DNA of 47,689 nt, taken from the IMG/VR virus record IMGVR_UViG_3300035564_000186, positions 1 through 47,689 of that record. One strand, written 5' to 3'. The notes under the pieces were generated by a model, which had not been told where the DNA came from, did not search any database, and was given only the letters and a program-made list of their open reading frames with translations. The DNA comes from a virus. Made by a program: the position numbers and the translations under genes. Below are positions 1 through 47,689 of the stretch, one piece after another (position 1 is the first letter of the stretch; each line of letters starts with the position of its first letter).

Positions 1-3
1 AAC

Positions 4-990
4 TTATGATTCTATTAGTTCGCGCCGTAGAATCCGGCGCTCATTTAAACGGTCCATTGGCGATTTGATTTTATCTTCCTCGCAGGTATGGATATAGATC
101 ATCGTTGTCTCGACATTTTGATGACCCATATATTCCTGAATCTCTTTAACACCAACGCCGCTGCGATATAAATGCGTCGCAAAACAATGACGCAAAACAT
201 GTGGCGTAACGTGTTTGTTTATTTTTCCTTTTCGCGCAGCCTCCTTGACTGCCTTTTGTAGACTTGTCTCGAAAATATGATGCCGACGTACATGCCCAGA
301 GCGTGGATCGGTCGAAAGTTGTCCTGCCGGGAAAACATATTGCCAATACCATTCATAAGGCGCATTCCGATATTTGTTTGCCAGGGCATACGGTAATTCA
401 ACTTCACCATATCCCATTGCCAAATCTTCCTGATGCTGCGCCTTGACTTTGGCAAGATGCAATTTAAGAGCCGGGACAACCGATTCGGGTAACAATGTCA
501 ACCTGTCTTGATTTGATTTTGTATCCCGCAGGATAATTTTCATATTATCGAAATCAACATCTTTCACTCGCAAGCGCAGGCACTCCATCAGTCGGAGACC
601 ACCGCCATAAAGCAATTCAGCCATGATGCGATAAACACCATGCATGTTTTCCATCAATCGCATTACTTCGTTTTCGGTTAAAACGGTTGGCAGGTGTTTT
701 TCTTTTTTTGCACGTATCAGGCTTACATCCCCGATCTGCACTTCCATCACTTTATACATAAACAGAATTGCTGAAAGCGCCTGGTTCTGCGTTTGCGGAC
801 TGTAATTTTTGACCACCGCCAGATGTGTAATATATGCACATACCCCTTCTGTTGCTACTTCGCGCGGATGCCTTGGCAAATGGAAACGCACATATCCCCG
901 AATCCATCTTAGGTATGTCTGTTCAGTCTTATAAGAATAACCTTTTGTTCGTAAAGCTTCTCTCATCGTTTCCATCAATTTTTTAGCCAT
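4..990 (-). CDS. intI: Integron integrase (IntI-type tyrosine recombinase)
   Basis: Site-specific tyrosine recombinase that would recombine attI and attC sites to insert or excise gene cassettes. With numbering from the upstream ATG at 1008, the catalytic set is visible: R139 in GGGLRLMECL, K164, H270 and R273 in TPHVLRH, H296 in MGHQ, and Y305 in TTMIYIH. The IntI-specific extra segment is also present between patches II and III (WYWQYVFPAG, STDPRSGHVRRHH), which separates IntI from XerC/D. The C-terminal IKSPMDRL matches the usual RSPLD ending of the family. I chose the start at 990 because GGAGG lies 9 nt upstream; the ATG at 1008 has no such site. The length, 328 aa, is normal for IntI. 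It follows a glycan-cargo operon on the same strand. No convincing attI is seen at its 5' end. Attachment-like sites lie at the far right of the window, next to its 3' end only if the molecule is circular. Confidence 0.93.
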   Translation of the reverse strand: MAKKLMETMREALRTKGYSYKTEQTYLRWIRGYVRFHLPRHPREVATEGVCAYITHLAVVKNYSPQTQNQALSAILFMYKVMEVQIGDVSLIRAKKEKHLPTVLTENEVMRLMENMHGVYRIMAELLYGGGLRLMECLRLRVKDVDFDNMKIILRDTKSNQDRLTLLPESVVPALKLHLAKVKAQHQEDLAMGYGEVELPYALANKYRNAPYEWYWQYVFPAGQLSTDPRSGHVRRHHIFETSLQKAVKEAARKGKINKHVTPHVLRHCFATHLYRSGVGVKEIQEYMGHQNVETTMIYIHTCEEDKIKSPMDRLNERRILRRELIES

Positions 991-1050
991 AAGATCACGC
1001 CTCCGCATCCGCTTTCAACAATCCAGTGCCACATCGGCTTTTTCCGTTTA

Positions 1051-3441
1051 TCATCCGTTACTTACTCGCTCCTCTACCTCCTGTTGCACGCGGACATTCC
1101 TCGTGTATTGGTGCAACATCACCGGCACCAACCCGTTTTTGAACTGGCATTTCCCTTCGTCGATACTGGGAAATTCATCCTTATAACTCTTCCGGTCGAC
1201 TGCGCTGGCAAACAGTGGCGCTGCGTTAAAGCACCAACCCCCATCTACTTTCGTAAAAAGTGTTTTTTCCTGGTAGCGCGGCTCGCGCAGCAGGATATTC
1301 AGTGCCGCCTGGTCATGGTTTCTGGCCCTTGGTTTCCTTGCGCACATCTGATAGATTTCCTCCCCCAGCCTGACCAGCGTCCCGGCGCGCACGGCCAGCG
1401 AACCAGCGTTATATAATAGTTCCCCTGCCATCTGCTTCCAATGTTCCGGGAAGGACTTGCGCAGGTTCTCCCTTGCCCACGCCTTGCCTGAAAAAGTTAC
1501 CCCCTCCGAAGCCACCACGATGGACTTGTCCTGCGGCACCTGCGCCAGGAATTCGGCAGGGTCGCGCTGGAAAACCAGGTCATCCACATCCGTAAATATC
1601 ACCCAGGTTTCTTCCGCCAGCGTCCCAGCCAGCCTGGCGGCATCCCTGAAGCGGTCAATCACTACCTGGTTGGTCAATCGCCCTGGATGAACCTGGATGC
1701 CATACTCACATAACTGGTCAATTGCCCATTGGTCTGCTTCATAAACCAGCATGTGGATCTCACCCTCGAAACCGGCCAACTGTAAGGATTTCCACCAGGT
1801 TTCGATTGTCTCGAAGGAATTACCCTGAACTGCACCCAACACGATCACCGGGCAGTTTGGATTTAGGGAGTTACGTTTGGTTTTAGGAATTGTGGTCATG
1901 ATCGTCTCGGTCGCCATCTCCCCGCGGAGCGCTTTCTGTCGCCATGGCCATGTATCCACATACGCTCGCATCTCTTCTCTCGACATTGCGCGCATCTTTT
2001 CCAATTCTGCATGGTTGGCCGCGAAATATGGATTGGCCTTGCTTGAGTTGACGCCAACAAAGTGGTTGAGATGGAATAAGGACCCTGGCGTCATGCGCAC
2101 ATCGTAGCCCAGCAGCTTGAAGCGGTCGTTGCGTTCGCAGTCTTCAGGCCCGAACGAAACCATATTCTCATTTTCCATGCCGCCATCGATAAACGACTCT
2201 TTGTTGAACATCACCGCGCCGCCCACGCTGTTATGCCCCACATGGCGTCCCTTGAACTGGAAATCCCCCACGATGCCAATATCATGCTGCTTCTGGATTT
2301 TCTCGTACCAGGGGATGCGCGGCATTCGCCCAAAGCGGCCATCATACGGAAATACAACATCCGCGCCATTGCGCAACTGCTCCACCGCCACCAATATCTG
2401 CATTGGCGGGATGATCACATCGCAGTCCCAATTCACGACAAATTTGGTTGCGCTCAGTTTGAACATCTCGTTCAGCATCTTTGTCCGGTGGAATGTTCCC
2501 AGGCGGAAAGGGATATATTTCGCCCACTGACTCGAATATTTGAAGGATGTGCCTCCCTGCTCGCCGATGATGAAATTTGTCTCAAATGCCGCCCGCAACA
2601 GGTGCGTGCTTAGATCGAAATTTTTGCGCCGGTCAGCATGATCCAACGCAACCGGAATGGTAAAAGTGACATCCTGCAACGGGATTTTATAGCTGTCTTT
2701 TTCGTGCCGTATCCAGCGCTCGGGGTAATAATCCTTTGGATCGCAATTTTCCAACAGCTTGCCTTTATGCAGGTTTCCGCAGTGGATGATTTTGCTATGC
2801 TTTTTCTCTCCCAGCCAGGCGCACCACCATCCGAACGTGGAATTTGAAATGATGAAGTGGTCACAGCAGCTTGCCAGCAACATATCCTCGATGTCGCTGT
2901 TGCCAACGCTGAAGAAGGCATTCGGCATACACTCGAAATGTGTGCGGCAGTATTCGATGTCATCCGATGTGAACAGGATGTTGTAATTACGCCACTTCGG
3001 GAAATGGCTCAGGAGCGCATCGATATAATAATTTACCGAAAGCTGGAGATAGTTTTCGTTTCCAACATAATCCCCTCTTCTTATTTGGATGCAAATCGTT
3101 TTCTTCTTGAATAAATCTTCATGCTTCGCCTTGCATTCTGCCACCAACGCTTTCTTGAATTTCAAACGTGTCGATCCAAAGTATTTCTCGCTCTGCATAT
3201 ATCCATACAGATCGCATGACGCCTGCAAATCCCAATCATAATGATGAAAATGTTTTTCTTCCACCCGGTTGGTCATCAACTCGCCATGCGGAAGCTGGAT
3301 CTCGAAATAGCCTTCATACCCCCACGCTGGGAAGCTGGCACTGGCCTTGTATTTTTCTGCTATCCCCAAGGTGGACGCCACCTGGAACAACTGGTTGCCC
3401 AACCGTCCGTGCTTGCCAAGTTGCGAAAAAGAGATGTTCAT
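1051..3441 (-). CDS. Three-domain glycosyltransferase fusion (GT11-like fucosyltransferase plus two GT-A-like domains)
   Basis: A 796-aa protein made of three apparent glycosyltransferase units. Residues about 1-250 resemble alpha-1,2-fucosyltransferase (GT11): GRLGNQLFQVAS at the N-terminus, IQIRRGDYVG, and NSTFGWWCAWLG near the end. Residues about 255-530 look like a galactosyltransferase-type GT-A domain (VVNWDCDVIIPP with a DxD, and GPEDCERNDRFKLLGY). Residues about 545-796 contain a further nucleotide-sugar transferase fold with WVIFTDVDDLVF. The likely role is assembly of a surface or secreted glycan from NDP-sugars in the cytoplasm. The start overlaps the stop of the upstream glycosyltransferase gene (ATGA), so the two are translationally coupled. 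As phage cargo it would alter host surface sugars. The order and folds of the second and third domains are inferred from short motifs only. Confidence 0.75.
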   Translation of the reverse strand: MNISFSQLGKHGRLGNQLFQVASTLGIAEKYKASASFPAWGYEGYFEIQLPHGELMTNRVEEKHFHHYDWDLQASCDLYGYMQSEKYFGSTRLKFKKALVAECKAKHEDLFKKKTICIQIRRGDYVGNENYLQLSVNYYIDALLSHFPKWRNYNILFTSDDIEYCRTHFECMPNAFFSVGNSDIEDMLLASCCDHFIISNSTFGWWCAWLGEKKHSKIIHCGNLHKGKLLENCDPKDYYPERWIRHEKDSYKIPLQDVTFTIPVALDHADRRKNFDLSTHLLRAAFETNFIIGEQGGTSFKYSSQWAKYIPFRLGTFHRTKMLNEMFKLSATKFVVNWDCDVIIPPMQILVAVEQLRNGADVVFPYDGRFGRMPRIPWYEKIQKQHDIGIVGDFQFKGRHVGHNSVGGAVMFNKESFIDGGMENENMVSFGPEDCERNDRFKLLGYDVRMTPGSLFHLNHFVGVNSSKANPYFAANHAELEKMRAMSREEMRAYVDTWPWRQKALRGEMATETIMTTIPKTKRNSLNPNCPVIVLGAVQGNSFETIETWWKSLQLAGFEGEIHMLVYEADQWAIDQLCEYGIQVHPGRLTNQVVIDRFRDAARLAGTLAEETWVIFTDVDDLVFQRDPAEFLAQVPQDKSIVVASEGVTFSGKAWARENLRKSFPEHWKQMAGELLYNAGSLAVRAGTLVRLGEEIYQMCARKPRARNHDQAALNILLREPRYQEKTLFTKVDGGWCFNAAPLFASAVDRKSYKDEFPSIDEGKCQFKNGLVPVMLHQYTRNVRVQQEVEERVSNG

Positions 3442-4319
3442 TGGTTATTCCTCTCGTTTGCTGATAGTCTGGAATCCAGGAAACCCTTCGTATATGCCAG
3501 CTTGAACAATCCATCTCCCGCCAGTTGATCGTGAGAACTTGCACCCATGTGATACCAAACATCATCATCCAGCATCTCATAGTGTTGTGTAGAATCCTTC
3601 CGGTTTACATCCTGCTCGGCAAAACGAATGCTATGATGTTCGATCTCATAATCATCCGCATTGAAATCCTTATTCAAGACATCGTAATTGGCGCCGCCTG
3701 TGTCAAGTGCATATTTCCAGGATGCTCTAAAATCCAGGACCCGGTCGCCGACAAAATCCAGTCTATAGAAGTTGGTTATTACGTGCATACACCATGCTGC
3801 ACTCTTCTGGCTCCTGATAACCTTTCCATACATCCCCAGACCATCAAGATAGGGTCTTATGTCAAACTCTTTAACTAAAAAACAGTCATGATCCAGAAAG
3901 CCAAAATACTTTGGTTTTCTTTCCCTTACACAGTTCAGAAAAAGCCAGTTCATGGTGGTTCCGAGTTTCATGGTTGGATCGAAAGTTTGTTCATGTTGAT
4001 AGTAATTATCGGGGGCCTTCAGATAGGTTATGCCTTCTCTTATGCACAGTTCAAGCACATCGTTGGATGTTTCCGGGTGCAGCCAGTTATTGTTATCCAC
4101 CACAATTATATTGAAAGGGCTCTTGAAGAACCTCCGCAGTGTTTTGACCTGGTATTCAACCAGAAACGGGTTGTTGAATGTGATTACATAAACATCCACC
4201 TCGTTCCTACTCTCATTACTATAGAGATAACTGGGACAGGCCTCTGCCTTTATGCCAAAATAACTCCTGTAAAATTCAACCTGTGGAACGTGCTTATCGG
4301 TCATTGGTGGGTAGATCAT
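3438..4319 (-). CDS. Glycosyltransferase, GT2/GT-A type
   Basis: Probable glycosyltransferase of 293 aa. A beta-alpha start of the nucleotide-binding fold is visible (DVYVITFNNPFLVEYQVKTL, then FNIIVVDNNN). It is followed by the metal-binding DxD-type motif in KYFGFLDHDCFLV. The ATG at 4319 overlaps the stop of the preceding gene (ATGA at 4319-4316) and has GGAG a few bases upstream, so it is preferred over a longer in-frame extension inside that gene. It sits in a tight operon with the nucleotidyltransferase fusion upstream and the three-domain transferase downstream. The set looks like a small pathway that activates and transfers a sugar or a phospho-substituent. Acceptor and donor cannot be read from the sequence. 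Confidence 0.75.
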   Translation of the reverse strand: MIYPPMTDKHVPQVEFYRSYFGIKAEACPSYLYSNESRNEVDVYVITFNNPFLVEYQVKTLRRFFKSPFNIIVVDNNNWLHPETSNDVLELCIREGITYLKAPDNYYQHEQTFDPTMKLGTTMNWLFLNCVRERKPKYFGFLDHDCFLVKEFDIRPYLDGLGMYGKVIRSQKSAAWCMHVITNFYRLDFVGDRVLDFRASWKYALDTGGANYDVLNKDFNADDYEIEHHSIRFAEQDVNRKDSTQHYEMLDDDVWYHMGASSHDQLAGDGLFKLAYTKGFLDSRLSANERNNQ

Positions 4320-6172
4320 TGGATAATCTCCTTGACCAGTTCGAAATATTTTTTCTGCTTTTCCAATTCCGTGTGGAGTGGAATCAGCGAAAACAGCAGG
4401 CTGGCCGTGATGGTTTTCAGGAACTCCAGACGTTCTTGAGAAAAGTTGCCGGTAAACCAATTCTCGAAGTATTCCCTCAAGTCTTTTAAATAAGTTTCAT
4501 TGATCTCACAGTCATTCAGGATGAAGTCGTACCCCCACAGCGATTGGTAAATCTTGGCAAAATCATAAAAAATATCGCCATAAATGGTTTCCACCTCGCC
4601 AACCTTTCCCCTCATATCAATAAATCGGATCAACTGGTTATTGCACAAGAAAACATTGCTGAAAACCAGGTCTCCGTGAATAATTCCTTCTATGGGGATA
4701 TGTCGACACAGTTTCTCAGTGATTTCTTTGAAATAGCATTCCGCTTCGTTCGAGACTGCTTGGTAATCGAACCCAGCATACCGCTGCCTGATTTTGTCAT
4801 TGTAGTTGGCGTTGTAGTCGATGGAATCAACCAACTTCTCCAGGGTATGAATTTTGGTGACGGTATCCAGCAAATTCCGCAGGTTTTCTTTTGTTAGGGA
4901 ATTGTTTACCAGCAGGTAGCTGAAAACAATCCCGTTGATTTTTTCCATTTTGATGGTCTTGCCCTCGATGAAGATGACCTGCGCAAAATGCTCCTTGATG
5001 GCCTGTGGAATATGGCGATACCAGTAAATCTCCCCCGGGTTGTCGGTAGTTTTGATGACACAATCACCATCATAGGTGATGTTGTTGAAATGCCTCGCTT
5101 CAATTCTGGCATTATAGAACCCGGTTTCCTTTTCCACATCAAAGGCGCTGACAGAAAGATCGTCGATGTAAAAGTGGGCAAATGGCTTTCCAAAATAGAT
5201 TTCATTGAACGGGATATCGTACTTCTTCAGGGTCCCGAAGACATCCTCGTAAGCATTCCTGGTAGCTAGTCCTGCATTTAAACCGCTGCTCAACATCCGT
5301 CTGGCTGTCTGGATGATGATGATGTGGCCCTGGTCGTGCAAATATCGCGCAAGCTTGATATTTTTCATAATTGGAGCCACGCTTTTATAGTTATTCTTTT
5401 CGTCAGGAAAGCTGACCAGCGTCCCATCCAAATCGAAACAGAAGCGCTTTTTGTTGGTATTGTTGTTCGAACAATAGGTTTTGAGTTGTTCGGGCGTTCC
5501 CAGGCATACAAAATTCTTTATTGGAAAGGCCAGCACAACTTCATGGTTCACTATCATCCTGGCATATACATTGGAGACGTAATATTCTCCGTTCGACTTG
5601 TCTTCGGCGTTCAAGATTTGTTCGCAATATTCTTTCAGCAGTTTTCCGTTTCTAAAGGCATAAGCGCCGGTGCAGGCATGATGCGATACCTTGATTTTCT
5701 CCTTGATTTCGAACACCCTGTTTCGGGGGTCAATTTTTATGTAGGAAAACATCGCCTCTTTTGATTTATCTTCAAAGTAGAAAATGCAGTTTTCGCTTGT
5801 CTCCCTTGCCATCCTTACAATGTCATCGGTGTAGAACGTGTCGCAATCGACCACCAGTGTCATCTCGTCCAAACTTCCTATTTTATTCAGCCCACACAGG
5901 ATGGTCTCTGCCGGTCCGCGCGTGTCATATTTCAGCAAAATGAAATTCAAATCAAGGCCGTAGAATCGCTTCTTGAGCACATTTTTGAAGTGATACTTCT
6001 CCAATCTCTGGGTATACACAATAAATATCTTGTCTGATTTCTCGACCTTCAGGCTTTCGATGACGCGCGCGATAAGCGCTTCTCCAAGAACGTTGACCAG
6101 CGGTTTGGGCCTGGAATAACCATCTTCTGCAAACCGCTTTCCAAGACCGGCAGCGGGGATGATAATATTCAT
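4316..6172 (-). CDS. Trifunctional sugar-phosphate nucleotidyltransferase / HAD phosphatase / phosphotransferase
   Basis: About 618 aa with three recognisable parts. The N-terminus (MNIIIPAAGLGKRFAEDGYS, then RPKPL) is a classic sugar-1-phosphate or choline-phosphate nucleotidylyltransferase start, with VVDCDTFYTD as its metal site. The middle has the HAD phosphatase motif CFDLDGTLVSF and IIIQTARRM, typical of capsule-biosynthesis phosphatases. The C-terminal third carries an aminoglycoside/choline-kinase-like loop, IIHGDLVFSNVF, followed by IRFIDMRG. Together these suggest production of an activated sugar or polyol-phosphate for a surface polymer. The ATG at 6172 is preferred (GGAG about 12 nt upstream) over a TTG at 6196. 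The stop overlaps the next glycosyltransferase start. Such fusions occur in capsule loci; the exact substrate is unknown. Confidence 0.78.
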   Translation of the reverse strand: MNIIIPAAGLGKRFAEDGYSRPKPLVNVLGEALIARVIESLKVEKSDKIFIVYTQRLEKYHFKNVLKKRFYGLDLNFILLKYDTRGPAETILCGLNKIGSLDEMTLVVDCDTFYTDDIVRMARETSENCIFYFEDKSKEAMFSYIKIDPRNRVFEIKEKIKVSHHACTGAYAFRNGKLLKEYCEQILNAEDKSNGEYYVSNVYARMIVNHEVVLAFPIKNFVCLGTPEQLKTYCSNNNTNKKRFCFDLDGTLVSFPDEKNNYKSVAPIMKNIKLARYLHDQGHIIIIQTARRMLSSGLNAGLATRNAYEDVFGTLKKYDIPFNEIYFGKPFAHFYIDDLSVSAFDVEKETGFYNARIEARHFNNITYDGDCVIKTTDNPGEIYWYRHIPQAIKEHFAQVIFIEGKTIKMEKINGIVFSYLLVNNSLTKENLRNLLDTVTKIHTLEKLVDSIDYNANYNDKIRQRYAGFDYQAVSNEAECYFKEITEKLCRHIPIEGIIHGDLVFSNVFLCNNQLIRFIDMRGKVGEVETIYGDIFYDFAKIYQSLWGYDFILNDCEINETYLKDLREYFENWFTGNFSQERLEFLKTITASLLFSLIPLHTELEKQKKYFELVKEIIQ

Positions 6173-6174
6173 GG

Positions 6175-6843
6175 CTACAACTCCGATTTGTTGCAATTGC
6201 TATCAGCTGAAGGCCGATAGTAAATGTCATCTACTCGGAGAGATGCAAGTAAAGCATATCCATTCCTGCAAAGTATTTCTCCAACTTGCTCTCTGACCAT
6301 TGGGTCTTCGTTATGTTCGAAAACAATCAACCCAAAGCTGTACTGACTGAAATCGATGCTTTTGAAGATCTCTAGTTCGGCGCCTTCCACGTCAACCGAC
6401 AAAAACTCGATGTGCTTTGGCATGGCATAATCCGCGCACAATTGAGTAAATGTGATGGTCTCCACCTGCACTTCTTCGTAGTCGCAGAACTCTACGATCA
6501 GCGGCCAGTGCGCCGCCAATCTATCTTTGAAGCCTGAGAAATAAGAAACATCGCCGCCATAGCGTCTGTCGATGCTGACTTTGATAAACGCGCGCGGCAG
6601 CCCATCCAGGCTGACCGCCTTTTGGCATAACTTGCATTGGCGCTGTTCGAAATTGGATGGGAATGGATCGACGCATAAACCCGTCCAGCCCTTCTCCCGT
6701 TCCAGGTAGAGCGTCTGGCTGATTATTTCTCCGTTCCAGCAGCCGATCTCCAAAAAGGTGCCTGGCTCCGTAAAATTCTCATCCAAATATTTTTCTATCT
6801 TATGCTGGCTAAATCTGATGTCATCATCTGGTAAGTTGCTCAT
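6175..6843 (-). CDS. FkbM-family methyltransferase
   Basis: SAM-dependent methyltransferase of about 222 aa. The SAM-binding motif I is FLEIGCWNGE. The FkbM signature FLSVDVEGAELEIFKSIDF is clear. FkbM enzymes O-methylate sugars or natural products, and in glycan loci they usually cap or decorate a polysaccharide. The start at 6843 (MSNLPDDD) has AGGA in the right place and removes a basic, poorly supported N-terminal extension. It is the first gene of the glycan cargo operon that continues down to 1051, separated by only 2 bp from the next start. Confidence 0.85.
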   Translation of the reverse strand: MSNLPDDDIRFSQHKIEKYLDENFTEPGTFLEIGCWNGEIISQTLYLEREKGWTGLCVDPFPSNFEQRQCKLCQKAVSLDGLPRAFIKVSIDRRYGGDVSYFSGFKDRLAAHWPLIVEFCDYEEVQVETITFTQLCADYAMPKHIEFLSVDVEGAELEIFKSIDFSQYSFGLIVFEHNEDPMVREQVGEILCRNGYALLASLRVDDIYYRPSADSNCNKSEL

Positions 6844-6871
6844 CTTTATCCTCGCAATCCTTGAAATTGCT

Positions 6872-7120
6872 TTAACTTTCCGTTTCATCCGTTGTCTCTT
6901 GACCCCACGTCCTGCGCTTACCGCACACAGAACAGGTCACGCCAATCATGGAGCCATACAACACGCCCAGCACTTCTGGTGGACGTTTGCCGGGATGACG
7001 CGGATCGACGGCATCCCGGTACAACAACAGCACCATTCTTCCGCGCCCATTCCGGCGCATCTGTCCCAGCACGTGACCTTTCTTTTCTTTGCATTTCCAT
7101 TCCACAAGTTCCCGTTCCAT
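6872..7120 (-). CDS. Small putative zinc-ribbon protein
   Basis: An 82-aa basic protein with one Cys near the N-terminus (EWKCKEKKG) and a CxxC near the C-terminus (VTCSVCGKRR), resembling small phage zinc-ribbon proteins of the Com type. Two further ligands are not obvious, so metal binding is a guess. It lies between the early module and the glycan operon on the same strand, 28 bp ahead of the FkbM start. The 54 bp upstream (7121-7174) hold no gene. I do not recognise a family with confidence. Confidence 0.5.
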   Translation of the reverse strand: MERELVEWKCKEKKGHVLGQMRRNGRGRMVLLLYRDAVDPRHPGKRPPEVLGVLYGSMIGVTCSVCGKRRTWGQETTDETES

Positions 7121-7174
7121 CCATACCTTTACCTTCTCCCTTCCACGTTTTTTTCACGACCCCGATTTTGATTT

Positions 7175-7690
7175 TCATAACAATTCCGGAAAAATCGGCC
7201 CGCAGACGATCACCGCCGCCCTGGGCATCCACTCGCGCGCCAGAATGGGAATATTGATGCCCTCGCATGTGCCGCCTAAATCCATCCGCTCGGGAGCATT
7301 TTTGGGCAGTTCCTGCACCACCGCCATATGCGGCGCTGCATCGTAATTTCCCCAGTACAAATCCGCCGCATCCTGGATGATATTCCGCATCCGCTCCCGG
7401 CCTGTTCGCCGCCAGAAGACGCCATTGTATAGGTCGCTTTCATTTCCATCCCACACCCACGGTCGCACGCGGATCACATCCCGATATGGCCACCATAACT
7501 CCAGATGATGACGCTGGATCAGTTTCCCTTCCACCGCATCGATGTCCAGATACCAATCCCGGCAGTGGCTCGGAACATGCTCCTCCAACGCCGCCGCCAG
7601 GTCAACAGGCTGCCCAACCCGCACCAGGTGCAGGTAATTCAATCCCTGTCCAAACTCGAACCGCTTCTCCAGGATGACGGTATCGTTCAT
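7175..7690 (-). CDS. Hypothetical protein, early phage module
   Basis: A 171-aa soluble protein of unknown function. It has an acidic and aromatic-rich centre (DWYLDIDAVEG, ELWWPYRDVIRVRPWVWDG) and no signal peptide or membrane helix. Its ATG overlaps the stop of the DUF5131 gene (ATGA at 7690-7687) and is preceded by GGAGGAGAG, so it is translationally coupled to that gene. No catalytic motif could be recognised. Confidence 0.6.
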   Translation of the reverse strand: MNDTVILEKRFEFGQGLNYLHLVRVGQPVDLAAALEEHVPSHCRDWYLDIDAVEGKLIQRHHLELWWPYRDVIRVRPWVWDGNESDLYNGVFWRRTGRERMRNIIQDAADLYWGNYDAAPHMAVVQELPKNAPERMDLGGTCEGINIPILAREWMPRAAVIVCGPIFPELL

Positions 7691-8646
7691 CTCTCCTCCG
7701 TTTCCCCTTCCCCTAAATTGACATGCTCTTTGTCAATTTGGGGGAAGGTCGGGATGGGGGTCTGCCCTGGCAACTGCCTCCACTCAACTCCATCCAGCAG
7801 GTGACCGGCCATCCCGCGCCCCACCTGGCACATCACATCATCCCCAATCCTTACCGGCTTATGCTTGAAGGTTGTCCCAGCGCCAATATTCAAATCCTTT
7901 ATCGGAGTCCACTCGCCCCATTGCTTAAAGAAAAATGGGATATCCCACAGTTGGCAAAACTCCCGCGCGGACCGCGCCGCGGCTGGCGGCATCGGCCTTG
8001 CCCCATTCCCGCTTTCCCCGCCGCAGCCCAGCCAGTTCAAAAACTCCCAGCCTAACCAATCCACCGCTTCGAGAGCCGGTTCATAACTGACCTCGATGAA
8101 ACCCATCTTATGGATGGTTTTCATCGAGGTCAGGCGTTCCTTGGCGCGCGCATCATTCTCGATGCTGGTGCCAATCAAGATGTTTTTTGGCACATTCATG
8201 TTGATGCTCAGCCAGTTATCCAACCACATCACTGCAATTTCCGGGCGCTTTGTTAGCACCATGAAATCCACATCATTGCGATAGGCCAAAGCATCAAAAA
8301 CGAGTCTGATGCTGAACTTATCCATCCACTCGCCGAATAAATCGGTCATGTCGCAGGGGAATACCATCGCCCGCGAGCGCCCATTTTTGAAGGGACCATG
8401 CGGCTTGAAAGTGCGGATCGCGAGCAGCTCTTTATGCTTGAGATAAACCGTTACCCGGTGCAGGTTGGGCAGGGTGTATTCCAGCCCGGTTCCCAACCGC
8501 ATGTTAAACGTCGACGCCCAGCAGTGCGCGCAGCCCTCGCTCTTGCGCACACAGGCGTAACCATCCTTATTCGGGTTATCAGAAACGAACGCGCGGATCG
8601 GGTTGGTCACATAATCAGCCCATTCAATCTTGGTTTTTGTTGGCAT
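7687..8646 (-). CDS. Phage Gp37/Gp68-like protein (DUF5131 family)
   Basis: About 319 aa. The N-terminus (TKIEWADYVTNPIRAF, then GYACVRKSEGCAHCWA) is the hallmark of the phage Gp37/Gp68 or DUF5131 family, whose Cys cluster and fold suggest a radical-SAM-like barrel. The usual W-N-P and C-x-x-C features are present, and CDMTDLFGEWM and TKRPEI further on match the family. The start at 8646 (MPTKTK) has GGAGG just upstream. The last 20 or so residues (TFPQIDKEHVNLGEG) are encoded by a palindromic repeat that also supplies part of the natural C-terminus. The gene overlaps the previous gene by 23 bp. The enzymatic role in phages is not established. Confidence 0.85.
   Translation of the reverse strand: MPTKTKIEWADYVTNPIRAFVSDNPNKDGYACVRKSEGCAHCWASTFNMRLGTGLEYTLPNLHRVTVYLKHKELLAIRTFKPHGPFKNGRSRAMVFPCDMTDLFGEWMDKFSIRLVFDALAYRNDVDFMVLTKRPEIAVMWLDNWLSINMNVPKNILIGTSIENDARAKERLTSMKTIHKMGFIEVSYEPALEAVDWLGWEFLNWLGCGGESGNGARPMPPAAARSAREFCQLWDIPFFFKQWGEWTPIKDLNIGAGTTFKHKPVRIGDDVMCQVGRGMAGHLLDGVEWRQLPGQTPIPTFPQIDKEHVNLGEGETEER
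7706..7762. repeat. Palindromic GC-rich repeat, copy 1 (coding)
   Basis: Stem 7706-7723 pairs with 7731-7748 (17 of 18 positions, one G-T) around the loop TGCTCTT, followed by a G-rich tail CGGGATGGGGGTC. It belongs to a family of seven copies in this window and encodes the C-terminus of the DUF5131 protein. Confidence 0.85.
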
Positions 8647-9127
8647 CTTGGCCTCCATTGAAAAAAGGATCATCGATAATCAGTAAATCAGCTTGTGCAC
8701 CTTTGATGGTTGCCGGATCGCCTGGCACCAATCGCTTTATCCTGTATGCAATGGAAGGATGGCAAACCAACGTGTCGCCATTCATCATGAACGATAATGG
8801 GATGGTGATTCTTACTATCCGAAAGAATGGCCGTTGAGAATTCGGTTTATGAGTGCTCGGTATTCCTCGAACTTTTTCCTTGGTTTTGTAAGCGTAGTTA
8901 CTTTCAATAATTCGAATATTTCGAGCAAGATAATATGGCGGTTTCCCATTCAAATGCTGTTCGCCAAGAACCTTCTCAATTTGAACTATGGATTCGGCAA
9001 AACTAGCACTCGATAAATTAGTTGGGGTAAGAAATCTTGTAGATATGCCCATTGCTTCTACTAGATTTTTGTCAAGTTCTTGTCTAATTGGGTTCAAAAA
9101 TTGCTGCGCAAATTCATCCAAGTCCAT
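8624..9127 (-). CDS. Hypothetical phage protein
   Basis: A 167-aa protein of unknown family. It opens with an amphipathic helix (LDEFAQQFLNPIRQELDKNL) and ends with a hydrophobic strand followed by acidic residues (ADLLIIDDPFF) that resembles a Walker B element, but no Walker A is present. The start at 9127 follows GGAGG at a good distance, and its end overlaps the start of the DUF5131 gene. Co-transcription with DNA-metabolism and modification genes suggests an accessory early function. Confidence 0.6.
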   Translation of the reverse strand: MDLDEFAQQFLNPIRQELDKNLVEAMGISTRFLTPTNLSSASFAESIVQIEKVLGEQHLNGKPPYYLARNIRIIESNYAYKTKEKVRGIPSTHKPNSQRPFFRIVRITIPLSFMMNGDTLVCHPSIAYRIKRLVPGDPATIKGAQADLLIIDDPFFNGGQDANKNQD

Positions 9128-9128
9128 C

Positions 9129-9695
9129 TCAGACCTCCACTCGTTTGAACTCGATCACCCACACCCACGGATTGATATCCCAGCCAAACCCACGCTTGGC
9201 ATTGATTTCATCCCACAGCTTGTGAAAATAAAACACAGAGAACCCTTGCATCATATGATCTTCATTGGTAACACCTTCGGCAATCGCATCTTCTAGACTG
9301 ACTTCCTGTACCCGTTCCACCCTCACCTTGACAATCTTCAGCGTGATTCGGCTGGCCCCCCAGTGCGGCATAAACCGCGCAGCTCGTGTCCGCCCTGCCC
9401 ATCCCGGTTTCGGTCCATCGGCCAAATACCAAATTTTCAACAGACTTCGGGAAAATTTTGGAATTTTGCTTCCAGGCAGATGATCATATTCTTTAGCAAT
9501 TGCCCATGTTTCCTTCACCCAAAGCTGGTCACTTGGCTTGCCATATTTGCACCATTCGACAAATTTCTCAGGTTCATCTTCAGGGGTCAAACAAAGCATC
9601 AGTGATGAAGGGATCACTCGTCGTGTCTGCGTTTTTCGTTGGTCAATAATCGCACGTACCATCTCTCTGGAAAATAGAATGGGTCGTTGTTTCAT
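9129..9695 (-). CDS. ASCH-domain-like phage protein
   Basis: About 188 aa. The N-terminal RPILFSREMVRAI followed by KTQTRRVIP, then LWVKETWA and a late VRVERVQEVSLEDAIAEG, match the phage/prophage ASCH-like family. That family is a PUA-related RNA- or nucleotide-binding fold. The ATG at 9695 overlaps the stop of the nuclease gene (ATGA) and follows AAGGATGGCAGG. The function in phages is uncertain; RNA binding or nucleotide modification are the usual suggestions. Confidence 0.72.
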   Translation of the reverse strand: MKQRPILFSREMVRAIIDQRKTQTRRVIPSSLMLCLTPEDEPEKFVEWCKYGKPSDQLWVKETWAIAKEYDHLPGSKIPKFSRSLLKIWYLADGPKPGWAGRTRAARFMPHWGASRITLKIVKVRVERVQEVSLEDAIAEGVTNEDHMMQGFSVFYFHKLWDEINAKRGFGWDINPWVWVIEFKRVEV

Positions 9696-10303
9696 CGCCT
9701 GCCATCCTTTCCGCAATACCCGCACACGCACGCCGGTGGCTCTTTCTTTTCCCATGCCGCCAGGATACCCAGCATCTTCGCCTCGAGCCGCTCGGCCCGC
9801 TCCAGGTCATATTGAACCCGCATCACTTTATGCTCGAACGTCTCCCGGCAGATGTAGATTACCCATGTCGTCCGCCATCCACCGTATTTCATGTATAACT
9901 GCACTTGGTCGATATGCTCCCATAGCGCACTTTTACTCTGGCAAACTCGCTCGAACTTCTTCACCGTTACTGACTTGATTTCCAGCAGGTCTCCCCAGAA
10001 CGTCACCCCGTCCACGTGTCCGCGAATACGCGCTTCCTTCGGGCATACCAACTCGATCTTTGCTTCTTTCGCCAATCTCATCTCGATCAACCTGGCCAGC
10101 GCATCCCGCTCGAACAAATACCCCGCATAACACATCTGGTGGTTGAAATCCGACATTGCCTGATTTCCATTCACCAGCAGTTCATACGTTGCCCTCGGGC
10201 ACTTCCCCGCCTGGCTGATCCCCAGGTAACCCCGGTTCTCCTCCAACCCGCTGTTCTTGCGCAGCCAATACTTTATGTTGCTTTCAAATGTTCCTGTGTC
10301 CAT
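9692..10303 (-). CDS. PD-(D/E)XK nuclease (Cas4/RecB-like), phage replication or recombination
   Basis: About 203 aa. The core motif is visible as GHVDGVTFWGDLLEIKS: an Asp, then E-x-K on the next strand. A preceding helix Glu lies in FERDALARL, and QVQLYM fits the trailing Q/Y motif of RecB/Cas4-like nucleases. The C-terminus has CVCGYCGK, a possible Fe-S or zinc site, although the N-terminal Cys partner (GKCPRATYELL) is a single residue. The start at 10303 is preferred because GGAGAAAGGGAG lies just upstream. It probably resects or processes phage DNA in replication and recombination. Confidence 0.75.
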   Translation of the reverse strand: MDTGTFESNIKYWLRKNSGLEENRGYLGISQAGKCPRATYELLVNGNQAMSDFNHQMCYAGYLFERDALARLIEMRLAKEAKIELVCPKEARIRGHVDGVTFWGDLLEIKSVTVKKFERVCQSKSALWEHIDQVQLYMKYGGWRTTWVIYICRETFEHKVMRVQYDLERAERLEAKMLGILAAWEKKEPPACVCGYCGKDGRR

Positions 10304-10305
10304 CG

Positions 10306-10632
10306 TTACTCCCTTTCTCCTTCCCCTAAATCCTGCTTTTGGATTTGGGGCTGTTTCGCCCCGGTGTTCTTTCCGGGGAAGGCCAGGATGGGGGCTTCTT
10401 CCACCCCGATCCATAAATGCCCTGGCAAAACAGACCTGAATGGTCGGACAAGAATTTTTCCTGTTTGATGCGCATCAGGCTCAGGATGGCTTTTGTCCAA
10501 CATTCCTGGGTTCACCAGGCAGGTATCCGGCGTCCGCCCATACTTCTGACGGTAATAATCCGCCGCTCGTTGGATTTTGACATCCAGTGTGGTCTTCGGA
10601 TCATTGTCGAACCACATCATGCCAGTATTCAT
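10306..10632 (-). CDS. Small hypothetical protein with repeat-encoded C-terminus
   Basis: A 108-aa protein. The first 60 residues (RAADYYRQKYGRTPDTCLVN) look like a compact conserved phage domain of unknown function. The last 30 residues (AKQPQIQKQDLGEGERE) are read from the palindromic repeat at 10319-10394, which supplies the C-terminus. The start overlaps the upstream stop (ATGA). Confidence 0.6.
   Translation of the reverse strand: MNTGMMWFDNDPKTTLDVKIQRAADYYRQKYGRTPDTCLVNPGMLDKSHPEPDAHQTGKILVRPFRSVLPGHLWIGVEEAPILAFPGKNTGAKQPQIQKQDLGEGERE
10319..10394. repeat. Palindromic GC-rich repeat, copy 2 (coding, with internal insertion)
   Basis: Same family as the repeat at 7706. The left arm 10319-10333 and right arm 10341-10350 flank the loop TGCTTTT. 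The right arm is then interrupted by about 24 extra bases before GGGGAAGGCCAGGATGGGGG resumes at 10375. It encodes a protein C-terminus. Confidence 0.75.
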
Positions 10633-10856
10633 TCCACTACCCTCCCCAGCTCCACAGGCAGCATGGCGCTATATAAATTGACCTGCTTCCCACCCGCCAG
10701 CAGGAACATCACGATCTGCGCTTTTGTCGTCGCGTGCGGCAATGGTTGCACCATCCGCAGGCAATTATCTGGCTCGACTTCCAGGCTGGCCTGTCCGGTG
10801 GGGCGCATACAGTTGTCATAACCAAATGCCTCGCAGCCCAGCAATTCGAAATCCAT
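10629..10856 (-). CDS. Small hypothetical protein
   Basis: A 75-aa protein (MDFELLGCEAFGYDN...). No domain is recognised and it has no membrane segment of full length. The ATG at 10856 overlaps the stop of the membrane-protein gene (TGATG), and a GTG one codon earlier is an alternative. It is held in place by ATGA/TGATG overlaps on both sides, which supports it being real. Confidence 0.55.
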   Translation of the reverse strand: MDFELLGCEAFGYDNCMRPTGQASLEVEPDNCLRMVQPLPHATTKAQIVMFLLAGGKQVNLYSAMLPVELGRVVE

Positions 10857-11761
10857 CACATACCTCCTTCCAAAACTTGCTCAAGGGCTTCGTCGGATAA
10901 ATCTTCGATAGGCAAACTATTCATAACAACCCGCTTCTCAATGGCTTCCTTTGCGTACTTCTTCCACGTTCGCGCCTGGCGCTTCGGGTCCTCACCTTGG
11001 ATGCCGTATCTTTTGACAATCTCACTCACCGGAGCTTTGATGATCCACTCCCAATCACCCTCCGGGACATCCGGCCAGCGCCGGACGCTCGCCGCTGCCC
11101 CACCGGTGACTTTCTGCGACCCACCGGAGCTATCCGGCGACTGCGCGGGCGCTTTCCGGAGAGTCTCCGCCCTGATTTTCTCGATCTTCCGGAGATTCTC
11201 CTCCTCGATTTTCTTCAAATCCGTTTCATGCGCCAACCGCAATTTCTCTTCTTCCAAATGATGCGCAAACTCGCGCTCCTCGCGTTCCCGTTCCAATGCG
11301 AGTGCCTCGGCCTTTTGTTTCTCCGCCGTATCAATTTCCATTTTCGTTGACAGTCTCACCAACCGCTTACCCAACTGATTCCGCAACGCGATCATGATCC
11401 CGCCAATCACCCCGAACAGCGAAAGCAAACCCAACGTTACCTTTTGCCAGGCATCGCCGCCATCCAGGATGGCATTCACCAGCAATACCGCTGCCAGGTA
11501 CACTGCCGCCCCAGCGATGGCTACCCAGAATGCTGGATCGAACAATTCGCGTGATTTGCGCTCCACCTGGTTGGCCTCGTAAATATCAATTGCCGTTGTG
11601 ATGCACACAAAGCCCATTCCCTCCACCACCAGGCCAACCACTACGGCCTGCCATGGCAAAAGACCCAGCTTCTGTACATTTTGGTATGTCATCACTGCCG
11701 GGATCGCACTTCCTGCCCAGGGCATCGCACTCGCCACATAATCCACAATCGTCGCTGTCAT
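10856..11761 (-). CDS. Membrane protein with coiled coil and C-terminal HTH-like tail
   Basis: About 301 aa. The N-terminal 130 residues hold three to four hydrophobic segments (for example VVVGLVVEGMGFVCITTAI, AIAGAAVYLAAVLLVNAIL, LGLLSLFGVIGGIMIAL). They are followed by a long charged coiled coil (residues about 140-200, rich in E, K and R). The C-terminal part (PVSEIVKRYGIQG, RQARTWKKYAKEAI) resembles a recognition helix. It could anchor a replication or partition complex at the membrane, but that is only inferred from architecture. Confidence 0.6.
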   Translation of the reverse strand: MTATIVDYVASAMPWAGSAIPAVMTYQNVQKLGLLPWQAVVVGLVVEGMGFVCITTAIDIYEANQVERKSRELFDPAFWVAIAGAAVYLAAVLLVNAILDGGDAWQKVTLGLLSLFGVIGGIMIALRNQLGKRLVRLSTKMEIDTAEKQKAEALALEREREEREFAHHLEEEKLRLAHETDLKKIEEENLRKIEKIRAETLRKAPAQSPDSSGGSQKVTGGAAASVRRWPDVPEGDWEWIIKAPVSEIVKRYGIQGEDPKRQARTWKKYAKEAIEKRVVMNSLPIEDLSDEALEQVLEGGM

Positions 11762-11824
11762 CTATTCATCCTCTCCCTCCCCTACCGCCCTTGTTTGCAC
11801 AATAATAGCAAATTTTCGGGAGAA

Positions 11825-11846
11825 TGCGTGCGTGCGCACGCACGCA
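11825..11846. promoter_or_regulatory. Perfect 22-bp GC-rich palindrome between membrane-protein genes
   Basis: TGCGTGCGTG and its exact complement meet at the centre, giving a perfect palindrome made of TGCG/GCAC units. It lies in the 105-bp gap (11762-11866) between two minus-strand genes, the only non-coding DNA between 6.9 and 13.3 kb. It could be an operator, a protein-binding site or a hairpin that limits read-through. Confidence 0.5.
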
Positions 11847-11866
11847 GGGCAGTGGGGGAGTGGTTG

Positions 11867-13303
11867 TCAGGCTGACTTATGCGTCAAAACCTGCTCGAAA
11901 AATTCAGGGTGCGCAATACGATAACGTCCGTCTTCCAATTTCCATGCGATATGATTGTTCATCATCCAATCGCCGAAAATATCGTAAGAACCATCCTTGA
12001 CCAGCGGATTGCTCGCTCCGGTCATTTGCGCTTCGGTATAGCGTCGCCCATCCACCATCAGGCGCGCTACATCCAGCAGTACATCCCACTCCACCGGCAA
12101 ATCGGCAAAACGCAAACTGCCCCACCCGTAAGCATCCAATGTTTCGAGTTTGATTTTCGGTATTGGTATGGCTATGGGAGAAGTATCAGGAAAAGTGGTA
12201 GTAATATGCGGCCTGCGCAAAACATAAATCAATGGAGATACTACTAGAACACAGACTATCAGCAGGATCAACGGTTTGAATGCCTCCATCAACATAATGG
12301 TGTCCATATTTTTGGCCTGACTATTGGATATGGCTATCACCACCACCTGGGTTGGAGCGTAAGCCGTACCGGTCGCGCTGGAACTATTCATCGTGGCCTG
12401 AATATTGAACTGGGTATCCTTCGTGCTCTGTGCAGCCACCGTCAGCGGAATGCTGGTCGGGTATGCCGTCCAGGTTGCTGCATCGGCTTGCGCCGTCATT
12501 TGCTTGTATCCCAGTTCACGCTGCTCGGCGTCGCTGGTGGCCTGTACTGGAATTGCCTCGGCTGCCGCGGCAGTCTCGCGCGCTGAGATGGCTGTCGCCC
12601 GGTCAGCGTCCGATTTGGCTGCCAATTCCGCTACAACCGTTTCCAACTGTCCGCTATAAGTTGGCGCAGGACTGGCGGTGGCAGTTTTCTCGACCATAAC
12701 AGCTTGCGGAGTGTTCAAAGATGCCGCTGTGGCACCCTGCTTTACAGTGTGTGTGGCAGTCTGCGGACTGCATGATGAGAATAACCATGCAAATACCACA
12801 ACGATGAATAGTATAGTAATTCCCCATCCCCAGCCCATCCCCCCCCCCGACATGGCTTTGTATCGCCGCGCCGGTTGCTGCGCGTATTTCGCAGGAATTG
12901 GTGTGTTGCTATAGATAGGTTCTGGGGGATATGACCAACCACAACTCATTTCTCTGGCGTAATTCGCATGGTCAGTCGACAGGTTACTTTCAATATTTTT
13001 CACGCGGACAATTGCATTAGCTTCTACTTGATCATTGGCATAAACTTGTAGTCTATGAAGTGCTTCCCGTTCAGTGTTAGAGTATTCATACCAGACGGGA
13101 GCGCCCATATTATTTTGAAGCAGGATTCCGGCTGGTGGCACTTCGGTACCAAACGAAACATGCCCTAACTCTCTACCTACATCTCTGGAACTGATATGAA
13201 TATCAACGCTATCATAGGTACGATAACCACCAGTTTCCTTGATGGCTTGCTCAATATGCTTTTCTCGCTCACTAAAATCATCCTGCTCTGGTATCCCTGA
13301 CAT
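11867..13303 (-). CDS. Large membrane protein with two transmembrane helices and winged-helix-like C-terminus
   Basis: A 478-aa protein. A soluble N-terminal region (about 150 aa) is followed by a hydrophobic helix with a lipobox-like end (ITILFIVVVFAWLFSSCS). Next comes a 200-aa Ala/Thr-rich, repeat-like extracellular or coiled region (ATAISARETAAAAEA). A second helix (LILLIVCVLVVSPLIYVL) leads into a C-terminal domain that looks like a small DNA-binding or adaptor fold (GRRYTEAQMTGASNPLV, then DGRYRIAHPEFFEQVL). No family is recognised. It is the first gene downstream of the iteron-like region. A role in membrane-bound replication or DNA handling is possible but unproven. Confidence 0.6.
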   Translation of the reverse strand: MSGIPEQDDFSEREKHIEQAIKETGGYRTYDSVDIHISSRDVGRELGHVSFGTEVPPAGILLQNNMGAPVWYEYSNTEREALHRLQVYANDQVEANAIVRVKNIESNLSTDHANYAREMSCGWSYPPEPIYSNTPIPAKYAQQPARRYKAMSGGGMGWGWGITILFIVVVFAWLFSSCSPQTATHTVKQGATAASLNTPQAVMVEKTATASPAPTYSGQLETVVAELAAKSDADRATAISARETAAAAEAIPVQATSDAEQRELGYKQMTAQADAATWTAYPTSIPLTVAAQSTKDTQFNIQATMNSSSATGTAYAPTQVVVIAISNSQAKNMDTIMLMEAFKPLILLIVCVLVVSPLIYVLRRPHITTTFPDTSPIAIPIPKIKLETLDAYGWGSLRFADLPVEWDVLLDVARLMVDGRRYTEAQMTGASNPLVKDGSYDIFGDWMMNNHIAWKLEDGRYRIAHPEFFEQVLTHKSA

Positions 13304-13672
13304 TTTTCCTGCCTTTCCTTAGAGTGAAGATTGATCTTCACTAGTGAAAGTCTTGAGTAGTACAATCTTCACTTTTGGCGATACCGTTATGACTTTTTTC
13401 CAATATATATATACTTACTGGATAGGTATGTTCACTAATACTCACTTTTCGCGATTTTGGGCCCGTTTTTGCTTGTTCGCACCCCAATTTTGTTGGGGTT
13501 TGGCCTTTTGTAGGGGCGAAGCGACGCTCCGCCTTTCCATTAGTGAAGAAGTGAACAAGTATTTCACCCGTTTCGGGTGAAAAAATTATTTATTTTACCT
13601 GCCCTGAAAAGCGATTTTATTTTCAGGGCAGCAGATAGGGGGCGTAAGATCTTCACTCCTTCACTCCTGTCG
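13304..13672. promoter_or_regulatory. Iteron-like intergenic region (candidate origin or operator cluster)
   Basis: A 369-bp AT-rich gap between the replicative ATPase gene and the membrane-protein gene. It holds about ten copies of TTCACT or its complement AGTGAA. Several are arranged as palindromes: GTGAAGATTGATCTTCAC (13324-13341) overlaps TTCACTAGTGAA (13337-13348). Single copies lie near 13368, 13431, 13541, 13551, 13651 and 13660. It also has a TATATATATA run at 13403-13412 and two hairpins (13562-13582; 13601-13629). Iterated boxes next to an AT-rich tract beside replication genes suggest a phage origin, but multiple operators cannot be excluded. Confidence 0.55.
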
Positions 13673-15490
13673 CTATTTCGTCTCGTAATAAGTCTGTGTG
13701 CCACTTTCCACCGCCTTCTTGATTTGTTCCTGGTCGTTTAAATTGATCACCATCGGCCTGCTTTGACTGCCTCGTTTCAACATATCTACACCCCACCGCT
13801 CTGCCAGGGCCTCGACCCGTTCCATATCCCGGTTCATATCGATATAAAATGTGCCCTTGTAAGTATTGGTGCCATCTGTCGCGCGCCAGGAGCGCAATTG
13901 CAGATATTTGCTCATAATCGAACTGATTCCGCGGCTGGTCATCTTCCCGCCAAACTTCTTACCCCTTGCGTCGGTGTGTTCTTGTTCATCATCATCGCCC
14001 ATTCGTTTATTCATGTCATCCGTCACCATGTTGGTGGCCAGTGCGACATCCTTTAGGTAAATCCGCTTTTCATCGTTCGGATTTTCACTGACAGCGCCCC
14101 ACGCCCAGGCTTTGATCAGTCCTTCCACCACCCGCGCTGTTTTCGTCGCGAAGCGCTCGGTCTTTTCCCGTTCGTTGTATTCGCGCATGAATGCCTTCAT
14201 TTGCGCTTTCACCTCATCATCCGTGATGATGCTCATCAGCGGCCCGCTCACCTGGCTCAGGCGCGCTTCAAGTGCATAATCAGTCTGGGTTTCATCGATG
14301 GTGATGCTCTCTCGCGCGTTGAATAATCTGTAGGTTGTCCACAGGTTACGGATCTCGGTTGTGATCTCGCCATAATTTGGCGGAAGGTGACGCGGGATAC
14401 GTGGATGTGGGGCAATCGGGACCATTTCCATGGTCAGGCAGCGCGATTCAATCGCCCGGTCGTCAAATCCCTTGCGTGTGGCGATCACCTTGGGACCAAA
14501 CACGTTGTACATCTCGATTTCCATATTCCCGTCTGCCGTCTTTTTCATTTTCGAGATGCCCTCATCCCGCTCTGTGCCGCCGTTCAGGATTTTGGCAATG
14601 ATGCTGGCTTCATCGGACTGTCCGAAGTCCGCTTCATTTAAAACCAGTGTGCCTTTGTATGTATCCAAAAAATGATAGAGCGATGCTGCGCTGGAGCCAC
14701 CGGTCACATAGATGGGTCGATAGCACACCAATCCAATCGCTTTCAGGAACCTGGTCTTGCCCGTTCCATAATCTCCCAACGCGCGCAGGTAGCTGGTCTC
14801 CATGAAGGCATCTGCAAAATAGGAGAACATCACAAATTGCGGTGTAAGTTCTTCGAAAAAATCATCGCTCCCAAAATCGAAATAGTTAAAGATATGTTTC
14901 CTGGTAATTGCCAGCAGTTCTTTCTCTGGAAGCGGTTTGTCGTAAATCTCGGATGGCATTCGCACGCCGTTTTTGATTAAGATGCTATTTGGCCAGATTG
15001 GGGCATAGAGTCTGCCCTCGATGGACAGCTTTTCAACGTGTGGATCCACACGCCCATCTGGATAACGCACCGCAAACCAGGTCTTCATTTTTTCCTTATC
15101 GAACACCAGCTCTAATAGGTGCCCGTTGATCCATCCGCCAGTTGTCCGTTCTGGCTCGCCTTCTGATTCAGTCTTTCCCGCTTTTTTCTCGCCGCTTTTC
15201 AGCAACCCGCGCAGATCAGAAACTGTCGTTCCGCTTTTCTTGGTCACCCGCCGCAGATAGAATTCGCGGTCATTCCCATCCAGTTCACGCAGCAGATCCA
15301 CCAGTCGATATACACCTAGGCGTTTGTCTTCCTCTGGCATCTGGCCCACTTGTTCGGCCACCACCATGATCAGTGGTTTCGACAGCCCAAGCAGCGCCCG
15401 TATACGGGTCTTTTGCTCATCCACCGGTATGCCACCTCCGCTCCATTGCTGGAGAAGCAGGTTTGCATCGACTTTCCCTGGTTCACTCAT
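13673..15490 (-). CDS. Replicative ATPase/helicase-like protein
   Basis: About 605 aa. The N-terminal 110 residues resemble a primase-linked domain (ELDGNDREFYLRRVTKKSG, then TTVSDLRGLL). A P-loop domain follows, with Walker A GDYGTGKTRF (about residue 239), Walker B TLVLNEADF and a sensor-like FGPKVIATRKGFDDRAIESR. The C-terminal third is a helical or winged-helix region. The layout is typical of phage and plasmid SF3/AAA+ replication helicases paired with a TOPRIM primase, and the primase is encoded directly upstream with an 8-bp overlap (ATGAGTGA). The ATG at 15490 follows GGAGAGAGCGTC and is preferred over a TTG at 15505. It likely unwinds the origin at the adjacent iteron region. Confidence 0.78.
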   Translation of the reverse strand: MSEPGKVDANLLLQQWSGGGIPVDEQKTRIRALLGLSKPLIMVVAEQVGQMPEEDKRLGVYRLVDLLRELDGNDREFYLRRVTKKSGTTVSDLRGLLKSGEKKAGKTESEGEPERTTGGWINGHLLELVFDKEKMKTWFAVRYPDGRVDPHVEKLSIEGRLYAPIWPNSILIKNGVRMPSEIYDKPLPEKELLAITRKHIFNYFDFGSDDFFEELTPQFVMFSYFADAFMETSYLRALGDYGTGKTRFLKAIGLVCYRPIYVTGGSSAASLYHFLDTYKGTLVLNEADFGQSDEASIIAKILNGGTERDEGISKMKKTADGNMEIEMYNVFGPKVIATRKGFDDRAIESRCLTMEMVPIAPHPRIPRHLPPNYGEITTEIRNLWTTYRLFNARESITIDETQTDYALEARLSQVSGPLMSIITDDEVKAQMKAFMREYNEREKTERFATKTARVVEGLIKAWAWGAVSENPNDEKRIYLKDVALATNMVTDDMNKRMGDDDEQEHTDARGKKFGGKMTSRGISSIMSKYLQLRSWRATDGTNTYKGTFYIDMNRDMERVEALAERWGVDMLKRGSQSRPMVINLNDQEQIKKAVESGTQTYYETK

Positions 15491-16652
15491 TGACGCTCTC
15501 TCCAATGCTCAGATTTTCGGCCAGGTCTTCCGCCGCTTCTTCTTCATCATTTGTGGAACCTTCACAGGGCTCCATATCTGACCAGTCCACCAGCCGCGTC
15601 AACGGCCCAATCGCCTGCGCCACACGCTCTCGTTTTGAGCGCCCTGCTTTGTCATCGTCCAGCAGTAGGTATTTCTTTTTATGGCCTCGTAAGCTTGATT
15701 TCAAACTGGCAATCCCTTCATCCTCGGCATGTACGCCGCATAATGCTACGGATGACAAACCCCACATCCCGAAGGTTTCTGCATCTGCCGGTCCTTCGAC
15801 GATGACGCACTCTTCGGCATCAGACCGGTAAACATGGTTAAAGTAAGGCTGACGGTTCCCTGTCAGGCACTTCGGAACGTTGTATGATTTATTCTCTTTC
15901 AACTTGCCTTCATCGTCCTCGAAGGTGTCGAACCCTGGCAGATTGCGCCGTGTGAAGTAGATTACCCGCCCGCCCCATTGATGGGCGTATACAATTCCGG
16001 GTTTGCCCATCATCCCGCTCACTTGGCCCCACTTCACCCAGTCATGCTCATTAACATCCACGCTGTACTTCTGCGCCCAGGCTGCCACATCGCCCCTATA
16101 GCCCAAAATTGCCACAGCAGCAGGAGACGCCGGATCGATTTCATACATCGAAAATTGTCCGCGCATTTCTTTGAACTGCTCGTCAGTTTTTCTACCGCTG
16201 AAGCCCATCCCGCTTGCAAGGATCACCTCGTCGGTGAAACTGCGCTTGCGTAGATAGGTTATTGCTTCCTCGTCATCCCATAACCATTTCACAAAAAGCT
16301 GATGGGCGATCTCGAAAATTGATAGTTTCAATCGGTGAGCCTTGACCGCTTTATCATCCATCTTTGCCCACCCTGGGCGATCAAGCCCGGCGCGGTCAGC
16401 CAACCACTCTACAGTAGCGCGGAAGTCCCAACCTTTCTCCTTCTCTACCAATGTCACCACATCCCCATTCCAGCCCTTCTCAGCCCAAAAGAAGTTCTGT
16501 TTGGCCGTATTGATCACCAGTCCACCGGTATGTGGCACGCGCCGGTACTTCCCCGTATCCCGTTCGAACTTGTGTCCCAGGTCTTTGACCACATCTTCAA
16601 TAGGGTTTGCCCGCTTGATGTCATCAATCACATCATCGAAGTTGGTATACAT
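15483..16652 (-). CDS. TOPRIM primase (DnaG-like)
   Basis: A 389-aa primase. The N-terminus (IDDIKRANPIEDVVKDLGHK, and WNGDVVTLVEKEKGWDFRAT) matches the CHC2 zinc-binding domain of DnaG in sequence order, but the zinc-binding Cys/His residues are missing. The TOPRIM catalytic site is clear: E286 in CVIVEGPADAE and the acidic triplet D332-D334 in YLLLDDDKAGRS. It synthesises RNA primers for phage DNA replication together with the helicase encoded just downstream. GGAGG lies 8 bp before the ATG. The degenerate zinc module is unusual but occurs in mobile-element primases. Confidence 0.82.
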   Translation of the reverse strand: MYTNFDDVIDDIKRANPIEDVVKDLGHKFERDTGKYRRVPHTGGLVINTAKQNFFWAEKGWNGDVVTLVEKEKGWDFRATVEWLADRAGLDRPGWAKMDDKAVKAHRLKLSIFEIAHQLFVKWLWDDEEAITYLRKRSFTDEVILASGMGFSGRKTDEQFKEMRGQFSMYEIDPASPAAVAILGYRGDVAAWAQKYSVDVNEHDWVKWGQVSGMMGKPGIVYAHQWGGRVIYFTRRNLPGFDTFEDDEGKLKENKSYNVPKCLTGNRQPYFNHVYRSDAEECVIVEGPADAETFGMWGLSSVALCGVHAEDEGIASLKSSLRGHKKKYLLLDDDKAGRSKRERVAQAIGPLTRLVDWSDMEPCEGSTNDEEEAAEDLAENLSIGESVNE

Positions 16653-16784
16653 GCGTCAGTGCCTCCATTCGGGATAGCCCGTTTTCTGGAAAAGTTGTGA
16701 GTATTTGAGCAATAGCACCTCCAGCCTCCCTACCCTAATTTCAAATATTCGCCGGAGACCCCTCCCCCCCCTTGCCTGGCTGCT

Positions 16785-16886
16785 GTTATGCGACATATCT
16801 TTGACCAGATAGCCTGCCAATCCTTGCCTGTTTCCGGCCAGTTCTGACCAGCTTATGTCGCATAACATAAGAGTTATGCGACATAA
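16785..16886. promoter_or_regulatory. Operator-like repeats GTTATGCGACATA with perfect 14-bp inverted repeat
   Basis: TTATGTCGCATAAC (16853-16866) is followed after 6 bp by its exact complement GTTATGCGACATAA (16873-16886). A third copy GTTATGCGACATA lies at 16785-16797. The set sits 130-230 bp upstream of the primase start, within a 453-bp stretch (16653-17105) with no convincing gene, between the recombinase and primase genes. Probable roles are operator sites for a phage regulator, arm-type recombinase sites, or a replication signal. Confidence 0.6.
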
Positions 16887-17105
16887 AAAAGACCAGCCGT
16901 CCGCGTTTTGTGGGACGTGCGCGCGCGAGGCGGCCTGTGCCTGTGAAAAAGTGAAGATTGCGATTCTTTCTACTACTGATTTCATAGTTACTCGCTCACT
17001 TTCAAACCCTATCAAATCTAAATAATTTCGTTGGCCGCATCGCCGTCAAATTGAAGGCTCCATCCTGTCAGTGCAGTGGCCTTGTCACGAACGGTGCAGC
17101 CCTGG

Positions 17106-18017
17106 TTATAAGTTCTCTACCGCAGCAGCGTAATCTTCCCGCCCAAATTGGATGTAGCGTTTGGTGGTGCGGAAACTCTTGTGGCGCATCAAATCCTGGA
17201 GCATGTGTTCAGGGGTGCCATTTTCGTGCAGGCGACGCCCAAAGGTGTGACGCAGGCAATGGGCGTGGAAATCGGTCAAGCCCGCTTCGGCAGCAACCCG
17301 ATTGAGTTCACGTTCAACCTGTCGTACCGTGATACGTTTCGATCCCTTGCCGGTGAACAATGCGCCAGCATGCGGATAAACTTCCAGCCAGGCAGATATG
17401 GCTTGACGTGCCTCGGCACCAACCGGTTGTTCGGCTTCCTTTTCGCCTTTTCCTGCGCGAATGCGCACGTCGCCGCTACGTTCTTTCAGTAGTAGGTCAG
17501 AAACGTCCAACTTCACTACTTCACCAGGACGAAGACCACAGTACAGGATGAGCGCAGCAATGGCGCGATTGCGAATGAACTGCCTGCGCCAGGCATCGCT
17601 GCGTGCAGTGTTGACTTCGATATCGAACTGCCTGCGCAACTTGCGGAAGTCTTCAGGGGTGAGCCAGAACGGAGAGAGTTCCTGGATTTCCATAGGCTCA
17701 ACACCCTGCATGGGATTTCCAACCACATAGTTGTTGGCCTGGCACCAGACGGTGAAAACCTTCAGACTAGCGCGCTTGCGGTTCCAGGTGGAGGCCTTGA
17801 CCTTTTTAGTCAAGAGATAAGCGCGATATTCGCGCAGGTCTGGAGCGCAAAGGAGACCAGGCTCGAAGGCGCGTTTGTTGACCTGCTCGAACCAGTGCGT
17901 ATATAAGTTGATGTCGCGCAGATAGGCTACGATGGTGAGCTCAACACGACCGGCATTGACCAAGTAATCCATGAATCCCTTCCGCCAATTGGTGATGTCT
18001 TGAATTGGGTTACTCAT
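17106..18017 (-). CDS. Tyrosine recombinase (phage integrase/XerC-like)
   Basis: A 303-aa site-specific recombinase distinct from the IntI at the left edge. The catalytic set is R163 (CGLRPGEV), K190 (RAGKGEKE), H253 and R256 (HAHCLRHTFG), H279 (LMRHKSF) and Y288 (TTKRYIQF). The N-terminal SAM-like DNA-binding domain spans residues about 10-100. It lacks the IntI-specific insert. It probably integrates the phage into the host chromosome or resolves multimers. The adjacent non-coding stretch at 16653-17105 is the natural place to look for attP. A strong AAAGGAG site precedes the ATG. Confidence 0.88.
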   Translation of the reverse strand: MSNPIQDITNWRKGFMDYLVNAGRVELTIVAYLRDINLYTHWFEQVNKRAFEPGLLCAPDLREYRAYLLTKKVKASTWNRKRASLKVFTVWCQANNYVVGNPMQGVEPMEIQELSPFWLTPEDFRKLRRQFDIEVNTARSDAWRRQFIRNRAIAALILYCGLRPGEVVKLDVSDLLLKERSGDVRIRAGKGEKEAEQPVGAEARQAISAWLEVYPHAGALFTGKGSKRITVRQVERELNRVAAEAGLTDFHAHCLRHTFGRRLHENGTPEHMLQDLMRHKSFRTTKRYIQFGREDYAAAVENL

Positions 18018-18029
18018 GGCTTTACTCCT

Positions 18030-18911
18030 TTAATAGTTCTGCGCCAGGCTGTTCAGTTCGTCCTTGTAAGCTGTTTCCTTACGGACAATCTCATCCCACA
18101 ACTCGAAATCGATGAGCTCTTCGATCTGGCTGCGGACCAACCCGGCCAGTTCGGCAGGCTCGACCGCATCCAGTTCCCAGGATGACTCGCCAAATTTGGC
18201 AGCGTAGGCTTCGAAGCGGCTATCACTTTCCTTGGCCGGGTTCTCGGGCGGTTTCCACATCTCCACCTGGTCATAATTCAGCGCCAGGCGATGGACTTCA
18301 AAACTGATCCGTTCTTTGGTAAACAGTTCAAACCGCTCGCGGATGTCTCTGGTCATATCAATACCGGATGGGTCATGATCTCCCAGGTAAATGATGTGAA
18401 TGTCGCATCCATTCCGACAGGCTCTCAAAATGCGCTTCGAAGCCTCGTACATGGCTGATGACGAGCTGTAGCCCTTATTTGCGGTAAAACGCACATCCAG
18501 CTGGGAACAAACTGGCACCAATATCCCGCTCAATGCATCCTTCTCGACGAATACTTCCACGTAATTGGTCTGACCCACCCATCTGTCCATCCTAAAGCTA
18601 TAAGCCGCGCTGCGCAGGATGCCAGCAGGTATTTCCCAGTGCGAATTCTGCTGCACTTCACGACCGCGATCCTCGATCATTTCCCAATCCAACAAACCTG
18701 CCAAACGCGCGTTAGAGACCAAGTCGCCGGTGCGTTTGTATGATTTGACTGAGTTTTCGATGTAATCGCGCGCAACGAGCTGGTAGTAAAGCTGGCGCAA
18801 GCTCAATCGGTATCCCTGGTTTCGGTATTCTTCCAGGATGTCGTTGCAAGTAACAATCAGCGCCAGGCTAGCTTTATTAAATGCATGATCTACAAACTTT
18901 TCTCTTGCCAT
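18030..18911 (-). CDS. TOPRIM-domain protein related to topoisomerase VI subunit A / Spo11
   Basis: A 293-aa protein. The N-terminal LSLRQLYYQLVARDYI is a winged-helix Tyr-containing motif of TopoVI-A/Spo11-like phage proteins. The TOPRIM catalytic residues follow: the Glu in VEVFVEKDALSGIL and the acidic DxD in IIYLGDHDPSGIDM. No subunit B (GHKL ATPase) is encoded in the window, so it is either a stand-alone nuclease-like enzyme or uses a host partner. It lies between the recombinase and small early genes and is preceded by GGAGGACGGT. Confidence 0.8.
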   Translation of the reverse strand: MAREKFVDHAFNKASLALIVTCNDILEEYRNQGYRLSLRQLYYQLVARDYIENSVKSYKRTGDLVSNARLAGLLDWEMIEDRGREVQQNSHWEIPAGILRSAAYSFRMDRWVGQTNYVEVFVEKDALSGILVPVCSQLDVRFTANKGYSSSSAMYEASKRILRACRNGCDIHIIYLGDHDPSGIDMTRDIRERFELFTKERISFEVHRLALNYDQVEMWKPPENPAKESDSRFEAYAAKFGESSWELDAVEPAELAGLVRSQIEELIDFELWDEIVRKETAYKDELNSLAQNY

Positions 18912-18920
18912 ACCGTCCTC

Positions 18921-19013
18921 CTACCTTGTCACAACTGCCAGGACAATTCCCAGCCATGTGGCTATGGATACCAGCATCGACAAACGCGCCAGACGCAGGC
19001 AACGAGCTCTCAT
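18921..19013 (-). CDS. Tiny membrane peptide
   Basis: A 30-aa peptide beginning MRARCLRLARLSM, with a basic start and one hydrophobic helix (LVSIATWLGIVLAVV). Its ATG overlaps the stop of the upstream 43-aa gene (ATGA at 19013-19010), and its stop lies just before the Shine-Dalgarno of the TOPRIM gene. That tight packing is the main reason to accept it. The function is unknown. Confidence 0.5.
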   Translation of the reverse strand: MRARCLRLARLSMLVSIATWLGIVLAVVTR

Positions 19014-19141
19014 TTACGGACTTTCACGTGAAAGCGTTCATCGCCACCGGCTTTTGACCAATCTCCAAAGGTGACCAAATCCAGCAGGTTATCGAACAGG
19101 CTCAAGAGCCATTCGGCGAAACGATCTTGTAGGTCGATCAT
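19010..19141 (-). CDS. Small early protein
   Basis: A 43-aa protein (MIDLQDRFAEWLLSLFDNLL...) with an amphipathic N-terminal helix and a polar tail. A very strong AGGAGGAG precedes the ATG. Start and stop both overlap neighbours (ATGA at 19141-19138 and at 19013-19010). A perfect palindrome CTTTCACGTGAAAG (19021-19034) lies inside its 3' end. No family is recognised. Confidence 0.6.
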   Translation of the reverse strand: MIDLQDRFAEWLLSLFDNLLDLVTFGDWSKAGGDERFHVKVRK

Positions 19142-19386
19142 GCACTCCTCCTGTGGGATGGGACCGGGCAATCTTTGTTGTCACCTGCTTTTTCGAAGCA
19201 GAGACAACGCCCGGTTTGTTCTTTAGCCGCAGACCGACAGGCGTTATGGCTGTCCAATATCAGCGATCCATTGACGTGGATCAGGGTTCCAACCCCGCTT
19301 TTCAGACACCAGCCACAAACCTGGGTTTGTGGCTCCCTGGCCGCGGTCGCGAATAGACTGGCTGCACCACTTTGATAGTTTTGCAT
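19138..19386 (-). CDS. Small Cys-rich protein
   Basis: An 82-aa protein with a CGWC motif (VCGWCLKSG), a conserved-looking IHVNGSLILDSHNACRSA stretch and a later CLCFEK. The Cys/His pattern suggests a zinc ribbon or a thiol motif. Its stop overlaps the start of the 43-aa gene. Early-operon position suggests a regulatory or host-takeover role, without direct evidence. Confidence 0.55.
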   Translation of the reverse strand: MQNYQSGAASLFATAAREPQTQVCGWCLKSGVGTLIHVNGSLILDSHNACRSAAKEQTGRCLCFEKAGDNKDCPVPSHRRSA

Positions 19387-19905
19387 TTATTCACCCTCTA
19401 CCTTGACTGCTTCTTGTAATTTATGGCTGGCGTCTTTGACTGCCAGCGCCATAACGCCGAGTTTGCGATCATCGAGCTTGCCTTCGAGCAATTGTTTCAT
19501 GCCGCGCTCGACCTGCGCCAGGATCACGATGGCCTCGGTAACGAGACTGGCAGCGGCATAGGGCAGGCATTTGCGGCGCGGGCGTTTGTTGATTTTGGCC
19601 TGTTCTTCGCGGCGCTGGCTCGAGCGGCGGATATCCCCGTAGATCATGGCAGCGCCATCGATCACAAAAGCCAGAAAAACAATCAGGGCAGCTTTCCATG
19701 AAAAAACGGCGACAATGACCAGGGTAAATGTGTCACCCAATCCCACCAATATGGCGGTATACCCGTCTTTTTTGTCCCCCAATTTGTCCATCCAACCGTT
19801 ATAGAGTAGGCTGAAACCGAACAAGATGACAACGGCGGCAACTGTCAGGGGCAGAAAAACGTGCGCATCTGCGACGAATGTATTGAGTATGTTTCCGAAT
19901 TCCAT
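19387..19905 (-). CDS. Membrane protein, early module
   Basis: About 172 aa. The N-terminal half has three hydrophobic helices (VFLPLTVAAVVILFGFSLLY, YTAILVGLGDTFTLVIVAVF, AALIVFLAFVIDGAAMIYG). The C-terminal half is charged and helical (RRSSQRREEQAKINKRPRRK, later ERGMKQLLEGKLDDRK). Small multi-helix proteins of this sort are frequent next to phage early genes, but no specific family is recognised. The start at 19905 follows AAAAGGAATG. Confidence 0.6.
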   Translation of the reverse strand: MEFGNILNTFVADAHVFLPLTVAAVVILFGFSLLYNGWMDKLGDKKDGYTAILVGLGDTFTLVIVAVFSWKAALIVFLAFVIDGAAMIYGDIRRSSQRREEQAKINKRPRRKCLPYAAASLVTEAIVILAQVERGMKQLLEGKLDDRKLGVMALAVKDASHKLQEAVKVEGE

Positions 19906-19924
19906 CTCTACATTCCTTTTTGTG

Positions 19925-20071
19925 CTATTCTGAAACCAAGACAGGCAGTTCAACCGCCACAGGCTCAACCACGACCTTCTCCTGCTGCGAAATGACGTAG
20001 CGCAGTATGGAATCGAGCAGGTATTGCACTGCTGCCGGGTTGGGTTGGCCGATGACCGTGATTCCTGGCAT
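19925..20071 (-). CDS. Small early protein (48 aa)
   Basis: An ORF beginning MPGITVIGQPNPAAVQYLLD and ending in an acidic/valine-rich tail. It fills the gap between the HTH-like gene (stop at 20076) and the membrane-protein gene exactly, with 4 bp on the 5' side. The ATG lacks a strong Shine-Dalgarno, so coupling to the upstream stop is likely. The function is unknown. Confidence 0.45.
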   Translation of the reverse strand: MPGITVIGQPNPAAVQYLLDSILRYVISQQEKVVVEPVAVELPVLVSE

Positions 20072-20075
20072 GGGA

Positions 20076-20363
20076 TCAGGCCGCCACACTCAAGACCAGA
20101 CGCCCATCCGCATCCTTCAGAAAAACGTGCGGAAGTTTGACAATCAGGCAGGCTTCGGCAAAATCACGCCGCCAGTCCTGGTAGGAAACCAGGCAGGTAA
20201 GCAGGAAATCGGTCTCCGGCTCGGTCTTGCCACGCCGCCAGTTGTTGACGGATGTGTTGGAAATACGCACATTGGCCAATTTCTCGGTGAGCGCTTCGGC
20301 GAAGGCGCGCTCCGAAAGTTCGGTCTTGATGAGATAGGTAAAAACGATGTCCGCTGGTTTCAT
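20076..20363 (-). CDS. HTH-domain protein (XRE/Cro-like)
   Basis: A 95-aa protein. Residues about 12-45 (LSERAFAEALTEKL, then ISNTSVNNWRRGKTEP) have the helix-turn-helix spacing of XRE-type regulators, including the N-N-W-R-R-G-K recognition-helix end. The C-terminal half is a short helical extension. The start at 20363 follows GAGGCAAG. It lies three genes into the leftward early operon, a typical place for a second (Cro/CII-like) regulator. It probably binds operators in the switch region or at the 16.8-kb repeats. Confidence 0.6.
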   Translation of the reverse strand: MKPADIVFTYLIKTELSERAFAEALTEKLANVRISNTSVNNWRRGKTEPETDFLLTCLVSYQDWRRDFAEACLIVKLPHVFLKDADGRLVLSVAA

Positions 20364-20397
20364 CTTGCCTCGCTGGTTTTCTTTTTGCAAAGATTAT

Positions 20398-20796
20398 TTA
20401 CCTGACGGCTTTCTTGAGTATTTCCAACTGGGCCAGGTTCCAGTTGACGACGGTTCCATCGCCATGGCGTTTCATGCCCAGGCCAAAGCCGCGCAGCACG
20501 CGGGCGATCAGGATTTCGTTCATTTCAGGATTGTTCCCCTGGAAATGCTGATTTTCGTAGCGGATGTCGACGTTATAGACGGCAGTAATCTCTTTAACGT
20601 GCGCCTGATAATATGGAGCGCCATCGATGCCATAACGCAGGTTTCTCTCTTCGGTTATCTCGTCCAACACACTCAGTACCTTGAGCGGACTGGATTTGGT
20701 AAGCGGCAGCACTTGCGGGGCCGCCTCCTGCACCTGTTCCAGCACATCGGCTGGCACCAGGTAACGATAGACAAAGTTCTGTGATTTGACGTTCAT
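20398..20796 (-). CDS. Hypothetical early protein
   Basis: A 132-aa soluble protein. It has polar and aromatic stretches (FVYRYLVPADVLEQVQEAAP; IRYENQHFQGNNPEMNEIL) and a C-terminal basic end (LGMKRHGDG, QLEILKKAVR). The pattern could be a small DNA-associated protein. The ATG follows AAAGGAAAAAT. No known family is evident. Confidence 0.6.
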   Translation of the reverse strand: MNVKSQNFVYRYLVPADVLEQVQEAAPQVLPLTKSSPLKVLSVLDEITEERNLRYGIDGAPYYQAHVKEITAVYNVDIRYENQHFQGNNPEMNEILIARVLRGFGLGMKRHGDGTVVNWNLAQLEILKKAVR

Positions 20797-20850
20797 ATTT
20801 TTCCTTTCGATGACGCCCCAGGCGGGGCCGCGAATAAGGTAAAAAAAGAA

Positions 20851-20919
20851 CTACCAGAATCTAAAAAAAATGGCGGCCAACAGGGTGAGCGATAAGATGA
20901 TCAATGCTGTGATTAACAT
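20851..20919 (-). CDS. Possible 22-aa membrane peptide
   Basis: An ORF beginning MLITALIILSLTLLAA and ending FFRFW, a single hydrophobic helix with a basic aromatic end. It lies 30 bp downstream of the GGDEF gene in the same operon. The upstream AAGGG is a weak ribosome site. Accepted only tentatively, because nothing else explains this 150-bp gap (20797-20949). Confidence 0.3.
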   Translation of the reverse strand: MLITALIILSLTLLAAIFFRFW

Positions 20920-20949
20920 ATTTGCCCTTCTGCGCCAGTTGCTTTTGAC

Positions 20950-21555
20950 TTATGCGATCACACTAAGCAGGGTGCCTTTATTCCCGGTAGTTTCGCGTCG
21001 CCCGGTAATCTTTGCACCGCGCACTTTGATCACTTCGGTTTCGTCGACAGCCCTTTGCGCAGCTTGAAGTGGGTTCCGGGTATATTCGACAATGGCTGCC
21101 GAAAGATGAAGGCCATCGATGATTCCACCAGTCCATTTGATTAATTGGGTTATTTCAAATTCAGGGATTTCGGCGCTTAGTTCTTTGGCTTTTCCGGTCA
21201 GACGCCCCACCAGATTATTGGCATCTCCAAGTTTTCCATATGGAATGAACACGATGAATTCATCTCCGCCCCAGGTTGCAACGATGTCTCGCCGCGTGCT
21301 GCAAACACCCAACAAACGGCTCAGCATCCGGTTGGCCTGGCTGTACCCCAGAACCGCATTCAAAGTGTGCATACCCCGAATGTCGAACGCAACCAGTGCA
21401 CCCGGAACTCTCAGCAGGCCATACCAGGCCAGGCGCATTCGACCAGCTTTTTGTGAAAAGACCCCGGGATGCAAATGGCTGCGCTGTAAGGCTGAAATAT
21501 AAAGGGACTGTAAAACAATGATCAGGATTGTGATCGAGATAAAGAATGTGTTCAT
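20950..21555 (-). CDS. Membrane-anchored minimal GGDEF (diguanylate cyclase-like) protein
   Basis: A 201-aa protein with an N-terminal hydrophobic helix (FFISITILIIVLQSLYIS), a short linker, and a GGDEF domain from about residue 52. The active-site loop WGGDEF (95-100) is intact. D58 in LVAFDIRG fits the metal site, and N66 with the following GYSQANRML takes the place of the usual GH...GD helix, so substrate contacts are altered. The RxxD inhibitory site is absent. It could make c-di-GMP, or bind a nucleotide without catalysis. It is the first gene of the leftward early operon, about 75 bp downstream of a strong promoter, which suggests immediate expression after infection or induction. Confidence 0.78.
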   Translation of the reverse strand: MNTFFISITILIIVLQSLYISALQRSHLHPGVFSQKAGRMRLAWYGLLRVPGALVAFDIRGMHTLNAVLGYSQANRMLSRLLGVCSTRRDIVATWGGDEFIVFIPYGKLGDANNLVGRLTGKAKELSAEIPEFEITQLIKWTGGIIDGLHLSAAIVEYTRNPLQAAQRAVDETEVIKVRGAKITGRRETTGNKGTLLSVIA

Positions 21556-21635
21556 CTTTTTCCCTTTCCTGCGCCAAGAGAGTTAACACAAATCGAGATT
21601 GCAAATTTGCTTATTAATATTTAGCTGCTAAATCT

Positions 21636-21663
21636 ATTTTACACATTTTAGTCAATTTGTCAA
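21636..21663 (-). promoter_or_regulatory. Leftward early promoter
   Basis: On the minus strand TTGACA (21663-21658) is followed after 16 bp by TAAAAT (21641-21636). Predicted transcription starts near 21629 and reads into the GGDEF gene and the early operon. Its -35 overlaps the first of two TTGTCAA repeats (21657-21663 and 21670-21676), so one repressor could control both directions. Confidence 0.65.
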
Positions 21664-21669
21664 GGAGCA

Positions 21670-21698
21670 TTGTCAATGATATGTAAACTCCATATACT
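21670..21698 (+). promoter_or_regulatory. Rightward repressor promoter (leaderless transcript)
   Basis: TTGTCA (21670-21675), a 17-bp spacer, then TATACT (21693-21698). The predicted start site is at about 21705, directly at the ATG (21706), so the mRNA would be leaderless, as for the lambda cI transcript from PRM. It is divergent from, and adjacent to, the leftward early promoter. Confidence 0.6.
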
Positions 21699-21705
21699 AA
21701 AAGGC

Positions 21706-21924
21706 ATGGAACCATCTGATAAACTTCCCCCAGAACTTGAACTACTTTATGAAACATTTCAAAAATGGCAAATGAAACAAGGCAGACTTGCCACACTAAA
21801 GGAATTTTCTGCTGTTTCAGGAGTTAATGAATCTTATTTAAATCAAGTCATCAACCGTCATAGACCATTGAGCAATGACTTTACACAAACTTCCATCTCC
21901 AAAAGCAGGGGCATTATATCATAA
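21706..21924 (+). CDS. XRE-type repressor-like regulator
   Basis: The only convincing plus-strand gene, 72 aa. An HTH is visible in LATLKEFSAVSGVNESYLNQ followed by VINRHRPLSND, the usual XRE order of helix, turn and recognition helix. It is short: no dimerisation or peptidase domain follows, and the gene ends after SKSRGIIS, so it may be truncated or belong to a mini-repressor class. The ATG at 21706 is favoured over an upstream ATG at 21670 because a good promoter places the 5' end of the mRNA there. It is divergent from the early operon and convergent with the tail genes, the classic place for a lysogeny repressor. Confidence 0.65.
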   Translation: MEPSDKLPPELELLYETFQKWQMKQGRLATLKEFSAVSGVNESYLNQVINRHRPLSNDFTQTSISKSRGIIS

Positions 21925-21928
21925 CAAG

Positions 21929-22657
21929 TTAGCCTACCAACCGAAACATTAGTGAACGGTAAATTTCTACGTCTGTATAGTTTGATGCGCCTGCACCAAC
22001 TGGCGAGCCAATACCATAACTGGCTCGGGCGGATTGACAAATATATTGCAACTCGAATGTTTTCTCGGCTGCAATTGTAAATTTGCCCAGGATGCGCGGC
22101 GTGACGACAGCGCCATCGTTTGATCTACTCAGTAATGTTGTCTCACTATCTGTGATATTTCGCAGGCGTATTGCGGTTGCGTCTGTGCCATAGAATGTGC
22201 TATCGATATCAACTTCATATGTTCCGGGTGCCAGTGCAAATTGATTTGCCGCCAAAGTGCAATGACCGCCAGTATCCGATACCTTGGTATTGACCGGCAA
22301 TATCGTCCAAGTGTTGGCGTCTGCCGCACCTCCCACAGTGCCGTTGGGAAGTTGATGCTGTAATAAAATATAGTCCGGTGCCCCGCCTTCGCCTGGATTC
22401 ACCCACTCAACATCAAAATCATCCGCTGATGCTTTGGACAGCACCTGACCTTCCCCTCCGCCTGCTGGAACAACCATAACCGGCAACCAGGTTGGAGTTG
22501 TGGCTGTTAGCATCCAGAGCGAATTATCATCCAATTGGCGCGAGAGCTTTCCAACGTCATCAGACGAAAAACTGGTTGCGGCTTCGCGCGCGGCTGCATC
22601 AGCATAAGTCCAACGATAGGGTACATGTGCATCGATCAAATCTTCGTGCTTTGCCAT
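21929..22657 (-). CDS. Tail-tip or receptor-binding protein
   Basis: A 242-aa protein. A short N-terminal virion-attachment part (about 60 aa) leads to a glycine-rich hinge (PAGGGEGQVLSK, PGEGGAPDYI) and a beta-rich C-terminal domain of about 150 aa (TLAANQFALAPGTYEVDI; FTIAAEKTFELQYICQSA). That domain has the jelly-roll look of C1q/TNF-like phage fibre heads. It is the last gene of the late operon and starts in a TAATG overlap with the preceding tail gene. Receptor binding is inferred from fold-like pattern and position. Confidence 0.65.
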   Translation of the reverse strand: MAKHEDLIDAHVPYRWTYADAAAREAATSFSSDDVGKLSRQLDDNSLWMLTATTPTWLPVMVVPAGGGEGQVLSKASADDFDVEWVNPGEGGAPDYILLQHQLPNGTVGGAADANTWTILPVNTKVSDTGGHCTLAANQFALAPGTYEVDIDSTFYGTDATAIRLRNITDSETTLLSRSNDGAVVTPRILGKFTIAAEKTFELQYICQSARASYGIGSPVGAGASNYTDVEIYRSLMFRLVG

Positions 22658-23517
22658 TAGTTTTCTACCTCCGTCATCACAATATCTCCATTCGAAAATA
22701 CAATTTCGGTACTATCCGAATCTCCGTTTGTTACCGGCTCCCAGCGAGATGTGAGATTGGATGCTGACAATGAAAAATCGGCAAAGCGCAAATCGACTAT
22801 ATCAGTGTTGAAATCCCGATCTTCCTGGATGACGGTTTGTCCATAATAAAGCCTGACTGCCGCCAGACGCCTTGCCGTATTGACTGGCGCAGCGGGGATA
22901 TTTGCCAACATCAAATCGACTGTGGTCATATCCAACAAAACAAAATCATCCCCGTCTGTATAAACTATCGCACCGCTTGTGTCTATCGTAACCAGAACAA
23001 AGGCTGCTTTTCCAGCTTCCGATGGAATATAAGCTGATAAATCTTTAGTTGTAAAAGGAACAAAAACAAAGCTCCCAGCATTAGTACGAGAAAACCCAAA
23101 ATAAATTTGAATTGTCATACCCAAATATGGGCCGACGCGCAACGACATGATTTGACGTTCTTCCACCCAAAGTGGGTCTTGTCCGCCTCCCTTTGCCATC
23201 CAACGATAGCGTTTTGATGGAGCATATCCCCCGGATGAACCGCCATTCGCACCACCAGGATGGTCTGTGCGCGGCGACAAAACCTGGTAAACCCCCGGAG
23301 ATTTTTCACTATATCCAATAGTTACCAGCAGGTCATATTCTGCCGGAATGCTGTTATTAAATACTTTCTCTACAATGCCAGCAACGCGGGCATATACATA
23401 ATGTTCCATGCCTGGCACATACAAATTTCCCATACCATCCCCAAGTTTGGCAGGATAAGTAAGAAGCCTGAGTGGTATCCGTTTGGAAATCTTTCGCCTG
23501 GATGAGAAATCGTTCAT
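22657..23517 (-). CDS. Tail protein of unknown role
   Basis: About 286 aa. The N-terminus is basic (SSRRKISKRIPLRLL). The middle has a Gly/Ser-rich linker (GGANGGSSGGYAPSKR) before further beta-rich segments. It lies between the large tail-tip protein and the receptor-binding protein in a contiguous operon, so a baseplate, tail-tip or fibre-connector role is likely. The start at 23517 (MNDFSS) follows the upstream stop by one base. Confidence 0.6.
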   Translation of the reverse strand: MNDFSSRRKISKRIPLRLLTYPAKLGDGMGNLYVPGMEHYVYARVAGIVEKVFNNSIPAEYDLLVTIGYSEKSPGVYQVLSPRTDHPGGANGGSSGGYAPSKRYRWMAKGGGQDPLWVEERQIMSLRVGPYLGMTIQIYFGFSRTNAGSFVFVPFTTKDLSAYIPSEAGKAAFVLVTIDTSGAIVYTDGDDFVLLDMTTVDLMLANIPAAPVNTARRLAAVRLYYGQTVIQEDRDFNTDIVDLRFADFSLSASNLTSRWEPVTNGDSDSTEIVFSNGDIVMTEVEN

Positions 23518-23518
23518 A

Positions 23519-26326
23519 TCAATCACCCGCCGCGCAAACATTGTAGAGTTTTCCCGTTCCTAGTGCGCAAGAACGCACGCCTGCCAAAATGCGTTCTCTC
23601 AGTTTGTAACTGATACTTCCGCTGCGTGGGTTGAAATATGATTGCCCAACCGTCAAATAGATTGGCAATGATGGGGGACTAAAATATGCGCGGGCATAGT
23701 ATGCGTCTATGGCTTCCGCACTGGATATCCCGGCTGCCAGACCGTCTGCAAATACCCGCAAATCCATTCCAATCCCCATATCGCTTGTCCAACCCAATTT
23801 TGTTTGACCAGTGCCTCCACTGATATTCAAACCGAATTGATACGATGTAAGTATGCCACCATAACCGCGCCACGGGCCACCAAACGCTTCGACAACATAA
23901 TACCCTCCTACCACCAACCCCGATATTTCAGCCCGATCATCCGATGCATTGACCGTTCCGGATGCGATCAGCGCTCCTGGTTCCCAATGCGCGCCGGGAC
24001 CGTTGCCCGCATCCAGTACAATTTCAAAGCCTGCAACATCCATATCGGATAGTGGCTCGAAATCGATGAGCGTTGGAAAAAATTCATTATCTCCCGGCGT
24101 CACAGTACCGGTCAAAACATGATTACCGCTGCTATCGATTGCGTAACAGTGAAAATGAGACTTGGCATCTGCAATCGCCTCGGCGCTGACATTTTCGGCC
24201 CAGCGGATCGATACCTGGAGTTGGGTTTTATTGCCAAAACTGACCGGGCGTATCTTACAGGGAAAGTTTGCGCGACTGGTCAAAACCGAATCATCACCTT
24301 TAATGAAATATTTATCCCAGGCCAAGGCAAATGGCCCATTGGCTACATCATAGCAAGTTCCAGACGGCGAACCAGATTTCCCCGGTACATGCAGTGGGAA
24401 CCAGGTCGATGCTGCCGGAACCGTGGGGTAGGATGGAACTTCATCCAAATTGGGAATGTAATTATCAGACAATCCATCCATTATCGGCTGCGGGGGCATA
24501 ATAGTGACGCCTGCTTCTCCGCTGGTTTCAGCCTCGCAAACCAACGATGTGGTCACCTTGCCGGTCTTGGGGCTTTCATTGAGCGTGATTGCCAATGGCG
24601 TTAGTTGCTTGTTCGTCCATATAATTCCACGGGGAGTATCGGCCTCGGCAATGCTCAGGCACACTCGCTGACGCGGACAGATATCGATAAAATCCGTGTC
24701 AATCCAAATGGGGATTTCGATATTGGGATATTCGTTGTTCTCGTGCGCCAGAAGGTCGCCTGCCAGCCGATTGCAATCGTCCTGGTCGACAAATACCAGA
24801 TCGGAATAGGGGGCTTCAGGCGAGCCGTATTGTTCAGGGTTATTTCCGGGAGCGCGTCCAACCAGTTCCTGTGATGTAGCCCCATCCCAAACGCTGTTGC
24901 CTGATATTTCCATTTGGCTTTTTGCCGAAATTGTTACTCGCTCAAGATTTGGTTTGTCATACCAATCACCAGCGCCAATATCCAGGATGGTTGGCACCGA
25001 CGCACGTTCTGCTGTTGGCAACAATGACGTGGGTATCTCGATAAAAACCCGTCCAAAACGATCACACAACGGCGCAGCCAAAATGCGTTTCGCCAAACTT
25101 GTGATTTGCCCCCAAAGTGTGGCGCTATTGACATTTGCAAACGGGATGCGCCGGGTATCCCCGGTCATGACCACATCTGTAATACTATCCAATGTGGTTT
25201 GCCAATGGATCAGCCGGTAGAGCGCCCTGTCCACGGTCAGCTCGGGGAATTGTTCCCAATTGGTAGCCATTTCAGCCGGTTTATCCAGGACGCTCATTGG
25301 ATAACCGTCGATCTGGTTCAGCCAAAATGCCGGGCCATGAACGGTAAAGCTGGCCTTGGCCTTGGCCGAATCCACGTTAAGCTCGATGCTTTCCCCATCC
25401 ACCCAGCCAACGGCGCGGATATTTTCATAGCCTGCCAGCGGGCCTAGCGGCTCTGCGCGCCTGGCGCCGATATAATCCTTTTTCCAAATGACCACCAGCG
25501 CGCGGTCGCGTAAATCTGTCAGCCCAACGCCGGAATAACCGGTAATCGAAAAATTCCAGCCGCCCGAATCCACATCCACGCCGCACTCGCCGGGAACCAA
25601 AGTAACCTGCGCCGGGTCAGGATCAACAAACCTTTTGCGGTAACCAATGGACGAACCGCCATTTTCATCGGTCACTACGCAATATTCCAGTTTCTCACCT
25701 GCAGTATTGTAAGTGATCAGTGGAGTGGCAGTATCCATATCTTCCGTAGCGGACGCATCCGGGGCGTACCACTGAAAGCTGCTGATGGTTGCATCAATCG
25801 GGGAATATGAATCAGACGCATCTGGGGAATGGGAAACGCTGGCAGCCGGGTTCATTTCCAGGATTTTTACAGGCGGGCCCATCAGAACGACCGGCGAGCC
25901 GTAACCTGCCTGGCTGAATTCAATATCTTCATCCATTTTGATGATGCCAGCCAGGGAACCGGGCTGCCTGGCGCAAATGTAAAAATCAACCATCACGCTC
26001 AAATAGAGCTCATCCTGCCAGGCAATATCTGACGATTTTGCGAAATAAATTCTCGTATCGGTGGGGGCTTTGCGAATCCTGGTCAATCCTACATCATACA
26101 ATCCGGCGCTGCTGCCTACATAAAGCGTCATGCCGGGCAGTACATTTGCATAATCACCAACCGCGCCATCGTAGGTTACCTCCACCACACCATCCAGGCT
26201 ATCGAAAGTTTGGTTTACCCGGCAGGAGAATACCAGCGCCGGGCGACTGACCAAAAGGTAAGTTTTCGACGAGCGGCCTTGAGTGCGGGCAGCGATCAGT
26301 TCGGCATTCGTCATCGCGCCAGACAT
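23519..26326 (-). CDS. Large tail-tip/baseplate protein (Tal-like)
   Basis: A 935-aa virion protein. The N-terminal 450 residues resemble distal tail and tail-associated proteins in composition and position (RPALVFSCRVNQTFD; CARQPGSLAGIIKMDED). The middle includes a region comparable to phage tail hub proteins (LVGRAPGNNPEQYGSP, then DLVFVDQDDCNRLAGDLL). The C-terminus is beta-rich and glycine-containing, suited to host contact. It lies directly after a small Dit-like gene and the tape measure, as expected for a siphovirus tail-tip. No catalytic motif was found. Confidence 0.68.
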   Translation of the reverse strand: MSGAMTNAELIAARTQGRSSKTYLLVSRPALVFSCRVNQTFDSLDGVVEVTYDGAVGDYANVLPGMTLYVGSSAGLYDVGLTRIRKAPTDTRIYFAKSSDIAWQDELYLSVMVDFYICARQPGSLAGIIKMDEDIEFSQAGYGSPVVLMGPPVKILEMNPAASVSHSPDASDSYSPIDATISSFQWYAPDASATEDMDTATPLITYNTAGEKLEYCVVTDENGGSSIGYRKRFVDPDPAQVTLVPGECGVDVDSGGWNFSITGYSGVGLTDLRDRALVVIWKKDYIGARRAEPLGPLAGYENIRAVGWVDGESIELNVDSAKAKASFTVHGPAFWLNQIDGYPMSVLDKPAEMATNWEQFPELTVDRALYRLIHWQTTLDSITDVVMTGDTRRIPFANVNSATLWGQITSLAKRILAAPLCDRFGRVFIEIPTSLLPTAERASVPTILDIGAGDWYDKPNLERVTISAKSQMEISGNSVWDGATSQELVGRAPGNNPEQYGSPEAPYSDLVFVDQDDCNRLAGDLLAHENNEYPNIEIPIWIDTDFIDICPRQRVCLSIAEADTPRGIIWTNKQLTPLAITLNESPKTGKVTTSLVCEAETSGEAGVTIMPPQPIMDGLSDNYIPNLDEVPSYPTVPAASTWFPLHVPGKSGSPSGTCYDVANGPFALAWDKYFIKGDDSVLTSRANFPCKIRPVSFGNKTQLQVSIRWAENVSAEAIADAKSHFHCYAIDSSGNHVLTGTVTPGDNEFFPTLIDFEPLSDMDVAGFEIVLDAGNGPGAHWEPGALIASGTVNASDDRAEISGLVVGGYYVVEAFGGPWRGYGGILTSYQFGLNISGGTGQTKLGWTSDMGIGMDLRVFADGLAAGISSAEAIDAYYARAYFSPPSLPIYLTVGQSYFNPRSGSISYKLRERILAGVRSCALGTGKLYNVCAAGD

Positions 26327-26715
26327 TATGACCCCTCCACGATTTCAGCCAGGCGGCGGAATTCGATGTCGAGTGAAATTCCCAGGCCATTATTGTTTTC
26401 AGGTTCAGGAACCGGCCAGACCATTTTGCAATCAAAATAATGGTCTTCGCCGCCCAATTTGATGGGCGATTGGATGACCACATCATCCGACGCGCCATTA
26501 TTGCAAAATGCATACAACTGATCGCGCTGTTCGGTAAACTCCAGCAGTTCGAAACGCCAAATGAGCACCGGAGAACCAAGGCCAACACGCCCGCCGTCAC
26601 CGGTGTCTTCGGAATCGCTGAATTGGGAATAATGAGCTGTCGGCTCCGGGATGAAAACCGTAAAATCACTCAGGGCCGTCAGGGTTTCCAGGGATGTTCC
26701 AATTGCGCACGGCAT
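26326..26715 (-). CDS. Small tail protein after the tape measure (Dit-like position)
   Basis: A 129-aa protein (MPCAIGTSLETLTALSD..., RFELLEFTEQRDQLYAF, ending LDIEFRRLAEIVEGS). It starts in a TAATG overlap with the tape-measure gene, and its stop overlaps the start of the tail-tip gene by one base. Position and size suit a distal-tail or tail-completion protein. Sequence evidence for a specific family is weak. Confidence 0.6.
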   Translation of the reverse strand: MPCAIGTSLETLTALSDFTVFIPEPTAHYSQFSDSEDTGDGGRVGLGSPVLIWRFELLEFTEQRDQLYAFCNNGASDDVVIQSPIKLGGEDHYFDCKMVWPVPEPENNNGLGISLDIEFRRLAEIVEGS

Positions 26716-29213
26716 TATGACACTCCCATTATCTTCAGCATCCTGTTTTGCATTCTGCGCTCGCTGTCGGCCTGCATCCGCTGCCCGTCCCGGGCGGTCA
26801 TGCCATTGGCAAGATTGTAGGTATTGTTTTGCTGCGCATTGCGGTTGATACTTTGCACCGGGCGGGCAATCGTATTGGCGATTTGAGCCGGATCGATGGA
26901 GCGGCTCAGGCCGCTCATATATCCCAATGCGCTCATCTCTCCAAGCCAAGCAAACTTTTGGCTCGGAGACCTAATTAGCAAAGATTGTCTGAAAGCGTCC
27001 AACGCGGCCTGTGCCGATGTATGCGCCGCTTGTATTACTAAATATCTTTTACTATCCATTCCACCAGCAATACCTTCTGATATATTACCTCCTGACTTCC
27101 TCCATAGTTCAGGATTAAATGTTTCCTGTGTGTTCTTTTCAATGCTAAATAGTTCAGTATTTATCCTTTTGGATGCTGTCTCCATTGCGGGGCCTAATCC
27201 GCGAGCTGCGGTGGTGGCCTGCTTCATGGCATTGACCTGTGATCCCGGGAGACTACCCTGCGTGGCTTGATAATATTTTGCCAGTGCTTCCTGGTCTTTT
27301 TGATATTGTTCCTGCAATATCTTTTGCTGTGCTTCCCATTTTTCTTTAGCCGTGCCTGAACTTTTCGCAAGATTCTTTTGCTCTGCAATCCATTCAGAGA
27401 CATTGGCAGCCTTTGAAAATCCATTACGCAGGGACGTGCCCAACTGTGTTCCGATATTTTGCATTTCCGGATTGCTCTGGCTCAATGTCTGGGAAAGACC
27501 ACTGACATAATTAGCGCCGCTCTTTTGACCGGATGTTCCAAAATCTTTCTCCAGTCCTTTTGTTTCTTTTCCTATATCCTTGGATGCTTTTGCTATCGCA
27601 TCCTTGGTATCTCCCATTGCACCATCAATGGAAGCGGTCATTTCTTTCATCGAAGCGCTCATTGACTTGGATACGTCTTTCATCACCCCATCCATACCCG
27701 TCATGCTTTCTGTGACCCCTGCCGCTGTCTTTTGGGTATCCTCGTTCAATCCATTCATCGATTTTACGAAGCCCCATAGTTTCGCGGCTATGTCCGTGAA
27801 ACCCAACGCATTCAATGCCTGGGCCAGTAAACCAAGCGGCGAGAGCATGGCCGATAATTTTTGGATGATGTCGGGGAGATTTGCTGCCAGGAGATCAACC
27901 GTATCTTTAATCCCTCCAAAATTAGTCTTGTAGGCCCAATATAACAAGGCCAATGCCGGGATAACCGGCAATATTGCTGAAAGAGCCGTTGCTCCAAACC
28001 CAGACACGGCCGTTTCGGCTCCGGTTAGGGCGGGCGCTACAGCGGGGCCAATGAGTCCACCAGCTACCCCGTATCCCTTTATAACAACAAACATGCCTTC
28101 AATTAACTTTAATGCATCTACGAATTTCATTATCGGGCCAATAACGGAAAGACCTACAATACCAAAAAGACCAATACTGAGAATACTGCCCCGGACAGGT
28201 TCTGGCAGGTAACTTAAAAGTTTTACAATATCACCAATTGCTCCTCCAAGAAGTTGTATGAAATTCATTGCAATAGGTATATTTATTTCCAGTAAACTCA
28301 CAAAACCTTCGAGCCACCTGGCTATAACTTCAAAATCTATATTTTTAATCCAATTTGAAAAAGCAGTAACAATCGGGGTAAGCGCCTGGGCCAGGCTTTC
28401 GAGTACCGGGCGCAGTGCGCCACCCTTGGAAACCGCCTTTTCCAGATTTTTCAAAAATTCTGCCATGGTAAAAACAGCCTCGCCAAAAACGGGCTTGATT
28501 GTTTCGCCAACGGCAACAAAAATATCATTGAAGTAACGCGGAAATGAGCGCAGTACCTTGCTAGGTTCTGTCATTGCAGCAGCATAAGCCCCGGCGATGG
28601 GTACTCCTGCTTTAAGCACCTCGTTTAGATATACCCCTTGTTTTTGGGCAGTGGTCAGACTATCAACCGCTACCCCTAACGTCAAAGCATATGCTTTAAT
28701 CGCGGCCTGTCCATCAATTGTAATTCCCGCCGTTCTAAGAATTTCCGGATTCATCTTGACAATGCCTTCTGTAATGGCATTATATGTGTCGGTTGAATTC
28801 ATCCCAGAAATTACCGCTGCGTCCTGAGCTACCCGAGCAAGATCGGCGGCTTTTGACAAGTCGAGATTGGCGCGTAAAAACTGCGCCACGGCTTCCTCGG
28901 ATACAGCCGATTCAATACCCTGCTTATGAATAGCTTGTGCTACTCCCTCCACATAGTTAGCGGAAAGCCCGGCATTTTTTGCCAAAACGCCATTGACAAC
29001 ACGCAACTCATCCACACGCGCAGCAGCCATGAATGACGCAGTGCCAAAAGCTACTACTGCGCCAGAAACAGCAAGCATTGCCACCTGGACTTTCGCGCTT
29101 AGGCTTTCAAAACCCGCCTTGAGTTTTTCCAGGCTGGCATTAGCCTGGTTGACCCCGGTATGCACGCCGTTGACATCAAGTGTCACTTTTCCATATGCGC
29201 TGCCTAAAAGCAT
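26715..29213 (-). CDS. Tail tape measure protein
   Basis: An 832-aa protein with the composition of tape measures. It has a predicted coiled N-terminus (NQANASLEKLKAGFESLSAK), a TP901-type core (ASFMAAARVDELRVVNGVLA, then AQAIHKQGIES), several hydrophobic segments in the middle (LSIGLFGIVGLSVIGPIM; TALSAILPVIPALALLYWAY) and a helical, Gln-rich C-terminal part. It sets tail length and is ejected with DNA. The upstream gene is the tail-assembly chaperone with a frameshifted extension, which is diagnostic of long-tailed phages. Confidence 0.9.
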   Translation of the reverse strand: MLLGSAYGKVTLDVNGVHTGVNQANASLEKLKAGFESLSAKVQVAMLAVSGAVVAFGTASFMAAARVDELRVVNGVLAKNAGLSANYVEGVAQAIHKQGIESAVSEEAVAQFLRANLDLSKAADLARVAQDAAVISGMNSTDTYNAITEGIVKMNPEILRTAGITIDGQAAIKAYALTLGVAVDSLTTAQKQGVYLNEVLKAGVPIAGAYAAAMTEPSKVLRSFPRYFNDIFVAVGETIKPVFGEAVFTMAEFLKNLEKAVSKGGALRPVLESLAQALTPIVTAFSNWIKNIDFEVIARWLEGFVSLLEINIPIAMNFIQLLGGAIGDIVKLLSYLPEPVRGSILSIGLFGIVGLSVIGPIMKFVDALKLIEGMFVVIKGYGVAGGLIGPAVAPALTGAETAVSGFGATALSAILPVIPALALLYWAYKTNFGGIKDTVDLLAANLPDIIQKLSAMLSPLGLLAQALNALGFTDIAAKLWGFVKSMNGLNEDTQKTAAGVTESMTGMDGVMKDVSKSMSASMKEMTASIDGAMGDTKDAIAKASKDIGKETKGLEKDFGTSGQKSGANYVSGLSQTLSQSNPEMQNIGTQLGTSLRNGFSKAANVSEWIAEQKNLAKSSGTAKEKWEAQQKILQEQYQKDQEALAKYYQATQGSLPGSQVNAMKQATTAARGLGPAMETASKRINTELFSIEKNTQETFNPELWRKSGGNISEGIAGGMDSKRYLVIQAAHTSAQAALDAFRQSLLIRSPSQKFAWLGEMSALGYMSGLSRSIDPAQIANTIARPVQSINRNAQQNNTYNLANGMTARDGQRMQADSERRMQNRMLKIMGVS

Positions 29214-29265
29214 TCTTCGCTCCCAAGGTGACAGTCACTTCGAAAATGACTATCACCTGAACAAT

Positions 29266-29520
29266 CTACCAGGTTCCATCTGCCCTGACTTTGACCTTCT
29301 TTATTCGTCTTATCCCGCGCGGGTCGCGATAGCCGGTGATCCTGGTGGCATTGGATGGTGTTTTGAATGGATTACGGCCATCGCCAATCTCTTTTTCTGC
29401 TGTGCGTCCAATATACAGGCAGGCTAAATCGAAATCCAGTGCAGCCCAGGGCGTCTCGAATTCCAGCCTATCGGATGGATAACCGCCATAGGTTTCAGCC
29501 AGGCAGTGCAGCAGAAACAG
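29266..29520 (-). CDS. Frameshift-encoded extension of the tail-assembly chaperone
   Basis: Immediately after the upstream chaperone ORF there is an open frame without a start codon, shifted +1 (equivalently -2) relative to it. Read from about 29520 it gives LFLLHCLAETYGGYPSDRLE and continues to a stop at 29266, about 84 codons. Its composition is protein-like (for example KTPSNATRITGYRDPRG) and it fills the gap up to the tape measure. This is the place of the G/GT pair of lambda and of similar pairs in nearly all siphoviruses, where the longer product arises by programmed frameshifting. The slip site is not certain; candidates lie in the 50 bases before the first-frame stop at 29497-29495, such as AAATTTCGC. 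Confidence 0.68.
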   Translation of the reverse strand: MFLLHCLAETYGGYPSDRLEFETPWAALDFDLACLYIGRTAEKEIGDGRNPFKTPSNATRITGYRDPRGIRRIKKVKVRADGTW

Positions 29521-29956
29521 GTTGCTTCGGCTTGCTGCGAAATTTCTGCGCGTTGGCGGTTACCTCCCGGTTGGCCCAGGAAAAGATTTGCATCCGGTCG
29601 TCGGCAGGGATTTCGACAATCCCCAGATGATCATCATCGCCAATCTCAGTAACGGGCGGCTCGACAACGCAGCACATCACAATGGCATTGACCAGTTTGC
29701 CAAAATCTGCGCTTCCAGCAAAGGCATTCAGATCAATATTTGCATCCTTTTGACCTTCTGCCTGCTTCAGGATGGCGTCCAACATGCTTTGTGGCAGCGA
29801 CCCCAACAACATCAAATCGCTGATTGTGGCATCGCGTACCCAGATTTCAAGTTTGCTTTCTGCCAATGTCAGTTTTTGATACATCTTTTCGCGGTAGGCC
29901 GCCAGCGTTTGCCTGCGCGCTTTCTTGGCCTGTTCAATTGCTTTTAATGTCGTCAT
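29495..29956 (-). CDS. Tail-assembly chaperone (G-like)
   Basis: A 153-aa, largely helical, charged protein directly upstream of the tape-measure gene and downstream of the major tail protein, the standard slot for the tail chaperone. Lysine-rich N-terminus (LKAIEQAKKARRQTLAAYRE), a central conserved-looking segment (DFGKLVNAIVMCCVVEPPVTE) and ADDRMQIFSWANREV near the end. Its 3' end overlaps the +1-frame extension. The short form coats or chaperones the tape measure; the fused form recruits tail-tube subunits, by analogy with G/GT. Confidence 0.8.
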   Translation of the reverse strand: MTTLKAIEQAKKARRQTLAAYREKMYQKLTLAESKLEIWVRDATISDLMLLGSLPQSMLDAILKQAEGQKDANIDLNAFAGSADFGKLVNAIVMCCVVEPPVTEIGDDDHLGIVEIPADDRMQIFSWANREVTANAQKFRSKPKQPVSAALPG

Positions 29957-29970
29957 AGATTGCCTTTTCC

Positions 29971-30013
29971 CCCTTCTACTAAATTCCTCGTTGTTAGGAA
30001 TTTAGTAGAAGGG
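29971..30013. repeat. Palindromic repeat variant, copy 3 (intergenic, perfect 18-bp stem)
   Basis: CCCTTCTACTAAATTCCT (29971-29988) and its exact complement (29996-30013) flank the loop CGTTGTT. It is a variant of the repeat family, placed just after the major tail protein gene. It lacks a U-run on either strand, so it is better seen as a repeat or an mRNA-stability hairpin than as a classical terminator. A second small hairpin (TCCCGC...GCGGGA) lies at about 30026. Confidence 0.75.
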
Positions 30014-30065
30014 TTGGGGAACTTGTCCCGCGCTGTTTGCGGGATGGAAATAGGGATGGCTGCTC

Positions 30066-30581
30066 CTACGACCCGCTGCCAATATCGGTATCCAGGTCTT
30101 CCGCAGTCTCATTCTGGATGATTTCCCAATCGAGCGCCTCACCCTTGAATTTGCCTTCGGTAAATTTGGCATCTTCGAGCTTGGCATCCATACCATCGGT
30201 CAATTTGGCATTGATGATGTGGTAATGAACATCATCCGCACCCACGCCCAAAGCCCTGCCGTAGATGTCGAAATACGGGTAGCGGTTTGTATCGCTGGAC
30301 GACAGTGTCGTGGATCGGTTGGGCGTGGTGCCGGTTTCCTGGGCAGTCAAGCCGGTCATCAGGCCATAGGCTTTCAGGGGAAGGCCGAGTGCTCCCATGT
30401 CCCATTCCACGCCATCCGGGGCGGTGGCCAGGGCGCGCAGCCGGTCGCCGCCGCGACCGCGACCGGTGACGACCTTTTCCTTAAACCCTAAAGTCATCGC
30501 CGCGGGCAGTTCCACCACGGTCGAACCGACTTTCAACTTGATTTCCTTCATGCCAAAAGGCATATCACCATAATCTGCCAT
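30066..30581 (-). CDS. Major tail (tube) protein
   Basis: A 171-aa protein of beta-rich composition. Key stretches are PFGMKEIKLKVGSTVVELPA and the central GALGLPLKAYGLMTGLTAQE. The C-terminal part is LTDGMDAKLEDAKFTEGKFK, then ALDWEIIQNE, resembling the tail-tube proteins of non-contractile phages. A strong GGAGGTGTGAA precedes the ATG. It lies between the tail terminator and the chaperone. High expression would be expected, and a hairpin repeat follows it. Confidence 0.82.
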   Translation of the reverse strand: MADYGDMPFGMKEIKLKVGSTVVELPAAMTLGFKEKVVTGRGRGGDRLRALATAPDGVEWDMGALGLPLKAYGLMTGLTAQETGTTPNRSTTLSSSDTNRYPYFDIYGRALGVGADDVHYHIINAKLTDGMDAKLEDAKFTEGKFKGEALDWEIIQNETAEDLDTDIGSGS

Positions 30582-30599
30582 TTCACACCTCCAATGTGT

Positions 30600-31019
30600 T
30601 TATGACTTGAGACGAATAACGTTGTAACGTTGAACAGCCAGCGAACAATTCAGGGCGTCGTCCGTTGTCCGCGCAATCTCGGTATTGAATTGGATCTCCC
30701 AGATGCCACTCTCGCCAACATGGCGCTGCGCAAGCAGTGCCACCGTGAGCGACAAAGCAGCGTCGATGACATCGTAGCCAGCGCGCTGGTAGAAATACAG
30801 TGTCAGCGGCGTCTGCACCGCGCTGATTTTGTTCTGGAGCGCCGCCTCGTTGCCGCTTTTTAGCAACAGGCACGGCAAAATTTCTTTATTGGCATCGAAA
30901 GCATCCTTCGTCAACTGGCGGCTGATTTCAACCACATCGTCATAAATGCCGCCCGTCAGCAACTCGGTCAGCGTGTCATCCGCTTTCAGGATGTCGGTAA
31001 CATCTGCGAGCCAAGTCAT
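30600..31019 (-). CDS. Tail terminator/completion protein
   Basis: A 139-aa protein (TWLADVTDILKADDTLTELL, later LTLYFYQRAGYDVIDAALSL, then ALLAQRHVGES) whose pattern and position between the head-morphogenesis gene and the major tail protein fit tail terminator or minor tail proteins of siphoviruses. It starts in an ATGA overlap with the MuF-like gene. Confidence 0.7.
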   Translation of the reverse strand: MTWLADVTDILKADDTLTELLTGGIYDDVVEISRQLTKDAFDANKEILPCLLLKSGNEAALQNKISAVQTPLTLYFYQRAGYDVIDAALSLTVALLAQRHVGESGIWEIQFNTEIARTTDDALNCSLAVQRYNVIRLKS

Positions 31020-32146
31020 TTCATCCGTCCTGCGATGTCATCCACCGCGCCCCACAACCAGACTGCCAGCGCCAGCGTCGACGGATCGGCGCTCAGATTT
31101 GCACCAATGCCACCAATGTTCTCGGCATAGGTGTCCATTTCAGTCCAGGTTTCATTTCCCATCAACCAGCCGCGCATCCTGTTCACAAAATCCGCGTCGC
31201 TCATGGTCACGGCTGTCTTGAAACACATGCAAAGCGGATGCAGCGGCAGGGAAACCGTCCCCACCGGATAGATGCCCTCGCCTTTTTCGCCGTCAGCCAC
31301 GGTCTGGTTGCAAATATCATCGTCTACGTGCGCCGGGCTGAGATTGACTTGTTCCTTCTGAACCCACGGCGACATGGCCAGTTGTTTGTCGGTGGCCAAA
31401 GCATGGTCGCGTTGAATCTCTGTTCGCGCCAGGCGCAACGCCTTATAGGCTACACCCTGGCCGTCACAGGCATCGCCGCTCAGCAGACCGCTTTGGTTTC
31501 CAATGGCGATATCCGCCTTCGAGAGTTTATATAACCGGGTCGATGTCCAGCGTGGACAGTCCTGACTGGCTCCCAGATAGGTTTCGAATTGCTGGGCCAG
31601 GTTCCAGGCGCTGTCGCTATTGCTCAGCCCATTCATCAGGATGTCGTTGATACTCTTGCGCGTTTCCCGATCAAGTTTCCAAACCCGCCCCGAAAGGTTC
31701 AAGCCATCACCATAGATAAACTCTCCCGCCGCATCCAGCAATAAGCGCAGTTGCGGATTGAACACACTGCCGCTGTAGTTGACGGCCTCGTTGATACGTT
31801 TGGGTTGCAAGCGCACAACGGCTGGCTCAACCAGCCTGTTCTGGAAAACCGCCAATACCCCAAATGGCAGGGCTGCCGCTTCGCGCCGCGCCTTATTCAG
31901 GAGTTGCACCCAGGTGGAGAATGTATCTCCCCAGGCGTTCAACAGCGCCACCTGCATCTTATGCGCTGCCAAAGCATCCACCGCACCGGAATCATCCGCA
32001 TTCGACAGGAATATCTGTTTGGCCTGCAAACCATAGGCCAGCATCAGTTCATGCGTTTGCCCGGTCATCCACAACTGCAAGCGCATCTGCGCCATTTGCT
32101 GCGCCTGGTAGAGTTTCGTCAAGGGAATTTCGTTTAAATCTCTCAC
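31016..32146 (-). CDS. Phage head morphogenesis protein (MuF/SPP1 gp7-like)
   Basis: A 376-aa protein. The C-terminal third contains the MuF signature: ALRLARTEIQRDHALA, then NLSPAHVDDDICNQTVADGE and LPLHPLCMCF with its paired Cys. The N-terminus is helical. MuF proteins associate with the portal and are packaged in small numbers in the head. It follows the portal gene in the same operon, with a palindromic repeat in between. Confidence 0.82.
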   Translation of the reverse strand: MRDLNEIPLTKLYQAQQMAQMRLQLWMTGQTHELMLAYGLQAKQIFLSNADDSGAVDALAAHKMQVALLNAWGDTFSTWVQLLNKARREAAALPFGVLAVFQNRLVEPAVVRLQPKRINEAVNYSGSVFNPQLRLLLDAAGEFIYGDGLNLSGRVWKLDRETRKSINDILMNGLSNSDSAWNLAQQFETYLGASQDCPRWTSTRLYKLSKADIAIGNQSGLLSGDACDGQGVAYKALRLARTEIQRDHALATDKQLAMSPWVQKEQVNLSPAHVDDDICNQTVADGEKGEGIYPVGTVSLPLHPLCMCFKTAVTMSDADFVNRMRGWLMGNETWTEMDTYAENIGGIGANLSADPSTLALAVWLWGAVDDIAGRMK

Positions 32147-32159
32147 ATTTGTTCTTTCT

Positions 32160-32212
32160 CCTTCCCCTAAATTCCCGTTCTTGGAATTTGGGGGAAGGCC
32201 GGGATGGGGGTC
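32160..32212. repeat. Palindromic GC-rich repeat, copy 4 (intergenic, supplies a stop codon)
   Basis: CCTTCCCCTAAATTCC (32160-32175), loop CGTTCTT, then GGAATTTGGGGGAAGG (32183-32198) and the tail CCGGGATGGGGGTC. The final GTCA supplies the stop codon of the portal gene (TGA on the minus strand), so the element has replaced the original 3' end of that gene. Confidence 0.85.
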
Positions 32213-33515
32213 AGATGCTCAAACCTTTCAACATATCCGCAAATTGCTGTGTGCCGCCCTGCGCATCGGGCATATTGATCAGTTGGTCAACTTCCACACC
32301 CGGCAGGAAGCGCGCCAGCAGGGCATTGATTAACTCATCCTTCACACCCAAGACTCGCAAGCGCATGGATGCATCCGCCAGGTCACGCACCATGGCCGGG
32401 GTGATGTTCGCGTGTGGGCGCCAGATGATTTCATAGGTCACGCTCTCAGGCAGGATACCCGCCAGCAGCCATTGACGTTCGAGCAGCGGCTTGATGATTT
32501 CATTCGTCAGCCACTCGCGGCCCTGCTCCAGGGTTTCGGCATACTCGTCTTTTTTGTCGCCCAGCACATCCCGGTTCAGGTTGTCGCCATACGCCACCAA
32601 CTCCATCGGAATATCGGAGCCTGCAAACATCGTGGCGATATGGTGCAGCACGTCATCGATCTGGTTTAGGGTGGCATCGCCCTGGATAACCTCGATGCTG
32701 CCCTTCTTGTTGCTGAAATAGTCGAGCAAGGCCGCAAACGGGGTATTCAACGCTTCCTTGTTATTTTCCTTGTAGGTCTCGATGTCTGATAGGCTGCCGT
32801 TCTCGATCACATGCAACAGGCGTATCCCCGCGCGCACTTTTCGGCGCACAGCCATGTCCATCTCGCCCTCGCTTACCCGTCTATAGGCTTGGACCGCGCT
32901 GGCAAACATCGGCGTGCCGTAACGCTCCTCCTCGTCATGATCCCAGCGCGCGTGGATCATCTCCCATTCGGCAAACCACACCCCTCCTTCAGTGGGCAGC
33001 GTGGTGCCCAGGAAGCGGTCATTCACCAAGCAAAAGGCTCGCTGCGGGTTTTCGAAACGGTCCACCTCGTTCGAATTCCGGCGCATCCGCAGGGTTGGTT
33101 TGCGCGTCAGGCTGCAAATTTGCATCTGCTCGTTGATTTCCAACTGGATAAATGAATTCCCATCCCGTTGGCTCAAGCGTCCAAAATCTTCGAGTAAATG
33201 GTTCAGGTTCAGGCGTTTCTGCAAAGCCTTGGCGGCTTCCAGCGCGGCGGCGTGGCTGGTTTTGACCACAAATCCGCCCTTGACCATATCCTGGGAATAT
33301 TTGCGGTGAGCTTTTTTGATACGCGGATCGGTACGGTACATTATCCGGCAGGTTCTGATTTCCTCCGCGCGTGTCATCTCCCCGCGGAAGCGTTCCAGCG
33401 TGGCAATGCTCGCGTTGCCCGCCTGACTTGGGGATGGCGTTACCGACTGCGCTGTCGTCTGCTGCGCCGGTTTCGAACCACTGAAAATCTTGCTAACAAT
33501 GTCTCTGAGACCCAT
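32211..33515 (-). CDS. Portal protein
   Basis: A 434-aa protein with portal features: an N-terminal lead (GLRDIVSKIFSGSKPAQQT), the helical wing and clip region (MTRAEEIRTCRIMYRTDPRI; TEGGVWFAEWEMIHARWDHD, then EEERYGTPMF), and the C-terminal barrel (MLKGLSI at the very end). It forms the dodecameric ring through which DNA enters and leaves the capsid. Placement after the head-tail connectors, far from the terminase, is unusual. The stop codon comes from the palindromic repeat. Confidence 0.82.
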   Translation of the reverse strand: MGLRDIVSKIFSGSKPAQQTTAQSVTPSPSQAGNASIATLERFRGEMTRAEEIRTCRIMYRTDPRIKKAHRKYSQDMVKGGFVVKTSHAAALEAAKALQKRLNLNHLLEDFGRLSQRDGNSFIQLEINEQMQICSLTRKPTLRMRRNSNEVDRFENPQRAFCLVNDRFLGTTLPTEGGVWFAEWEMIHARWDHDEEERYGTPMFASAVQAYRRVSEGEMDMAVRRKVRAGIRLLHVIENGSLSDIETYKENNKEALNTPFAALLDYFSNKKGSIEVIQGDATLNQIDDVLHHIATMFAGSDIPMELVAYGDNLNRDVLGDKKDEYAETLEQGREWLTNEIIKPLLERQWLLAGILPESVTYEIIWRPHANITPAMVRDLADASMRLRVLGVKDELINALLARFLPGVEVDQLINMPDAQGGTQQFADMLKGLSI

Positions 33516-33516
33516 G

Positions 33517-33954
33517 CTATCCTCGGAAAATTTCCTGAACCATGTTTTCGAGCCTGGGTAATTTCTTCTCGATGGTGCTCATAATGATGGCGTACCTGCC
33601 GCCATGCGAGTTTTCCAGGAACTTGCCATAAAAGACCGTGTGTGAAATAGCGATGATAAGAACATGATCTGAACCTGTTTCCACGACGGTTTCTTTCATA
33701 AACGCTTTGGCCGCTGCGCTTGCCTCGCCTTTTATCTCGCCCTGCCCGAACCCTTCCACCGCGTAAAAGATGCCGCCGCGCGCATTCGCTGTGCGGTCCG
33801 TCCAGGGCGCATTTTTCCGGGTCTCGTCCTGCACATCCTGGCCCCACTTCCCCGCAATCGCATACAACGCCGCTTCGATTTTTCCGCCATAATCCTCGAT
33901 GCCCTGGCTGATATTACTTGGCGGTTCCACCCATACAAAACCCGATCCGATCAT
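33517..33954 (-). CDS. HK97 gp10-like minor structural protein
   Basis: A 145-aa protein with the gp10 family pattern: YAIAGKWGQDVQDETRKNAP, WTDRTANARGGIFY, then SHTVFYGKFLENSHGGRYAI and a helical C-terminus. Proteins of this family are tail-completion or head-tail joining components. It is positioned with the connector and stopper proteins and starts in an ATGA overlap with the stopper-like gene. Confidence 0.8.
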   Translation of the reverse strand: MIGSGFVWVEPPSNISQGIEDYGGKIEAALYAIAGKWGQDVQDETRKNAPWTDRTANARGGIFYAVEGFGQGEIKGEASAAAKAFMKETVVETGSDHVLIIAISHTVFYGKFLENSHGGRYAIIMSTIEKKLPRLENMVQEIFRG

Positions 33955-34268
33955 GCCGCCACCACCGCTTCCGCCAATGTCATCAAGCTGCGGTTTGGCT
34001 CGATGAAGTTGATCCGGTATAATTTTCCGCTCTCATCGTTGAAGCGGTCATCCTCCTCGATATCAGCGTCCACCGCGCCCATGATGATCACATCGCTGCG
34101 TCGTTCTTTTGCCGCCTCGCTGCGATATTGTGCATTGCGCGAGATACGTTCCACGCGGAAAGATTGAGCCTCCAGTGTTGTCTCCCCGCGCCGCAGTTCG
34201 ATGTTCTGCGCGCGTTCGTTCCGCACCTGGGCCAAAGCCGCCTGGACACCGCTCAAATCGAGACTCAT
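33951..34268 (-). CDS. Head-tail joining/stopper-like protein
   Basis: A 105-aa protein (VQAALAQVRNERAQNIELRR; VIIMGAVDADIEEDDRFN, then KLYRINFIEPNRSLMTLAEA) in the position of the stopper gene between connector and gp10-like genes. The ATG at 34268 overlaps the connector stop (TGATG). The fold pattern fits small head-closure proteins, but the family assignment rests mainly on position. Confidence 0.65.
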   Translation of the reverse strand: MSLDLSGVQAALAQVRNERAQNIELRRGETTLEAQSFRVERISRNAQYRSEAAKERRSDVIIMGAVDADIEEDDRFNDESGKLYRINFIEPNRSLMTLAEAVVAA

Positions 34269-34933
34269 CAACCAAGCTCCACAATCGTTCCGATATAATT
34301 TTCTACAGCCGCCACATACTGCGCTTTTAGCGCATCGACGCTTGTAAAAAGGTTTTGTGACTGGTTGGTCGTGTCCACGCTCACATCACCCTGCTTGTAT
34401 GAAATACCGCCGCCTGCAGCTGCCGCCAGTTTGCCTTTTGCCAGCGATTGCGCCAGAAACTGGATAATCCCGGCTTCCTCCTCGCCCAGTTCATCGTAGT
34501 AATAAGCGCCATCATCGTCTTCTGTCAGCGCAAAACCGGCCTTGTAGCTATATTCGCGTGCCAGGGTATAGCGGGGTGTAGGTCGGAAGGTAATTTGCCC
34601 GTTGACGATGCTGGTTTCCTCGCGGAACCCATGTCGCGGAAGTGGCACCAGTCCCGCATGGGTATTCAAAACTTCGCCGCCATATCCGTTGTGTTCATGC
34701 TGCGCCATCAATTTGGGCAGTGAAATCATTTTCAGGAAATCGGCTGGCAGATCATAAGTCGCCGTCCCGCTAACCACGTTTAATGTGCCAAACTTCTTGC
34801 GTCCCACGCGCCTGCCGAAATCAGCCACCGCATCGGTCACGGCCCGCTCGTATTGACCCAGGATGGGCACGCCATTGACTGCCGGGACATTTTCCTGCAA
34901 TTCTTCGACCAACTCGCTCAATGCGATACTCAT
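34268..34933 (-). CDS. Head-tail connector/adaptor protein
   Basis: A 221-aa protein with the adaptor-like start SELVEELQENVPAVNG, a basic helix (VADFGRRVGRKKFGTLNVVS), a beta region (YDLPADFLKMISLPKL; FRPTPRYTLAREYSYKAGF) and a helical end. This combination is typical of head-tail connector proteins of the gp6/gp15 type. It overlaps the upstream fibre gene by 4 bp (ATGA). Confidence 0.68.
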   Translation of the reverse strand: MSIALSELVEELQENVPAVNGVPILGQYERAVTDAVADFGRRVGRKKFGTLNVVSGTATYDLPADFLKMISLPKLMAQHEHNGYGGEVLNTHAGLVPLPRHGFREETSIVNGQITFRPTPRYTLAREYSYKAGFALTEDDDGAYYYDELGEEEAGIIQFLAQSLAKGKLAAAAGGGISYKQGDVSVDTTNQSQNLFTSVDALKAQYVAAVENYIGTIVELG

Positions 34934-36363
34934 GTTTGCTCCTCCGGCTTATTTTCGGTCAGATGCAATTCGGCTTTGACCAGTGTGACCTTATGCGTAT
35001 TGGATAGGACAGCCAAAACATGGAACTCGCTTACTCCCTTTGAGATAGCGTTGGTCTGCGCATCGCTCAATTCCACGCTAACAATTTGCGTACCGGTTCC
35101 AGATGCGCTACCGTTCTGTGTGACGCCATTGCATTTGAACGTGATCGTCGCCCCTGCCAGGGAAGGCCAGGCCTCCGATGTCCATGAAAGCGCCCGGCCT
35201 TCCGCGGCATAATAACTATCGCCTTGGATAAGTTCAATGTCTCCGCCCTCAGCCATAGGCCCACTATAAGTGACTTGCACCGCTGAAAGCCCGGCCACCA
35301 GGTTGACCAGGGTGGTCATCACCGTCAATACGCTTGAAATTGCCGCATCCAGTTTTTGCACCAGCCACTTCCCAATGCTTCCTGTCATTGTCAGTCCAGA
35401 AGTTGGCACTTCCCAAACTTCCCCAGCCGTCAAGGTCGAATAATCCCCGGTTCTGCGCGCATAGTCCGCCAGGATGGTCGTCATGTTACCCTGCAAGGTC
35501 GCCAACGCAGTCACCGTGGCGTAATCCCCGGTTCGACGGGCATAGTCCGCCAGAATGGTTGTCACATTGCCCTGCAAGGCGGACAAAGCAGTCACCGTGG
35601 CGTAATCCCCGGTTCGACGGGCATAGTCCGCCAAAATGGTAGTCACATTACCTTGCAAGGCGGACAAAGCAGTTACCGTGGCGTAATCGCCAGTTCGACG
35701 AGCATAGTCTGTCAGGATGGTCGTCACGTTGCCCTGTAATGTGGATAAAGCAGTCACTGTAGCGTAATCGCCAGTTCGACGGGCATAGTCCGCCAGAATG
35801 GTGGTCACATTGCCTTGCAAAGTGGATAACGCCAAAGCGGTTGCATAATTTGTCAGGATGGTTGTAACATTGCCTTGCAAGGCGGCCAGCGCGTCAACCG
35901 TGGCGTAATCACCAGTTCGTCTGGCATAGTCCGCCAGAATGGTTGTCACATTGCCCTGCAAGGTGGACAAAGCAGTCACCGTGGCGTAATCCCCGGTTCG
36001 ACGGGCATAGTCCGCCAGAATAGTGGTCACATTGCCTTGCAAGGTCGAAAGTGCGCTGGCCGTTGACAATGCTGATGTCTTCGTACCCAGGTTATTGGCA
36101 ATTTGTGGCGGGGTGTAACTGTATAAATCCTGTTGGTCAACCGTCACATCGGTTGTGGTGAATTTCGCAACCAAATCCAGATCATCCGCGCCCGAATAGC
36201 TATACATATACACACCCGGCAGATTTGAAAGCGCGGTCGTCGCCTGCGCATTTGCCAGGATGTTATTGGCGCTGTCAACCACGGTGCAGGTTGGTGCCAC
36301 ACTCGGAGCCGTTCCCACGCCAATCTTTGTGTAAACCGCCTTGAAATAATAAGTTGTGGTCAT
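34930..36363 (-). CDS. Repeat-rich tail fibre protein
   Basis: A 477-aa protein. An N-terminal beta domain of about 100 aa is followed by eight tandem units of a 27-residue motif (ALSTLQGNVTTIL then ADYARRTGDYATVT). A C-terminal domain of about 150 aa contains a hydrophobic helix (VLTVMTTLVNLVAGLSAVQV) and an acidic beta-rich end that resembles baseplate-upper-protein-type domains (EGGDIELIQGDSYYAAEGRA). The repeats look like a trimeric coiled-coil stalk with heptad-like L, V and I positions. It is encoded between the tailspike and connector genes, so a fibre attached to the tail or head-tail junction is likely. Confidence 0.7.
   Translation of the reverse strand: MTTTYYFKAVYTKIGVGTAPSVAPTCTVVDSANNILANAQATTALSNLPGVYMYSYSGADDLDLVAKFTTTDVTVDQQDLYSYTPPQIANNLGTKTSALSTASALSTLQGNVTTILADYARRTGDYATVTALSTLQGNVTTILADYARRTGDYATVDALAALQGNVTTILTNYATALALSTLQGNVTTILADYARRTGDYATVTALSTLQGNVTTILTDYARRTGDYATVTALSALQGNVTTILADYARRTGDYATVTALSALQGNVTTILADYARRTGDYATVTALATLQGNMTTILADYARRTGDYSTLTAGEVWEVPTSGLTMTGSIGKWLVQKLDAAISSVLTVMTTLVNLVAGLSAVQVTYSGPMAEGGDIELIQGDSYYAAEGRALSWTSEAWPSLAGATITFKCNGVTQNGSASGTGTQIVSVELSDAQTNAISKGVSEFHVLAVLSNTHKVTLVKAELHLTENKPEEQT
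35430..36065. repeat. Tandem 81-bp repeats within the fibre gene
   Basis: Eight units (seven full, one shortened near 35830-35890) of an 81-bp sequence, easily followed by the recurring CCAGTTCGACG/CCGGTTCGACG box and GGTNGTCACATTGCC. The near-identity at DNA level suggests recent duplication and scope for length variation by slippage or recombination. Confidence 0.85.
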
Positions 36364-37709
36364 GGCAACCTCGACAATATTTGTGCAACAATAGACGAAT
36401 GTCCAAGAGCCAATGGGTGCAGTCCGTCAATTGTTTGTGCGGCGGTTATCCAGGGCGTTGTATACGTATCCCAGCAAGTAATTGATTTAGCCGTACATGC
36501 TGCAAGAATAGCTGCTCGTTTTAAAGAATTATCAATCGGAGTCCCGCCACCACTGTCAGTCCATTGTGGCAAAATATTCATGTAATAGAGAGTTGCAGTT
36601 GGGTTACTGGTTTTCAAGGCAAGAATATTAGTTTCGACCTTGGCTTGTAGGGCTGCCATGTCACCACCCTCGTTATCATTTACGCCTAAAGCCAGAATGA
36701 TTATTGTAGCTTCATCCCCCGCCGCAGCCACGACTTGTGTATCCAAGTCAGCTATAATACTAGCCCCCGACGCGGCGTGATCTTTTAGATTTGTTGCCCC
36801 AGATAAATATGATATTCCTAATCCGTGCGGCCATGTCGCCGGATTGGTTGCCTGGGATATACTTTCTCCAAGAACGGAAATGACTGTAAGTTTTTTAGAT
36901 GTACCCAATCTAACCAATGGAGCATATCTTGCGGAAGCAATTGACAGTGGAGCTGGTTGTCCTGTATTAAAATTCATTGCCAGCCGCTGGGAGATATCGA
37001 GTGTATATATATTAGATGACCATCCACCCTGATCTGACGGCCAGGAAGGAAAAGCCACTGAATCTGGCAAAGAAGCGGGCACTTGATATTTTGTAATACT
37101 TTCGCATTCATTTATATCTGGTATTCTCCAATCGGTATATCCACCAACTCGGGCTGCATTGACCGCCCTACAATAATCATAGATATCATAAATCTGACCC
37201 GTCCAGGGCATTTTACCGTTCCCTGCTACTCCCTGTTTTGACGAACATTTTTGTAACCACATCAAACCAGTACGATTATCCTTAACACATACATTGGACA
37301 ATGCCTCACGCTTGATTAATGAAACATTATATCCAGCCGTTTCATCCACGAGGGATTGAGATACAACAACCTTATCTGCCGTTGCGGAAATAGTTGTGTA
37401 AACCCCAAAATTATAGTGACTGCCAATAACAACAATTGTCTCGCCACCTGCGGCTAAAAATACTCCCATTTGTCCTGTACATCGAATCTCTTTCGATGCC
37501 GAGTTAAACGATATGTCGGTTCTGGTCAGATATGCCAAGTCTACGTTTGACGTTCCTGAGTATTGCCCACTATTCAAAACAGTATATGACGGAAGAACAC
37601 CTGTTTGCCAAAAACCGGCATCTAGTTCACCACTATACTGTGTAGTCTGGCGAGTGCTCAAAAGTCGCGCTTCACCAGCGAAACTGTGTGCTCTCGCTAA
37701 AGATTGCAT
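36360..37709 (-). CDS. Tailspike-like protein with Lcl/DUF1566 lectin-like domain and SGNH hydrolase
   Basis: A 449-aa protein of two parts. Residues about 130-270 carry the DUF1566/Lcl pattern (VKDNRTGLMWLQK, then DYCRAVNAARVGGYTDWRIP), a C-type-lectin-like fold that can bind glycans. Residues about 275-449 form an SGNH/GDSL esterase: block I VISVLGESISQ (catalytic Ser in GES), block III ALGVNDNEGG, and block V IDGLHPLALGH (Asp-His). Such a protein would bind and deacetylate host surface polysaccharide. It lies in the structural module with the fibre and a glycosyltransferase. The first 130 residues probably attach it to the virion. Confidence 0.8.
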   Translation of the reverse strand: MQSLARAHSFAGEARLLSTRQTTQYSGELDAGFWQTGVLPSYTVLNSGQYSGTSNVDLAYLTRTDISFNSASKEIRCTGQMGVFLAAGGETIVVIGSHYNFGVYTTISATADKVVVSQSLVDETAGYNVSLIKREALSNVCVKDNRTGLMWLQKCSSKQGVAGNGKMPWTGQIYDIYDYCRAVNAARVGGYTDWRIPDINECESITKYQVPASLPDSVAFPSWPSDQGGWSSNIYTLDISQRLAMNFNTGQPAPLSIASARYAPLVRLGTSKKLTVISVLGESISQATNPATWPHGLGISYLSGATNLKDHAASGASIIADLDTQVVAAAGDEATIIILALGVNDNEGGDMAALQAKVETNILALKTSNPTATLYYMNILPQWTDSGGGTPIDNSLKRAAILAACTAKSITCWDTYTTPWITAAQTIDGLHPLALGHSSIVAQILSRLP

Positions 37710-38743
37710 ATCTCTCCATTCACAAACCGAGTCAGCACATCCACCGCCCGCGCCGCCGAATGCCCCAGGTATGGATATAGGTCCGCAACCGCCCGCGCCC
37801 GCGCTTCGGCATACAGTTCTGGCGATTTCAACATTAATTCGATTGCCCAGGTCAGTTCATCTGGGCCTTCCACCTGCGGCCCGATGTCCGTGTAATCCCA
37901 AAAGCGCAGTCCAAAATGCACATATTTCCTGAACTGTGGCGCATTCAGGAGCACAACTGGCTTCCCCGTCACACAGAACTCATACAGTGTGGACGAACAA
38001 TCGCAAACATATATATCCGCCGTTCGCATGACATTCTCGAAGGAATACACCACCTTGATCCCCAGCGCCTCGTAAACCTTGGCGAATTGTTCGATGGCCT
38101 TCGGATGCCCATGCCCGATCAACTTGAAACCACTTTCGTGCGCCAGGCTGCCCAGCGTACCCCGGTAATGTTCGAAAGCACTCCCCGCTTCCGGCGCAAC
38201 CGCACTGCCGTCCCAATGGAAAGAGATACATACCACTGGCTTTCCCCCTTCCCCTAAATTCCGCTCTTGAATTTGGGGGAAGGGCAGGGAATGGGGACCC
38301 CACGCATCAAGCTTCGGCGTCCCGATCACCGCCTGCTTTGCGCCGGGAAGGGCCGAGCGCGTCTTGGCGGCGATATATTCATTCGGGGCCAGGAAGAAAT
38401 CGACTTTTGTGCGTTTGCCCTTGCCGCCTGCATACCCGGCATGTTGGAACGTCAACCCCACGCCATGTTCCATCAGGATGTGCTTGCGGCGTTTGCCCTT
38501 CAACGCCCAGCATAAATCGCCATAAGCGCAGGTCAATATCGGCGCATCGCCCAGCGGCACCACTTCCAATGGCGCAAAACTGCGCTGCGTCTTTAATGGA
38601 AATATTTCAATTCCCAGCGTATCCGCGTAGGTTTGCAATGTCGCTGGCGCGTAAAAAGCCCCGCGTTGCTCAACCGGCAATGCGCGCCAGATGGGTGCGA
38701 GATGGTCTATAAAATGAAACCTGCGGGCAAAGAAATCGATCAT
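37697..38743 (-). CDS. CDP-glycerol glycerophosphotransferase-like glycosyltransferase
   Basis: A 348-aa GT-B-like protein. Matching features are the ILMEHGVGLTFQHAGYAGGK block, FKLIGHGHPKAIEQF in the middle, and the CDCSSTLYEFCVTGKPVVLL donor-binding block, all typical of the teichoic-acid/CDP-glycerol transferase family and of related polysaccharide transferases. A palindromic repeat is inserted in frame at about residues 147-166 (PFPQIQERNLGEGGK). Its presence between the capsid and tailspike genes is unusual; it might glycosylate virion proteins or alter host polymer. It overlaps the tailspike start by 13 bp. Confidence 0.72.
   Translation of the reverse strand: MIDFFARRFHFIDHLAPIWRALPVEQRGAFYAPATLQTYADTLGIEIFPLKTQRSFAPLEVVPLGDAPILTCAYGDLCWALKGKRRKHILMEHGVGLTFQHAGYAGGKGKRTKVDFFLAPNEYIAAKTRSALPGAKQAVIGTPKLDAWGPHSLPFPQIQERNLGEGGKPVVCISFHWDGSAVAPEAGSAFEHYRGTLGSLAHESGFKLIGHGHPKAIEQFAKVYEALGIKVVYSFENVMRTADIYVCDCSSTLYEFCVTGKPVVLLNAPQFRKYVHFGLRFWDYTDIGPQVEGPDELTWAIELMLKSPELYAEARARAVADLYPYLGHSAARAVDVLTRFVNGEICNL
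38247..38300. repeat. Palindromic GC-rich repeat, copy 5 (in-frame inside a glycosyltransferase)
   Basis: CCCTTCCCCTAAATTC (38247-38262), loop CGCTCTT, GAATTTGGGGGAAGGG (38270-38285), then CAGGGAATGGGGACC. It is read through in frame as FPQIQERNLGEG, inserted between two parts of an otherwise continuous GT-B protein. Confidence 0.85.
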
Positions 38744-38762
38744 ATTACTTGAAAGGCCTCGT

Positions 38763-38790
38763 TGGTCGGGGGTCGCTCAACCCCCGACCA
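38763..38790 (-). terminator. Hairpin after the capsid gene (attenuator or terminator)
   Basis: TGGTCGGGGG (38763-38772) pairs perfectly with CCCCCGACCA (38781-38790) around an 8-base loop. It lies in the 69-bp gap between the capsid gene stop and the glycosyltransferase start, the only sizeable gap in that part of the late operon. It has no U-run, so partial termination or mRNA stabilisation is more likely than full termination. Confidence 0.55.
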
Positions 38791-38812
38791 AACCCAGAAA
38801 GGAGAAAGGAGA

Positions 38813-40549
38813 CTACGACCCGGAACTGCCCGAGCCGATGGTCACATAGGAGCCTTTTTCGGCAATTGGCGATTCGGTCGCGTTGAATTCTTCGGTGTAA
38901 TACTGGTCGGCGGCAATAATCTTGCCATCCGCGTTGTAGCTGGCCAGCGGCCCGCGAATGGCCATCGGCTGGAATACACGGTACTGCACCAACTGCTTGT
39001 TGCCGCACAAGATGATGTCATCCGGGAATTCCGTCGAAGCGAACACCGGCAGGCTTTTTACAGCACCTGCATATCCTTCGGCGTTCAGGATTGCATCCGG
39101 GAAACCTTGGCGGGTGAAACCTTCCCAGTTCGACAGGATTTCGGCGTTGTCATCGGAACACAGGAAATATGTCGGCTTGTAGAATCGGCCATTGACTTTG
39201 ATTTTTGCCAAACCCATCAAACGCACCAGTTCGGCATAGTCAGTTTGTTCGGTGCCCGGCGTCCAGATACCCGCTTCGTTGTTGTCCACACCATGTACCT
39301 GGCTCCAGGCCAGCATTAACATGCCCTGGTCGATTTTGCGCTGTTGCTGTTTGACCAGGTTGGCCAGCAAACGCGCAGTCACGTCATAATTCATCTGCGA
39401 CTGGCTGAAAACGATCGCTTCGCGACTGACCAGGTCAGCCAGGCGGTCGGCTGCCGCTTCGATCACGATGTAATCCTGGGTGAGTTTCGCGCGCTGGATT
39501 GGTGCCATTTCTCCATTACGGAGAGCGGTGTAGTTATATGTAGCCCGCAGGCTTTGGCCGTCAGTGATGGTCGCCAGCGCCTTGACGCGCCCGCCCGCGT
39601 AGTCCACAATGTAATCCTCGTTTTCTGTGTAGGTCACATTTGGAGTGGAGTTCGTCAGCACAAACGTATTGGGTGTGATGCGCCCGTAGGTCAATTTGAC
39701 CCAAACATCCAGGTCAGCAACGACTGTTTCGGATGTGGATGTGCCGGTATAGCCGCTCTCGCCGCTGAAGCGTTCAAAATACAGGCGCTCCGGCGAGTTA
39801 TTCATGATGCCGACGTCAAAAAGACCGCTGGCTACCAGGGTCGGGTAGGCTTCCTCGATGATCAGGCGCGAAACCGAATAGGGCAGGTTCAGATCGCTGG
39901 TCTGGGTGGCTTCCGCCAGGGCGCGGCTTTCTAACAGAAGTTCGCGTTGATGAATTTTGTCGAAGCGTTCCAGCAGTTTCTTGGCAAACAGCTCGTTCGC
40001 CGTCCGTACTTTCGACCAATCCCGCGATGGGGTCATGGTCACATTCCGCACCGATTCGGCCAGTTGGAAGGATGCGCGGGCGAATTCCGGTGTGCCGGTC
40101 TCGCTTTCCAGGACAGGCATGACACCGTGAACACCGGAGAAACCCATCTTTTCCAGTTTGCGGCCTGCAAATAGCTTGTCGTACTCCTTGCGTTTGCTCT
40201 CGACCAGCGACTTGACAGCCGCCGCATCCTGCGGGTTGGCTGCGTGGATGGCTTCCAGGAACATCTTGTTCCCTTCATCGCCATACGGCAGATCTTTTGT
40301 CGCTTCGCTGATGGCCGTCTCGAGCGCGGTCTTGCGCTTGCTTTCCTGCAACTCAGCCGCATCGGCGCGCAGCTTCTTCATGGTCTCGAAGATGCTGGCG
40401 CTGCCATCGATGCCCAACGCCTCACGGATCTGGCCTTCCAGCGTCTTGAGCTGGCTTTCTGACATGGCTTTCAATTGCGCCTCAGTCACACCCTGGAATA
40501 TCTCCGGGTGTTCGGCAAGCAATTTTTTGAGTTCTTCCAAAAGGTTCAT
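38813..40549 (-). CDS. Nested internal-start product: scaffold plus major capsid protein
   Basis: Inside the polyprotein an ATG at 40549 (MNLLEELKKLL, residue 464) is preceded by GGAGG with 5 nt spacing, the best ribosome site within the ORF. Translation from here gives a 578-aa scaffold-capsid protein without the protease. Many copies of this form and few of the protease fusion would give the stoichiometry a prohead needs, analogous to nested protease/scaffold genes in lambda (C/Nu3). Confidence 0.7.
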   Translation of the reverse strand: MNLLEELKKLLAEHPEIFQGVTEAQLKAMSESQLKTLEGQIREALGIDGSASIFETMKKLRADAAELQESKRKTALETAISEATKDLPYGDEGNKMFLEAIHAANPQDAAAVKSLVESKRKEYDKLFAGRKLEKMGFSGVHGVMPVLESETGTPEFARASFQLAESVRNVTMTPSRDWSKVRTANELFAKKLLERFDKIHQRELLLESRALAEATQTSDLNLPYSVSRLIIEEAYPTLVASGLFDVGIMNNSPERLYFERFSGESGYTGTSTSETVVADLDVWVKLTYGRITPNTFVLTNSTPNVTYTENEDYIVDYAGGRVKALATITDGQSLRATYNYTALRNGEMAPIQRAKLTQDYIVIEAAADRLADLVSREAIVFSQSQMNYDVTARLLANLVKQQQRKIDQGMLMLAWSQVHGVDNNEAGIWTPGTEQTDYAELVRLMGLAKIKVNGRFYKPTYFLCSDDNAEILSNWEGFTRQGFPDAILNAEGYAGAVKSLPVFASTEFPDDIILCGNKQLVQYRVFQPMAIRGPLASYNADGKIIAADQYYTEEFNATESPIAEKGSYVTIGSGSSGS

Positions 40550-41938
40550 TTCATCCTCCAAAGGATTGATAGATTCGAATAGGGTGACTTGCGCTTCAGG
40601 GTCTGAAGCTTCATTGGGTGCGGTCAGGTCATAACCGGTGATCACTAAATCGGTCACTTCGTCGATGCTGACCCCATCCACTTTGATGGTGACTGTTTCG
40701 CCGTTGGCGCGTTGACTGATACCCGGCTTCACACCGCCCTTCATTTGGGCGCGGATGTCTTTGCCTGCCGTGGTGCCGAGCAGGTTGCCCTGCAACTGCA
40801 CCTGGCGACCGTCAAAATCAACAGAGTCCCAGTTGACGACTGTTTCGGAAAGCAAATGACGCCGATTTCCCTTATCTGCGGGATGGTCTGATTCGCCGTC
40901 TGTCAGCGATAATCGCCCCTGGCCTGCGCTCTCGTTCAGATGGGATCTCAAATTCCTGACCGCTGCTTCGAGCACACTTGCCGGGTAACGTCGATTATTT
41001 GCATTGATTACATTTGCCGTAATGCCAATCCCATGGATACGCCACGGCCCATCGGGATTGTCATTTTCGGCGCTTTCATCCAGGCTCAGCGACTGCTCCA
41101 CGCTCTCGATCAGCCGCTTTCCCTTTCCTTTCTTCCCTCCCCCTAAATCACGATTCTCAGTGATTTGGGGGAAGCCGGTGGGGGGTTGGGTGGAACTTTC
41201 TTTGATACCAGCCGGTGCATCTTCTTTGATGGCTGCATAGTGCTTGCGCAAATGGGTCATCGCCGCTTTCTTCTCATCCACGCTCAAGCTGGGTGCGCCC
41301 CGCGCGCCTGCCAGCGCCGCCGCAGCGGCTCCCAGCCCGGCCCGGTTCAATACGATTTCAGCATTGATGATTTCGTGGTGCGGACCAAAGGCTTTGGTAT
41401 ATGCAAAAGTTGGCTGGCCTTCTGCATCCGTGCCAAAAGCGTCATCAGGGACGAAGGCATACACTTCGCGGATCTGCGCCTTTGTTACCTGACCTGCCGC
41501 ATAAGCATCGGCCAGACTATTGCCAAGCGCGGTTTTGTCCACATCGCCCCAGGCCGTGTCGCTGACTTTACTGGTATTAACTTTCAGTTTCGTCTTGGCT
41601 TCGGTGATTGGCGCAGCTTCAGCAGTGGTATCTGGGGTTTGGGGTTGGTAAGTCAGTTCCACCACTGGCCACGGCTGCTGCGCAAAACTGAAGGACTCGC
41701 CCTGCTGGGTGAAATCCACCTGGTAGAACTCATCCGGCATCAAACGATCCGGTGCATTTGGCCCATAAACTTGCACGATCAGGGTCTGGTGGCCTGGTTC
41801 ATTGAAAACTTCCTCCACTGAATACCAACAGCCATCACTTTCCGGGAAAGCCGTCCTAAACGCCTGTAAAATATCCATCCGCTGGTAATCCAGCGAACCT
41901 TTGGTGATTTCATCGAGTTGCTTGCCTTTGTATTTCAT
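38813..41938 (-). CDS. Prohead protease-scaffold-major capsid polyprotein
   Basis: A single 1041-aa ORF with several modules. Residues 1-240 form an unassigned N-terminal domain (KTALGNSLADAYAAGQVTKA, then KAFGPHHEI). Residues about 253-270 are a repeat-encoded insert (TGFPQITENRDLGGG). Residues about 300-455 are a prohead-protease domain of the Ser-His type: H352 in GESDHPADKG and S408 in KPGISQRANG, with IHGIGITANVINANNRRYP at its start. Residues about 464-600 are a charged helical delta/scaffold segment (LLEELKKLLAEHPEIF). From about 615 onward comes the HK97-fold major capsid protein (SFQLAESVRNVTMTPS; LPYSVSRLIIEEAYPTLVAS). Proteolysis would release mature capsid. An internal start allows a second product. 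Confidence 0.82.
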   Translation of the reverse strand: MKYKGKQLDEITKGSLDYQRMDILQAFRTAFPESDGCWYSVEEVFNEPGHQTLIVQVYGPNAPDRLMPDEFYQVDFTQQGESFSFAQQPWPVVELTYQPQTPDTTAEAAPITEAKTKLKVNTSKVSDTAWGDVDKTALGNSLADAYAAGQVTKAQIREVYAFVPDDAFGTDAEGQPTFAYTKAFGPHHEIINAEIVLNRAGLGAAAAALAGARGAPSLSVDEKKAAMTHLRKHYAAIKEDAPAGIKESSTQPPTGFPQITENRDLGGGKKGKGKRLIESVEQSLSLDESAENDNPDGPWRIHGIGITANVINANNRRYPASVLEAAVRNLRSHLNESAGQGRLSLTDGESDHPADKGNRRHLLSETVVNWDSVDFDGRQVQLQGNLLGTTAGKDIRAQMKGGVKPGISQRANGETVTIKVDGVSIDEVTDLVITGYDLTAPNEASDPEAQVTLFESINPLEDEMNLLEELKKLLAEHPEIFQGVTEAQLKAMSESQLKTLEGQIREALGIDGSASIFETMKKLRADAAELQESKRKTALETAISEATKDLPYGDEGNKMFLEAIHAANPQDAAAVKSLVESKRKEYDKLFAGRKLEKMGFSGVHGVMPVLESETGTPEFARASFQLAESVRNVTMTPSRDWSKVRTANELFAKKLLERFDKIHQRELLLESRALAEATQTSDLNLPYSVSRLIIEEAYPTLVASGLFDVGIMNNSPERLYFERFSGESGYTGTSTSETVVADLDVWVKLTYGRITPNTFVLTNSTPNVTYTENEDYIVDYAGGRVKALATITDGQSLRATYNYTALRNGEMAPIQRAKLTQDYIVIEAAADRLADLVSREAIVFSQSQMNYDVTARLLANLVKQQQRKIDQGMLMLAWSQVHGVDNNEAGIWTPGTEQTDYAELVRLMGLAKIKVNGRFYKPTYFLCSDDNAEILSNWEGFTRQGFPDAILNAEGYAGAVKSLPVFASTEFPDDIILCGNKQLVQYRVFQPMAIRGPLASYNADGKIIAADQYYTEEFNATESPIAEKGSYVTIGSGSSGS
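41138..41188. repeat. Palindromic GC-rich repeat, copy 6 (in-frame inside the capsid polyprotein)
   Basis: CCCCCTAAATCAC (41139-41151) pairs with GTGATTTGGGGG (41160-41171), followed by GAAGCCGGTGGGGGG. It is encoded as GFPQITENRDLGGG in the linker before the protease domain. Confidence 0.8.
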
Positions 41939-41953
41939 GGTTTCTCCTTTACC

Positions 41954-42001
41954 CTCCCCCTAAATCGTGCTCTCCGATTTGGGGGGAGCCAGTGGGGGGT
42001 C
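41954..42001. repeat. Palindromic GC-rich repeat, copy 7 (between terminase and capsid genes)
   Basis: CTCCCCCTAAATCG (41954-41967) pairs with CGATTTGGGGGGAG (41975-41988) around TGCTCTC, followed by CCAGTGGGGGGTCA. It lies in the 75-bp gap between the TerL stop (42014) and the capsid polyprotein start (41938). Confidence 0.85.
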
Positions 42002-42013
42002 AGGGATGGTGGC

Positions 42014-43597
42014 TTATTGATAACTATTGACAAATCCAAATAATTGCTCTGCCGTGCTCACCCGCGCCACGCCGCTGACCGTCTTCCTGTTCTCACCTGC
42101 ATCTGCTGCAATCATCTGCACCGACCCGGATACGAAATCGACCATGTCGTCATGTCGTCCTGGGAATGATGTTGCCTGGCGGATAAAATTGCGATTCCAC
42201 GTACCACGCACCAAAAAAACATGTTTGCTCTTCGCCCGCCGCCGCCAGGGCCTGGCACGCTCGACCTTGTCTCCTTGGGGCTTTACCGCAGCAATTTCGG
42301 TGTTGACCAGCGCCTTATCCTTCATGAATTCCTTGAACACCAGTTTCTGGAAAGCCACATCCTCCACACCCCAGCGCGTGCCGCGTTCCTGGTCGGAGAG
42401 CATCCGCGAGCGCACCTCCGGCAAGAACTTTTCCAATTCGCGCTCATCGAGTACATCCCGAATAAAAAGGTCTTCACCGCGCAAAGCCACCGCACCTGTA
42501 GCATTCAGATCGCTGGTTTGGCTTTCGCCCAAAGCCAAATCCATATAGCTGTACCAGGTCAGGCCCTCCGGGGCTTTCTCTTCGATTCTGAAATCACCGT
42601 CATCGAAGAAACCGCCGCTCGGCAGGCGCGGGCTTTGCTGGAACTGTGAAGCAAACTCATAATCTTCGGTATTGCTGGCGATGGTCTTGAGTTGCTGCGC
42701 TGTATGTTTCTCCGGCCAAAGCGCCTCGCCTGGCTGCCGTCCCAACTGGTCACCGCCCATCGGGATGAAAATTCCACGCAGTAGGTTTTCCTGGAACTGC
42801 TCTGTGATGGTTGGGTATTCATTTGCTTCCAGCGCCAGCGCCGGGAACGAAATCACCTCCCACCGGTCGGCGTCTTCATCATCGGACGCCATTTTCGCCA
42901 ACAATTGCCCGGCCACGTCCTCCTGGTCCCACCTGGTCATGATGATGATGATCGCCGCATGGTCTTCCTGACGGGTGTAGAAACTGGAGCGATACCAGCT
43001 CATCACCTTTTTGCGATTGGTCTCCGAATCGGCGTCTTCGCGGTTTTTGAACGGGTCATCTAGGATCAACAGGTGACCGCCCTTACCGACCAAAGGCCCG
43101 CCCACGCCTGCCGAAATCATCCCGCCCGCATGGTTTGCCAGCGCCCAATTGGTGGCCTTGTGCCTGTCTTCGCTAATTTCCACCGGAACTTCGAAGATGG
43201 ATTTATTGCCAAAGATGGCCGCGTAAAGGTCGCCGTCGATCATGTCGCGCACCTTGCCGGAATGCTCCCCGGCCAGTTCTGCGCCATAACTGGCCAGCAT
43301 TACGCGGATATCCGGGTTTTTGCCCAGCACCCAGGCCGGGAATTTCTGGCTGGCCGTGTTGCTTTTCCAATAGCGCGGCGGCATGAAAATCATCAACCGT
43401 CCAATACCGCGCTGGCCGTCCGAAGCGATGAATTCGTAGACCTGCTCCAACTTCTCGGCCAAGTATTGGATATGCCGCGCCTCGTGTGGGTAGCGCTTGT
43501 CCATGTAGCGGCAAAACGGCAGGAAGCGCCTGCGCGCGAGTTCGCGTTTGGCGCGTTCGGCCAGTGCTGCCTGTGGAGAAGCGCTAGTCTTCGGCAT
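42014..43597 (-). CDS. terL: Terminase large subunit
   Basis: A 527-aa packaging motor. The ATPase part has the Walker A region FMPPRYWKSNTASQK (the usual PPRHGKS has Tyr-Trp in place of His-Gly), Walker B HLLILDDPFKNREDADS and the coupling motif IIIIMTRWDQEDVAGQL. The nuclease domain starts at WYSYMDLALGESQTSD with its first acidic residue. It cuts and translocates concatemeric DNA into the prohead through the portal. It overlaps the small-subunit gene by 14 bp, as is common. Confidence 0.9.
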   Translation of the reverse strand: MPKTSASPQAALAERAKRELARRRFLPFCRYMDKRYPHEARHIQYLAEKLEQVYEFIASDGQRGIGRLMIFMPPRYWKSNTASQKFPAWVLGKNPDIRVMLASYGAELAGEHSGKVRDMIDGDLYAAIFGNKSIFEVPVEISEDRHKATNWALANHAGGMISAGVGGPLVGKGGHLLILDDPFKNREDADSETNRKKVMSWYRSSFYTRQEDHAAIIIIMTRWDQEDVAGQLLAKMASDDEDADRWEVISFPALALEANEYPTITEQFQENLLRGIFIPMGGDQLGRQPGEALWPEKHTAQQLKTIASNTEDYEFASQFQQSPRLPSGGFFDDGDFRIEEKAPEGLTWYSYMDLALGESQTSDLNATGAVALRGEDLFIRDVLDERELEKFLPEVRSRMLSDQERGTRWGVEDVAFQKLVFKEFMKDKALVNTEIAAVKPQGDKVERARPWRRRAKSKHVFLVRGTWNRNFIRQATSFPGRHDDMVDFVSGSVQMIAADAGENRKTVSGVARVSTAEQLFGFVNSYQ

Positions 43598-44273
43598 TTT
43601 CTTCCTCGTCTGTTTCGGGCAGAATTTCTTCTTCGTCCCGCAGCTTTCTCAGGAATTCCTTGGCGTCCTCGCCGCTCATGGCTGCCAGTTCGGCGTCACT
43701 GAATTCTGAAAGGTCGCTCTTGCCTGGGGTTTCCCTGCTGGTCTTGAGTTTTGGCGTATAATCGCCGGTCATTTCGTAAAACAAGCGCCGCTCCGGGGTT
43801 GCCCGGTAGGATGGATCAGAAACCACAAGCCCCGTTGCGCGGAATGCACCCGGTCTCCATTCCAACAAATCCTGCGCCTGCAAATCGGCAATCATCTGGT
43901 CGATGGCTGGATAATAATTCTTACGCCAGGTCGCAATTGCCCGGTCGCTGGTCAATCCCAGCACCTCGCGCGCCAGTTCATTTTGCGTTTTCGGCCAACG
44001 GAATTCCTTTGGCATGGTGGCCCAGGCGATATACGCCGCAATCCGCCACGACTTGGTAAATCCCGACTGTAGCATTCGGTGATAAGTCTCGGCCCAGGTG
44101 GGCAGTTCGTCGCCTTCCAGCTTTTCGTGCAACGCCTGGCGCGCGGCCAGGTTGCGCTCACGCACTTCCGCCGCTGAAAGCGGCTCCAGTCCAGCGCCAT
44201 TCTCCTCCGCGTCCTTGATCAGTTCCGCGAAGTTTTCCAGCGCCAGTTGCGTCAACTGTCCGATTTTTGCCAT
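43584..44273 (-). CDS. Terminase small subunit (probable)
   Basis: A 229-aa protein upstream of TerL. The middle contains a DNA-binding, HTH-like region (KTQNELAREVLGLTSDRAIA, then TWRKNYYPAIDQMIADLQAQ) of the kind seen in phage TerS-like proteins. N-terminal and C-terminal parts are charged and helical; the acidic tail (DEEEILPETDEEENAED) overlaps the start of TerL. It recognises the packaging start site and regulates TerL. Confidence 0.72.
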   Translation of the reverse strand: MAKIGQLTQLALENFAELIKDAEENGAGLEPLSAAEVRERNLAARQALHEKLEGDELPTWAETYHRMLQSGFTKSWRIAAYIAWATMPKEFRWPKTQNELAREVLGLTSDRAIATWRKNYYPAIDQMIADLQAQDLLEWRPGAFRATGLVVSDPSYRATPERRLFYEMTGDYTPKLKTSRETPGKSDLSEFSDAELAAMSGEDAKEFLRKLRDEEEILPETDEEENAED

Positions 44274-44276
44274 TCT

Positions 44277-44603
44277 CTACTTTCGCATCCTTACCAACAG
44301 GGTATGGATCTCATCCAGGCAGTCATTCCAGCCTTTTTGATACCCTTCGTCTGAAGCAGTCTCAATGTCAACTACCCCGCACATTTTTCCGCCATTTGAC
44401 AGGGTCACACATATATATGCCGTGACCGATACATCTTTCGGCCACTTCACCTGCGCCCATGTCTCACCGGCTCCGGGCCCGGCGATCAAATTCCCGACCA
44501 TCTCCAGTTGGTCGCCCACTTTGAGCGTGCCGATAATTCCGGCTATTTGGTTGGGACCTCGCCGCACATTGACTACCGGTTTAATTGCAATAATATTTTT
44601 CAT
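44277..44603 (-). CDS. SH3-like domain protein
   Basis: About 108 aa. The first 65 residues are a bacterial SH3-like beta-barrel: NVRRGPNQIAGIIGTLKVGD, then EMVGNLIAGPGAGETWAQVKW. A short charged helical tail follows (EGYQKGWNDCLDEIHTLL). Such domains bind peptidoglycan or other ligands, and in phage lysis or tail regions they often accompany cell-wall hydrolases, although no catalytic domain is attached here. An alternative GTG start lies two codons upstream. Confidence 0.65.
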   Translation of the reverse strand: MKNIIAIKPVVNVRRGPNQIAGIIGTLKVGDQLEMVGNLIAGPGAGETWAQVKWPKDVSVTAYICVTLSNGGKMCGVVDIETASDEGYQKGWNDCLDEIHTLLVRMRK

Positions 44604-44614
44604 GTTCACTCTTT

Positions 44615-44962
44615 TTATTGATCGTCTTGCATCTTCAATTCATCGGTCATTGGCTTGCGTTTAAAAGCTGGTTTTTTATCAGGTGCGATCTCATGTATTT
44701 GATTGCTCAAAATGTCAACACCTTTGGACAATTCAAATATCCGCTCATGCTGCCGCTGGTTATTAGTCTCTATGATTTTTCGAAGCCTTAAATCTGTTTC
44801 CAATTCAATGATACGGGCAGTCAGGCCATCGATGAGCAATTTCCACGAACTAACATCATCCAGTTTGTTTTGATGTCTGGCCCGTATAAATTGAACCAGG
44901 GCAATCAATCCACTACCAGCAATAAAAGCCGCGATTAAATCGAAGATCAGTTTGATATCCAT
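44615..44962 (-). CDS. Small membrane protein with coiled coil (possible holin/spanin-like)
   Basis: About 115 aa. An N-terminal transmembrane helix (LIFDLIAAFIAGSGLIALVQ, then FIRARHQNKL) leads to a coiled-coil segment (LLIDGLTARIIELETDLRLR, then KIIETNNQRQHERIFELSK) and a basic C-terminus. This layout recalls the DUF2730/holin-associated or inner spanin-like proteins found near lysis genes. It follows the holin-like/pilin gene. The start at 44962 (MDIKLIFDL) is favoured over a longer upstream reading. Confidence 0.5.
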   Translation of the reverse strand: MDIKLIFDLIAAFIAGSGLIALVQFIRARHQNKLDDVSSWKLLIDGLTARIIELETDLRLRKIIETNNQRQHERIFELSKGVDILSNQIHEIAPDKKPAFKRKPMTDELKMQDDQ

Positions 44963-45014
44963 TACAGGTTTTTCTTTGACGCAATCACCCAAAACGGGAT
45001 AATTGCGTCATCGT

Positions 45015-45569
45015 CTAAAGACTGGAGTTGATGGTTTCGAATACGTTTTTCACCAGCGGCCCCATAATGGTCAATGCCGCAATTACGACCACAGCCACCA
45101 ACACCAGAATCAGCGCATATTCGACCATTCCCTGGCCCTGTTCAAGTTCCGGATCACGCTCCGTTTCGTCAACCTGGGTTGGACTGGGATGAAACATTTT
45201 CAATGTTCCCTGCACGCCATACGCGCTCAATAATGTGCCGATAAATCCGAAAACAGCAATCACAGCCGGTTGGTATGTTGCTGGGATCATGCCAAGCAAG
45301 CCATTGCCGAATACCACTATCAAGGCCACAATCGCGCCAGCTGCAGCTGTCGCCGGTCCTTCCAGCGTGGTTACGAATGGCAATGCTTTGGAAATTGATT
45401 TGAGACCAGCCGTTACCAGCCAAATCGCCCCGGCTTTCAACAGCGCCACCGCCCAATCTGGCAGGGTTGATGTGGGTGTTCCCTCCTGGCGCATCCCGGC
45501 TGCCAATACCGGCGTTACAACCATCAGGGATAGGATAACAACCAACAGCAAAACGGTAATCTTTTTCAT
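45015..45569 (-). CDS. Holin-like membrane protein fused to an Flp-type pilin segment
   Basis: About 184 aa. A signal-peptide-like start (MKKITVLLLVVILSLMVVTP) is followed by three hydrophobic segments (KAGAIWLVTAGLK; AAAGAIVALIVVFGNGLLGM; VIAVFGFIGTLLSAYGVQG) that resemble small phage holins. The C-terminal 39 residues are an Flp/Tad pilin: GQGMVEYALILVLVAVVVI, with a prepilin cleavage glycine (G145) and Glu at +5 (E150) followed by Tyr. Flp pilins are processed by TadV-type peptidases and assemble into Tad pili. It is the first gene behind the leader RNA and promoter of the late operon. Fusion with a holin-like domain is unusual. Confidence 0.68.
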   Translation of the reverse strand: MKKITVLLLVVILSLMVVTPVLAAGMRQEGTPTSTLPDWAVALLKAGAIWLVTAGLKSISKALPFVTTLEGPATAAAGAIVALIVVFGNGLLGMIPATYQPAVIAVFGFIGTLLSAYGVQGTLKMFHPSPTQVDETERDPELEQGQGMVEYALILVLVAVVVIAALTIMGPLVKNVFETINSSL

Positions 45570-45602
45570 TGCAATCTCCTTTTTAGATAATTGAACGGGC
45601 GG

Positions 45603-45644
45603 AAAATAAAAAAGCCCCGGCACATATCAGCATGTGCCGGGGCT
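45603..45644 (-). terminator. Strong rho-independent terminator ahead of the late operon
   Basis: Arms AGCCCCGGCACAT (45613-45625) and ATGTGCCGGGGCT (45632-45644) are perfectly complementary around ATCAGC. On the minus strand they are followed by TTTTTTATTTT. It would stop transcription coming from the cassette array and from the promoter at 45785 unless bypassed by antitermination. Confidence 0.85.
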
Positions 45645-45752
45645 CTCATCTCCCGGAAGTCTGAACTGGTCAGACCAGAGCGTTCCCACTTTAGATCGGG
45701 GAGCAGGTCAGGAAAGGGTTGACCTGCTCCCTAAGGCGGGGGGACCTTACAA
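45603..45752 (-). ncRNA. Structured leader RNA of the late operon
   Basis: The RNA starting near 45751 folds strongly. Stem GGGAGCAGGTCA (45699-45710) pairs with TGACCTGCTCCC (45720-45731). A 5-bp hairpin CTGGT/ACCAG lies at 45666-45678, with an alternative TCTGA/TCAGA pairing. The terminator hairpin follows at 45613-45644. The RNA lies between a strong promoter and the first late gene, so it could be a small stand-alone RNA or a riboswitch/antiterminator leader. I recognise no known RNA family in it. Confidence 0.55.
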
Positions 45753-45757
45753 CTTAA

Positions 45758-45785
45758 ATTTTAAAACGATTTCCCTGTTTGTCAA
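45758..45785 (-). promoter_or_regulatory. Late-operon/leader promoter
   Basis: Minus-strand TTGACA (45785-45780), a 16-bp spacer, then TAAAAT (45763-45758). The boxes and spacing are the same as in the early promoter at 21663-21636. It should start RNA near 45751. Confidence 0.7.
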
Positions 45786-45828
45786 ACATGAGTTTTCATT
45801 TAGTAAATATTATCGACAAAATAAAGCC

Positions 45829-45963
45829 GCCAACGGCAGGTTTCACCGGACAAAAGCGGGCGGGACTTGTACCCGCTTCTGGCGCGGTAGTGGATAAGGT
45901 GAGATAAAAGCGGCGCGGCGGAGCCAGCCCCGCTTTTGTCCGGTGAAAACGGTGTTTTAGCCT
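45829..45963. other. attC-like site of the last cassette (20-bp perfect inverted repeat)
   Basis: TTTCACCGGACAAAAGCGGG (45841-45860) and its exact complement (45929-45948) flank a 68-bp centre, with GCCAAC and GTTTTAG boxes outside. The stop codon of the upstream cassette gene (45957) lies within it, as is usual for integron cassettes. The core boxes do not match the consensus well, so attC status is tentative. Confidence 0.5.
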
Positions 45964-46142
45964 GCTTGCTCATTGAGCACAGCAGACCAGAAAGCGATTT
46001 TGACTTTGCACCAAGCCAGACCTAACTGAACTCCAGCGTAAACAGTGGTTTTGCTCTCTGCGAGATGACTTTCAAGATAATTCTCCAAAGAAGCCCTTTC
46101 TTTGTTCAATCGTTCAATATGCTCTTTAAGTAATTTTTTCAT
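45957..46142 (-). CDS. Cassette protein, small coiled-coil type
   Basis: A 61-aa protein (KEHIERLNKERASLENYLES, later VYAGVQLGLAWCKVKIAFW). A helical N-terminus is followed by a hydrophobic C-terminal helix, so it may be membrane-associated. The GAGGTGAAAC ribosome site lies next to the ATG. It is flanked on both sides by attC-like structures, as expected of an integron cassette. The function is unknown. Confidence 0.6.
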   Translation of the reverse strand: MKKLLKEHIERLNKERASLENYLESHLAESKTTVYAGVQLGLAWCKVKIAFWSAVLNEQAG

Positions 46143-46167
46143 GTTTCACCTCAACAAAATTATAGCA

Positions 46168-46260
46168 GGCTAACGGTTTGCGTTAGCGGCTGGCGGATTG
46201 CGCAAGACTCGCCAATTGTGCGGACGGCTGAAAGCCAGTCCGCTGCACGCGTGGTTGGGC
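46168..46260. other. attC site (cassette recombination site)
   Basis: On the minus strand the site starts with GCCCAAC (R'', 46260-46254) and ends with GTTAGC (R', 46174-46169). The inner arms CAGCGGACTGG and CCAGCCGCTAA pair with one extra base (A) bulged in one arm, the typical extrahelical base of attC. Total length is 93 bp. The upstream cassette gene reads into it: its C-terminus AAQPRVQRTG and its stop codon at 46183 are encoded by the attC, a familiar property of cassette proteins. Confidence 0.8.
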
Positions 46261-46632
46261 TGCCGTACACGAAACTACGCCTATAATCTTTCCTTTGCGG
46301 CATGACATTTCGACTGGTTCACCAACCTTGACCGAATAATACATATCTGGCGAAACTTCAAATGTTTCAACCTTGCCTTTCACGCTGATAACGAGCGTCC
46401 ACTTTTCGCTTGTGTGCGTTGTTACGATGACGGGTTTACCGCTTGAACTCACGCCCGAACCAATACCACTTGAGGCAGGCGTATATTCTGCGCCGATAAC
46501 CTGACCTTGAACGGTGTAAGGTTCGGTGATAAACATATCGGCAACTAGAACGCCGAGCGCAACAACAAGCAAAACACAAACGCCAACTATTGCGACTTCT
46601 GACCAATCAATATCTTGCAACCATTCGAGCAT
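46183..46632 (-). CDS. Cassette protein, single-pass membrane protein with beta-rich domain
   Basis: A 149-aa protein. An N-terminal transmembrane helix (VAIVGVCVLLVVALGVLVAD) is followed by a beta-rich domain (YTVQGQVIGAEYTPASSG; VIVTTHTSEKWTLVIS; EVSPDMYYSVKVGEPVEMSC). The C-terminal 26 residues are encoded by attC. The start at 46632 (MLEWLQ) follows AGGAAAGGCAAAG; an upstream TTG start would run into the neighbouring recombination site. It resembles membrane-anchored cassette proteins of unknown function. Confidence 0.65.
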   Translation of the reverse strand: MLEWLQDIDWSEVAIVGVCVLLVVALGVLVADMFITEPYTVQGQVIGAEYTPASSGIGSGVSSSGKPVIVTTHTSEKWTLVISVKGKVETFEVSPDMYYSVKVGEPVEMSCRKGKIIGVVSCTAAQPRVQRTGFQPSAQLASLAQSASR

Positions 46633-46665
46633 TTTCTTTGCCTTTCCTGAGCCACTTCTTAGGCA

Positions 46666-46686
46666 GCCCAACGGTGGCCGCGTGAG
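46666..46686. other. R'-type recombination half-site
   Basis: GCCCAACGGTGGCCGCGTGA (46666-46685) shares 20 of 21 bases (46666-46686) with the sites at 47041-47061 (inverted) and 47567-47587 (same orientation). On the minus strand it ends in GTTGGGC, matching the GTTRRRY core of attC. About 16 further bases inward also match the site at 47567. It lies 4 bp past the stop of the zinc-finger cassette gene (46690). A normal R'' partner is not evident within 100 bp. Confidence 0.65.
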
Positions 46687-46689
46687 CGG

Positions 46690-47001
46690 TCAGGAACGGG
46701 CCTGAGAATAATTCCAAATAGCGTAATGTTCCGGGCGGGGGCTATGGCAATCTTGACAGATCGCGGATGAAACTTTATTCATCTCGTCACATTCCAGGCA
46801 CAGCCAATAGTCCCCGTCAGTTTCGCTTGTATCCGCTTTCGGTAACGGTAAGCCCGTTCCTGTCCACTCGACGGGGTGTTCGGCGGCGTCGCGTTTTGGC
46901 GAGGCGTCATCTTCGATCACGTTGATGTCAGGGTGACACCGAATTGCATCCCATTCATCGCTGAATATTGCACTACAAACGTTGCATTGATACTTTGTCA
47001 T
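46690..47001 (-). CDS. Cassette protein with two putative zinc modules (RanBP2-like)
   Basis: A 103-aa protein. The N-terminus has YQCNVCSAIF (a CxxC) with a His at HPDINVI. The C-terminal part, YWLCLECDEMNKVSSAICQD ending in CHSPRP, follows the W-x-C-x2-C-x10-C-x2-C spacing of RanBP2-type zinc ribbons. The start at 47001 follows AGGAG and is better than a longer reading. It is bounded by inverted copies of a 21-bp recombination half-site, an unusual cassette structure. Protein or RNA binding is a guess from zinc-finger type. Confidence 0.7.
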   Translation of the reverse strand: MTKYQCNVCSAIFSDEWDAIRCHPDINVIEDDASPKRDAAEHPVEWTGTGLPLPKADTSETDGDYWLCLECDEMNKVSSAICQDCHSPRPEHYAIWNYSQARS

Positions 47002-47040
47002 AATTCTTTTTCTCCTAAAGAGCCGCCGAGACACCACGTT

Positions 47041-47061
47041 CTCACGCGGCCACCGTTCGGC
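47041..47061. other. Inverted copy of the 21-bp recombination half-site
   Basis: CTCACGCGGCCACCGTTCGGC is the complement of the 46666 site with one difference. On the minus strand it reads as a left (R'') attC arm upstream of the zinc-finger gene. Together with 46666-46686 it could form an attC arm pair with the whole gene in the loop. Confidence 0.6.
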
Positions 47062-47110
47062 GTCTAGCGATTGCCCCCGCTCTTGGGGGGCATGAGCGAC
47101 GCCGCCGAAC
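47055..47110. other. 56-bp hairpin between attC sites (gene-less spacer)
   Basis: GTTCGGCGTC at one end and GACGCCGCCGAAC at the other, with ATTGCCCCC/GGGGGGCAT in the centre and the loop GCTCTT, form an imperfect hairpin that begins at one R box and ends at another. It holds no gene. It may be a cassette remnant or a palindromic-repeat relative inserted next to attC. Confidence 0.55.
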
Positions 47111-47213
47111 GGCGAGCATTACCGGCGTGTGCCGCACTCGGAACACTCGACCCAATTGATAGGCTGCGTTGCGCCGCACCGGTGGCACACGTCCGGTACA
47201 TGCAGTGTTAGGC
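47104..47213. other. attC site (best preserved)
   Basis: On the minus strand R'' is GCCTAAC (47213-47207) and R' is GTTCGGC (47110-47104). The arms GCATGTACCGGACGTGTGCC and its partner (GGCACACGCCGGTAATGC) pair with two single bulged bases, the diagnostic extrahelical bases of attC. The site is 110 bp long and begins 5 bp after the stop of the upstream cassette gene (47219). Confidence 0.85.
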
Positions 47214-47218
47214 ACGTT

Positions 47219-47551
47219 TTATTCCGTCATTGTGTAGCTGGCTTCATCATCGGCGGCATCTTCGGGGTCTTCGTTATCCGGATTGTCTGCCGCCTGTGCG
47301 CTTTCGTGGGCATCCTGCCTGGTAAAGCCGCGAGCAATAAGGCGTTTTTCATAGCGTTCTCGCCAGGCAGCATCAAGGGCTAATTTCTCACGGATGACCT
47401 TTACCAAATGCCTGCCCATCATGGCCGATGTGCAATCAATAAATCCAGGGTGATACACAACAACCAAGCCGCGCTCTTTCTGTGTTGTGTCAGGGAAGAC
47501 ATCAGGCGGATACGCCTTTTCGATTTCGTCAAGAATTTCAGAAATATTCAT
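47219..47551 (-). CDS. Cassette protein, function unknown
   Basis: A 110-aa soluble protein. The N-terminus (NISEILDEIEKAYPPDVFPD) leads to VVVYHPGFIDCTSAMMGRHL with a Cys, a helical middle and a strongly acidic C-terminal tail (DNPDNEDPEDAADDEASYTM). It is the first cassette gene of the array in transcription order; its ATG is 16 bp after the R'-type core GTTAGGC, and its stop is followed by a canonical attC. No family is recognised. Confidence 0.65.
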   Translation of the reverse strand: MNISEILDEIEKAYPPDVFPDTTQKERGLVVVYHPGFIDCTSAMMGRHLVKVIREKLALDAAWRERYEKRLIARGFTRQDAHESAQAADNPDNEDPEDAADDEASYTMTE

Positions 47552-47566
47552 GGTTCCTCGGCAAGT

Positions 47567-47613
47567 GCCTAACGGTGGCCGCGTGAGCAGTCCGAGACGG
47601 GCACACGGCCACC
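47567..47613. other. attI- or attC-like recombination site at the array start
   Basis: On the minus strand the site ends with GCTCACGCGGCCACCGTTAGGC, whose GTTAGGC core lies directly before the first cassette gene. GGTGGCCGCGTG (47574-47585) pairs with CACACGGCCACC (47602-47613; 11 of 12), forming a hairpin, but no RYYYAAC box is found on the other side. Lack of a second core fits an attI, or a degraded attC. Confidence 0.5.
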
Positions 47614-47689
47614 CATAATCTAACTAATCGGATAATGTTGAGGCAGGCGAAAAAAAGTGACATTCTTTCGCGTTATCTGGCTGCCAAGT

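Follow-up and report, generated by a model that had tools for sequence, protein, structure and literature searches.

A phage late-operon gene that joins a holin-like protein to a host-type Flp pilin

What use might a phage have for a bacterial pilin fused to the end of a protein that resembles a holin? The gene that raises this question lies in a stretch of 47,689 nucleotides (the window), which is a whole IMG/VR virus record (IMGVR_UViG_3300035564_000186) of a tailed phage carrying a large terminase gene (TerL), portal-like and head genes, tail genes, a topoisomerase and a primase. We report on the architecture of this gene, its relatives in other viral contigs and the probable source of its pilin domain, and propose a model for the function of the encoded protein.

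Architecture and genomic setting of the fusion gene

The open reading frame at 45015-45569 on the minus strand (stop codon included) encodes 184 residues, just as the first-pass annotation of this DNA had reported, and its start codon has the ribosome-binding site AAAAAGGAG ahead of it. The product begins with a predicted cleavable signal peptide (MKKITVLLLVVILSLMVVTPVLAA; residues 1-24, 45498-45569), read directly and aligning with the signal peptides of the homologues L190, L192 and L228-L234. This is followed by a three-helix holin-like domain (residues 38-126, 45192-45458), delimited by homology to L190, L192 and L128 and by the helices of an AF2 model, and by a hydrophilic linker (residues 127-145, 45135-45191), which ends in G145 and is predicted to be cytoplasmic from the loop charges of five fusions. 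The remaining 39 residues (146-184, 45018-45134) constitute a mature Flp pilin, recognized by PF04964 and by identity to host pilins, with a predicted prepilin-peptidase cut between G145 and Q146. Three helices had been annotated ahead of the Flp part, and the AF2 model places them at residues 38-61, 72-92 and 97-126, but the earlier count left out an N-terminal helix (3-26) formed by the signal peptide; a further helix (140-183) covers the pilin part. Like the other AF2 models, this one is of low confidence (pLDDT 58).

The fusion gene is the first of a late operon whose genes all lie on the minus strand. It is followed by a 125-residue protein with a single transmembrane (TM) segment and a coiled coil (44615-44992), equivalents of which flank the holin in relatives; a 110-residue protein with an SH3-like domain (44277-44609; PF08239, E=1.4e-5, 1.4 bits below the cut-off); the small terminase subunit (TerS; 43584-44273), assigned by position and by 47-55% identity to the pre-TerL gene of L002, L003, L005, L006 and L018; and TerL (42014-43597; phrog_38, E=1e-92; 66% identity to L018 and L021). 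Just upstream of the fusion gene, in a position like that of tR', is a strong hairpin resembling an intrinsic terminator (45610-45647, minus strand; 17-bp stem and T tail, fold z=-8.0), preceded by a sigma-70-like promoter, TTGACA-16-TAAAAT (45758-45785, minus strand), identified purely as a consensus match (11/12). In six relatives (L006, L192, L228, L229, L230 and L233) a terminator-like hairpin likewise precedes the holin-like gene at this position. The surroundings of the fusion gene have the lambda-like layout, in the order promoter, terminator, holin, lysis genes and terminase.

The fusion protein resembles the class I holins (lambda S type) in its small size, in its three predicted TM segments with the N-out/C-in topology that defines this class (a prediction consistent over five fusions), in its place as first late gene behind a terminator and before TerS and TerL, and in the occurrence of its homologues in lysis-type cassettes. 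It differs from them in its C-terminal pilin and in that none of the described holin families matches it significantly (best PHROG holin match E=0.34), and its holin activity is putative; the PHROG holin matches of its relatives are weak too (E 0.02-0.19). What warrants the term 'holin-like' is the topology, the position of the gene and the homologues, not a significant match to a holin family. The holin part is homologous to those of L190 (score 118) and L192 (152), which carry no Flp, and to that of the fusion L128 (85); none of 1000 block shuffles reached any of these scores. A supposed homology to the Rctr41k slot protein was unsupported, its score being reached by 156 of 1000 block shuffles. 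The window itself yielded no endolysin; GH25 genes (PF01183) are found in the cassettes of L002 and L133, and a GH25-like lysozyme sequence was recognized by eye in that of L192.

The pilin domain and its source

The first-pass annotation had assigned a Flp prepilin pattern to the last 39 residues, and this is borne out exactly: the sequence after G145 reads Q146-G-M-V-E150-Y151-ALILVLVAVVVIAALTIMGPLVKNVFETINSSL, with Glu at +5, Tyr at +6 and a hydrophobic stretch of about 20 residues after Y151. In Pfam, PF04964 (Flp_Fap) matches residues 144-183 with E=1.7e-7 and 31.3 bits, 0.9 bits below the gathering cut-off of 32.2 (the fusion L014 scores 40.6); because 19 of the 23 PF04964 matches in eight Anaerolineae genomes also lie under this cut-off, 31.3 bits is what a pilin of this group ordinarily scores. 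In the PDB the fusion protein matches only the Flp pilins 8u1k and 8u2b (E 0.04-0.13). On these sequence grounds the Flp pattern goes beyond chance.

The TadV processing site is G/XXXXEY (PMC4322843), and prepilin peptidases accept either Gly or Ala at -1 (PMC3244431). The -1 residue is G or A in all five of the fusions described below. Two phage Flps (L128 and L130) have Ala; a loss of processing in these was considered and rejected, since host pilins share the Ala and one pair of them adjoins a CpaB-like gene. The fusion has the processing site, Glu5, Tyr6, hydrophobic stretch and mature length of 39 residues of the Flp/Fap type IVb pilins (PF04964) of Tad pili, and is identical to Anaerolineales pilins at up to 37 of 39 positions. 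In contrast to these pilins it is encoded by a phage, outside any tad locus and within a late operon. Its leader comprises 145 residues with a signal peptide and three TM segments, as opposed to the short cytoplasmic leader (around 10 residues) of Flp prepilins, and for this reason the whole protein is not classed as a normal Flp prepilin.

Genomes searched with the Flp domain yielded Anaerolineales/Chloroflexota pilins almost exclusively, and in 120 genomes of the Anaerolineales family whose pilins come closest to the window's, the best DNA match to the right-hand 20 kb of the window is that pilin gene (77-78%); the earlier attribution to a Chloroflexota phage is supported by these results. 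We infer the hosts from pilin similarity rather than from a prophage or CRISPR link. In the candidate host genomes, which are MAG-level records, paired adjacent single-domain T2SSF genes (TadB/TadC-like) are present in 9/9 and a prepilin peptidase in 8/8 and 8/9, so that the absence of Tad genes from the hosts, which had been named as a finding that would speak against a Tad connection, is not what we observe. No prepilin peptidase of the phage's own was found within the window. Two intergenic hairpins of the window (32147-32212 and 29214-29270; z -3.6 and -5.2) have short DNA matches of 80-95% in many Anaerolineales genomes, and look like repeated hairpin elements or shared terminators.

A narrower pattern revealed an Anaerolineales lineage with tandem pilins, among them those that match the mature pilin of the window at up to 37 of 39 residues. 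Third codon positions of the 37/39 pair match at 17/39, and comparisons between phage Flps give pS of 0.58-0.94 with dN of 0.11-0.20. Since third positions agree so poorly and pS greatly exceeds dN, the amino acid sequence of the pilin, its extracellular end included, has been held in phage genomes for a long time; the pilin as a whole has long been under purifying selection, which speaks against recent capture and against a mere anchor. The conservation extends to the C-terminal part at the pilus surface, as co-assembly would require. A signature specific to phage Flps (QGMVEY, VAVVV, MGPL) was sought and rejected, as the same residues are present in the Anaerolineales lineage of G614, G630, G636, G700 and G760. 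Separately, one Anaerolineales chromosomal Flp pilin (L113, 6592-7170) has a C-terminal extension that by eye resembles an M23-type peptidase domain.

These comparisons bear on the idea that the Flp is simply a helix for anchoring or oligomerizing the holin, with no Tad contact. Flp helices self-associate and holins work by oligomerizing, which lends this idea a rationale, but we consider it quite improbable: the identity with host pilins persists at saturated synonymous sites and takes in Glu5, Tyr6 and the C-terminal 15 residues, which is far stricter than a generic helix requires, while the holin helices are only about 30% conserved between the window and L128. Because the whole pilin is conserved, recognition by the Tad machinery, and probably insertion into it, is likelier than mere anchoring.

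Fused, split and Flp-less forms

Pattern scans of viral contigs, which require VEYA-type motifs and miss diverged pilins, identified five distinct fusions of a three-TM protein to Flp: that of the window, L012/L018/L021, L014, L023 and L128. PF04964 matches the other four with E values of 2e-10 (L014), 2e-6 (L018), 2e-7 (L128) and 5e-4 (L023). The TerL relatives of the window phage (52-66%) have a small holin-like membrane protein in the same slot; in the closest of them, L018 and L021 (TerL 66%), this is a 151-residue fusion in which Flp follows a different three-TM domain. The gene order in L014 and L128 is fusion, TM/coiled-coil gene, (small gene), TerS and TerL, and the L023 fusion adjoins a TM/coiled-coil gene after the tail genes. 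The Flp fusions are always in the lysis or late slot.

At least three unrelated N-terminal families bear Flp: that of the window and L128; that of L014, with the Flp-less L003; and that of L018, with the Flp-less L002. The holin part of L014 is 36% identical to L003 and 33% to L008, and the score of L018 against L002 was reached by one of 1000 block shuffles; for the N-terminal part of L023 no relative was detected among the sequences compared here. Within the window's own family, L190 and L192 are Flp-less holin-like proteins in Anaerolineales genomes, and a scan of viral contigs added eight loci, of which two are copies or near-copies of others; all are Flp-less and occupy the late slot, ahead of terminase or head genes. 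The cassettes of the Flp-less homologues contain TM/coiled-coil genes and TerS-TerL. Because these homologues (L190, L192 and L228-L235) end where the window's linker begins, the Flp is a modular addition, an accessory that was gained repeatedly rather than a universal part of the holin. Homologues lacking the G-x4-E-Y motif had been named beforehand as evidence against the first-pass interpretation; the outcome is divided, with most homologues of the holin part lacking Flp and five distinct fusions keeping it.

The pilin also occurs unfused. L008 has a stand-alone 50-residue Flp gene directly between a TM/coiled-coil gene and the homologous holin gene, an arrangement which is the split form of the fusion. 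Stand-alone Flps are also present near tail, head or terminase genes in the phage-like contigs L013, L017, L022, L026 and L130; IMG/VR contigs may contain host sequence, which matters for these stand-alone Flps and not for fusions amid phage genes. In L133 (~1640-1690) and L135 (~755-805), which belong to a single population (100% identity over 8,060 b), the Flp copy has an in-frame TGA exactly at the codon of the -1 Gly (MLFTPKEK*QGLVEYALILVL...) and precedes a GH25 lysozyme (PF01183), a TM/coiled-coil protein and a two-TM protein. Recoding of this TGA was rejected, since their other ORFs use TGA as an ordinary stop; the Flp looks like a broken copy, and one phage seems to live without it.

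The three-TM N-terminus is absent from all of the approximately 78 host pilin ORFs that were read. All 34 proteobacterial-type Flp loci in viral contigs are stand-alone, none with a three-TM N-terminus, and for this reason the fusion looks specific to Chloroflexota-type phages. A direct tblastn search with the fusion found nothing in phages, plasmids or viral contigs, and Anaerolineae prophages with a related TerL (<=43%) have no Flp nearby. The contigs are metagenomic, and a host pilin might have been joined to phage sequence in assembly or binning; we regard such an artefact as scarcely credible, as against it stand the number of distinct open fusions (five), their origin in different samples, the slot they have in common, the divergence of their DNA, the difference between phage and host Flp codons, and the lack of the three-TM N-terminus in hosts.

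A proposed model for the fusion protein

Across the five fusions, the loops predicted to be inside contain 29 Lys and Arg residues, compared to four in those predicted to be outside. This distribution, read by the positive-inside rule, places the linker and the processing site in the cytoplasm and the C-terminus of the pilin outside in all five. The predicted topology would provide both the geometry needed by a prepilin peptidase and the N-out/C-in arrangement of class I holins.

We propose that the gene encodes a two-part protein of the late lysis cassette, in which a class-I-type holin (signal peptide, N-out, three TM segments, C-in) would be followed in the same reading frame by a complete Flp prepilin of host type (cytoplasmic site between G145 and Q146, one TM segment, C-out). 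A host prepilin peptidase of the TadV/CpaA type would cut after G145, giving a holin with an end much like that of its Flp-less homologues, together with a 39-residue membrane pilin acceptable to the host Tad machinery. Late in infection, the released pilin could co-assemble into the Tad pilus or jam it. The effect would probably be to keep competitors, or the phage's own progeny, from adsorbing by way of the pilus to a cell that is already dying, at the time when the holin part opens the membrane. The simplest formulation is that the late module supplies a pilin, sometimes as a holin precursor, because this accounts for the stand-alone and adjacent Flp genes as well.

That the protein is a polyprotein, cut by the host peptidase into a holin and a pilin that engages the Tad pilus, is a reading we hold tentatively, at a little short of even confidence. 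Holin activity, cleavage, pilus engagement and a benefit to the phage we infer, the last by analogy as superinfection exclusion. Against this reading weigh the polytopic leader of 145 residues, where normal Flp leaders have about 10; the Ala at -1 in two phage Flps, albeit one found in host pilins too; a holin identity drawn from topology, position and homologues, with PHROG holin E values of 0.02-0.34; and the Flp of L133/L135, broken at its -1 codon. The broader suggestion of the first-pass annotation, that a phage protein is built to meet the host Tad and prepilin-peptidase machinery, gains support from the complete host-type pilin, the strong purifying selection on it, the predicted cytoplasmic site and the Tad genes of the hosts.

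A serious rival, though in our estimation an unlikely one, holds that processing gates lysis: the Flp helix would lock the holin in an N-out/C-out form with four TM segments until the helix is removed by the peptidase or pulled by the Tad platform, and the pilus machinery would in this way set the timing or host specificity of lysis. The C-terminus of class I holins is usually cytoplasmic and regulatory, and it is to this end that the Flp is fused, with a processing site that has been kept and a predicted change of topology. A gate would not call for stand-alone phage Flp genes (L008, L130 and others), which are kept without fusion; the Flp-less homologues presumably lyse without one; and identity at 37 of 39 residues over the extracellular end of the pilin is more than a gate needs.

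Phage proteins that disable pili are known, and host-grade pilin sequence behind a polytopic leader could also describe a plug, an uncleaved, dominant-negative pilin that its holin part leaves stuck in the Tad platform, blocking pili and concentrating the holin there. We find this doubtful, as each of the five fusions keeps the G/A(-1) site and a stand-alone Flp would not act as a plug. The precedents are Tip, Aqs1 and Zip of Pseudomonas, which are expressed from prophages, bind the PilB motor or the PilZ-PilB complex and bring about superinfection exclusion (PMC11656802). Our preferred reading, that of a cleaved polyprotein, shares with these proteins the proposed targeting of host pilus machinery and superinfection exclusion as the benefit; it differs in that the window phage would contribute a pilin, encoded by a late lysis gene, and for Tad rather than type IVa pili.

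The open papers searched contained no work on point concerning a holin joined to a Flp pilin, phage-encoded Tad pilins or Chloroflexota phages, and the fusion of a holin-like protein to a Flp pilin appears to be undescribed. The data suggest that Chloroflexota viruses tie cell lysis to the host Tad pilus machinery, with a host-quality pilin kept under long selection and repeatedly attached to unrelated holin-like proteins. More speculatively, with perhaps a third of our confidence behind it, the fusions may represent a new class of lysis protein, a holin-pilin polyprotein in which the host prepilin peptidase processes a late viral precursor and a host-mimicking pilin takes over the Tad pilus at lysis. 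If so, a phage lysis gene would be wired to a pilus biogenesis pathway, giving phages a new means of controlling host pili and of coupling or timing lysis, and offering a rare way into the biology of phages of the Chloroflexota, most of which are uncultured.

Other genes of the window, all on the minus strand, include a 1041-residue ORF (38813-41938) that joins an S77-type prohead protease to a major-capsid-like C-terminus and is common to the relatives, and two integrase-like recombinases in the one record (4-1008 and 17106-18017). A protein with an Lcl_C and a GDSL lipase-like domain (36360-37709) is possibly a receptor-binding or host-surface enzyme, and a 201-residue protein (20950-21555) with an N-terminal TM segment and a GGDEF (diguanylate cyclase) domain, whose WGGDEF motif is intact (PF00990, 26.4 bits against a cut-off of 23.8), is a candidate for phage-encoded c-di-GMP signalling.
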